This document shows positions 1 to 37,046 of a stretch of 37,046 nucleotides of DNA, one piece after another. The stretch's first letter is position 1, and each line of letters starts with the position of its first letter. The notes below the pieces were generated by a model that was not told where the DNA came from, searched no databases, and saw only the letters and a list, made by a program, of their open reading frames with translations. Source of the DNA: an uncultured Pelagibacteraceae bacterium (lineage in GTDB: Bacteria > Pseudomonadota > Alphaproteobacteria > Pelagibacterales > Pelagibacteraceae); contig CACDSA010000008.1 of the NCBI GenBank assembly GCA_902555185.1, positions 1 to 37,046 on the forward strand. The letters run 5' to 3'. The translations under genes and the position numbers were made by a program.

Positions 1-636
1 CTATAACGACTCCTGCTCCTGAGAGAATTACAGGAAATTTTGCGTCAGATAATATTTTTGCTGCTTGCTCAACTGCCTCAGCTCCTCCTGATTGTCTCTC
101 TAATCTTACAATTGGTGGTAATTCGATATCAACTACTTGTGTCCAAAAGTCTCTAGGCACATTAATTTGCGCTGGTGCTGAGCCTCTTACAGCTTTTTCA
201 ATTACTCTATTTAAAACTTCAGCAATTCTAGATGGATCCCTTACTTCCTCTTGATAACAAACCATATCTTTAAATAAATTCATTTGCTCTACCTCTTGAA
301 AACCTCCTTGCCCCATAGTTTTATTAGCAGCTTGAGGGGTTACCAAAAGAAGTGGGGTGTGATTCCAATAAGCAGTTTTAATTGGAGTTACTAGACCAGT
401 TATTCCTGGTCCGTTTTGCGCAACTACCATCGACATTTTTCCTGTCGCTCTGGTGTATCCATCTGCAATTAACCCTCCGTTTGTCTCGTGTGCAACATCC
501 CAAAAAGTTATTCCTGCATCCGGAAAGATATGTGAAATAGGCATGAAAGCAGAACCTATTATTCCAAAAGCATGTTCAATACCATGCATTTGTAAAACTT
601 TTACAAAAGCTTCTTCAGTTGTCATTTTAGCCATAA
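1..636 (-). CDS. xsc: Sulfoacetaldehyde acetyltransferase, N-terminal 212 residues
   Basis: Thiamine-diphosphate enzyme that converts sulfoacetaldehyde plus phosphate to acetyl phosphate and sulfite. The gene starts at 636 (MAKMTTEEAFVKVLQMHGIE) and runs off the left edge, so only the N-terminal PYR-type domain is present. Visible hallmarks are the HAFGIIGSAFMPISHIFPDAG stretch, AHETNGGLIADGYTRATGK and VAQNGPGITGLVTP, followed by NHTPLLLVTPQAANK, which fit Xsc better than acetolactate synthase. It is divergent from suyAB, with a 75-base spacer that must hold both promoters. Neighbouring sulfolactate lyase, APS reductase and TauE/SafE genes support a sulfonate role. A second in-frame ATG lies at 627. 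The missing C-terminus prevents checking the cofactor-binding half. Confidence 0.9.
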
Positions 637-711
637 AGAATTCCTTTAATTATACTTGAAAAACTATCTTTCAATATACTAAATTTTAGTCTATATCCAT
701 TAGATATTTTT

Positions 712-999
712 ATGTCAAAACCTGACCTCATCATTCATGACGAAAAAGATAACGTAGGAGTTGTTGTAATAGAAACAACAAAAAAAGGCCAAGATTGCAA
801 TGCTTGGATCATGGAAAATGATAAAACAGTCAATGTATCTTCTGCTAATGATGTACCTTTAGGTCATAAAATCGCACTAAAAGATTTAAAAGTTGGAGAT
901 ACCATTTTAAAATATGGTCATGATATTGGAAAGGTTGTTAAAGAAATCAAAAAAGGTGAGCATGTTCATGTTCATAACGTTAAAACAAAGAAATGGTAG
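712..999 (+). CDS. suyA: (2R)-sulfolactate sulfo-lyase, small subunit
   Basis: A 95-residue protein with the SAF-domain fold of the UxaA N-terminal family, ending in the GEHVHVHNVKT motif typical of small subunits of altronate, galactarate and sulfolactate lyases. With SuyB it would split 3-sulfolactate into pyruvate and sulfite in the cytoplasm. Four bases separate it from suyB, so the two are co-transcribed. A UxaA-type sugar-acid dehydratase is the main alternative. The partner sequence and the adjacent xsc, apr and TauE genes favour the sulfolactate assignment. Confidence 0.82.
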   Translation: MSKPDLIIHDEKDNVGVVVIETTKKGQDCNAWIMENDKTVNVSSANDVPLGHKIALKDLKVGDTILKYGHDIGKVVKEIKKGEHVHVHNVKTKKW

Positions 1000-1003
1000 T
1001 TAA

Positions 1004-2170
1004 ATGAGCATACCAAAAAGTTTTTTAGGTTACAAAAGAGAAAATGGTAGAGCCGGAACAAGAAATCACGTTATCATTTTGCCGGTTGACGATATTTCAA
1101 ACGCTTGTGCAGAGGCTGTAGCTAACAATATTAAAGGTACAATTGCACTTCCCCACTCTTATGGAAGATTACAATTCGGAGCAGATTTAGAATTACATTT
1201 TAGAACTATGATAGGAACTGGCAGAAATCCAAATGTTGCAGCCGTAATAGTAATTGGAATTGAGCCAAAATGGACAAAAAAAATAGTTGATGGAATAGCT
1301 GAAACAGGAAAGCCGGTTGAGGGCTTTCATATCGAGCGAAGTGGAGATATTCAAACAATAATGAAAGCATCGAAAAAAGCTCAAGAATTTTCTATGTGGG
1401 CTTCAGAAAAACAAAGAGAAGAATGTCCTCTTAGTGATTTATGGATTTCAGTAAAATGTGGAGAGTCTGACACAACATCTGGTCTTGCCTCAAATCCTAC
1501 AGTTGGAAATTTGATGGATAAATTGGAGCCTCTTGGTGTTCATTTATGTTTTGGGGAAACTTCAGAATTAACTGGTGCTGAACAAGTTTGTGCAAAGAGG
1601 GGTGCTACACCTGAGGCTCAGAAAAAATTTATGAAGACTTGGAGTGAGTATAATGATTTCATTTTAAAAGAAGCAACGGATGATTTGTCAGAAAGTCAAC
1701 CTACTGCAGGTAATATTGCCGGAGGATTGACAACCATTGAAGAGAAAGCTTTTGGAAATTTTCAAAAGATAGGTTCAAGAAAATTTATAGATGTTTTGGA
1801 ACCGGCAGAGGAACCAAAAAAAGGGAAAGGTTTATATTTCATGGATACTTCGTCAGCAGCGGCAGAGTGCGTTACACTTCAAGCAGCCGGAGGATTTAAC
1901 ATTCATCTTTTCCCAACTGGGCAGGGAAATATTATAGGAAATCCAATAGAACCTGTGGTAAAACTAACTGCAAATCCTTTAACAGCTAAATTAATGAGTG
2001 AACATGTTGACTGTGATGTTTCAAAAATTTTATCCAGAGAAATGAACCTTGATCAAGCAGGAGATAAGCTTATTGAAACAACTCTTAAAGTTGCTAATGG
2101 AAGGTTAACGTGTGCAGAGGCTTTAGGTCATAGAGAATTTGTTATGACAAAGCTTTATAGAAGTGCTTGA
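1004..2170 (+). CDS. suyB: (2R)-sulfolactate sulfo-lyase, large subunit
   Basis: A 388-residue protein of the UxaA C-terminal / GarD family. It begins [20 protein letters not shown], the typical opening of this family, and carries the conserved [19 protein letters not shown] stretch near residues 150-170 and cysteines that could hold a metal centre. The early [20 protein letters not shown] region resembles SuyB rather than altronate dehydratase. Product: pyruvate plus sulfite from sulfolactate. Its stop lies 5 bases from the stop of the convergent TauE/SafE gene. Sugar-acid dehydratase activity remains possible but fits the neighbourhood less well. Confidence 0.83.
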
Positions 2171-2175
2171 GAATA

Positions 2176-3279
2176 TTATTTAACCGGAAATTTTACTTCT
2201 TCTTGTTTTGGTTTTTTATATCTTAAATCATGAATAATTTTTCTAAACCATGCCATTAAAGCACCTAGAACCACAGCAAGGATAATTGCAAAAGCTCCGT
2301 ATAAAAATGGTACTTCGTTTGAAATCCTAATTATAAATTCTGCTAGGCTATTTAATTCAGGTGCTGTCGTTTTAACTCCATTAAATTCTGATTTTTCTCT
2401 AAAGAAAGAATTATATGCAATAGCTATAGCAACAGTTATCAAAAGCATTGCAAATAAAGATTTGAGTTCATTGCTATCTAAAAATTGACCAATTTTTTGT
2501 CCTACTTGAACTCCAACGATCGATCCTAGTATCAATGGAACCACTAGAAACAGATCAATTGTTCCATAATTAAAAGAATGTAGAATTGTTACTACTGCGC
2601 TTATAAAAACTGTTACAAATAATGAAGTACCTGGAATTAATTTTATAGGCATTCCAATGATATAAATCATTGCTGGAACCATTAGAAATGCACCTCCTAT
2701 TCCCATCATTGAAGCAACAAATCCAACTATAAAACCTAGTAGAATTGGCGTGAACGCACTCTCATATAATCTAGATTTATTAAATCTCATTCGTAAAGGT
2801 AAGCCTTGAAGCCAATTGTGATCATGCAACTTCTTTTTAATATTTGTTTTTGACTTAATTCGATTTCTTTCTTTAATTCCCTCAATTAACATGAGTGTTC
2901 CAACTATAGCTAGAAGATACATATACATTAAAGAAATTATTAAACTTATTTTTCCGATTTCTGAAAAAAAAGTAAAAGTCATTATGCCTATTAATGTTCC
3001 AACTACTCCACCAGAAACAATCATCAATCCCATTTTATAATCTAAAGTTTTTTTGTACCAATGGGTTAGTGAGCCGGAGACAGATGTAGCAAGAATATTA
3101 TTAACTTCATTCGGTACAGCATAGATAGGAGGTATACCCATGAAAATAAGAAAAGGTGTCATTAAAAATCCTCCCCCTACCCCAAACAAGCCAGATAATA
3201 CACCAACTGCTAAACTTAAAAATAAAAGGAGAAATATATCAATATTTACTTGAGCAATAGGAAGGTAAATTTCGAGCAT
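2176..3279 (-). CDS. TauE/SafE-family anion exporter
   Basis: A 367-residue integral membrane protein with about eight hydrophobic segments. It shows the family's duplicated glycine-rich repeats: GVLSGLFGVGGGFLMTPFLI near residues 26-45 and a second copy, GFIVGFVASMMGIGGAFLMVP, in the middle. This family exports sulfite, sulfoacetate or related organosulfur anions, or permeates sulfate. It is the last gene of the leftward apr unit, 39 bases after the 116-residue protein, and is convergent with suyB. Exporting sulfite or sulfate made by Xsc, SuyAB and AprBA is a reasonable inference; the exact substrate is not visible in the sequence. Confidence 0.85.
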   Translation of the reverse strand: MLEIYLPIAQVNIDIFLLLFLSLAVGVLSGLFGVGGGFLMTPFLIFMGIPPIYAVPNEVNNILATSVSGSLTHWYKKTLDYKMGLMIVSGGVVGTLIGIMTFTFFSEIGKISLIISLMYMYLLAIVGTLMLIEGIKERNRIKSKTNIKKKLHDHNWLQGLPLRMRFNKSRLYESAFTPILLGFIVGFVASMMGIGGAFLMVPAMIYIIGMPIKLIPGTSLFVTVFISAVVTILHSFNYGTIDLFLVVPLILGSIVGVQVGQKIGQFLDSNELKSLFAMLLITVAIAIAYNSFFREKSEFNGVKTTAPELNSLAEFIIRISNEVPFLYGAFAIILAVVLGALMAWFRKIIHDLRYKKPKQEEVKFPVK

Positions 3280-3318
3280 TAATACTAGCAGTATGCCTGA
3301 AATATTAAGTTGTCAATA

Positions 3319-3669
3319 TTAATAAATTGTTGCTCCAAAGACCTTTACCATATCCCCTTCTAATCCGAGAACCAATCTACCAAGGAACTCTCCGGATACA
3401 GTATTACTTTTTTGTTTATAAAGAACAGTAATGAACTTATCTCTTCTAATACATCCTAAAAACTCTTGCCTTTCGGACAAACTTGTAAGTAATTTGTTAT
3501 TTGCCCATTGCTTTCCAAGCTCAACTTCGTTCGCCCCATAAAGCATCTGAGATGAGAAATCTTTGGTAAAACTACCGTAATCTTTGTTATTTGATGATCT
3601 AACTAAATTTTCCCAAATAGGATTAGCAATTTTGATGATCTCGTCATCACTTTTGTCTAGTAAATTCAT
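3319..3669 (-). CDS. Unknown 116-residue protein co-transcribed with aprA
   Basis: Not recognised. A soluble protein without signal peptide or membrane segment. The N-terminal half is amphipathic helix (DDEIIKIANPIWENLVRSSN) followed by a beta-rich C-terminal half ending GLEGDMVKVFGATIY. Helices followed by a curved sheet, together with its size, recall NTF2-like / cystatin folds, but this is only an impression. It begins 9 bases after the aprA stop in the same direction, so it is probably made together with APS reductase. It could be an assembly or accessory factor for AprBA or the sulfite-oxidation step; nothing in the sequence proves this. Confidence 0.75.
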   Translation of the reverse strand: MNLLDKSDDEIIKIANPIWENLVRSSNNKDYGSFTKDFSSQMLYGANEVELGKQWANNKLLTSLSERQEFLGCIRRDKFITVLYKQKSNTVSGEFLGRLVLGLEGDMVKVFGATIY

Positions 3670-3678
3670 TAGAATAGA

Positions 3679-5538
3679 TTAAGAAGCCTTCTTTTCTTTT
3701 TCGTCACCAACTATGTGGTAAACTGGCATTTTTTCTAAACTAAATTTTCCAGTTTTTGGGTCTCTTCTTGAAACAGTTAAACAATGCCAATTCTCATCGT
3801 CTAATTTTAACTTGTCTCCTCTGTAATAATATCCAGGCCATCTAGTTTCCTCTCTAAAAAGAGTATGTTCTGTTACACATTGAGATGTTAGCGTTCTATG
3901 CTTTAATTCCCAAGCTCTCATAAGTTGATGATAATCCTCTGCACCAACATTTTCCAAATCTTCTTGAAGCCAATCTAAAAGTTCTAAACCTTTTTTAAGT
4001 AAATTGTCATTAGTCATGTAGTTTGCAGTAATACCACCAACATACTCATCCATAATTTTTTGAAGTCTTTGTAACCCTTGAATTGGTGAAATATAACTAG
4101 GAGAAACTGTTCCACCAGTAATTTCATTTCTATTTACTGTATAATTGTCTAAAGGTTTATAAATAATTTCTCTAAATTCGTTACACTGTTTATCTGAAAC
4201 TTTAAGATCAGTGGCTTTTTGATCTTCAATATATTTTACGGCAGCTTTTGCAGCTAATCTTCCCTCTGTAAAAGATCCTGAAGAGAATTTATGTGCACTT
4301 CCTCCAACTGTATCACCAGCTCCGAATAATCCATCGATTGTTGTCATTCTATTGTAGCCCCAAAAATACTCTTTAGGGGAAATATCTTCAGGTCCGCTTA
4401 CCCATGCACCTGAACAAGTAGCGTGTGATCCCATTACATAGGGCTCTGAAGTGGTTAATTCTGGATTAGTATATTTAGGATCTATATTTTGTGAAGCCCA
4501 TACTACAGCTTGGCCTACAGTCATACCTAAAAAATTTTCCCAACCAACTGTTTCTAGATGAGGATCTTGGAATGCTTCTTTTGTGACCATGTGAATTGGT
4601 CCTCCACCTGCCATGACTTCTTGAATAAACGCATGATTTCTTAGGCAAGTTGGAACTGGATGGTGATCAATATATTCCCCCACTAACTTCTTAGTTTGGT
4701 CGTACCATTTTTTCTCATAATTTTCGCCATTCGCATTTTGAGTGTAAGTTTTTAAATGTAAGAAATATGCTCCTACAGGACCGTAACCATCTTTAAACCT
4801 ACATAACACAATTCTATTTTCCATTTGAGTCATCTTAGCACCTGCAGCAATGGGTAGTGCATAAGCAGATCCATTGCTCCAAGGAGCATACCAAGTTCTA
4901 CCCATGCCTTCTCCGACTGCTCTTGGTTTAAAAATGTGCGAAGCTCCTCCAGCTGCAACTATAACTGTCTTTGCTCTAAACACGTGGTAGTCACCTGTTC
5001 TCATATTAAAACCAACAGCACCTCCTACTCTATTCTCTTTATTCTCGTCCATTAAAAGATGAGTAATCATTATTCTATTATAAATTTTATCAGCAGATTT
5101 TTTTGCTGCCTCAGCTACGATTGGTTTATAACTTTCACCATGAATCATTATTTGCCACTTTCCCTCTCTTTGATATCTTCCAGTTTTTTTATCTTTCATC
5201 ATTGGAAGACCCCATTCATCAAACATATGAACAGTTGAGTCTACGTGGCGTGCCATGTCGTAACCCAAGTCTTCTCTCACTAACCCCATTAAATCATTTC
5301 TTGCATACCTTACGTGGTCCTCGGGTTGGTTTTCATTCCATCTCATCCCCATATAACAGTTAATTGCATAAAGTCCTTGAGCAACTGCGCCACTTCTATC
5401 GATGTTTGCTTTTTCTACACAAATTATTTTTAGATCTCTTCCCCAATGTCTAGCTTCAAATGTTGCACCAGTCCCAGCCATACCTCCGCCAACGACTAGA
5501 ACATCGCAGTCTTCGTGAACTGTTTTATTTTTAGGCAT
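3679..5538 (-). CDS. aprA: Adenylylsulfate (APS) reductase alpha subunit, flavoprotein
   Basis: A 619-residue FAD subunit of dissimilatory-type APS reductase, interconverting APS and sulfite plus AMP. The Rossmann FAD motif is at residues 13-22 (VLVVGGGMAG), followed by ARHWG and the AprA-type RSGAVAQGLYAINCYMG. The family's WYAPWSNGSAYALPIAAGA and ATCSGAWVSGPEDISP stretches are also present. It belongs to the fumarate reductase/SdhA superfamily, but these motifs and the aprB partner exclude those enzymes. The aprB stop and aprA start overlap by one base (5538). With no dissimilatory sulfite reductase in the window, the enzyme probably runs in the sulfite-oxidising direction. Confidence 0.96.
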   Translation of the reverse strand: MPKNKTVHEDCDVLVVGGGMAGTGATFEARHWGRDLKIICVEKANIDRSGAVAQGLYAINCYMGMRWNENQPEDHVRYARNDLMGLVREDLGYDMARHVDSTVHMFDEWGLPMMKDKKTGRYQREGKWQIMIHGESYKPIVAEAAKKSADKIYNRIMITHLLMDENKENRVGGAVGFNMRTGDYHVFRAKTVIVAAGGASHIFKPRAVGEGMGRTWYAPWSNGSAYALPIAAGAKMTQMENRIVLCRFKDGYGPVGAYFLHLKTYTQNANGENYEKKWYDQTKKLVGEYIDHHPVPTCLRNHAFIQEVMAGGGPIHMVTKEAFQDPHLETVGWENFLGMTVGQAVVWASQNIDPKYTNPELTTSEPYVMGSHATCSGAWVSGPEDISPKEYFWGYNRMTTIDGLFGAGDTVGGSAHKFSSGSFTEGRLAAKAAVKYIEDQKATDLKVSDKQCNEFREIIYKPLDNYTVNRNEITGGTVSPSYISPIQGLQRLQKIMDEYVGGITANYMTNDNLLKKGLELLDWLQEDLENVGAEDYHQLMRAWELKHRTLTSQCVTEHTLFREETRWPGYYYRGDKLKLDDENWHCLTVSRRDPKTGKFSLEKMPVYHIVGDEKEKKAS

Positions 5539-6008
5539 TAATAATAAACACCTTTTTTAAATGAGTCTTTGCTGATTGTTGGTAAATCCTTTTTTGTATC
5601 TAAACCTTCAGGCTCTGAGTATAAAACTTGAGAATTCATCTCTCCTTGTCTTGGTTTATCACCTTCAGCAAGTTTTGGAATAAATTTTCCCCAGGGTTTC
5701 GTAGTGATGGGTGAAACGAAATTTTTCTCAGTACCGTTTCTAAATTTAATTTTCCACGAAATAGTTCCTTTTTCTTCCTCTCTTCTAACTCTTACGCTAT
5801 GACCCATAGGCGCAAAATCTGCGTAACCTCTCACATCAATTGCGTGATTAGGACAAGCTTTTACACATGAATAACATTCCCAACAAAAATTTGGTTCAAT
5901 ATTTTTGGCTCTTCTTATAGTTTCGTCAATGTGCATGATATCTGATGGACAGATATCTACGCAATGACCGCAACCATCACATCTAGTCATATAAACAAAT
6001 GTTGACAT
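5538..6008 (-). CDS. aprB: Adenylylsulfate reductase beta subunit, ferredoxin-like
   Basis: A 156-residue electron-transfer subunit carrying two [4Fe-4S] clusters. Ligands are visible as C10, C13, C16, C20 and C42, C45, C48, C52, with W43 beside the second set, where AprB uses an aromatic residue on the electron path. The C-terminal part (EGLDTKKDLPTISKDSFKKG) is the tail that wraps around AprA in known structures. It lies between aprM (67 bases upstream) and aprA (one-base overlap) in the leftward operon. Length is normal for the family. Confidence 0.96.
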   Translation of the reverse strand: MSTFVYMTRCDGCGHCVDICPSDIMHIDETIRRAKNIEPNFCWECYSCVKACPNHAIDVRGYADFAPMGHSVRVRREEEKGTISWKIKFRNGTEKNFVSPITTKPWGKFIPKLAEGDKPRQGEMNSQVLYSEPEGLDTKKDLPTISKDSFKKGVYY

Positions 6009-6075
6009 TAAATTTTTACCTCAATTTTTTTTATAATAATATGTGTCTTTAATCTAGTTTTAAATTTCATAGTTC

Positions 6076-6867
6076 TTAATAATGTTTTGGTTCTTCCCTT
6101 TTAATTCCTAACCCAAATTGCTTAGGAGCATCAGCTGGTGGAGGCAAATTGTCTCTAGAGCCGTCGGCTTCAGCTAAATTTTTTTGAATTGCTGCACCAG
6201 GTTTATAAAACATATGAGCGAATTTAGACCAATAAACTCCTCCAAATAAAACTAAATTAGACAAAATAAAAAGAGTTAAAAATAAGTAACTCAGTCCGTT
6301 CATACCTGCAGTTTGAGTAAATGACCATGCTAATCCAAAAGTTGCACAGGCTAGTAATGCTAAAACAAATAAATCTGCAGTTATAATTCTATACCAAGGA
6401 TGAGCTTCTGCGGATACGTCTACTCTTAAAAAAAACCAAAACCAATAACCTCCAAGACAGGTCATTATTGCTCCTGCGTGCCAAATAAACGGAATATAAG
6501 ATGGAGCAACTGCTCCATCAGAGTATTTAAAAATTAAAACAACTGAACCTATCCAAAATATTATTGTTCCATACATTCCTAATACATGTGCGAGTCTTCT
6601 TTTTCCCCAACCCAATTCTGAAGTAGTGGCAATATCGTGTGCTACTGTTTTTAAAATGACTGCTGTTTTTTTTCCTGCAGTTAACTCATTTTTTGCAGAT
6701 TTTTTTGCATTTTGTGCGTTTCTAAAAAAATAAACAACGTTTTTTTTATGCAACATGTCTAAACCAGTTCCAACTATTATTAAAAGAACCATGACAATTA
6801 CAAAATATTGCATCAAAAAAGCTGGAATTACTGTTGCTACATCTGCAAACGGATTTGTTGTTAACAT
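6076..6867 (-). CDS. aprM: Membrane anchor of APS reductase, AprM type
   Basis: A 263-residue protein with about five transmembrane segments. The first is at residues 16-37 and the others fall between roughly 95 and 215. A cytoplasmic loop and a soluble C-terminal tail, rich in proline and charge (NLPPPADAPKQFG), complete it. In sulfur oxidisers aprM directly precedes aprBA and is thought to link the soluble enzyme to the quinone pool; the same order is seen here. Histidines at the ends of several helices (HVLGMYG, WHAGAIMTC, FAHMF) could bind haem, which is inference. It resembles the membrane subunits of heterodisulfide reductase and nitrate reductase gamma only distantly. Confidence 0.85.
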   Translation of the reverse strand: MLTTNPFADVATVIPAFLMQYFVIVMVLLIIVGTGLDMLHKKNVVYFFRNAQNAKKSAKNELTAGKKTAVILKTVAHDIATTSELGWGKRRLAHVLGMYGTIIFWIGSVVLIFKYSDGAVAPSYIPFIWHAGAIMTCLGGYWFWFFLRVDVSAEAHPWYRIITADLFVLALLACATFGLAWSFTQTAGMNGLSYLFLTLFILSNLVLFGGVYWSKFAHMFYKPGAAIQKNLAEADGSRDNLPPPADAPKQFGLGIKREEPKHY

Positions 6868-6922
6868 AATTAACTCTTAAAGGTTTGATTAAAAGAGGTC
6901 AAGTGAGAACGTTTCTCATTTA

Positions 6923-7303
6923 TTATTTGAGTTTACCTTCTTTTCTCATTTGCTCTCTAATTTTGGTAGCTGAGATTTGTTGAGTCTTCTCATCTAGAAC
7001 TATTTCCTCTATTTTATAACCTACCCCTCTTCCATAACAAATATTTGTAATATTTGGGACCAATGTAACTTGAATTCGATTCTTGTAATCTTTCAATGCA
7101 TCTAAAATATTTTTTTTAACTGTTTCAAAGTCAAAAGGGTTATCGTCAACGCCTTTAACATCTCTAACCATAATATTCACTTGCCCTGTTTTTTTTAAAG
7201 TTTCCTCAAAAAGCTTTTGATGTCCTGCATGCCAAGGTTGCCATCGACCTAACATTTGCGCTGTAGGATGTTTATTATCCCAGACGTGATTATCGTTCTT
7301 CAT
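6923..7303 (-). CDS. Small nucleotidyltransferase (HxGH / ISATKIR) in the apr operon
   Basis: A 126-residue single-domain member of the cytidylyltransferase-like nucleotidyltransferase superfamily. The nucleotide-binding signature GRWQPWHAGH is at residues 19-28 (H25 and H28 are the HxGH histidines) and the C-terminal ISATKIR signature at 110-116. Relatives transfer AMP or CMP (NMN adenylyltransferase, phosphopantetheine adenylyltransferase, ATP sulfurylase). It is much shorter than ATP sulfurylase (about 400 residues), yet sits between the CADD-like gene and aprM. A role in turning APS over to sulfate with ATP formation is an attractive guess. NAD or CoA-type nucleotide chemistry is the alternative. 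Superfamily membership is firm; substrate is unknown. Confidence 0.85.
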   Translation of the reverse strand: MKNDNHVWDNKHPTAQMLGRWQPWHAGHQKLFEETLKKTGQVNIMVRDVKGVDDNPFDFETVKKNILDALKDYKNRIQVTLVPNITNICYGRGVGYKIEEIVLDEKTQQISATKIREQMRKEGKLK

Positions 7304-7325
7304 TTGATAGTTTAGCTATCTAAGT

Positions 7326-7997
7326 TTAAGCTGCAATAGTTTGTAGTTTATGCTTAGAAGTCATGCCGCTTAAGAAGTTCCAAAGATACCTAGCGGTTAA
7401 TAAAGAAGCTGTTTCTGCCTTCTCTTGCTCCTCTTTTGATAAACTGTCTAATAATTTTTCACATTCAGCTCTATGAATTACATCAGCTGATTTATGTGCT
7501 TCAAAAAATTCAAGACCAGCTTTGGAGTTTACTCCATAGAATTTTTTTAATCCTTGAATTTTTGTTTCAGCAATTTCAGGTATTTGTCTTTCATAAGTAT
7601 ATAATGAAGCGAGACCTTCGGCATACGATTTTCTTGCTTGAACAAAAAAATTATCAATCATATCTTTTGTGAACCAATCAAGTTTTACTTTTTCAATTTC
7701 TTTTTCGTCTGCTCCCAGCGCTTTAGCAAAATTTTTCCATAACTTAGGGTGATCCCCATCCTTATTTTCTTCATCTTGTAAATTTTCTAAAAGAATTCTT
7801 CTTTTTTCAATATCTTCACAAATAGAATGCGTAGCGCTAATATATCTTGGAAAGGCTTTTACATGCTGATAGTACTGCTCGGCATAATCTTTAATAATCT
7901 CTCTATTTAATTTTCCCTCGTTCCAATAAATTTGATAAAATGGATGTTTTAATAAGTGAAACTTGTCTAATTTTGCTCCTAATTCTTTTGAAAACAT
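7326..7997 (-). CDS. CADD-like TenA/PqqC-fold oxygenase, probable para-aminobenzoate synthase
   Basis: A 223-residue all-helical protein of the TenA/PqqC fold, closest in pattern to Chlamydia CADD. CADD makes para-aminobenzoate from one of its own tyrosines at a metal centre. By my alignment from memory, the CADD metal ligands are all present: E76, H83, E136, H168, D172 and H175, the last three in HKSADVIH. The sacrificed tyrosine (Y27 in CADD) corresponds to Y21 in HPFYQIYW, and Y38, Y43 and Y135 are also kept. The start at 7997 has a strong AAAAGGAG-type ribosome site. It heads the apr operon, 22 bases before the nucleotidyltransferase gene. A folE gene at 24 kb fits a need for folate precursors. 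PqqC or TenA function is unlikely. Confidence 0.85.
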   Translation of the reverse strand: MFSKELGAKLDKFHLLKHPFYQIYWNEGKLNREIIKDYAEQYYQHVKAFPRYISATHSICEDIEKRRILLENLQDEENKDGDHPKLWKNFAKALGADEKEIEKVKLDWFTKDMIDNFFVQARKSYAEGLASLYTYERQIPEIAETKIQGLKKFYGVNSKAGLEFFEAHKSADVIHRAECEKLLDSLSKEEQEKAETASLLTARYLWNFLSGMTSKHKLQTIAA

Positions 7998-8032
7998 TTT
8001 TTCTCCTTTTTGTTTATTTGAAGATAACTAAA

Positions 8033-8038
8033 ATTATA
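8033..8038 (-). promoter_or_regulatory. Possible -10 box ahead of the CADD-like/apr operon
   Basis: On the minus strand a perfect TATAAT lies 36 bases upstream of the ATG at 7997. No convincing -35 box is visible at the expected distance in this AT-rich spacer, so the call rests on the -10 match and its position. Confidence 0.35.
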
Positions 8039-8138
8039 AAGTATTTAAATTAAAAATTATCCACACTTTTTGGTTGAGTGTTTTAAATGTTCACGTTTTG
8101 ATTCACTTTTGATTCACTTAGGGACTCAGAATACAACC

Positions 8139-9359
8139 TTAGATAGTGTTATTCACACGTTCAATTCTTCTCTCATCGATAGGATAATGTACTAGAGTTG
8201 CAAACAACGAAAGAGCTATAGCCATATACCATGCATAATCATAGCTTCCATACTTATCAAAGAAATAACCTCCAAGAAATGCCCCAGCGAAAGCTCCAAA
8301 TTGATGACATAAAAAAACAATACCAAATAAAGTGCTTAAATATTTCGTTCCAAAAATTTGGGCAACTATTCCATTGGTTGGAGGAACGGTTGAAAGCCAT
8401 AGCAATCCAAAACTAACACCAAAAATTATTGAGTTTAACATCGAAGGTGGAGAAAAAATGAAGACACAGATACTTACTGCCCTCAAAAAATAAAGAATAC
8501 TTAACAAATTCTTTTTCTTATATTTGGTTCCAAGATAGCCCATGCCTAAAGTTCCAAAAATATTGAAAAATCCAATCAATGCTAGAATAATAGTTGCTGA
8601 CCACCCAGCCATGCCTCTATCTTGCATATATCCAGGAATATGGGTTCCAACTAAAGTTATTTGAAAACCGCAAACAAAAAAACCTAAAATTAAAAGTACA
8701 TATCCATTATGAGAAAAAGCTTCTTTAATTGCTGAAAGAAATGTTTGATCTCTATCTGCTTGTGATGAATTAATTACTGTCTTTGAAGGAAATAAAAAAA
8801 GTGAGACTATAAGACCAACAACTATAAAAATCATAAAATATTTTAGTGTTTGCTCCCAATCAAATTCTACTAAACTATATTTAGTTAAAAGAGGAGACAA
8901 AAAATATCCGATGGAGGCTGCAGCAGTAACAATTCCGGTTGCTATAGTTCTTGTTTCGTTTGGAAAGTGCTTACCTACTTCCGATACTGGAACTCCAATA
9001 GCTGTAGCACCTAAAGCAATACCTATAAGAACTCCAAGAGCTAATTGAAAATAAATTCCAGTGTTTGGCCCAGAATACAACATGAAGATCCCTAAAGCGA
9101 AAATTATAAATCCAAGAAATACTGCTTTATTTCCTCCGAACTTATCTGCTAACAAACCAAAAATAGGAGCAAATATTCCCCAGAATAACATTTGTATCCC
9201 AATCGCTAAGCCAAATTCTGTTCTTGTAACACCTAGACCTTTTTCAAAAGCATCAAAAAAAAGACCAAAGGTTTGTCTTAGACCCATGGAAATTAAAATA
9301 ACGCAACAGGCTGATAATAAAACAATTAAAGCTAAATTATTAGGAAAAAATTTTTTCAC
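8139..9359 (-). CDS. MFS transporter, OFA-like
   Basis: A 406-residue major facilitator protein with twelve hydrophobic segments. The loop 2-3 signature appears as FGLLADKFGGNKAVFLG and the corresponding mid-protein loop as GMGYLGTKYKKKN. The opening (GLRQTFGLFFDAFEKGLGV) resembles oxalate/formate antiporter-type and monocarboxylate-type carriers in bacteria. It starts with GTG at 9359, sharing one base with the stop of the MetC-like gene (TAGTG), so translation is probably coupled. A role in importing or exporting an organic acid or amino-acid derivative is likely, but the substrate cannot be read from sequence. Confidence 0.88.
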   Translation of the reverse strand: MKKFFPNNLALIVLLSACCVILISMGLRQTFGLFFDAFEKGLGVTRTEFGLAIGIQMLFWGIFAPIFGLLADKFGGNKAVFLGFIIFALGIFMLYSGPNTGIYFQLALGVLIGIALGATAIGVPVSEVGKHFPNETRTIATGIVTAAASIGYFLSPLLTKYSLVEFDWEQTLKYFMIFIVVGLIVSLFLFPSKTVINSSQADRDQTFLSAIKEAFSHNGYVLLILGFFVCGFQITLVGTHIPGYMQDRGMAGWSATIILALIGFFNIFGTLGMGYLGTKYKKKNLLSILYFLRAVSICVFIFSPPSMLNSIIFGVSFGLLWLSTVPPTNGIVAQIFGTKYLSTLFGIVFLCHQFGAFAGAFLGGYFFDKYGSYDYAWYMAIALSLFATLVHYPIDERRIERVNNTI

Positions 9360-10555
9360 TACTTAATGTACCTTAAAGAAGTTTTTAAATCATTGATTAA
9401 ATCTTGAGGATCCTCAAGTCCAATATGTAATCTAACAATGTGTTGATCTTTATTAAATCTAAAATATTTTCTCCCTTTTAAATATTCATCCTTATTTTTC
9501 GATCTTAATTCCTGCAAAATTGCAAGGCTCTCAAAACCTCCCCAGCTGTATCCTATTCCGAATAATTCTAAAGAATTAACAAACTTTATTACTGAAGATT
9601 TTTTTTTACTTTTTATTACAATTGATAGCAGTCCTGTTGCACCAGAATAATATTTCTTCCATAATTTATAATTTTTACTTGATGGCTTATATGGATAAAG
9701 TATTTCACTTATTTTTTTTTGTTTTTTTAAAAAGTTGATTACTTTTTTTGTATTCTGATAATGTTGATTCAATCTAGTGTCTAAAGTTCTTAATCCCCTT
9801 ATAATTAAATATGCCTCATCAGCTGCCATTCTATAACCTGAAAGTCTGTAAAAAAACATAATTTGCTTAAAAACTTTTCTATTTACAGCTAACGATCCAC
9901 CCATAGCATCTGAGTGTCCTGAAAAATATTTTGTTGCGGATGAAAAAGACATGTCAAACCCAATGGTTAAAGGTTTAAGATATAAAGGTGTACCCCAAGT
10001 ATTATCAAGAAAAGTATAAATTCCTTTCTTTTTCGCTAATTTTACAATTTTAGATAAATCTTGAAACTCAAAAGTATTACTCCCAGGGTTTTCAACAAGA
10101 ATCATTTTTGTTTTTTTTGAGACTTTATTCTTAAGATCTTCAAATGAGTCTGGATTATAAAAAATTGCGTTAACTTTAAATTCTCTTAAAAGTTTTTCTG
10201 AAATTTCTTTTGTTGGACCATAAACATTATCTGAAACTAAAATTTCATCTCCTGGTCTACATAAACTCATTAATGCTAACGCAACTCCGCCAAAACCAGT
10301 TCCTGTAAGAAATACATGATAAGCTTTTTCTAATTCTTTTAAAATATTTTCAAGTTCTATAGTAGTTGAGCTGCCATAACGACCGTAACTATAATGACTA
10401 ATTTTTTGATGTTTTTTAATTTTTTTTTCATGCCTGTATAACTCTTGCATAGTGTCAAATAGGATTGTTGAAGCCCTTATTACTGGAGGATTAGCAGATC
10501 TATTTGATGAGTCTCTTGTGGGATGTTTTAAAAATGTCGTTATAGACTTTTGCAT
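9359..10555 (-). CDS. metC: Cystathionine beta-lyase-like PLP enzyme
   Basis: A 398-residue member of the Cys/Met metabolism PLP-dependent family. The PLP lysine lies in SFSSATKYFSGHSDAMGG. Other family features are SHYSYGRYGSSTTIELE near the N-terminus, GTGFGGVALALMSL (cofactor phosphate loop) and LDNTWGTPLYLKPL. It probably splits cystathionine to homocysteine, or acts as another C-S lyase giving a thiol, ammonia and a keto acid. The coupling to an MFS carrier gene suggests uptake and breakdown of a sulfur amino acid or related metabolite, which is inference. SAR11 bacteria depend on reduced sulfur compounds, so such a pair would make sense. Confidence 0.85.
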   Translation of the reverse strand: MQKSITTFLKHPTRDSSNRSANPPVIRASTILFDTMQELYRHEKKIKKHQKISHYSYGRYGSSTTIELENILKELEKAYHVFLTGTGFGGVALALMSLCRPGDEILVSDNVYGPTKEISEKLLREFKVNAIFYNPDSFEDLKNKVSKKTKMILVENPGSNTFEFQDLSKIVKLAKKKGIYTFLDNTWGTPLYLKPLTIGFDMSFSSATKYFSGHSDAMGGSLAVNRKVFKQIMFFYRLSGYRMAADEAYLIIRGLRTLDTRLNQHYQNTKKVINFLKKQKKISEILYPYKPSSKNYKLWKKYYSGATGLLSIVIKSKKKSSVIKFVNSLELFGIGYSWGGFESLAILQELRSKNKDEYLKGRKYFRFNKDQHIVRLHIGLEDPQDLINDLKTSLRYIK

Positions 10556-10624
10556 AAAATAAGTATAATTGAACTTACATAATAACGTTTAAATTTTATA
10601 TAAAATTATAAAGGAGGCAAAAAT

Positions 10625-10708
10625 ATGGGTTATCCTAAAAAACACCGTGGAAGAAGAAAAATCGGCTCAAAAAAAAGAAGAGCGAGAAAAAGAAATAAAA
10701 AGAAATAA
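10625..10708 (+). CDS. 27-residue highly basic peptide, possible ribosomal small protein
   Basis: Too short for most gene finders but well supported. An exact AAGGAGG Shine-Dalgarno at 10611-10617 sits 7 bases before the ATG, far stronger than those of the neighbours. Sixteen of 27 residues are Lys or Arg (MGYPKKHRGRRKIGSKKRRA then RKRNKKK). The composition and size resemble tiny RNA-binding ribosomal proteins such as Thx, bS22/SRA or the COX24/AURKAIP1-like family, without a clear match to any one of them. A possible promoter (TTACAT at 10575, TATATA at 10597) precedes it. The membrane-protein gene starts 14 bases downstream and may be co-transcribed. Confidence 0.7.
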   Translation: MGYPKKHRGRRKIGSKKRRARKRNKKK

Positions 10709-10722
10709 TCAATATAAAATTT

Positions 10723-11424
10723 ATGCATGAAATAACTCAAATTCGAAAATTGAGTATATGGATTTTTTTTATTCCATTAAGTGCGATTAATCTTTGCTTA
10801 ATAATCTCTCAAAATCCTGAATTTCTAAATAACACAATATTTGCTGTTGACCAAATTGGTAGATCTGATTTTTCTTTTCCCTATGTAGACGGAAGTTTGT
10901 CAATAAGTAGGGCTTCCAGAACTTTCCCTCAATATCTAATCTTTAAACCTTCAATGTTTTTAACAGCGTTTCTTTTGTATTACTATTGGAAAAATAATAA
11001 CGATCTTGTAAATAAATTATATTCTACAAAAATTAACTATAAGTTTAAAATTTTTGGAATTTTATCTGCAATTTTTTTAGCTGTTCATTCAATTTTCTTA
11101 GGAATAAAATTTGATATTCAATTATATAAGTTATTTAGACGAGTAGTTTTAGTTTTATTTATTTTGTTTGAATTAGTTGCTCAGGGATATTTGGTTTATC
11201 ATTTTTATAAATTAAAAAATAAACTTGAGAAATTTGTGATTAAAAAATTTTTAATAATGAAAATTTTGCTTGTAAGTGTTTTGGTTTTAACTGCAGTTTT
11301 AAGTCTTCCTACTCTTGTTACAAAGGGAAATACTCATTTTAAACATATGTTGGAATGGAATTACTTTGTTGGTGTTATAGTTTTTTATTTATTTTCAAGA
11401 TTTTTTTGGAGAAGAACCACATAA
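10723..11424 (+). CDS. Unknown integral membrane protein
   Basis: Not recognised. A 233-residue protein with about six hydrophobic segments: residues 12-30, 75-90, about 108-125, 138-160, 175-195 and 210-228. The first extracytoplasmic loop (NPEFLNNTIFAVDQIGRSDF and the following SFPYVDGSLSISRASRT) is polar, and basic residues follow the membrane segments on the predicted cytoplasmic side. No catalytic motif stands out. It follows the basic peptide by 14 bases and ends just before the structured spacer at 11.42 kb. Confidence 0.75.
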   Translation: MHEITQIRKLSIWIFFIPLSAINLCLIISQNPEFLNNTIFAVDQIGRSDFSFPYVDGSLSISRASRTFPQYLIFKPSMFLTAFLLYYYWKNNNDLVNKLYSTKINYKFKIFGILSAIFLAVHSIFLGIKFDIQLYKLFRRVVLVLFILFELVAQGYLVYHFYKLKNKLEKFVIKKFLIMKILLVSVLVLTAVLSLPTLVTKGNTHFKHMLEWNYFVGVIVFYLFSRFFWRRTT

Positions 11425-11597
11425 ATTTCTAGGCTTTCGCCCAGAAATTTAGTAGTTTTGGCTCGTCGTTTTAGGCGCTACCGCCAAGCCATCCCGATGA
11501 ACTATTCTAGCGCTACTAGGTTCATCTTTCTGCCCCTTAAGCTTGAACCTCTCGGTTTTTCCTTAAATGGCCAGTTAAGAGTTGCCTCTTAATTGGG
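11421..11597 (-). ncRNA. Candidate structured non-coding RNA (unidentified)
   Basis: This spacer is clearly richer in G and C than its surroundings and packed with hairpins. Stems are 11422-11434 with 11439-11451 (13 pairs), 11460-11463 with 11487-11490 enclosing 11474-11477 with 11482-11485, 11496-11502 with 11520-11526, and 11571-11581 with 11586-11596. Read on the minus strand, the outer two end in GNRA tetraloops (GAAA and GCAA), and the first is fully paired with a G-U pair where the plus strand would have an A-C mismatch. This favours minus-strand transcription. I could not match it to tmRNA, RNase P, SRP or 6S RNA. It lies downstream of mnmA on the same strand, with a possible TATGAT -10 at about 11607-11612. 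Confidence 0.6.
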
Positions 11598-11662
11598 TTT
11601 AGTAAATCATAACCTATTTAAAAACACTATCACCTATTACGTGTCTGGTTGATGGTTGTTAA

Positions 11663-12790
11663 TTAAGTGGATAAATTATTATTGAAAGTCTTATCTATCC
11701 ATCCTCCACCTAGAACTTTATCCCCAACGTCATCTTTAAAATAAAAAACACATGCCTGACCTGGAGAAATTCCAGTTTCTTTTTCTAAAATTTCTACTTC
11801 CGCTTTACCGTTTTTGAATTTAATTTTAGACTTCAACAATTTACCAGTTGAACGAACCTTAATATTAATTGTTTTTTCAAAATCTTTTTTTTGGCCTAAA
11901 ATATTTAAATTCCTTAATAGAAGTTTTTTTATTTCTAGATTCTCTTTGTTGCCAACTATCAAAGTATTTTTATCAGCATCTATATTTATAACATACAGTG
12001 GTTTTTCACTGGAAATTTTTATGCCTTTCCTTTGTCCAATTGTATAATTTATAATCCCGTTATGCTCTCCGATTTGTTCCCCAAATAAATTAATTATTTT
12101 ACCCTTTTTAAAGGAATCTGGTCTAAATTTTTTTATTACAGAACTATAGTCTCCGTTAGGAACAAAACATATGTCCTGACTATCAGGTTTGTCAGCTACA
12201 TTTAAATTCAATTTTTTTGCCAAAGATCTTGTCTCATATTTTTCTATTTCTCCTAAAGGGAATCTTAAATAATCTAATTGTTCTTGAGTTGTGCTAAATA
12301 AAAAATAGCTTTGATCCCTATTAAGATCCTTTGCGCGATACATATTTGCACAATTATTATTTTGAATTCTTGAAACATAATGACCTGTTACTAAAGCGTC
12401 TGCTTTTAAATCTTTAGCATATTTAAATAGATCTCTAAATTTTACGGTTTGATTGCATTGAACGCATGGAATCGGTGTTTCTCCAGCTGCATAACTATCA
12501 ATAAAAGAGTCGATTACTTCTGATTTAAATTTTTTCTGATAATATAAAATTTCGTGATTAATGTTAATTTTTTCTGATACTCTTTTAGCATCCATAATGT
12601 CCTGTCCAGCACAACATTGTCTGCCTTCTTTAGACTGCTTCGTGTCATCATAAAGTTTTAAAGTTATACCTGTAACATTATAACCTTCCTCTTTCATAAG
12701 TGCTGCTACTACCGAAGAGTCGACACCGCCAGACATCGCTACTACAACTTTAGTTTCTTTTTTAGATTTATTAATTCCTAGAGAATTCAT
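11663..12790 (-). CDS. mnmA: tRNA-specific 2-thiouridylase
   Basis: A 375-residue enzyme that installs the 2-thio group on U34 of Lys, Glu and Gln tRNAs, using ATP and sulfur relayed from a cysteine desulfurase. The PP-loop SGGVDSS is at residues 20-26. The catalytic cysteine pair is C112 (in [11 protein letters not shown]) and C208 (in DSQDICFV). The family's [16 protein letters not shown] and YTIGQRKGI motifs follow, and the C-terminal beta-barrel ends with SPGQACVFY. Length is normal. The gene is divergent from the DUF3553 gene, with a spacer of only 40 bases. Confidence 0.97.
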
Positions 12791-12830
12791 ATTTTAAAGT
12801 GTATAATATATTTATAATTTGTTTTCCATA

Positions 12831-13004
12831 ATGCTTATTGATTTTGAACCAGGTGATTATGTTAAAAACCCTGCTCATGAGAGCTGGGGTATTGGGCAAG
12901 TTCAATCAATTATAGGTAATAAAGTAACAGTAAATTTCGAAAATTTTGGAAAAAGAGTGATTAATGCAGAAAATGTAAAATTAGAAAAAATAGAGAATGA
13001 ATAA
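12831..13004 (+). CDS. DUF3553 family small protein
   Basis: A 57-residue protein matching the DUF3553 pattern of alphaproteobacteria: FEPGDYVKNPAHESWGIGQV, then VTVNFENFGKRVIN. This looks like a small SH3-like barrel of the CarD/UvrD-tail type that could bind protein or nucleic acid; the biochemical role is unknown. The ATG at 12831 is preferred to an in-frame TTG twelve bases upstream because family members begin close to the FEPGD motif. Its end overlaps the cysQ start by 8 bases, implying coupled translation. Confidence 0.85.
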   Translation: MLIDFEPGDYVKNPAHESWGIGQVQSIIGNKVTVNFENFGKRVINAENVKLEKIENE

Positions 13005-13776
13005 TAATGATCTTAAAAAGCTAGCTGAAGGTTTGATTGACAAATTTAATTTTGCCGGTAAAGAGTCAATTAAACTTTTCAAAGAGGGTTTGAAAATAGA
13101 AATTAAGGAGGATAGCTCTCCTGTAAGTAATGGAGACTTGAGAGTAAATGAATTAATCTCAGAAGAAATTTCTAAATTAACACCTAATATACCTATAATT
13201 TCTGAGGAAACAGTTGATCTTAAGAAAAAAAACAAGTCTAAAACTTTTTGGCTTATTGATCCTATAGATGGGACTAAAGAGTATATTGCTGGAAAAGATG
13301 AGTATACACTCAACGCAGCTTTGGTAATTAACAAAGTACCAGTTATTGGACTGGTTGGAGTACCAAAAAAAGATAGACTTTTTTTTACCTATGGGCCTGG
13401 TGAAAGTTATTTAATTGAAAAAAATAAAACAATAAAAATAAATTGTAAAAAGCAACAGCCGAAAAATACCATAGTTGCGTTATCAAGCGCTATTAAACCG
13501 TCAGATATAATTTTAAAAAAATTAAAAGAGTATAATGTTACCTCTATTGTAAAAATGGCTAGCTCCTATAAATTTTGCGTAATAGCTACAGGAGAGTATG
13601 ACATATATGCTGCAAGGGAAAGAGCTAATGAATGGGATTATGCAGCGGGACATGCGGTTGCTCAAAATGCTGGCGCGATAATTAAAACTCTGGATGAAAA
13701 GCCATTTTTATATGGAAAAGAAGACTATAAAAATCCTAGCTTATTGATTAAACGATCTGAAAATTTAAATGATTAA
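12997..13776 (+). CDS. cysQ: 3'(2'),5'-bisphosphate nucleotidase
   Basis: A 259-residue Mg-dependent phosphatase of the inositol monophosphatase superfamily. Metal ligands are visible as E70-E71 (ISEET) and the DPIDGT motif at 88-93, with WDYAAGHAVAQNAGA as the C-terminal metal/substrate motif. The ordering and the KEYIAGKDEYTLNAAL stretch match CysQ, which hydrolyses 3'-phosphoadenosine 5'-phosphate or PAPS. In a cell that handles APS (aprBA), removal of PAP-type nucleotides is plausible, but CysQ is also a general housekeeping enzyme. It overlaps the genes on both sides. Confidence 0.88.
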   Translation: MNNNDLKKLAEGLIDKFNFAGKESIKLFKEGLKIEIKEDSSPVSNGDLRVNELISEEISKLTPNIPIISEETVDLKKKNKSKTFWLIDPIDGTKEYIAGKDEYTLNAALVINKVPVIGLVGVPKKDRLFFTYGPGESYLIEKNKTIKINCKKQQPKNTIVALSSAIKPSDIILKKLKEYNVTSIVKMASSYKFCVIATGEYDIYAARERANEWDYAAGHAVAQNAGAIIKTLDEKPFLYGKEDYKNPSLLIKRSENLND

Positions 13777-13912
13777 AACTATATCAATTATTATCTTATC
13801 TGTAAGTTTCTTTGGAATTTTATTTTTTATCTTAGTAAGAAATGCTCTAAGACGCAAACTCGATATTTTGATTGAAGAAGAAAAAAAAAAGAAATCAGAT
13901 AATTTTGATTAG
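13769..13912 (+). CDS. 47-residue single-span membrane protein
   Basis: A short open frame starting inside the end of cysQ (8-base overlap) and ending 18 bases into the convergent recX gene. Residues 4-23 form one strongly hydrophobic helix (TISIIILSVSFFGILFFILV), followed by a basic stretch (RNALRRK) and a charged tail of Glu and Lys. This is the topology of a small inner-membrane protein with its tail in the cytoplasm. No family recognised. The overlap arrangement and clean membrane profile support a real gene, but AT-rich DNA can produce such profiles by chance. Confidence 0.5.
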   Translation: MIKTISIIILSVSFFGILFFILVRNALRRKLDILIEEEKKKKSDNFD

Positions 13913-14455
13913 CTTATTAAACTCGTTAATATCAAGATCTAATACTCTCTTTGATAAGTCAAAACTAAAGCCGCCTCTTGCTAAAATTCCCATATCCTTT
14001 TTATAAAATAATTCTCTGTTGCTTTCAGGTCTTACAGGTCCAATTCGTCTTCTTTTGCAGAGTTTTAAAGCAGAGACGAAGTCTGGCTCAATTTCATTTT
14101 CTTTAATTTTATCAATACTTCGTTTTACGTATTTAATATCTATTCCTTTATTTCTCAATGATTGATTAATTTTATTTAGGGAATATCCACGTCTTAAAAA
14201 CATTCTTGCTTTTGAGTCAGAATACATTTCATCATTAAGAAACTTATTTTTTTCTAAATGTGAAACTATTTCTTCTATAATCGAAGTAACTTCTTTTTTG
14301 GATTTACTTCCCTTAATTTTTGTTAGATATTTTTTTAATAAGTATACTTTAAGCTGTTGTTTTGAAGGGCTATACTTTTCTAGATAAGAAAAGGCTAAAT
14401 CTTTTAGATTAGTAGTCAGATCTTCAAAATCACTTTTATTTGATGTGGGATTCAT
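13895..14455 (-). CDS. recX: Regulatory protein RecX
   Basis: A 186-residue helical protein built of three-helix repeats, as in RecX, the modulator of RecA filaments. Diagnostic stretches are AFSYLEKYSPSKQQLKVYLL, the LNDEMYSDSKARMFLRRGYS repeat and SLRNKGIDIKYV. The C-terminal repeat ends GGFSFDLSKRVL. It stands apart from recA here and is convergent with cysQ and the 47-residue gene. It is divergent from the Aba4-like gene, with only 26 bases between the starts. Confidence 0.88.
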   Translation of the reverse strand: MNPTSNKSDFEDLTTNLKDLAFSYLEKYSPSKQQLKVYLLKKYLTKIKGSKSKKEVTSIIEEIVSHLEKNKFLNDEMYSDSKARMFLRRGYSLNKINQSLRNKGIDIKYVKRSIDKIKENEIEPDFVSALKLCKRRRIGPVRPESNRELFYKKDMGILARGGFSFDLSKRVLDLDINEFNKLIKII

Positions 14456-14481
14456 AAATTAAATATACTATATTATTTTTA

Positions 14482-14952
14482 ATGATAAATAATCTATTAG
14501 CTTACATAAATTCTGAAACTATTTATTTAATAGCTAATTGGGGAGTAATTCCTTTTTGGTTACTGCTTTTAGTCGCTCCTAATCATGGTTTAACAACATT
14601 TTTAGTTCAGTCAATTATAGTGCCATTATTGTTAGGAACTGCTTATATATATTTATCATATAATCTTTTTTTAGAGAATGAAATTTTAGAAAGTTTTGAA
14701 CTTTATAAAGGAATAGACGGATTGTATTCTATGTTTGCTAATGAAAATCTATTATTAATTTTCTGGTTACATTTTCTAGCAATAAGTTTATTTGTTGGCG
14801 CCTGGATAATACGAGACTCAAAAAGGTTTTTTATTCCTAAAATAATAATTATCCCTTCACTTATTATAACATATTTTACAGGTCCAGTTGGATTGGTGTT
14901 TTATTGGTTTTTTAGAATTTTCTTTGCTAAAAAAATTAGCTTTAATGATTAA
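14482..14952 (+). CDS. Aba4-like membrane protein (DUF4281)
   Basis: A 156-residue protein with four hydrophobic segments that matches the DUF4281 family, named for plant ABA4 (neoxanthin formation). Family features are NWGVIPFWLLLLVAPNHGLT near residues 19-38, FWLHFLAISLFVGAWIIRDS, and GPVGLVFYWFFR near the end. The bacterial function is unknown; a link with carotenoid or membrane chemistry is only suggested by the plant homologue. It overlaps the following isomerase gene by 8 bases (ATGATTAA). Confidence 0.8.
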   Translation: MINNLLAYINSETIYLIANWGVIPFWLLLLVAPNHGLTTFLVQSIIVPLLLGTAYIYLSYNLFLENEILESFELYKGIDGLYSMFANENLLLIFWLHFLAISLFVGAWIIRDSKRFFIPKIIIIPSLIITYFTGPVGLVFYWFFRIFFAKKISFND

Positions 14953-15532
14953 ACCATTTGATTTTTACTTTGACTTTGTGAGTCCTTATTCATTTCTTGC
15001 ACACAAAGAAATAAAAAAAATAGAAAATAAAACCCAAATCAAAATTAAATATAAACCAATCCTCTTAGGTGGTTTGCATAATTTACATGGAATTAAACCC
15101 CCAGCATTTATTCCTGCAAAGGCTAAACATATGATTAGGGACTGCAAGTTAATAGCGGAAAAAAATAATATAAAATTTAAATTTAACTCCTATTTTCCAA
15201 TAAGAACTTTAAATTTGATGAGGGGTGTTTTTGTTGCTGAAGAGGATAATTTTAAAAGTTATTATATAGATAATATTTTCAATGCTATTTGGCAAGATGG
15301 TCTAAATATGAATGATGAAAATATTATTCAAAAAATATTAAAAAATTTGAATGTAAATCCAAAAACTTTTGCTCTTAGAGCCACCTCATCTTCAATTAAA
15401 GAGAGTTTAAAAAAGAGAACAAGTGAAGCTTATGAAAAAGGTATTTTTGGTGCTCCAACTTTTGTATCAAATAACAAGATATTTTGGGGCCAGGATAGAA
15501 TTGAATTTGCTTTAAATGAAGCTAGTAAATAA
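14945..15532 (+). CDS. DsbA-family isomerase, 2-hydroxychromene-2-carboxylate isomerase type
   Basis: A 195-residue kappa-class GST / DsbA-like thioredoxin-fold protein. The N-terminal FYFDFVSPYSFLAHKEI has serine where DsbA has its CxxC, as in HCCA isomerases that bind glutathione. The C-terminal signature KGIFGAPTFVSNNKIFWGQD is also typical. I take the ATG at 14945, because an upstream in-frame start (14888) would read through the end of the previous gene. HCCA isomerase is a naphthalene-pathway activity, but members in marine alphaproteobacteria probably act on other glutathione-dependent substrates. Confidence 0.85.
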   Translation: MIKPFDFYFDFVSPYSFLAHKEIKKIENKTQIKIKYKPILLGGLHNLHGIKPPAFIPAKAKHMIRDCKLIAEKNNIKFKFNSYFPIRTLNLMRGVFVAEEDNFKSYYIDNIFNAIWQDGLNMNDENIIQKILKNLNVNPKTFALRATSSSIKESLKKRTSEAYEKGIFGAPTFVSNNKIFWGQDRIEFALNEASK

Positions 15533-15533
15533 A

Positions 15534-15932
15534 TTATTTTTTTTCTTTTGGGATTATTTCTAGTCCAGCTTTTTTTAAAGCATCGAAACCTCCACTTACA
15601 TTAGCAACATTATTAAAACCCATATCAACTAATGTTTTAGTTGCTAAAGCAGAACGAAGTCCTAAAGCACAATAAAAAACCATTTTTTTCAAATTTTTAA
15701 TTTTTTTTTCTTGATAGTAAGAACTCTCAGGATCCAGCCAAAACTCTAACATCCCTCTAGGGATATGAATTGCGTTTTTAATTACTCCCTCTTTCCATAA
15801 TTCTCTTATGTCTCTTACATCGATTAAAGTAATCTCTTTTTTTTCAACTAGGCTCTTTACTTCGCTAGCAGTTAAACTTTCAATGCATTTATTGGCTTCT
15901 TCAACTAATTTTTTTGAGGATTTAATACTCAT
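15534..15932 (-). CDS. Rhodanese-domain protein
   Basis: A 132-residue single rhodanese domain. The active-site cysteine is C88 in the loop CALGLRS, and LIDVRDIRELWKEGVIKNAI at residues 36-55 is the usual N-terminal signature, followed by HIPRG. Such proteins carry a persulfide and pass sulfur to acceptors. The loop is the larger, sulfurtransferase-type loop. It is convergent with the isomerase gene (1-base gap) and divergent from the glycosyltransferase. In this sulfur-handling genome it could serve thiosulfate or persulfide metabolism; the partner is unknown. Confidence 0.92.
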   Translation of the reverse strand: MSIKSSKKLVEEANKCIESLTASEVKSLVEKKEITLIDVRDIRELWKEGVIKNAIHIPRGMLEFWLDPESSYYQEKKIKNLKKMVFYCALGLRSALATKTLVDMGFNNVANVSGGFDALKKAGLEIIPKEKK

Positions 15933-15970
15933 AGATCAAATAATTAAACTATTATATATATTTTACTAGT

Positions 15971-16996
15971 ATGAAAAATTTACAAAATTCAAAAAAAACA
16001 GGATTATTGAAAAAAATTTTTATCAAAATTTGCAGAGTATTAGGTTATGAAATAGTTGATCAAAATACATTCAAAATTATAACTTTAGATAAGAAAATTA
16101 ATGATGAAATCAGTGAAATAGGAAAAAGCTCAATAAATCTTCCATTAGGAAAAGTGGAGGTTACTAGGCCAGTGAAAGCGTTAGATATTATTATTCGCAC
16201 ATGCACTAGCGTAAATATGCTTACCCAAACTAAGAAAAGACTTTTTGAGAAACAAAAAGTTGAATATACGTCAAGAACTATACAATCATTGCTGAATGCC
16301 ACAAAAAATAATCAACAGCTTAACAAAATTAAGATAAATTTTAAGGTAATTGATCACAATTCTCCCAAAGAAAATTTAGAAATTATAGATAATATTTTTA
16401 AAAAGTTTGGCATTAATTATAAATTGATAAATTTAGACATTTCAAAATTTGAAAGTAAAATTGAAAAAATAAATGAAAATGGTGAAAAAGTTACATTTAA
16501 TCAAATATCTAATATGGCTAATATTAATCAGTCACTTATTGAGGCTAAAAACTCTGAAGATTTAATTTATTTTGTAGAGGATGATTATCTTCATAAAAAA
16601 AATTCAATTAGCGAAATGATTTTCACATATGAAAGAATTGCCTCTCAGTTAAAAAAAGAAATTATATTATGTCCTGCAGATTATCCATATTTATACGCCA
16701 AAGCAGAAATTACACAAAATTTTTTAGGTGAAAATTGTCATTGGAGAAAAGTAAATGAAACACTATGTACTTTTTTAATTAGTAAAATAATGCTTGAAAA
16801 ATATTGGGATAAATATTTGAAAATGTGTAAAAAAGAACATGCTCCTTTTGAAAAACCATTACATTACATATATGAAAAAGAATTATGCATTTCACCTATA
16901 CCGTCGCTAGCTGTTCATTTTACAAATATAAATTCTATATTTGGACTGTCACCAAACGTTGATTGGCAAAAAATTTGGGATCAAAATAAATATTAA
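15971..16996 (+). CDS. Putative glycosyltransferase (GT-A like)
   Basis: A 341-residue soluble protein. After about 65 variable residues it has a Rossmann-like opening (KALDIIIRTCTSVNML), a SLLNATKN helix, then IYFVEDDYLH, which resembles the acidic metal/nucleotide-sugar motif of GT-A enzymes. It continues with IILCPADYPYLY and a conserved-looking HWRKVNETLCTFLISK acceptor region. This suggests transfer of a sugar in surface polysaccharide or glycolipid synthesis. No family assigned with certainty; no membrane segment. It ends at a strong bidirectional terminator. Confidence 0.65.
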   Translation: MKNLQNSKKTGLLKKIFIKICRVLGYEIVDQNTFKIITLDKKINDEISEIGKSSINLPLGKVEVTRPVKALDIIIRTCTSVNMLTQTKKRLFEKQKVEYTSRTIQSLLNATKNNQQLNKIKINFKVIDHNSPKENLEIIDNIFKKFGINYKLINLDISKFESKIEKINENGEKVTFNQISNMANINQSLIEAKNSEDLIYFVEDDYLHKKNSISEMIFTYERIASQLKKEIILCPADYPYLYAKAEITQNFLGENCHWRKVNETLCTFLISKIMLEKYWDKYLKMCKKEHAPFEKPLHYIYEKELCISPIPSLAVHFTNINSIFGLSPNVDWQKIWDQNKY

Positions 16997-17023
16997 AAAA
17001 GGCCCAATTTCTTGGGCCTTTAA
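16995..17023 (-). terminator. Bidirectional intrinsic terminator, amt / glycosyltransferase
   Basis: A perfect 10-pair inverted repeat (16998-17007 with 17012-17021, core GGCCCAA/TTGGGCC). On the minus strand its loop is GAAA and it is followed by six T, ideal for ending the amt transcript. On the plus strand it is followed by TTT, so it can also end the glycosyltransferase message. Confidence 0.88.
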
Positions 17024-17033
17024 ATATAATTTA

Positions 17034-18323
17034 CTAGTCTCTTATTGAATAAGCTGTTACGCCGACCTCAGCCTTGTCTGTTCCTAGTTTCTCAGCTGCT
17101 TTACTTATTCTTAAACCAATTGTGGACTTAAGAGCTGTAAAGGTAGCCCAAGATAACGCGAAACTAAATACACATACGGATGCTGTACCAATAAATTGAG
17201 TTCCAAACGATGTGTCTGTATTAGTTAAAGGAACTACGAGTGTACCAAATATACCAGCAAACATGTGTACTGGAATAGCTCCGACGACATCGTCTAAACC
17301 GTAACTCTCTAACATTTTAGTTCCAAAATACATTATTATGGCTCCAATAGATCCGATGAACATTGCTGTAATAGGTCCAGGTGTTAATGGTTCGGCTGTG
17401 ATGGCAACTAGACCGGCTAATGCGCCGTTAAGCATCATCACGATATCAGTTTTTCCTCCGATCAATCTTGTAATCGCGGCTCCAGTAAAAGTACCAGCAG
17501 CTCCAGCTAAATGCGTGTTCACTGCAATTTTTGAAATTGCATTTACATCATCAAATGTTCCCATTGCTAATTGGCTAAAGCCATTAAATCCAAACCAACC
17601 AAACCAAAGTAAAAACGTTCCTAAAGTTACTAATGGAATACTTGATGCTGCGAAAGGCTGCATAGATTTTTTTTCACCTTTTCTGCCAAACCTTCCTTCT
17701 CGAGCGCCTAAGACTATGACTCCTGCAAGTGCTGCTGCACCTCCGCAACCGTGAACCAAAGTAGATCCTGCAAAATCTGAAAATCCGCCACTTGCTAACC
17801 AGCCACCTCCCCATTGCCAGCCCATAGAAATTGGGTAGATAATTCCAGCCATCACTGCTGCGAAAATGAAGAATGGCCAGATCTTAATTCTCTCTGCTAC
17901 TGCTCCAGAAACAATTGAAGCTGTTGCGCACACGAACATTGTTTGAAAGAACCAGTCTGAATAGCCTGAATATCCTGTTTCAGCATTAGACGAGTCAGTC
18001 CAAATCGTAAATGAACCTACATAACCACCTTCTGGCACTCCGTAAGCTAAATTATAGCCAACTAAAAAGAATACCAGCGAGCATATAGCGAATTTACCTA
18101 TATTTTTCGCTGCAATTGTCGATACACTTTTTGTAGTCACTAATCCACTCTCAAGCATGCAGAAACCTGCTGCCATGAAAGCTACTAGCACTCCACCAAT
18201 ATAAAACCCTAACGAGTTGAAAATATATTGTCCTTCTTGAGACATTGTAGTTTCTGCAAAGCTTTGAGAGCTAATTAGTAGAGCAGAAATACAACCTAAT
18301 AAAATGAAAGTTAATTTTTTCAT
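17034..18323 (-). CDS. amt: Ammonium transporter, downstream paralogue
   Basis: A 429-residue Amt/MEP/Rh family channel with eleven membrane segments after a cleavable-looking signal peptide (residues 1-21, ending SFAET). The twin pore histidines are visible in DFAGSTLVHGCGG and VGAIPVHMFAG. I place the start at 18323 because the purine-rich GGGGGAAAC ribosome site lies just before it and the signal peptide begins there; an upstream ATG at 18389 would add an unlikely extension. It follows a close paralogue in the same direction. High-affinity ammonium uptake fits nitrogen-poor ocean water. No glnK gene lies next to it. Confidence 0.95.
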   Translation of the reverse strand: MKKLTFILLGCISALLISSQSFAETTMSQEGQYIFNSLGFYIGGVLVAFMAAGFCMLESGLVTTKSVSTIAAKNIGKFAICSLVFFLVGYNLAYGVPEGGYVGSFTIWTDSSNAETGYSGYSDWFFQTMFVCATASIVSGAVAERIKIWPFFIFAAVMAGIIYPISMGWQWGGGWLASGGFSDFAGSTLVHGCGGAAALAGVIVLGAREGRFGRKGEKKSMQPFAASSIPLVTLGTFLLWFGWFGFNGFSQLAMGTFDDVNAISKIAVNTHLAGAAGTFTGAAITRLIGGKTDIVMMLNGALAGLVAITAEPLTPGPITAMFIGSIGAIIMYFGTKMLESYGLDDVVGAIPVHMFAGIFGTLVVPLTNTDTSFGTQFIGTASVCVFSFALSWATFTALKSTIGLRISKAAEKLGTDKAEVGVTAYSIRD

Positions 18324-18378
18324 GTTTCCCCCTTTTTTTTGAAAACTTGATATCAAATTTAAAAGGTTTGAAGCATGA

Positions 18379-18384
18379 ATTATA
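18379..18384 (-). promoter_or_regulatory. Possible -10 box of the downstream amt gene
   Basis: Perfect TATAAT on the minus strand, between the terminator of the upstream amt gene and the start at 18323, preceded by TGCA. A TTTACA lies too close (13 bases) to be a normal -35, so the assignment is tentative. No sigma-54 GG-N10-GC pattern was found here. Confidence 0.35.
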
Positions 18385-18409
18385 TGCATACGAGCTTTGT
18401 AAAATAAAT

Positions 18410-18441
18410 AAGGCCTGGACGGGGGATCCGAACCAGGCCTT
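18410..18441 (-). terminator. Intrinsic terminator after the upstream amt gene
   Basis: A perfect 9-pair GC-rich stem (18410-18418 with 18433-18441, AAGGCCTGG/CCAGGCCTT) with a 14-base loop, followed on the minus strand by TATTTATTTT. It separates the two amt genes, so they are probably separate transcripts or joined only by read-through. Confidence 0.8.
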
Positions 18442-18476
18442 AAAATTTTCCCAACTAACGAGGGAGGGAATTTTAA

Positions 18477-19769
18477 TTAGTCTCTGATACCGTAAGCTAT
18501 TACACCGACTTCTGCTTTGTCAGTTCCTAGTCTTTCAGCTTCCTTACTTATTCTTAATCCAATTGTACTTTTGATAATTTGGAAAACAATAAATGAGACT
18601 ATGAATACGAATACCACAACTGAGATAGTTCCTAAGAATTGTGCTCCGAAAGTAACATCTCCATTTGTTAATGGCACTGCTAATGTACCCCATACACCAG
18701 CTACTAAGTGTGCTGGGATGGCTCCAACTACGTCGTCAATTTTCATTTTGAATAATAGTTTTGTCGAGAAGTACATTAATACTCCAGCTATTGCTCCAAT
18801 GAAGATTGCAGCTAACGGACTTGGTGTTAATGGTTCTGCGGTAATACCTACTAATCCAGCAATTGCGCCGTTTAGCATCATTACTACGTCAGTCTTTCCA
18901 CCAATAACTCTTGATACTGTAGCAGCGGCTAATACACCACCACCTGCAGCTAAGTTCGTATTGATATAAATTGTTGCAACTGCAGAAACGTCTTCTAGCG
19001 TTCCAGAAGCTAACTGAGATCCACCATTAAATCCGAACCAACCTAACCAAAGTATAAATACTCCTAGGGTTGCTAACGGAATTGATGATGCAGCAAATGG
19101 TGCCATCGGTTTAGCCTCGCCTTTTCCTGAAAATCTGCCACTTCTTGCACCTAATACTATTGCACCTGCAAGAGCCGCAGCTCCTCCAGCAGCGTGTACT
19201 AATGTTGAACCAGCAAAGTCTGAAAATCCAGCGACTGATAACCATCCGCCACCCCACTGCCAGCCCATTGAAATAGGATATATTATTCCAGTTAAAATTG
19301 CGGCAAATAAGAAAAATGGCCAGATCTTAATCCTTTCAGCTAACGTTCCAGATACGATTGACATTGTAGTGGCACAGAACACCATTTGGAAAAACCAATC
19401 AGAACCATCAGAATATCCTGTATCTAATGATGAGTTATCACTCCATGGTGTGAATGAACCTATATATCCTCCTTCTGGGATACCGTAAGCTAAATTGTAA
19501 CCAACCAACCAGAACATTACTCCAGCGATTGAATAAAGACCTATATTTTTTGCACAGATTGCTGACACAGATTTTGATGTTACTAATCCTGACTCTAACA
19601 TTGCGAAACCTGCGGCCATCCACATGACCAAGAAACCTGACATCAAAAATAATAGGGTATTAAAAATGTATTGTACTTCTGCGGAAACTGTAGTCTCAGC
19701 GTATCCAAGACCAGCGAAGCCAAAGTAAATGGCTGTCCCTGCTAGAAAGTATCCTAAGTATTTTTTCAT
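18477..19769 (-). CDS. amt: Ammonium transporter, upstream paralogue
   Basis: A 430-residue Amt channel very similar to the neighbour throughout, with its own signal peptide (residues 1-24, ending GLGYAET). Pore residues are conserved: DFAGSTLVHAAGG and VGAIPAHLVAG carry the twin histidines, and the ends of both proteins match (LGTDKAEVGV). Differences cluster in the signal peptide and in the segment after the second PFAASS motif, so the copies arose by tandem duplication and have diverged. One paralogue may sense rather than transport, or have a different affinity; the sequence alone does not say which. Confidence 0.95.
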   Translation of the reverse strand: MKKYLGYFLAGTAIYFGFAGLGYAETTVSAEVQYIFNTLLFLMSGFLVMWMAAGFAMLESGLVTSKSVSAICAKNIGLYSIAGVMFWLVGYNLAYGIPEGGYIGSFTPWSDNSSLDTGYSDGSDWFFQMVFCATTMSIVSGTLAERIKIWPFFLFAAILTGIIYPISMGWQWGGGWLSVAGFSDFAGSTLVHAAGGAAALAGAIVLGARSGRFSGKGEAKPMAPFAASSIPLATLGVFILWLGWFGFNGGSQLASGTLEDVSAVATIYINTNLAAGGGVLAAATVSRVIGGKTDVVMMLNGAIAGLVGITAEPLTPSPLAAIFIGAIAGVLMYFSTKLLFKMKIDDVVGAIPAHLVAGVWGTLAVPLTNGDVTFGAQFLGTISVVVFVFIVSFIVFQIIKSTIGLRISKEAERLGTDKAEVGVIAYGIRD

Positions 19770-19863
19770 AACTAACTCCCTTGTTAAGCGTGCGTTATAA
19801 GATTTTAACTATTGAAAAAGAATTGAATTGTCTTAATTTGAGCTATGCAGTTTTTGCAAGTAG

Positions 19864-19898
19864 TTAGCCCTTATTTGAGATTTTCAAATAAGGGCTAA
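19864..19898 (-). terminator. Long hairpin downstream of HU
   Basis: A perfect 15-pair inverted repeat (19864-19878 with 19884-19898, loop of 5) lies 10 bases beyond the HU stop. It has no T-run on the exit side, so it may act as a 3' stabilising stem or a weak terminator rather than a classic one. Confidence 0.6.
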
Positions 19899-19908
19899 AT
19901 AAGAAGTT

Positions 19909-20184
19909 TTATCTATTAAACATTTCTTTTAAGCTTTTAGCAGGTAAAAACTTAACTTTCTGAGATGCAGCAATTTGAATTGACTCACCTGTTCGTGGGT
20001 TTCTTCCTACCCTAGCTTTTCTTTTTGCTACTTTATAAGTACCAAAACCAGCTATTTTTACAGTATCGTCATTCTTTAAAGCATCTAAAATAATAGTCGT
20101 TATTGAATCAAAAGTTCTTTCAGCATCAGCCTTGCTTTGACCCAGTGTGGACGATATTTTTGCTACTAATTGTTTTTTATTCAT
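19909..20184 (-). CDS. hup: HU-family DNA-binding protein
   Basis: A 91-residue histone-like protein. It has the helical dimerisation part (MNKKQLVAKISSTLGQSKAD), the FGTYKVAKRKARVGRNPRTG saddle and arm with the conserved RNPRTG, and the C-terminal helix. It bends and compacts DNA as a dimer. The RNPRTGE arm and length match HU rather than the longer IHF subunits, although HU and IHF-beta are close. It is a single-gene unit with an AT-rich upstream region of 142 bases to rseP. Confidence 0.95.
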   Translation of the reverse strand: MNKKQLVAKISSTLGQSKADAERTFDSITTIILDALKNDDTVKIAGFGTYKVAKRKARVGRNPRTGESIQIAASQKVKFLPAKSLKEMFNR

Positions 20185-20313
20185 TTTTGCCCCTTAGTTA
20201 TTTTATAATTTCTATAAAAATCCAATAAAATCAACATTTTTTTGGTGTTTCACGTAAATATCAACACAATATATTGTATGCTTTAAAAGCATTGAATTTA
20301 TTGACTTTTTTTA

Positions 20314-20338
20314 ATAAAAAAATGGCTTAAAATAAGCC
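20314..20338 (-). terminator. Intrinsic terminator overlapping the rseP stop codon
   Basis: On the minus strand GGCTTA-TTT-TAAGCC (20324-20338) is followed by ATTTTTTT. The rseP stop TAA (20327-20329) is the first part of the right arm, so the last codons form the stem. It closes the folE-to-rseP unit. Confidence 0.8.
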
Positions 20339-21445
20339 TAAATCTCTTAAATCATTAAATGTTGTAAAAAACATTAAAGAAAGTAGCAAAAAAAGACCGA
20401 TTCGGAAAAATCCCTCCTGGGTCCTTTGAGTTAAAGGTCTGCCTAAAACCTTCTCAAAAGCGTAAAACATCAAGTGTCCGCCATCTAACATAGGGATTGG
20501 TAACAAATTTATAAAGCCCAAACTAATAGATATGTAGGCCATAATACTCAGGAAGGCTATAAAACCGAGTTTAGCCACTTGTCCGGTAATTTTAGCTATT
20601 TTGATGGGGCCGCCTAATTGAGTAGTATCTCCAGTGCCCTTAAACATTGAAATAATGAAATTCCAAGAAGCATCAATTACAAACCAAGTCTCTTTAAACG
20701 CATAAAGCAAAGCAGTTGCTGGGCCTAATCTTTCTCTATTAATCTCATCATTTAAAGGAGCTATTTTTATACCGATAATCTTTTTATTTGCTTTGTTACC
20801 TAAAGAGTCCTCACCTTTAATTACCTCAGGTTTGATAGAAAATGTTAATTCACTGTCATTTCTTAATATGCCGATTTCAACTGTCTCTGATGAAGAAGAG
20901 TTTATGAAAGCAGAAACCTCCATAATGCTATTTACGTCTTTGCCATTAATAGATTTGATAATATCTCCTGACTTAATTCCTGCCTCCTCTGCTGGACTTT
21001 CTATTTGAACCTCCTGTATTTGGGCAGGAGTAAAATCTTTTCCAGCAAACATGTAAATGAATGCAAAAATAAATATTGCTAACAAAAAATTTGCGAAAGG
21101 TCCTGCCGCTACTATTATAGATCTTTGATATAAAGGTTTGACTACAAATAATTTTTCCTGATCTTCTTTGCTATATTTTTTTAATAATTCTTCTTGCTCT
21201 GCTTGACTAAAAACATTTCTATCGCCAAAAAATTTTACATATCCGCCAAGAGGAATTGCGCAGAATTTCCACCTTGTTCCAGATTTGTCATTAAAACCAA
21301 ATATTTCTTTACCAAATCCTATAGAAAAATCTGTAACACCAACCCCATACTTCTTAGCATAATAATAATGGCCATATTCGTGAATAAATACTACAACTGT
21401 AAGTAGTATTATAAAAGGTATTATAAATGAGATTAAAATTTCCAT
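20327..21445 (-). CDS. rseP: Site-2 membrane metalloprotease RseP
   Basis: A 372-residue intramembrane zinc protease. H22, E23 and H26 form HEYGH in the first membrane helix, and the partner LDGG motif is at about 320-323 in NLLPIPMLDGG. One PDZ domain lies around residues 110-190 (SPAEEAGIKSGDIIKSINGK). It is shorter than E. coli RseP, which has two PDZ domains. It releases membrane-bound regulators or clears signal peptides. Its start lies inside the end of lysR (13-base overlap). It does not sit with dxr and bamA in this window, where it is often found in other proteobacteria, so a second copy elsewhere is possible. Confidence 0.93.
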   Translation of the reverse strand: MEILISFIIPFIILLTVVVFIHEYGHYYYAKKYGVGVTDFSIGFGKEIFGFNDKSGTRWKFCAIPLGGYVKFFGDRNVFSQAEQEELLKKYSKEDQEKLFVVKPLYQRSIIVAAGPFANFLLAIFIFAFIYMFAGKDFTPAQIQEVQIESPAEEAGIKSGDIIKSINGKDVNSIMEVSAFINSSSSETVEIGILRNDSELTFSIKPEVIKGEDSLGNKANKKIIGIKIAPLNDEINRERLGPATALLYAFKETWFVIDASWNFIISMFKGTGDTTQLGGPIKIAKITGQVAKLGFIAFLSIMAYISISLGFINLLPIPMLDGGHLMFYAFEKVLGRPLTQRTQEGFFRIGLFLLLSLMFFTTFNDLRDLGLF

Positions 21446-22323
21446 TCGTTTACTTTGCTAAATAAAAAATTTCTAAAAGCTATAAGTCTCGCATTATTTT
21501 TTAATGATGATGGATATACGAAATGCGTTTCCGTTGGCTTGCCTGGTTCGTTTGGTAAAACTTTAGTGATTCCACTAATATTGTAGGTAATATAATCTGG
21601 AAGCGCGGCTAAACCAACTCCACTTTGAACTGCTAGTAACAAACCATAAACACTATTTACTTTCATTGAAGATCTTCTTTTTTTTCCGTCTTTTATTCCA
21701 ACTTTTAATACCCAATCAGGATTATAAACGGGTGATGGGGCACCTTTGCCATAAGTGATGAACTTGTGCTTATCTAAATCTTTTAATGTTTTTGGATAAC
21801 CATTTTTATCCAAGTATTCATTTGAACCATAAATATGATAATTGAAATCTACGAATTTTTTTTGTATTAAATTTAGTTGTTTAGGTCTTCTCATCCTAAT
21901 AGCTACATCAGCTTCACGAGTAGCTAAGTCAAGTTCTCTATCGTCAAATATTAATTCTATTTCAATACCAGGGTTAAGATCCATGAATTCTTTTATTCTT
22001 GGAGTTAACCATGTAGTTCCAAAACTTACGACTGTAGTGACAACTAATTTTCCATTTATCTTATCTTTTTGACCACTTAAATTTGACTCAACATCTTTTA
22101 GCCTTGAGATAATTTCATGAGCTGATTTAAAAAGATATTCGCCATTTTCTGTAAGAACTAATCCCCTCGCGTGACGTTCGAATAGCTGGACTTTTAAATC
22201 GCTCTCTAGACCTTGTATTTGGCGACTAATAGCTGATTGGCTTAAGTTTAAAATTGTAGATGCTTTAGTAAAACTCGAAGCCTCAGCAACAGTATGAAAA
22301 ATTTTTAATTTATCCCAATCCAT
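21433..22323 (-). CDS. LysR-family transcriptional regulator
   Basis: A 296-residue regulator. The winged helix-turn-helix spans residues 1-60 (FHTVAEASSFTKASTILNLS, then QSAISRQIQGLE), followed by a coiled linker helix and a type 2 periplasmic-binding-like effector domain from about residue 90. It is co-directional with acuI (18 bases downstream of it) and overlaps rseP, rather than divergent from a target as is common for LysR proteins. Its target may be its own operon or a distant gene. The effector is unknown. Confidence 0.93.
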   Translation of the reverse strand: MDWDKLKIFHTVAEASSFTKASTILNLSQSAISRQIQGLESDLKVQLFERHARGLVLTENGEYLFKSAHEIISRLKDVESNLSGQKDKINGKLVVTTVVSFGTTWLTPRIKEFMDLNPGIEIELIFDDRELDLATREADVAIRMRRPKQLNLIQKKFVDFNYHIYGSNEYLDKNGYPKTLKDLDKHKFITYGKGAPSPVYNPDWVLKVGIKDGKKRRSSMKVNSVYGLLLAVQSGVGLAALPDYITYNISGITKVLPNEPGKPTETHFVYPSSLKNNARLIAFRNFLFSKVNEWKF

Positions 22324-22341
22324 TATTTTTACGATTATAGT

Positions 22342-23343
22342 TTATTTATTTGGATTTACTATAGCTCTTCCTGAAAACTCGCCTTTGAGAAGCTTTGGAT
22401 AAGTCTCCAAAAGTTCAGTAAATGAAAGCTCTTTGGTAAATGTTTCAATTTTTGAAAAATCAACTAACTTTGCAGCTTCACCCCAAACAAATTCTCTTCT
22501 TTTTATAGAAGACCCAGAAGAATCTATACCCCACAATTTTATACCTCTGATTATGAAAGGCATTACATTTGTATTGATTTTTATGCCTCCTGCATTTCCA
22601 CATGCAGCCACTATTCCACCTGGTTTTGTTTGAGCAAATATCTTTGTTAAAGCTGCACCACCAACAGTATCAACAACTCCGTCCCAAACTCCTTTTTCTA
22701 GGAGTTTACTTTCACCTTCAAATTCTTTTCTATCATGTATATTTTTTGCACCTAAATTCTTTAAATAATCTATCTTGTCTTTTTTTCCGGTAACTGCATG
22801 AACATCATAACCCAATTTAGATAATATCATTACAGCTATACTTCCTACACCACCTGTGGCTCCAGTCACTAATACATCTTTAACTTTTTCACCCAATAAC
22901 AACTCCTCTTTTGCTTTTACAGCAAATGCACAAAGTAGTGCGGTGAATCCTGCTGTTCCTAGCATCATTGATTTTCGAGTATCTAAACCTTTTGGTATCT
23001 TAATTAAAAAATTTGAGTTAACTTTAGCATATTGCGCAAAACCACCAAAAAAAGCCTCACCAACTCTAAAACCTGTAAGAATTACCTCATCACCCTCTTT
23101 AAATTTATCATCTTCACTTTCGACTACTTTGCCTGAGAAATCTATTCCTGGAACAAAAGGGAATTTTCTTACAATTTTTCCTCCATTATTTAAAATTAAT
23201 GCGTCTTTATAATTTAAACTTGAATAGTCAATTTTGACTAAAACATTACCATCTTTAAGATGATCTGTTTCAATCTCTTTAATATCTCTAGTAAATTTTT
23301 CGTTTTGGTTATCTATTACTATTGCTTTGAATGTTTGTTTCAT
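22342..23343 (-). CDS. acuI: Acrylyl-CoA reductase, AcuI / YhdH type
   Basis: A 333-residue zinc-free medium-chain dehydrogenase/reductase. NADPH site TGATGGVGS is at residues 160-168. The YhdH/AcuI signatures are SSLNYKDAL (41-49) and FPFVPGIDFSGKV (61-72). AcuI reduces acryloyl-CoA to propionyl-CoA and removes toxic acrylate arising from DMSP cleavage or 3-hydroxypropionate. DMSP is a major sulfur source for SAR11, so this fits. It follows the 2OG oxygenase gene by 14 bases. No dmdA or dddL-type gene lies adjacent. Confidence 0.88.
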   Translation of the reverse strand: MKQTFKAIVIDNQNEKFTRDIKEIETDHLKDGNVLVKIDYSSLNYKDALILNNGGKIVRKFPFVPGIDFSGKVVESEDDKFKEGDEVILTGFRVGEAFFGGFAQYAKVNSNFLIKIPKGLDTRKSMMLGTAGFTALLCAFAVKAKEELLLGEKVKDVLVTGATGGVGSIAVMILSKLGYDVHAVTGKKDKIDYLKNLGAKNIHDRKEFEGESKLLEKGVWDGVVDTVGGAALTKIFAQTKPGGIVAACGNAGGIKINTNVMPFIIRGIKLWGIDSSGSSIKRREFVWGEAAKLVDFSKIETFTKELSFTELLETYPKLLKGEFSGRAIVNPNK

Positions 23344-23357
23344 AACTTCAAATTATC

Positions 23358-24140
23358 TTAAAATCTAAAAAAGAATTTATTTTTTAATCTTTTAAAAAAA
23401 CTTAAATTATCTCCAAATTTTTTTTCGTTAATACCTGGTCTTTTTTTCCAAATAGCGTAAAAATTTCTTTTTGGTTTTATCATCTTTTCATATGGAGTGT
23501 AATAATATAATGCAATTGATTTTCTGCTAAAATTCTCTGGACATTTGATTGGATCTGGAAATCCATGATTAGACTCTAAATCTGTTCTGAAAATTAAAGC
23601 ATTATTAATTTTAGGTGATACTTTTAAAAACATTTCACTCATATCCTCTTTCCAAAGTTCAATTGCTCCGCCCCAGCTATCTTGCCATTCCTCATTTAAA
23701 TATAAAAGTAAATTTAACATTCTTTTGAGTTTTCGTTTCTTTATAAATACAAAATCTGAGTGAATTTTTAAAAAACCTCCCCTAAAAGACTCATGCATTC
23801 CACCACCAAATAAAGATGGATCAGCAACAAGGTTATTGATTTCAAATTTTTTTTCCAAAATAGATAAAAATTTTTTAGAATTTAAATTATTAATTAAATT
23901 TTGAATTGAAAGAGGCATTAAATTGATTTTCGTCAATCCCTTTTTTGTTTTTTGAAAAATCTTATCTTCAATACCTGCATTTGGATCTATCTCAGGAAAT
24001 TTAAAATCACTAGATATTTCTTTGCATAACTGAGTTGGTAAAAAATTTTTAATTGAAGCATGAGGATAGGGAGTTTTAGAAACTAATATTTTTTTTTCTA
24101 AATCACTAAAAAAAGAGTCTGATAATTGACTTTGATTCAT
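23358..24140 (-). CDS. 2-oxoglutarate/Fe(II) oxygenase, prolyl-hydroxylase-like
   Basis: A 260-residue protein with a P4H-like double-stranded beta-helix. The iron ligands appear as H127 and D129 (FLKIHSDF) and H192 (SNHGFPDP), with R206 for 2-oxoglutarate. NLLLYLNEEWQDSWGGAIEL between them is characteristic of this family. The C-terminus is rich in basic and aromatic residues. It lies between folE and acuI in one leftward unit. Target could be a protein side chain, a small metabolite or a sugar; none can be read from the sequence. Confidence 0.82.
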   Translation of the reverse strand: MNQSQLSDSFFSDLEKKILVSKTPYPHASIKNFLPTQLCKEISSDFKFPEIDPNAGIEDKIFQKTKKGLTKINLMPLSIQNLINNLNSKKFLSILEKKFEINNLVADPSLFGGGMHESFRGGFLKIHSDFVFIKKRKLKRMLNLLLYLNEEWQDSWGGAIELWKEDMSEMFLKVSPKINNALIFRTDLESNHGFPDPIKCPENFSRKSIALYYYTPYEKMIKPKRNFYAIWKKRPGINEKKFGDNLSFFKRLKNKFFFRF

Positions 24141-24154
24141 AAAACTACAACTAT

Positions 24155-24763
24155 TTAACTAGCTATGTATCTTAAGTACCTATTTTGTATACTTAAATCT
24201 TCTCTAAAAGAACCTAAAAAATAGTTGGTTACTGTAGTGGCTTTTTCTTTTTTGATACCCCTCATTGTCATACATTGGTGCGCTGCATCAACAGTTACCG
24301 CAACACCTTTTGCGTCAAGTGCGTTCATTAAAGTTTTAGCAACTTGCATTGTAAGTCTCTCTTGGGTTTGTAGCCTTTTTGAAAAGACTTCTACTGTTCT
24401 AGCTAATTTACTTAACCCCACAACTTTTTTGTTTGGAATGTAAGCAACGTGAGCAACCCCAATAATTGGTGCCATATGATGTTCACAATGACTTTCAAGA
24501 GTAATATTTTTTTCAACAACCATATCGTCATAGCCCTCAACGTCACCAAAAGTTTTAGATAAGTCTGCTTCAGCGTCTTGATGGTACCCTTTAAAATACT
24601 CTTTAAAAGCTTTAATAACTCTTTTAGGTGTCTCAATTAAACCCTCTCTATTTGGATCTTCCCCGATCCATTTTAAAATTGTTTTAAAAGCCTCTTCAGC
24701 CTGCTTGTCAGAAACTTCTGACTTTTTTAGGGAATTTTTATCGATGTCTTTAACTAATTTCAT
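24155..24763 (-). CDS. folE: GTP cyclohydrolase I
   Basis: A 202-residue enzyme converting GTP to 7,8-dihydroneopterin triphosphate, the first step of folate (and queuosine-type) pterin synthesis. Zinc ligands lie in SHCEHHMAPIIG (C93, with H95/H96 of the active site) and in AAHQCMTMRG. The family's EDPNREGLIETPKRV opening is also present, as is QTQERLTMQ. It is the first gene of a leftward unit and is divergent from hisI. Together with the CADD-like pABA synthase at 7.3 kb it supports de novo folate synthesis. Confidence 0.97.
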   Translation of the reverse strand: MKLVKDIDKNSLKKSEVSDKQAEEAFKTILKWIGEDPNREGLIETPKRVIKAFKEYFKGYHQDAEADLSKTFGDVEGYDDMVVEKNITLESHCEHHMAPIIGVAHVAYIPNKKVVGLSKLARTVEVFSKRLQTQERLTMQVAKTLMNALDAKGVAVTVDAAHQCMTMRGIKKEKATTVTNYFLGSFREDLSIQNRYLRYIAS

Positions 24764-24837
24764 TGCAAGAACGTTTTATAGGACATATTTGATTAATGCA
24801 AATTGCTATTTTGTCTTTTTTTCATTATTTTACGTTC

Positions 24838-25305
24838 ATGTTTAAAAAAAGAGAAAGTGTATTTGAGGTGGAAGAGGGAAAATTTCTATCTCCTAAATTT
24901 GATAAAGATGGACTTATTCCAGTAACCACTTCTGACAGTAGTTCTGGAGAGCTTTTAATGCATGGTTATATGAATGGAGAAGCATTAAAAAAAACAATAG
25001 AAACTAAAGAAGCTCATTATTGGAGTAGATCCAGGAAAGATATTTGGCACAAAGGAAAGACTAGTGGTTTTGTGCAAAAGGTCATTGATTTAAGAATAGA
25101 TGATGATCAGGATGCATTGTGGATGTCAGTTGATATAGGAAACGGAGCAAGTTGCCATGTAGGATATAAATCATGCTTTTATAGATCAATACCTTTAGGA
25201 AAAATTAAAAAATCTGAAGAAATTGAATTAGAATTTAAAGAAAAAGAAAAAAAATTCGATCCCGAAAAAGTTTATAAAGGTCAGCCTAACCCGACAAAAC
25301 TATAA
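24838..25305 (+). CDS. hisI: Phosphoribosyl-AMP cyclohydrolase
   Basis: A 155-residue enzyme of histidine synthesis that opens the adenine ring of PR-AMP. Typical motifs are HYWSRSRKDIWHKGKTSGFV, the acidic RIDDDQDALW, and GNGASCHVGYKSCFYRS with its zinc cysteines. There is no fused HisE domain. I prefer the ATG at 24838 over one 42 bases upstream, because the extra residues are hydrophobic and not part of the family. Two bases separate it from the next gene. hisN at 32.6 kb belongs to the same pathway. Confidence 0.95.
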   Translation: MFKKRESVFEVEEGKFLSPKFDKDGLIPVTTSDSSSGELLMHGYMNGEALKKTIETKEAHYWSRSRKDIWHKGKTSGFVQKVIDLRIDDDQDALWMSVDIGNGASCHVGYKSCFYRSIPLGKIKKSEEIELEFKEKEKKFDPEKVYKGQPNPTKL

Positions 25306-25307
25306 TT

Positions 25308-25916
25308 ATGAAAGTAATAAGCCCTTTTGGTCCAAAAATAGCTAAATTAAAATTTTCAAATAAATTAATAAAAAAAATTAATAATGAGGTTGACCAAATT
25401 TTAAATAAAAAGATTTTATTAAAAAAACTGGATTATTCGAAAAAATTAGTCGGGCAGGTAAAACAAGAATTTCAATTACCGAAATCTTTTGTAAAAAAAA
25501 ATTTGGAAAAAGTAATTTCTAATGAAGTAAAAAAATATGTTTTTAAAACTATTGGAAAAAATGTAAAGAAAATTTCAATTAAAAATTTTTGGATAGTGAG
25601 ACAATTTAATAATGAATATAACCCAATACATTACCATGATGGACATATATCTGGTGTGGGTTACTTAAAAATTCCAAAATTTGTTTCACAAAACCATAAA
25701 AAATCAAAAATCGATGGTACAATTGATTTCATAAATGGAAATAAGATGTTTTTAAGTGATAGCATTTATAATCATCAGCCCAAAGAAGGTGATGTAATTC
25801 TTTTTCCACATTATTTGATGCATACAGCATATCCATTTAAATCAAGTGGAGAGAGAAGATCCTTTTCATTTAATCTAGAAATAGATAAAAAAATTGCTAA
25901 TGTTTTTTCAAGATGA
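25308..25916 (+). CDS. Putative 2OG-Fe(II) oxygenase (TIGR02466-like)
   Basis: A 202-residue protein with a pattern of the TIGR02466 putative oxygenase family. A histidine-rich segment NPIHYHDGHISGVGYLKIP (residues 106-123) supplies the proximal iron ligands, HYLMHTAYPF (H172) the distal one, and GERRSFSFN (R183/R184) the 2-oxoglutarate arginine. The first 80 residues are Lys-rich helix. It is tightly placed between hisI and the DUF2237 gene (2-base gap, 4-base overlap). Substrate unknown. Confidence 0.78.
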   Translation: MKVISPFGPKIAKLKFSNKLIKKINNEVDQILNKKILLKKLDYSKKLVGQVKQEFQLPKSFVKKNLEKVISNEVKKYVFKTIGKNVKKISIKNFWIVRQFNNEYNPIHYHDGHISGVGYLKIPKFVSQNHKKSKIDGTIDFINGNKMFLSDSIYNHQPKEGDVILFPHYLMHTAYPFKSSGERRSFSFNLEIDKKIANVFSR

Positions 25917-26290
25917 GTAATGAAATTCAAAAAAATGTTTTCGGTGAGCCTTTAGAACCATGCTCTAAAGATCCATTAACTGGTTGGTTTAGAGATGGAT
26001 GTTGTAATACTGATAAGAATGATAGAGGAGTTCACACTGTCTGCGCTAAAGTAACAGATAAATTTTTGCTTTGGTCAAAAAAAGTAGGTAATGATTTAAT
26101 TACCCCGCATCCAGAATTTGGTTTTCCAGGGCTTAAAGATGGTGATTGTTGGTGCGTCTGCGCTACTTGGTACGCAAGAGCAATTGAAGAGGATGCAGCA
26201 TGCTCAGTTTTTTTAAAAAAAACTAACATTAAGACCTTAGAATTAATACCGATTGAAAAGTTAAAAAAATTTGCTGTAGACTTATCTTAG
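25913..26290 (+). CDS. DUF2237 family protein
   Basis: A 125-residue protein matching DUF2237: NVFGEPLEPCSKDPLTGWFR, DGCCNTDKNDRGVHTVCA, then the C-rich GDCWCVCATWYARAIE. Many invariant Cys, Trp, Asp and Gly residues suggest a conserved active or metal site, but no function is known. The start overlaps the oxygenase stop by 4 bases (ATGA), so translation is coupled. Its end overlaps the convergent TPR gene by 4 bases. Confidence 0.9.
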   Translation: MSNEIQKNVFGEPLEPCSKDPLTGWFRDGCCNTDKNDRGVHTVCAKVTDKFLLWSKKVGNDLITPHPEFGFPGLKDGDCWCVCATWYARAIEEDAACSVFLKKTNIKTLELIPIEKLKKFAVDLS

Positions 26291-26775
26291 TAAACTTTTG
26301 AACCTCGAGTTTTTATAATTAACTCAAGTTCTCCATATTCTTTGCAGTTACAGTTCTTAAGAACTTCTAATCTTTCATTAGCTTTTTCGATTCTATTAGT
26401 TTGAACATAAAGTTCACCCAAGTATTCATTTATTCCATTATGATTTGGATTAATGTTTAAACCCTTTAAATAAAATTTCTCAGCTTGATCAAAATTTCCA
26501 ACTTTTCTTGAAGTAAATCCCATGTAATTAAGAATATCTGGATTTTTTTTATCTGATTTATGAGCTTTTTCTAATTTACCGAAAGCTTGAGAGTAAAGTT
26601 TTTTAGCTTTTTCTGTTTTTTCTTTTTTTTCTAATTTACCAGCTCGTTTTACTAATTTAACAGCATCTTCATACAAAGAGTTTTTTGATGAGTCACCGCT
26701 ACTACTATCGCTTCCTGCAGCCATTAAGCTTGAGCTTAAAAAAAGAGATAAAACTATTATTAATATATTCTTCAT
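26287..26775 (-). CDS. Secreted TPR-repeat protein
   Basis: A 162-residue protein with a signal peptide (residues 1-19, cut near SLMAAGS) and a Ser/Gly/Asp linker, then two to three tetratricopeptide repeats: AKKLYSQAFGKLEKAHKSDK, NPDILNYMGFTSRKVGNFDQ and NPNHNGINEYLGELYVQTNR. It probably sits in the periplasm as a protein-binding scaffold. A pair of cysteines near the C-terminus (KNCNCKEYGE) may form a disulfide or bind metal. Partner unknown. Confidence 0.85.
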   Translation of the reverse strand: MKNILIIVLSLFLSSSLMAAGSDSSSGDSSKNSLYEDAVKLVKRAGKLEKKEKTEKAKKLYSQAFGKLEKAHKSDKKNPDILNYMGFTSRKVGNFDQAEKFYLKGLNINPNHNGINEYLGELYVQTNRIEKANERLEVLKNCNCKEYGELELIIKTRGSKVY

Positions 26776-26807
26776 AACTTTTATTTAATTGTTTTTAGAA
26801 AAAATTG

Positions 26808-27518
26808 TTATGCGACAGATGATCTTCCTCCGTCGACACCTAAAATTTGACCTGTTATCCAAGAACTTTCATCTGTAAGCAAAAACTTTGCAACTGATGC
26901 GGAGTCTCCACCTTCACCTATTCTCTTCATTGGGTGCATTTTGGCGATACCTTCGGCAACTTTTTCATTTTTCAGTAAAAAATTTGAAATTTTAGAATTT
27001 GTCAAACTAGGAGCAATACAGTTCACTCGAATATTCGGGGCGAACTCAGCGGCTAAAGCCAATGTCAAACCTTCTATTGCACCTTTTGCTGATGAAACAA
27101 TCGCATGGTTAGGAAAACCTTGTTTTACGGCAACAGTTGAAAATAAAACTATTGAACCTTTATTTCTTTTTAAATTATCTGCTAAAGACTTAATTGTCTC
27201 TGTTGCTGAAATAAGATTGAGATTGAAAGACTGCATGAAATCACTTTTCTTTGTTAACTTTAATGGTTTTAAATCTATAGAGCCTACACAAAAAGCAAGA
27301 CCATTAATTTGTTCATCTTTTAAATCTGTTAATATTTTTTCAGAAAAATTTTCCTCGAGAACATCACATACAGTAAATGTTGAGTTTAATTCATTGGCTA
27401 GTGCTGATAGACTAGACTCATCTCGACCAACTAAGTGTAATTCCTCGCCACTCTCAGCTAATTTCTTTGCCAGAGAGGATCCAATCGATCCAGTTGCACC
27501 TAAAATTACTTTTTTCAT
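26808..27518 (-). CDS. Short-chain dehydrogenase/reductase with atypical active site
   Basis: A 236-residue SDR. The cofactor loop is GATGSIGSS at residues 6-14, and the C-terminal VNCIAPSLT and WITGQILGVDGGRSS match classical SDRs. The catalytic YxxxK is altered: the motif reads HAIVSSAKGAIEGL, so the tyrosine position is valine while the lysine is kept. Some related SDRs share this HASxAAAKGA-type sequence. I prefer the ATG at 27518 to one 15 bases upstream. It is divergent from the photolyase-like gene. Reductase activity may be changed or absent. Confidence 0.85.
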   Translation of the reverse strand: MKKVILGATGSIGSSLAKKLAESGEELHLVGRDESSLSALANELNSTFTVCDVLEENFSEKILTDLKDEQINGLAFCVGSIDLKPLKLTKKSDFMQSFNLNLISATETIKSLADNLKRNKGSIVLFSTVAVKQGFPNHAIVSSAKGAIEGLTLALAAEFAPNIRVNCIAPSLTNSKISNFLLKNEKVAEGIAKMHPMKRIGEGGDSASVAKFLLTDESSWITGQILGVDGGRSSVA

Positions 27519-27542
27519 AATTAAAAATAACATTATTAACGG

Positions 27543-27560
27543 TTATTTACATGCAAATAA
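27543..27560. promoter_or_regulatory. Possible operator between the SDR and photolyase-like genes
   Basis: TTATTTACATGCAAATAA is an 18-base palindrome with eight of nine pairs matching. It lies midway between two divergent starts (27518 and 27603), where a dimeric repressor could control both. AT-rich DNA makes chance palindromes common, so confidence is low. Confidence 0.3.
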
Positions 27561-27602
27561 TGACGCGTGTAATATACAAATAAAATATGTATTTTAATAC
27601 TT

Positions 27603-29084
27603 ATGAAGCTTTTTATTATTTTAGGAAATCAATTATTTAACCCAAAATATCTCTCTGATTATAAAGACCATACTTTTTTTATGGCAGAAGACTATGGTCT
27701 ATGCACTTTTGAAAAGCATCACAAACTGAAAATACTGTTATTTTTATCTTCAATGAGATCATTTAAAGATGAGCTTAAATCAAAAAATTTTAATTTAATA
27801 TATAAAGATTTAAATAAAGATTTTAAATTATCTTACGAAAAAAAGTTAGAAAAGACTATAAAAGAAAAAAAGATAAGAGAAATTACTTTTTTTGAAATTG
27901 AGGATAAATTTTTTGAAAAAAGAATATTGAATTTAGGAAAAAAAAATTCACTTAAGATTAACCAAGTTAGATCTCCAATGTTTTTAATGGAGAGACAGGA
28001 ATTTAAAGATTACCTTTCTAAAAATAAAAGGCCTTTCATGGCAAATTTTTATAAGATTGTAAGAACAAAAATGAATTTATTGATGAATAAGAATGGAACT
28101 CCAAAAGGAAATAAATGGAGTTTCGATGAAGAAAATAGAAAAAAACTTCCGAATACTATTAAAGTTCCTATAATTTCGAAGGTAAAAGAGACAAAGGAAA
28201 CTATTACTCTTAAAAAATTTATAAATTCTAATTTTAAAGATCATCCAGGGAATACTGATAAATTTTGGTTTCCAACAACTCGAAAAGACGCAAGTAAGTG
28301 GCTTGATGAGTTTTTAAAAGAGAGAATAAAGCTTTTTGGAGATTATGAGGATGCGGTGACAGATAAATCAAATACTGTTTTTCATAGCGCGCTAAGTCCA
28401 CTTATAAACTTAGGTTTAATAGCTCCAGAAGAGATAATAGAAAAGTTAAGAAAGATTGAAAATAAAGTACCCATGAATTCCTTAGAGGGTTATATTAGGC
28501 AGATTATAGGTTGGAGGGAATTTATGAGAGGAATTTACCAAAACTATGATCAACGATTGGATAAAACTAATTTTTTTAATCATAAAAGAAAAATGAAAAA
28601 ATCTTGGTATGACGGAAATACTGGTTTAGATCCGTTAGATCATGCGATCAATAATGCTAAAAACTACGGCTGGTCACATCATATTGAAAGGCTAATGATA
28701 TTAGCAAACATAATGAATCTTTGTGAGATAAATCCTAAACAAGTTTATAAATGGTTTATGGAAATGTTCGTGGACTCATCTGATTGGGTAATGGCGCCAA
28801 ATGTTTATGGAATGGGGTTATTTAGTGACGGCGGAATATTTGCAACTAAACCTTATATCTGTGGATCTAGTTATTTTCTTAAGATGATGCATTTTAAAAA
28901 AGGTCCTTGGTGTGATGTAATGGACGGATTATATTGGAAATTTATAGATAGACATAAGAAATTCTTTTTAAAAAATCCACGTCTTGCAATGATGGTTAGA
29001 ATTTCTGAAAAAATGAATAAAGAGAGGAAAACAAGAATTTTTAAAGCTGCCAATAATTTTATAAAAGAAAATACTAATGGTTAA
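27603..29084 (+). CDS. Photolyase/cryptochrome-family protein related to FeS-BCP, Fe-S ligands missing
   Basis: A 493-residue member of the bacterial (6-4) photolyase / FeS-BCP branch. The N-terminal alpha/beta domain opens IILGNQLFNPKYL, and the FAD domain has EGYIRQIIGWREFMRGIY, the HHIERLMILANI helix, and GLFSDGGIFATKPYICGSSY. Fe-S members carry four cysteines (one before the HHIQRLM helix, a CxxC pair and one before PFN-LYW). Here the first is DPLDHAI, the CxxC loop is shortened to HFKKGPW, and only C437 remains. A light-driven DNA repair role is likely without the cluster. The DCC-family and DUF2256 genes follow directly, with the DCC gene overlapping by 8 bases. Confidence 0.88.
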   Translation: MKLFIILGNQLFNPKYLSDYKDHTFFMAEDYGLCTFEKHHKLKILLFLSSMRSFKDELKSKNFNLIYKDLNKDFKLSYEKKLEKTIKEKKIREITFFEIEDKFFEKRILNLGKKNSLKINQVRSPMFLMERQEFKDYLSKNKRPFMANFYKIVRTKMNLLMNKNGTPKGNKWSFDEENRKKLPNTIKVPIISKVKETKETITLKKFINSNFKDHPGNTDKFWFPTTRKDASKWLDEFLKERIKLFGDYEDAVTDKSNTVFHSALSPLINLGLIAPEEIIEKLRKIENKVPMNSLEGYIRQIIGWREFMRGIYQNYDQRLDKTNFFNHKRKMKKSWYDGNTGLDPLDHAINNAKNYGWSHHIERLMILANIMNLCEINPKQVYKWFMEMFVDSSDWVMAPNVYGMGLFSDGGIFATKPYICGSSYFLKMMHFKKGPWCDVMDGLYWKFIDRHKKFFLKNPRLAMMVRISEKMNKERKTRIFKAANNFIKENTNG

Positions 29085-29436
29085 AGTTTTTTTCAACAAT
29101 TCATGTAATATTTGTAGAGCCGAAATCAATCATTACAAAAAACATAGTGATAACAGTGTTGAGTGGATAGATGTAACTAATAATGAAGAAGCTCAGAAAA
29201 TTACCTCTAAATCTTATAAAGAACTTTTGAGAAGAATGCATGTTATAAAAGATGGCAAAGTAATTGATGGAGCAGAATCTTTTTTAATAATTTGGAAAAG
29301 CGTTCCTAAATATAATTTTTTATATAAAATATTTAAGATTAAACCTTTGTTTTTCTTATTAAATATTTTCTATGAAATTGCGGCTTATTTTCTTTTTATA
29401 AAAAATAAACATCAACTTAATGATGAAAAAAGCTAA
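29077..29436 (+). CDS. DCC-family thiol-disulfide protein (DUF393)
   Basis: A 119-residue protein of the DUF393/DCC group, a thioredoxin-like fold. The family motif is NNSCNICRAEINHY, with C10 and C13. GAESFLIIWKSVPKY in the middle is typical. The C-terminal third is hydrophobic (FLYKIFKIKPLFFLLNIFYE). Genes of this family often sit beside photolyase genes, as here; it may provide redox help to them, which is not proven. It overlaps the photolyase-like gene upstream by 8 bases and the DUF2256 gene downstream by 17. Confidence 0.87.
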   Translation: MVKVFFNNSCNICRAEINHYKKHSDNSVEWIDVTNNEEAQKITSKSYKELLRRMHVIKDGKVIDGAESFLIIWKSVPKYNFLYKIFKIKPLFFLLNIFYEIAAYFLFIKNKHQLNDEKS

Positions 29437-29548
29437 TTTGCCAAAAAAAACTTGCCCGGTTTGTAATAAACCTTTTTCTTGGAGAAAAAAATGGAGACTT
29501 AATTGGGATAAGGTAAAATATTGTTCGAAAAAGTGTTCTTCTAAATAA
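29420..29548 (+). CDS. DUF2256 small zinc-ribbon-like protein
   Basis: A 42-residue protein with the DUF2256 pattern: LPKKTCPVCNKPFSWRKKW, then YCSKKC, giving cysteines C12, C15, C35 and C39 that can bind one zinc. The Trp/Arg-rich middle (FSWRKKWRLNWDKVKYC) is the conserved core. Genes of this family are commonly found next to photolyase/cryptochrome genes. A second in-frame ATG at 29423 is equally possible. It overlaps the DCC gene and ends one base before the stop of the convergent photolyase-like gene. Confidence 0.85.
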   Translation: MMKKANLPKKTCPVCNKPFSWRKKWRLNWDKVKYCSKKCSSK

Positions 29549-29549
29549 G

Positions 29550-30686
29550 TTATTGTAAATTAAAATTAGTTAAAATTTTAGGAATATTATTTTTAAAATT
29601 AAAATATCCTTTATTAGAAAACTGCCAAGAAAATTTATCTTCCTCGCTCAAAATAAAGTTTAATACTAAATTTTGCTTTTTTCTCATAATATTTAAATAA
29701 GAATAATTTTCTCCAATACTTGGGTGAAAGACATCGAAAGATTTAATTTCATCTGTTAAAGTTTGAAATTTTAACTCATCTATGATTTGTAAATCTTTAA
29801 ATCTTTTTTTTTGGTCATCAATTATTTTTGACTTATATTCTAATACCTTTTGTTCAAGATTTATCTTTCGAGCCTTATTACTTAATAAAACTAAGTAAAT
29901 ATTTTTGTATTTTTTAAGATTTTTATTTTCTAAACTTAATTCGTTCTCAAAAACTAATAAATCTTCATTAGAATTATCTTCTGAAATAAAATTAAGTGGA
30001 CTTAATTTATATTCTCTTTTGTCTGTTAAAGGTAAAGCGTTTTCATTTAATTTAAAATTCTTATATTTATTATTAGTAAACTTGCTTATGTTCCATGATT
30101 GAGCAACGTAGTGCTTACCTTTAGTTTGAAGACCAGCAACCCATCTCCAACTTAAAGTATTAGAGGCGGCGTCGCCATCGTATAAATGTTTCATAAAGAA
30201 CTCTGCGCCTTTTTGCCAAGGTAAATTTAATGTAAATATCCAAATGCTAGCGAACCACATTCTAGTATGGTTGTGTAAATAATTATTTTCTTTAAGCTCT
30301 TTTACCCAATCATTAAAACATTCAATTTGAGTTTCACCGTTAATTGCTTTTTTATAATTATCATCCTCCTTTAATCCTTTTAAATCCTCTATAAAGTCAG
30401 TCCAAACTTGAGGTCTAAGTTCTAACCAACCTTTCCAATAAACTCTCCAAAATATTTCTTGGATATATTTTTCAATTTTTTGATATGGAAACTTTGCCAA
30501 AACTGTCTTTGCAACTTCATATTCAGTTATTAATCTGTGTGAGATATAAGGTGATAAGCAAGAAACATTTGATTTGTCTTTTGGCCCTAAATCAAAATTT
30601 CTTTTGAAACTATAATTTGCTAGTTCACTGTTTATAAAAACACCAAGCTGTTTCAAAGCTCCTTCTCTTGAGATTTCGAATTTCAT
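29550..30686 (-). CDS. Photolyase-like protein with FAD domain first, possibly circularly permuted
   Basis: A 378-residue protein. Residues 5-230 match the helical FAD-binding domain of class I photolyases: REGALKQLGVFINSELANYS, SCLSPYISHRL (42-52), LHNHTRMWFAS (137-147), LYDGDAASNTLSWRWVAG (168-185). These keep the FAD-contacting H138-N139, R142, D170-G-D172 and N176, and the tryptophan W182. The usual N-terminal alpha/beta domain is absent. Instead residues 241-378 form a plausible alpha/beta domain (DLLVFENELSLEN resembles the opening of that domain), and it ends FNFKNNIPKIL. A permuted order is inferred. Cryptochrome or photolyase activity is untested. It shares a TAATG overlap with the 66-residue gene. 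Confidence 0.82.
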   Translation of the reverse strand: MKFEISREGALKQLGVFINSELANYSFKRNFDLGPKDKSNVSCLSPYISHRLITEYEVAKTVLAKFPYQKIEKYIQEIFWRVYWKGWLELRPQVWTDFIEDLKGLKEDDNYKKAINGETQIECFNDWVKELKENNYLHNHTRMWFASIWIFTLNLPWQKGAEFFMKHLYDGDAASNTLSWRWVAGLQTKGKHYVAQSWNISKFTNNKYKNFKLNENALPLTDKREYKLSPLNFISEDNSNEDLLVFENELSLENKNLKKYKNIYLVLLSNKARKINLEQKVLEYKSKIIDDQKKRFKDLQIIDELKFQTLTDEIKSFDVFHPSIGENYSYLNIMRKKQNLVLNFILSEEDKFSWQFSNKGYFNFKNNIPKILTNFNLQ

Positions 30687-30886
30687 TAGTCCTCGTCATC
30701 CCTCCAACCATCAATGAAAAGTTTCCAACAAGCAAATGATACGCAAATTATTCCTACAGAGAAACCTAGTAGAACCCCATTATTTTTTCCCAAATAAATC
30801 GTTCCATAATGAGTGCTTAGTATTGGTGGCAAAACTAATATTGCACCAATTATTAAATATCTAATTGCAAAAGGAGGTCTTTTCAA
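30686..30886 (-). CDS. Small two-span membrane protein
   Basis: A 66-residue protein with two hydrophobic helices, residues 8-25 (IRYLIIGAILVLPPILS) and 34-54, and an acidic end (WRDDED). No family recognised. It overlaps its neighbours on both sides: four bases with the DUF4864-like gene and one with the photolyase-like gene (TAATG). Such coupling makes a real gene likely. It may be an accessory membrane protein of this oxidant-defence operon, or simply housed there. Confidence 0.7.
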   Translation of the reverse strand: MKRPPFAIRYLIIGAILVLPPILSTHYGTIYLGKNNGVLLGFSVGIICVSFACWKLFIDGWRDDED

Positions 30887-31338
30887 ATTGAATTACCTTG
30901 ATCTGTTGGCATTGATACACCAGAAGTAAACCAACAACTTTTACAATCTTTGTCATTTCCTCTCTCAACATGCCATAAATAGTAGAATTGTTTTTTTTCA
31001 TCACTTAAAACTTTTACTCCATAAACAAATTTATCATCCGTGTTCATGATTAAATCTATTTTGTGAGAGAAATGATTTAAAAGAATTCTATAGTGTACAT
31101 CATAAAGCATTATTCTAAAGCGATCATAAGGCCCGGTCATTTTTTTATTATCTGGATGAGCAAATAACCATGTTTGTTTTATCCCAGTGTCATCTTTATC
31201 ATTATTCTTGAGAGCATTTAATTGAATTTTTATTACATCATAAGCAGATAAATTTTCTGCAGGTTTAATCATCTCTGCTTTAGCAGAATTTAACAAACCA
31301 ACAAAAAAAATTATTATAAGTAATTTTTTCAATTCCAT
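30883..31338 (-). CDS. Exported DUF4864-like protein
   Basis: A 151-residue protein with a signal peptide (residues 1-21, ending SAKAEM). The pattern SAYDVIKIQLNALKNNDKDD, TWLFAHPDNKKMTGPYDRFR resembles DUF4864, a family with members in bacteria and plant chloroplasts, and the mature part ends with CKSCWFTSGVSMP. Function unknown; the fold is probably NTF2/cystatin-like. It overlaps msrA by 10 bases and the small membrane protein by 4, so it is in the msrA operon and probably periplasmic. Confidence 0.72.
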   Translation of the reverse strand: MELKKLLIIIFFVGLLNSAKAEMIKPAENLSAYDVIKIQLNALKNNDKDDTGIKQTWLFAHPDNKKMTGPYDRFRIMLYDVHYRILLNHFSHKIDLIMNTDDKFVYGVKVLSDEKKQFYYLWHVERGNDKDCKSCWFTSGVSMPTDQGNSI

Positions 31339-31901
31339 ATTTTTTTCAAGGTCTCTTCTCTTTTACACCCCTTTTTATACATGAGGTATCTAATAAAGTT
31401 TTTTTCATAATAATCTTGGTGATAATCTTCGGCAGGATAAAATTTCTCAAATTTCCAAACTAAAGTTACAATTTTATTGTTGAATAGTTTTTCCAATTTT
31501 TTAAAGGATTTATCAATAAATTCTTTTTCTGGTTGTGTTTGAAAAAAAATTACCGATCTGTAGCTTTTTCCTTTGTCACAAAATTGTCCTGCAGAATCAA
31601 AAGGGTCAATATTTTTCCAATAAATATCCAAAAGTTTTTCATAATTAATTATTTTGGGATCGTATGTTACTTCAATAGCTTCTACATGGCCGGTGTCTTT
31701 GTAAATAACATCTTGGTAAGTTGGGTTTTTTAAATTTCCGCCAGAATAACCTGAGATAGTAGAAATAACTCCATTAATTTGATCAAATGACTCCTCCATA
31801 CACCAAAAACATCCGCCAGCAAAGTAAGCTTTTTTATATTCTTGAGCATTTGCAAAATGGTTAATTATAAAAATTGAAATAATAATAAAATATTTTCTCA
31901 T
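31329..31901 (-). CDS. msrA: Peptide methionine sulfoxide reductase MsrA, exported
   Basis: A 190-residue enzyme that reduces methionine-S-sulfoxide in proteins. The catalytic C31 lies in AGGCFWCMEE, with the family's GYSGGNLKNPTYQDV and GHVEAIEVTYDP following. The resolving cysteine is probably in KKGCKRE. A signal-like hydrophobic segment at residues 4-19 indicates a periplasmic or membrane-anchored enzyme. First gene of a four-gene leftward unit with the photolyase-like gene, giving protein and DNA repair under photo-oxidative stress. Confidence 0.93.
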   Translation of the reverse strand: MRKYFIIISIFIINHFANAQEYKKAYFAGGCFWCMEESFDQINGVISTISGYSGGNLKNPTYQDVIYKDTGHVEAIEVTYDPKIINYEKLLDIYWKNIDPFDSAGQFCDKGKSYRSVIFFQTQPEKEFIDKSFKKLEKLFNNKIVTLVWKFEKFYPAEDYHQDYYEKNFIRYLMYKKGCKREETLKKIWN

Positions 31902-31924
31902 TATTAGATGATATATTAATATTT

Positions 31925-32089
31925 ATGAAAAACGATGATCATATTGTCATAGATAATGATAGCGGAAAAATAGATAATATTTGTGAAGAGTGCAAAAATG
32001 AAGATGAAACTGTAAAACAAAATTTAATAATGTATAGCTACAAAATTTGTAATAGTTGTAATCTTTCTAAAAAAATATTTCCGCTTTAA
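31925..32089 (+). CDS. 54-residue two-CxxC protein
   Basis: A short acidic-basic protein with a zinc-ribbon-like arrangement, C20-x-x-C23 and C42-x-x-C45. An acidic N-terminal stretch precedes the first pair, and a polar helix with Met and Tyr separates the two. It starts 23 bases from the divergent msrA start, and its last 4 bases overlap the stop of the convergent Yip1-like gene. Both pairs being intact in an AT-rich reading frame supports a real gene. No family recognised; a small metal-binding or regulatory protein is the natural guess. Confidence 0.55.
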   Translation: MKNDDHIVIDNDSGKIDNICEECKNEDETVKQNLIMYSYKICNSCNLSKKIFPL

Positions 32090-32607
32090 ATTCCTTTAAA
32101 TAAAACTAGTATTAAAAATAAGAAAAAAGCTTGAACTAACCAGGAAACAACCACAACACCAAAAGCTTTCCATAAACTATCATAGTCTAAAGCAGATTTT
32201 ACTGCTACTACCATGCAAGCAAGCATCCAAAAAGCTGACCCAACAAATGTTACTGTCATAAGTTCTGGAGTTACACCAAAAACCCTGATGAGACCAGGTG
32301 CACTTGAAAATCCAATTGTTCTTAAAAGTTCGCCGTGATCACTTTTAGTTTTATTATCTCCAAATAATTTAACACCAACAAAATAAATTATATAAGCCCA
32401 AACATACCAACTAAGTAAAGATAAAGCTGGAGCAATTAAAAAATTTGATGCTCCTAAATGTATCGATCCAACACCGGCTGCCAAACTAGACAAAACGACA
32501 ACAGAACCAGCTTGAAAAGTTGCTTTTTTATCTTTTTCTACCTCTTCAAATAATTCTATATCAATTTTAATAGCTCTGAATATTCTACTTATAAACAAGT
32601 TAATCAT
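32086..32607 (-). CDS. Yip1-family membrane protein
   Basis: A 173-residue protein with four to five membrane helices after a cytoplasmic N-terminal stretch (residues 1-30). The Yip1 domain is suggested by SLLSWYVWAYIIYFVGVKLF and RTIGFSSAPGLIRVFG, with proline in SAPGL and helices ending in GI. Bacterial members have no known role. Its stop overlaps the end of the CxxC gene, and its start abuts hisN's stop with no gap, so it follows hisN in one transcript. Confidence 0.8.
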   Translation of the reverse strand: MINLFISRIFRAIKIDIELFEEVEKDKKATFQAGSVVVLSSLAAGVGSIHLGASNFLIAPALSLLSWYVWAYIIYFVGVKLFGDNKTKSDHGELLRTIGFSSAPGLIRVFGVTPELMTVTFVGSAFWMLACMVVAVKSALDYDSLWKAFGVVVVSWLVQAFFLFLILVLFKGI

Positions 32608-33399
32608 TTATTTTACAAAAGGTTTTAAAAGTTTAAGAATTTTATTATGTAAACTTCTATTTGATGTAGCCAAAATATTGCCTCCAGTTTCCGCAGCTTG
32701 ATTATCCCAATTAGTAACTATTGCTCCAGAATTTTTTATAATTGGTATCAATGGAAGTATATCATAAGGTTTTAAATTTGCCTCAATAACTGCATCGACT
32801 TTCCCCTCTGCAAGTAAACAATAATTTAAGGCATCAAATCCAGCTAACCTAAATGACCAACCAAACTTTTTAATGACTTTACGCTGTCTTTCGTAACTTA
32901 AAGTTCCGTGAAAATTTCCTATAATTTTTATACTTTTCAGATTGTCATTATTAGATGATCTAAGTATAAATCTTTTGTTATTTTTAAAGACATAAGAGTT
33001 AGTTTTGTTATTTATATAATATTTATTAAGCTCTGGAAAATTAGCTAATCCTAAAAGTGATTTGTCATGATATGACAAGCTAATTAAATTTGACCATGTC
33101 GGTGCGCCTATAACGAAAGCTCTTGTTCCATCAATAGGATCGATAGACCATTTTAAATGATTTGATGAATGCTTGTCCTGAAATTCTTCTCCAATAATTG
33201 AGTCATTGGGAAAATTCTTATTAATTAGAGTTCGAATATATTTTTCGAAAGCTTTATCAAAATTTGTCACGGGATCAAAATCTTTTTTTGATTTAGATTT
33301 GTTATTTACTTTTATTCCAGATTTTGATTTTTTCTTATAAAATAAGTTTAATTTTGAAGGTAATTTTTTTAAAAAGTTGAATGATTTTTTATAATTCAT
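32608..33399 (-). CDS. hisN: Histidinol-phosphatase, inositol monophosphatase type
   Basis: A 263-residue Mg-dependent phosphatase of the IMPase superfamily. Metal ligands are E71-E72 (IGEEF) and D87-PIDG-T92 (SIDPIDGT), with DPVTNFD at 42-48 and the later EANLKPYDILPLIPIIKNSG. In alphaproteobacteria this subgroup supplies the histidinol-phosphate phosphatase step of histidine synthesis, and hisI lies 8 kb away. A general inositol monophosphatase is the alternative. Its stop abuts the start of the Yip1-like gene without a gap. Length is normal. Confidence 0.82.
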   Translation of the reverse strand: MNYKKSFNFLKKLPSKLNLFYKKKSKSGIKVNNKSKSKKDFDPVTNFDKAFEKYIRTLINKNFPNDSIIGEEFQDKHSSNHLKWSIDPIDGTRAFVIGAPTWSNLISLSYHDKSLLGLANFPELNKYYINNKTNSYVFKNNKRFILRSSNNDNLKSIKIIGNFHGTLSYERQRKVIKKFGWSFRLAGFDALNYCLLAEGKVDAVIEANLKPYDILPLIPIIKNSGAIVTNWDNQAAETGGNILATSNRSLHNKILKLLKPFVK

Positions 33400-33434
33400 T
33401 ATGTGTATATAACTTAATTTAAAATAAAATATAT

Positions 33435-33905
33435 ATGAAAATATCTAAAAATTTTGAGCCCTTAGTTGCAGGTGTAGCAGCCTCAGTGATTATAGGAATA
33501 TTATCATTTTTGAGCTTTGAAACATCCACAGGATTTTGGTTAATGTTCTCTTTTGGCTCTACTACTCTTATAGTTTTAGTCTTTTACGAAAGTGAGTTTG
33601 CTCAACCGCCAAATATTTTTTTTGGCCACCTATTAGGAATTATTATAGGAATTTTATTTAATGAATTTTTTGGTATCTCATTTGTCACTCTTGGTTTATC
33701 GGTTGGAACAACTGTTACATTCATGATGTATTTAAAAATAATACATCCGCCGGCTGCAGCTAATCCTCTAATTGCTTTATTTGCTGACGTATCGATCAAT
33801 TATATTATTTTTCCAGTATTTGTTGGAACTATTGTTATAATTGTTTCATCGGTTTTAATTAATAAATTTATCTTAAAAAGAACTTATCCAAAAAGATGGT
33901 TTTAA
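33435..33905 (+). CDS. HPP-family membrane protein
   Basis: A 156-residue protein with four hydrophobic helices carrying the eponymous motif in KIIHPPAAANPLIAL (about residues 101-115). The opening EPLVAGVAASVIIGILSFLS and the GSTTLIVLVFYESEFAQPPN stretch are also typical. Some cyanobacterial and chloroplast HPP proteins transport nitrite; here the substrate is unknown. It ends four bases into the convergent TspO gene. Confidence 0.87.
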   Translation: MKISKNFEPLVAGVAASVIIGILSFLSFETSTGFWLMFSFGSTTLIVLVFYESEFAQPPNIFFGHLLGIIIGILFNEFFGISFVTLGLSVGTTVTFMMYLKIIHPPAAANPLIALFADVSINYIIFPVFVGTIVIIVSSVLINKFILKRTYPKRWF

Positions 33906-34366
33906 TTTAATATAAATATTGCGCTATTTAAAACCAACGCATAGCTTGACCAAGATATATAGGGAATCATTAAATAGAAACTAATTTTATCTTTACTAAA
34001 ATATTCTTTCATCAAAATTATTATAAATACTAAAATTATAATAAGATTTATTAATGCTAAACCAATTTGATGAAATCCAAAAAATACAATGGTCCATGTG
34101 CTATTAAAAAATATATGCACAAAATATAATTTAATTAATTTACTATCGAAAATTTTTATCCATATTTTCCAAATAGCTAACGACATCATCAAATATAAGC
34201 TCGACCATACAGGACCAAATACCCAACTTGGAGGGTTAAAACTTGGCAATATGATCTGTGAATACCAAGGCTCTTTAAATGCTGATGTCGCATAACCTCC
34301 TATTGCAGGTGCTACAAAGGTAATTAATAAAATTATAGTTAAAGATAAATATTTATTCTTTGTCAT
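33902..34366 (-). CDS. tspO: TspO/MBR-family tryptophan-rich sensory protein
   Basis: A 154-residue protein with five membrane helices. Family motifs are WYSQIILPSFNPPSWVFGPV and WSSLYLMMSLAIW near the N-terminus, then FFNSTWTIVFFGFHQIG. TspO binds porphyrins and helps control responses to oxygen, light and oxidant stress. It is shorter in tryptophans than some homologues but keeps the main ones. It lies divergent from the SDR gene (21-base spacer) within a region of oxidant-defence genes. Confidence 0.92.
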   Translation of the reverse strand: MTKNKYLSLTIILLITFVAPAIGGYATSAFKEPWYSQIILPSFNPPSWVFGPVWSSLYLMMSLAIWKIWIKIFDSKLIKLYFVHIFFNSTWTIVFFGFHQIGLALINLIIILVFIIILMKEYFSKDKISFYLMIPYISWSSYALVLNSAIFILN

Positions 34367-34387
34367 AATATGAGATATAACTAATTA

Positions 34388-35140
34388 ATGTCAGAAAATC
34401 AGAAAAAAATATGGATTACAGGCGCAAGTAGTGGAATAGGAAAGGCTGTAGCTGAAAAATTTGCTAATGAAGGATGGAAAGTAGCTGTATCTGCTAGAAG
34501 AAAAGAATTACTTGATGAATTAGCTAAAAATCCAAATATTAAATCATTTCCGTTAGATGTAACAAATCGATCTCAAATAAGCGAGGTTTTTAAAAATATT
34601 ATAAAAGAGTTTGAAAATTTAGACATATGTCTATTTTCAAGCGGAACATATGAACCAAAAGATGAACAAAGCATAGACCCAGATAAAATTAAAAATGTAA
34701 TGAATGTAAATTTTTTAGGCGTTATCGATTGTGTAAAAGTTGTTGAGGATTATTTTAAAAATAAAAAATCTGGACATATTTCTATTGTATCATCAATAGC
34801 TGGTTACAGAGGTCTACCAAATTCAAGTGGTTATGGTCCCTCTAAAGCTGCTCTAACTAATTTTAGTGAAAGTATTTACTTTGATTTTAAAAAATTTGGA
34901 GTGAGGGTGTCAGTTGTATCACCAGGTTTCATTAAAACCCCATTGACTGATAAAAATGAATTTCCTATGCCATTTTTAAAAACTCCTGAATATGCTGCGG
35001 ATAAAATTTATAATGGCTTGGTGAAAGCAAATTCTTTTGAAATTCATTTCCCAAAAGGGTTAACTTTAACTTTAAAATTTTTAAGAATATTACCTTATAG
35101 ACTTTATTTATTTTTAGTAGACAAACTTGTTAAACGATAA
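34388..35140 (+). CDS. Short-chain dehydrogenase/reductase
   Basis: A 250-residue SDR with an intact active site: cofactor loop TGASSGIGK (11-19), SIVSSIAG serine motif, and GYGPSKAAL with the YxxxK tyrosine. The C-terminal tail (HFPKGLTLTLKFLRILPYRLY) extends beyond the core and looks membrane-associating. SDRs of this type occur in the photolyase / cfa / DUF3833 stress clusters of other proteobacteria, as recalled from those clusters. The substrate is unknown; a lipid is possible. Its stop is immediately followed by the convergent sodB stop. Confidence 0.85.
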   Translation: MSENQKKIWITGASSGIGKAVAEKFANEGWKVAVSARRKELLDELAKNPNIKSFPLDVTNRSQISEVFKNIIKEFENLDICLFSSGTYEPKDEQSIDPDKIKNVMNVNFLGVIDCVKVVEDYFKNKKSGHISIVSSIAGYRGLPNSSGYGPSKAALTNFSESIYFDFKKFGVRVSVVSPGFIKTPLTDKNEFPMPFLKTPEYAADKIYNGLVKANSFEIHFPKGLTLTLKFLRILPYRLYLFLVDKLVKR

Positions 35141-35725
35141 TTAAAGAAGAGAGTCAACGTATTCCCAATTGATTAGTTTATCGAAAAAATTTTCTAAGTA
35201 AGCTGGTCTTTTATTTCTATAATCTAGGTAATAGGAGTGTTCCCAAACATCACAGCCTAATATTGGTTTCATATTCTGAATTATTGGGTTTTCTGCATTT
35301 GGTGATTTAGTTACTACAAGATTATCTTCTTTTAAAGATAACCAACACCATCCAGATCCAAATTGAGTAACTCCAGCATTGATGAACTCTTCTCTGAATT
35401 TTTCAAAACTTCCAAAATTTTGCTTAATCTTATTTTCAAGTTTTGATGGAACGTTTCCGCCTCCATTAGGTTTCATGCACTTCCAAAAAAGATTATGATT
35501 CCAATGTTGGCTAGCGTTGTTAAAAATACCTGCTTTTTTTTCAGAAGATGATTTTTTAATTATATCTTCCAGAGACAATTTTTCATAGTCAGAATCTTTT
35601 ATAAAATTATTTAAGTTAGTAATGTATGTTTGATGGTGCTTACCATGATGTAAATCTAAGGTTTGCTCTGACATAATTGGGGAAAGAGCTGAATTAGCAT
35701 AATCTAATTTAGGAAGTTCAAACAT
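35141..35725 (-). CDS. sodB: Superoxide dismutase, Fe/Mn type
   Basis: A 194-residue cytoplasmic enzyme. Metal ligands: H26 in LDLHHGKHHQTY, H73-type in QHWNHNLFW, and the Asp-His pair in DVWEHSYYLDY. The Gln in NASQHWNH and overall length favour the iron form, but this is not decisive. No signal peptide. It comes directly after the DUF3833 lipoprotein in the same direction (1-base gap), so these genes and the methyltransferase are probably one transcript. Confidence 0.95.
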   Translation of the reverse strand: MFELPKLDYANSALSPIMSEQTLDLHHGKHHQTYITNLNNFIKDSDYEKLSLEDIIKKSSSEKKAGIFNNASQHWNHNLFWKCMKPNGGGNVPSKLENKIKQNFGSFEKFREEFINAGVTQFGSGWCWLSLKEDNLVVTKSPNAENPIIQNMKPILGCDVWEHSYYLDYRNKRPAYLENFFDKLINWEYVDSLL

Positions 35726-35726
35726 A

Positions 35727-36251
35727 TTAATCTTTTACAAACATCACAGTTAATTCTGCAACTTTAATTCCAAATTTAGTCATTGTCGCTCTGTTTATTG
35801 CCACACGCTCATCTTGCATGAAAATCCAATCGTCAAAAGTAATTTTAATATTTTTGCCTTTAACCGGCACAAGTAATACATACTCAAATTTAAAAGCTGG
35901 ACCGTATGAATATCCTTTAGCTGTTCCAACTACATCAGAGGCTGTTCCCTCGTAGTTATGTTCATCAATTTTTTTAATAGTCCATTGACGAGTTTGTCTT
36001 TCCCCATCATTCCAATCAAAAACTTCGTCTAAAATTAATTGAGAACCATCCCATTTTCCGTTTAAATCAGCTTTAAATTGTCTTGTAACTTTTCCAGATC
36101 TATTTTGTAAAACTCCCCAAGCTTTGACATTACCCGATAAATAATTTTCGATAACTAACCTTGGTTTTTGATCTTTAAAATCTGTCGGTTTCATTTTATT
36201 TGCACATCCTGTTGTTAAAATTAGTAAAAATAGTACTATAAATTTTTTCAT
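35727..36251 (-). CDS. DUF3833-family lipoprotein
   Basis: A 174-residue outer-envelope lipoprotein. The signal peptide ends in the lipobox TTGC with the lipidated cysteine at residue 16. The body reads VIENYLSGNVKAWGVLQNRS, GKVTRQFKADLNGKWDG, WIFMQDERVAINRATMTKFG, matching DUF3833, a lipocalin-like barrel family. In other proteobacteria it is encoded with CFA-type methyltransferase, DUF1365 and SDR genes. Here it overlaps the end of the methyltransferase gene by 4 bases, which supports a lipid-related role in the same pathway. Confidence 0.87.
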   Translation of the reverse strand: MKKFIVLFLLILTTGCANKMKPTDFKDQKPRLVIENYLSGNVKAWGVLQNRSGKVTRQFKADLNGKWDGSQLILDEVFDWNDGERQTRQWTIKKIDEHNYEGTASDVVGTAKGYSYGPAFKFEYVLLVPVKGKNIKITFDDWIFMQDERVAINRATMTKFGIKVAELTVMFVKD

Positions 36252-37046
36252 GACGAATATCTATTAGACATAGAGAATTGAATCAAGTTAATGTTTCTAG
36301 ATTTAAAACCGCCTTCACAATAAGATAAGTAGAATTCCCACATACGCTTGAAATATTCATCAAAACCAAGTGGGCTAATTTTTTCCCATGTCCTTAAAAA
36401 ATTTTTTCTCCAAGTTGCTAAAGTTCTGGCATAGTCATCCGAGTAAGTATTGATTTTTTCTAATTTAAGGTCATTTTTTTTAATTATATTCTCCATAAAT
36501 TTAATTGAGGGTAAAAATCCACCTGGAAATATATATTTTTGAATAAAATCCTCATTCGCTCTATATCTTTCAAATAAGCCATCTTTAATCACAATGCCTT
36601 GAATTGCAGCAGTACCATTGTAATTAAGAACATTTTTAATTGTACCAAAATATTGGTCCATATATTTTTCACCGACAGCCTCTATCATTTCTATTGAAGC
36701 TACATGGTCGTACTTTTCCTTAAGATCTCTGTAATCCAAAAACTTTACATTAACTTTATTGTTTAAACCTGAGTTAAAAATCTTCTTTTTAGTAAATTCA
36801 TATTGATTTTTTGAAATCGTGATACAGTCTACGCTTACATCATAATTTTTAGCTAAGAATTCAGCAAAACCACCCCAACCACATCCAATCTCTAAAACCT
36901 TGTTACCATTTTTTATATTCATTAAATTTATAAGCTCTTGAAATTTATTTCTTTGAGCGATTTCTAAATCATCTTTCTCGCTTTTATAGACTGCGCTGGA
37001 ATAAGTGAGAGATTTATCAAGCCACAACGAAAAAAATTCATTCCCT
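36248..37046 (-). CDS. cfa: CFA-synthase-type SAM methyltransferase, truncated at window edge
   Basis: The C-terminal 265 residues of a cyclopropane-fatty-acid-synthase family protein; the frame is open to the right edge and the start lies outside the window. Visible: NEFFSLWLDKSLTYSSAVY, then the SAM motif VLEIGCGWGGFAEFLAKNY, followed by ITISKNQYEF, IEMIEAVGEKY, FIQKYIFPGGFLPS and YCEGGFKSRNINLIQ. CFA synthase adds a methylene group to membrane lipid double bonds. A related enzyme (UfaM in Rhodobacter) methylates fatty acids on the way to furan fatty acids; with a DUF3833 gene next to it, that role is possible too. Confidence 0.9.
   Translation of the reverse strand, partial: GNEFFSLWLDKSLTYSSAVYKSEKDDLEIAQRNKFQELINLMNIKNGNKVLEIGCGWGGFAEFLAKNYDVSVDCITISKNQYEFTKKKIFNSGLNNKVNVKFLDYRDLKEKYDHVASIEMIEAVGEKYMDQYFGTIKNVLNYNGTAAIQGIVIKDGLFERYRANEDFIQKYIFPGGFLPSIKFMENIIKKNDLKLEKINTYSDDYARTLATWRKNFLRTWEKISPLGFDEYFKRMWEFYLSYCEGGFKSRNINLIQFSMSNRYSS

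Follow-up and report, generated by a model that had tools for sequence, protein, structure and literature searches.

An IMES-2 family RNA downstream of mnmA in Pelagibacteraceae: predicted transcription unit and putative kissing-loop fold

The IMES-2 locus and its predicted transcription signals

The window analyzed here, a stretch of 37,046 nucleotides from an uncultured Pelagibacteraceae bacterium (GenBank assembly GCA_902555185.1, contig CACDSA010000008.1), carries a member of the IMES-2 RNA family between mnmA, which ends at position 11663, and a convergent open reading frame. Few cells in the sea are as abundant as those of SAR11 bacteria. IMES-2 was reportedly catalogued in 2009 from marine metagenomes, and to our knowledge no function has been assigned to the family. 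A literature search for IMES-2 yielded nothing of substance, and a 2009 survey of structured RNAs in Pelagibacter ubique HTCC1062 mentions neither IMES nor mnmA (PMC2704228). The convergent frame (10723-11424, plus strand) encodes a membrane-like protein of 233 residues without a Pfam match, and it stays beside mnmA and the RNA in the window's genus and in one other. A 61-amino-acid DUF3553 protein is encoded beside mnmA (12819-13004, plus strand) and has the same neighbors in related genomes. Elsewhere in the window, two tandem genes on the minus strand (17034-19769) resemble, by eye, paralogues of an ammonium transporter.

A cmscan search of the whole window returned a single match above threshold, to RF02035 (IMES-2), at 11458-11599 on the minus strand, scoring 152.4 bits where the gathering threshold is 54.7, with an E-value of 4.1e-40. 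The match covers the complete model (1-141 of 141) and thus settles the identity of the RNA. A sequence-only reading of this DNA had proposed an unidentified structured RNA at 11421-11597, downstream of mnmA and best read on the minus strand. The existence of the RNA, its location and its orientation are all confirmed; it was wrong, however, to call the RNA unidentified, and the Rfam match is the outcome that the reading itself described as "merely known". Within this already known family the locus is unremarkable. The same reading was right in finding no likeness to tmRNA, RNase P, SRP or 6S RNA: ARAGORN detects neither tmRNA nor tRNA, the RNase P RNA and SRP RNA covariance models give no match up to an E-value of 10 within 11300-11800, and the 6S RNA model RF00013 has no match at the locus, which folds into four hairpins and not into one long bulged hairpin. 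In a permissive scan of 11300-11800, no other Rfam family approached the strength of this match.

The sequences flanking the core argue strongly that IMES-2 is its own transcription unit, with a predicted σ70-like promoter and a terminator. On the minus strand, a -35-like hexamer, GTGATA (11628-11633), is separated by a 16-base spacer from a -10-like hexamer, TATGAT (11606-11611), which ends 7 bases before the core. In 96 of 97 copies the core is preceded, at a distance of 33-36 bases, by a GTGAT-type -35 site, as compared to about 1% in shuffled sequence. On the other side of the core, a hairpin resembling an intrinsic terminator, with a GAAA loop and a T-rich tail (11422-11451, minus strand), lies immediately past the stop codon of the convergent frame on the plus strand. 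All 98 copies have a hairpin more stable than -8 kcal/mol after the core, and 85 of these copies also have a T-rich tail (at least four T in the next nine bases); the T tail is weak in this window's copy. Upstream of the promoter is a conserved element, TTATCCACTTAATTAACA (11657-11674, minus strand), consisting of a near match to the DnaA box followed by a second half-site. This element overlaps the last mnmA codons and encodes the last MnmA residues. When we searched the 817-kb genome for a shared regulon, no other site with one mismatch or fewer was found.

Fold of the core and the putative contact between P3 and P4

The G+C content of 11440-11619 is 0.43, as compared to 0.17-0.36 in neighboring segments, bearing out an impression of raised GC that had been gained from the letters alone. 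For the minus strand the calculated folding energy is -67.5 kcal/mol (z -6.3), and none of 200 shuffled sequences folds as well. The plus strand reaches a z of -4.0; an RNA on that strand was rejected, since its fold is weaker and the conserved promoter and terminator face the opposite way. A protein-coding sequence was likewise rejected, as every frame is interrupted within the core in at least 96 of 98 copies, with core lengths of 140-142 bases.

Within the core (11458-11599, minus strand), P1 (11575-11592) is a hairpin of seven pairs closed by a GCAA loop, with 100% of its cells paired and two-sided changes in three pairs. P2 (11530-11574) comprises an outer stem of 11 pairs, six of them with two-sided changes, a 4x4 internal loop (GAAA/CAAG), and an inner stem of four pairs, two of them with two-sided changes, ending in a GAGA loop. 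P3 (11496-11526) has a 15-base loop and two-sided changes in eight of eight pairs. In P4 (11460-11490), three pairs show two-sided changes, a number that rises to five in the wider alignment; at one P4 position that Rfam draws as paired, the copies have G.A and no pairing occurs. Some 180 bases with four stable hairpins, two of them with GNRA loops on the minus strand, had been noted earlier: the structure and the GNRA loops are real, but the minus strand has five hairpins (P1-P4 and the terminator hairpin) and three GNRA loops (GCAA in P1, GAGA in P2 and GAAA in the terminator). The G-U pair noticed in that orientation corresponds to a U-G pair in P4 (column 114/136), which is UG in 27 of 31 copies.

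Compensatory changes, which had been suggested as a check on the structure, are abundant in related copies. Across 31 copies, 94.8% of the cells in the four Rfam hairpins and the kissing helix described below pair, and pairing falls to 31-40% when the partner is slid by 1-3 columns. Two-sided changes occur in 25 of the 45 pairs of the nested structure plus kissing helix, as compared to 13.6 in shuffles. This covariation supports both the predicted four-hairpin IMES-2 consensus structure and the membership of the locus in the family. Among unpaired bases, conservation is strongest in the GNRA loops, in the A-rich internal loop that interrupts P2, in an AAA joint preceding P3, and in the P3 and P4 loops.

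Between the P3 and P4 loops there is very probably a kissing contact, in which GCGCUA of the P3 loop (11508-11513, minus strand) would pair with UAGCGC of the P4 loop (11475-11480, minus strand); the two halves show compensatory changes. Among 97 distinct rows of the alignment, pair 94/130 occurs as GC 88 times and as AU 9 times and is never unpaired (GC 89 and AU 9 in all 98 copies), and a tree from which the loop columns were left out requires at least four changes of this pair. Pair 93/131 is CG in 90 of these rows, UA in 5, AU in 1 and unpaired in one. Overall, 17 cells of the kissing helix carry two-sided changes in the 97 rows, as compared to 2.5 in shuffles. Because the alignment, which includes the two g2 copies, was model-fitted to the nested structure alone, it is not biased toward the kissing helix. 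The loop combinations encountered are GCGCU/AGCGC, GCACU/AGUGC (in two distant genera), GUACU/AGUAC (in two genera), GAACU/AGUUC and UCGCU/AGCGA. Neither GCACU/AGUGC nor GAACU/AGUUC is palindromic, which means that the pairing runs from loop to loop and not from each loop to itself, and the adjacency of the loops favors pairing within one molecule over pairing between two. The outermost pair, 92/132, fails to form in 28 of the 97 rows, most of them from one clade with UCGCU/AGCGC, in which a bulged base would restore pairing; the helix is thus fairly stated as having five or six pairs. As far as can be told the kissing contact is new; it is absent from the Rfam line printed by cmscan, which omits pseudoknots. 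An alternative in which AGUAG of the P3 loop would pair with CUACU of the 3' linker is good in the window, shows no covariation by eye, and was dropped.

In purine-riboswitch-type kissing hairpins, two adjacent hairpins are joined loop to loop, an arrangement that P3 and P4 of IMES-2 resemble. IMES-2 differs from this type in lacking a three-way junction and a consistent downstream gene.

Hosts and gene neighborhoods

IMES-2 is present at one copy per genome and is found in 133 of 169 genomes of the window's genus and in 140 of 297 genomes of the order, which belong to four of eleven genera. In a class-wide sample of 289 genomes there were only two matches, both within the window's own family and none outside it. 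A GTDB pattern search with the conserved 5' part of the RNA returned at least 119 stretches, and all 80 of the 80 matches listed come from Pelagibacteraceae or Pelagibacterales (SAR11), that is, from marine hosts. The catalogued family and the copies found here share the same four hairpins, a full-length model match and Pelagibacteraceae hosts. The RNA is missing from about half of the order, including one genome of 1,308,759 bases (G011), and is therefore dispensable. Two custom models, the second of which included the most divergent copies, revealed no convincing diverged copies in the match-less genomes beyond the two g2 genomes already known; two candidates of this kind, G092 and G180, were rejected at 16 bits, which is noise level. 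Other families (SAR11_0636, ffh), but no IMES-2, occupy the HTCC1062-like spacers that we compared. BLAST found no IMES-2 in phage or plasmid records, and one IMG/VR pattern hit was discarded, as it lies inside a long phage open reading frame and fails the model.

The four genera present three gene neighborhoods. The window's genus and a second one have the RNA between mnmA and the convergent frame without a Pfam match; in a third it is flanked by a tyrosine recombinase gene and ogt, and in a fourth by a thermonuclease gene and an SRAP gene (the gene names of the last two neighborhoods were assigned by eye). The upstream element recurs in all three, and the upstream region common to them consists of a TTATCCAC-type element followed by a CAAC..AAGTGATAC block. 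The core is 92-97% identical to that of four relatives from the window's genus, in which mnmA DNA is 76-81% identical. In a fifth genus relative (L033) the core is only 71% identical, with P3 and P4 rebuilt, which is the source of much of the covariation. In IMES-2-free genomes of the genus with the ogt neighborhood (L057 and L060-L063), we noted by eye recombinase-like sequence near ogt and a different spacer where the RNA would be.

These neighborhoods bear on whether IMES-2 is a cis-regulatory, riboswitch-like leader of a downstream gene. One genus has the RNA directly upstream of ogt and in the same direction, with the terminator between them. The downstream neighbor is convergent in the other three of the four genera, however, so that cis control is precluded there, and the same promoter travels with the RNA. 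Among the four genera compared, we found no gene type that recurs downstream in the sense direction. We consider a cis leader very improbable: the promoter and terminator common to the three neighborhoods indicate a free-standing RNA gene and not an element of mnmA or a riboswitch. The promoter and terminator anatomy, the shift of neighborhood between genera and the firm assignment of hosts are, as far as can be told, also new.

Candidate modes of action

The explanation that we favor on balance is that IMES-2 is a gene with a kissing-loop fold whose product would act in trans as a compact, protein-binding RNA scaffold. In this proposal the gene is a single-copy non-coding unit made up of the upstream element, the σ70-like promoter, the four hairpins and the terminator hairpin. 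An RNA of about 180-190 bases would be transcribed from its own promoter, and its compact fold may bind one or more proteins, either sequestering them or forming a ribonucleoprotein. A scaffold appears most likely because the conserved unpaired bases reside in the GNRA, A-rich and kissing loops and in the joint, and not in a free stretch. The proposed manner of protein binding is like that of 6S and CsrB-type RNAs, to which the IMES-2 fold is unrelated. A more elaborate version, which we regard as speculative and rather unlikely, is that IMES-2 forms the RNA core of a SAR11-specific ribonucleoprotein, encoded on a self-contained unit of about 250 bases that has moved between genera, has been lost in about half of the lineages, and is controlled by a factor binding the TTATCCAC-type element. 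With named hosts, a predicted start and terminator, a supported tertiary contact and closely related genomes with and without IMES-2, its function becomes directly testable, and the kissing contact makes the fold testable as well.

The strongest competitor is that IMES-2 serves as an antisense sRNA, dependent on Hfq or ProQ, with a short seed for base-pairing to mRNAs. In favor of this reading are a promoter of its own and a terminator that in most copies has a T-rich tail; the size of IMES-2 fits, and pairing is absent from the 5' leader and from the joint between P2 and P3. This leader shows no conservation, however, the invariant unpaired bases occur in the GNRA and A-rich internal loops, and both large loops are used internally. 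We therefore judge an antisense sRNA possible but doubtful. Whether IMES-2 acts by binding protein rather than by antisense pairing is, taken as a separate question, evenly poised in our estimate.

A third proposal is that IMES-2 stands in for 6S RNA in SAR11. Both are free-standing bacterial RNAs of similar length with a possible protein-binding role, and RF00013 matches none of 24 SAR11 genomes while control genomes score. IMES-2 differs from 6S RNA in sequence, structure and fold, with four short hairpins against one long bulged hairpin, and the genomes without IMES-2 are also without a recognizable 6S RNA, so it would be no general replacement; we find this proposal improbable. Least credible, along with the cis leader, is a ribozyme or other catalytic or ligand-binding RNA acting in trans, which the compact fold, kissing contact and GNRA loops could accommodate, but for which no catalytic motif was recognized and no other Rfam family matches. 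The RF00013 survey, in which G000 was one of the 24 SAR11 genomes and both the Caulobacter and E. coli controls were positive, indicates in its own right that 6S RNA has been either lost or diverged in SAR11.
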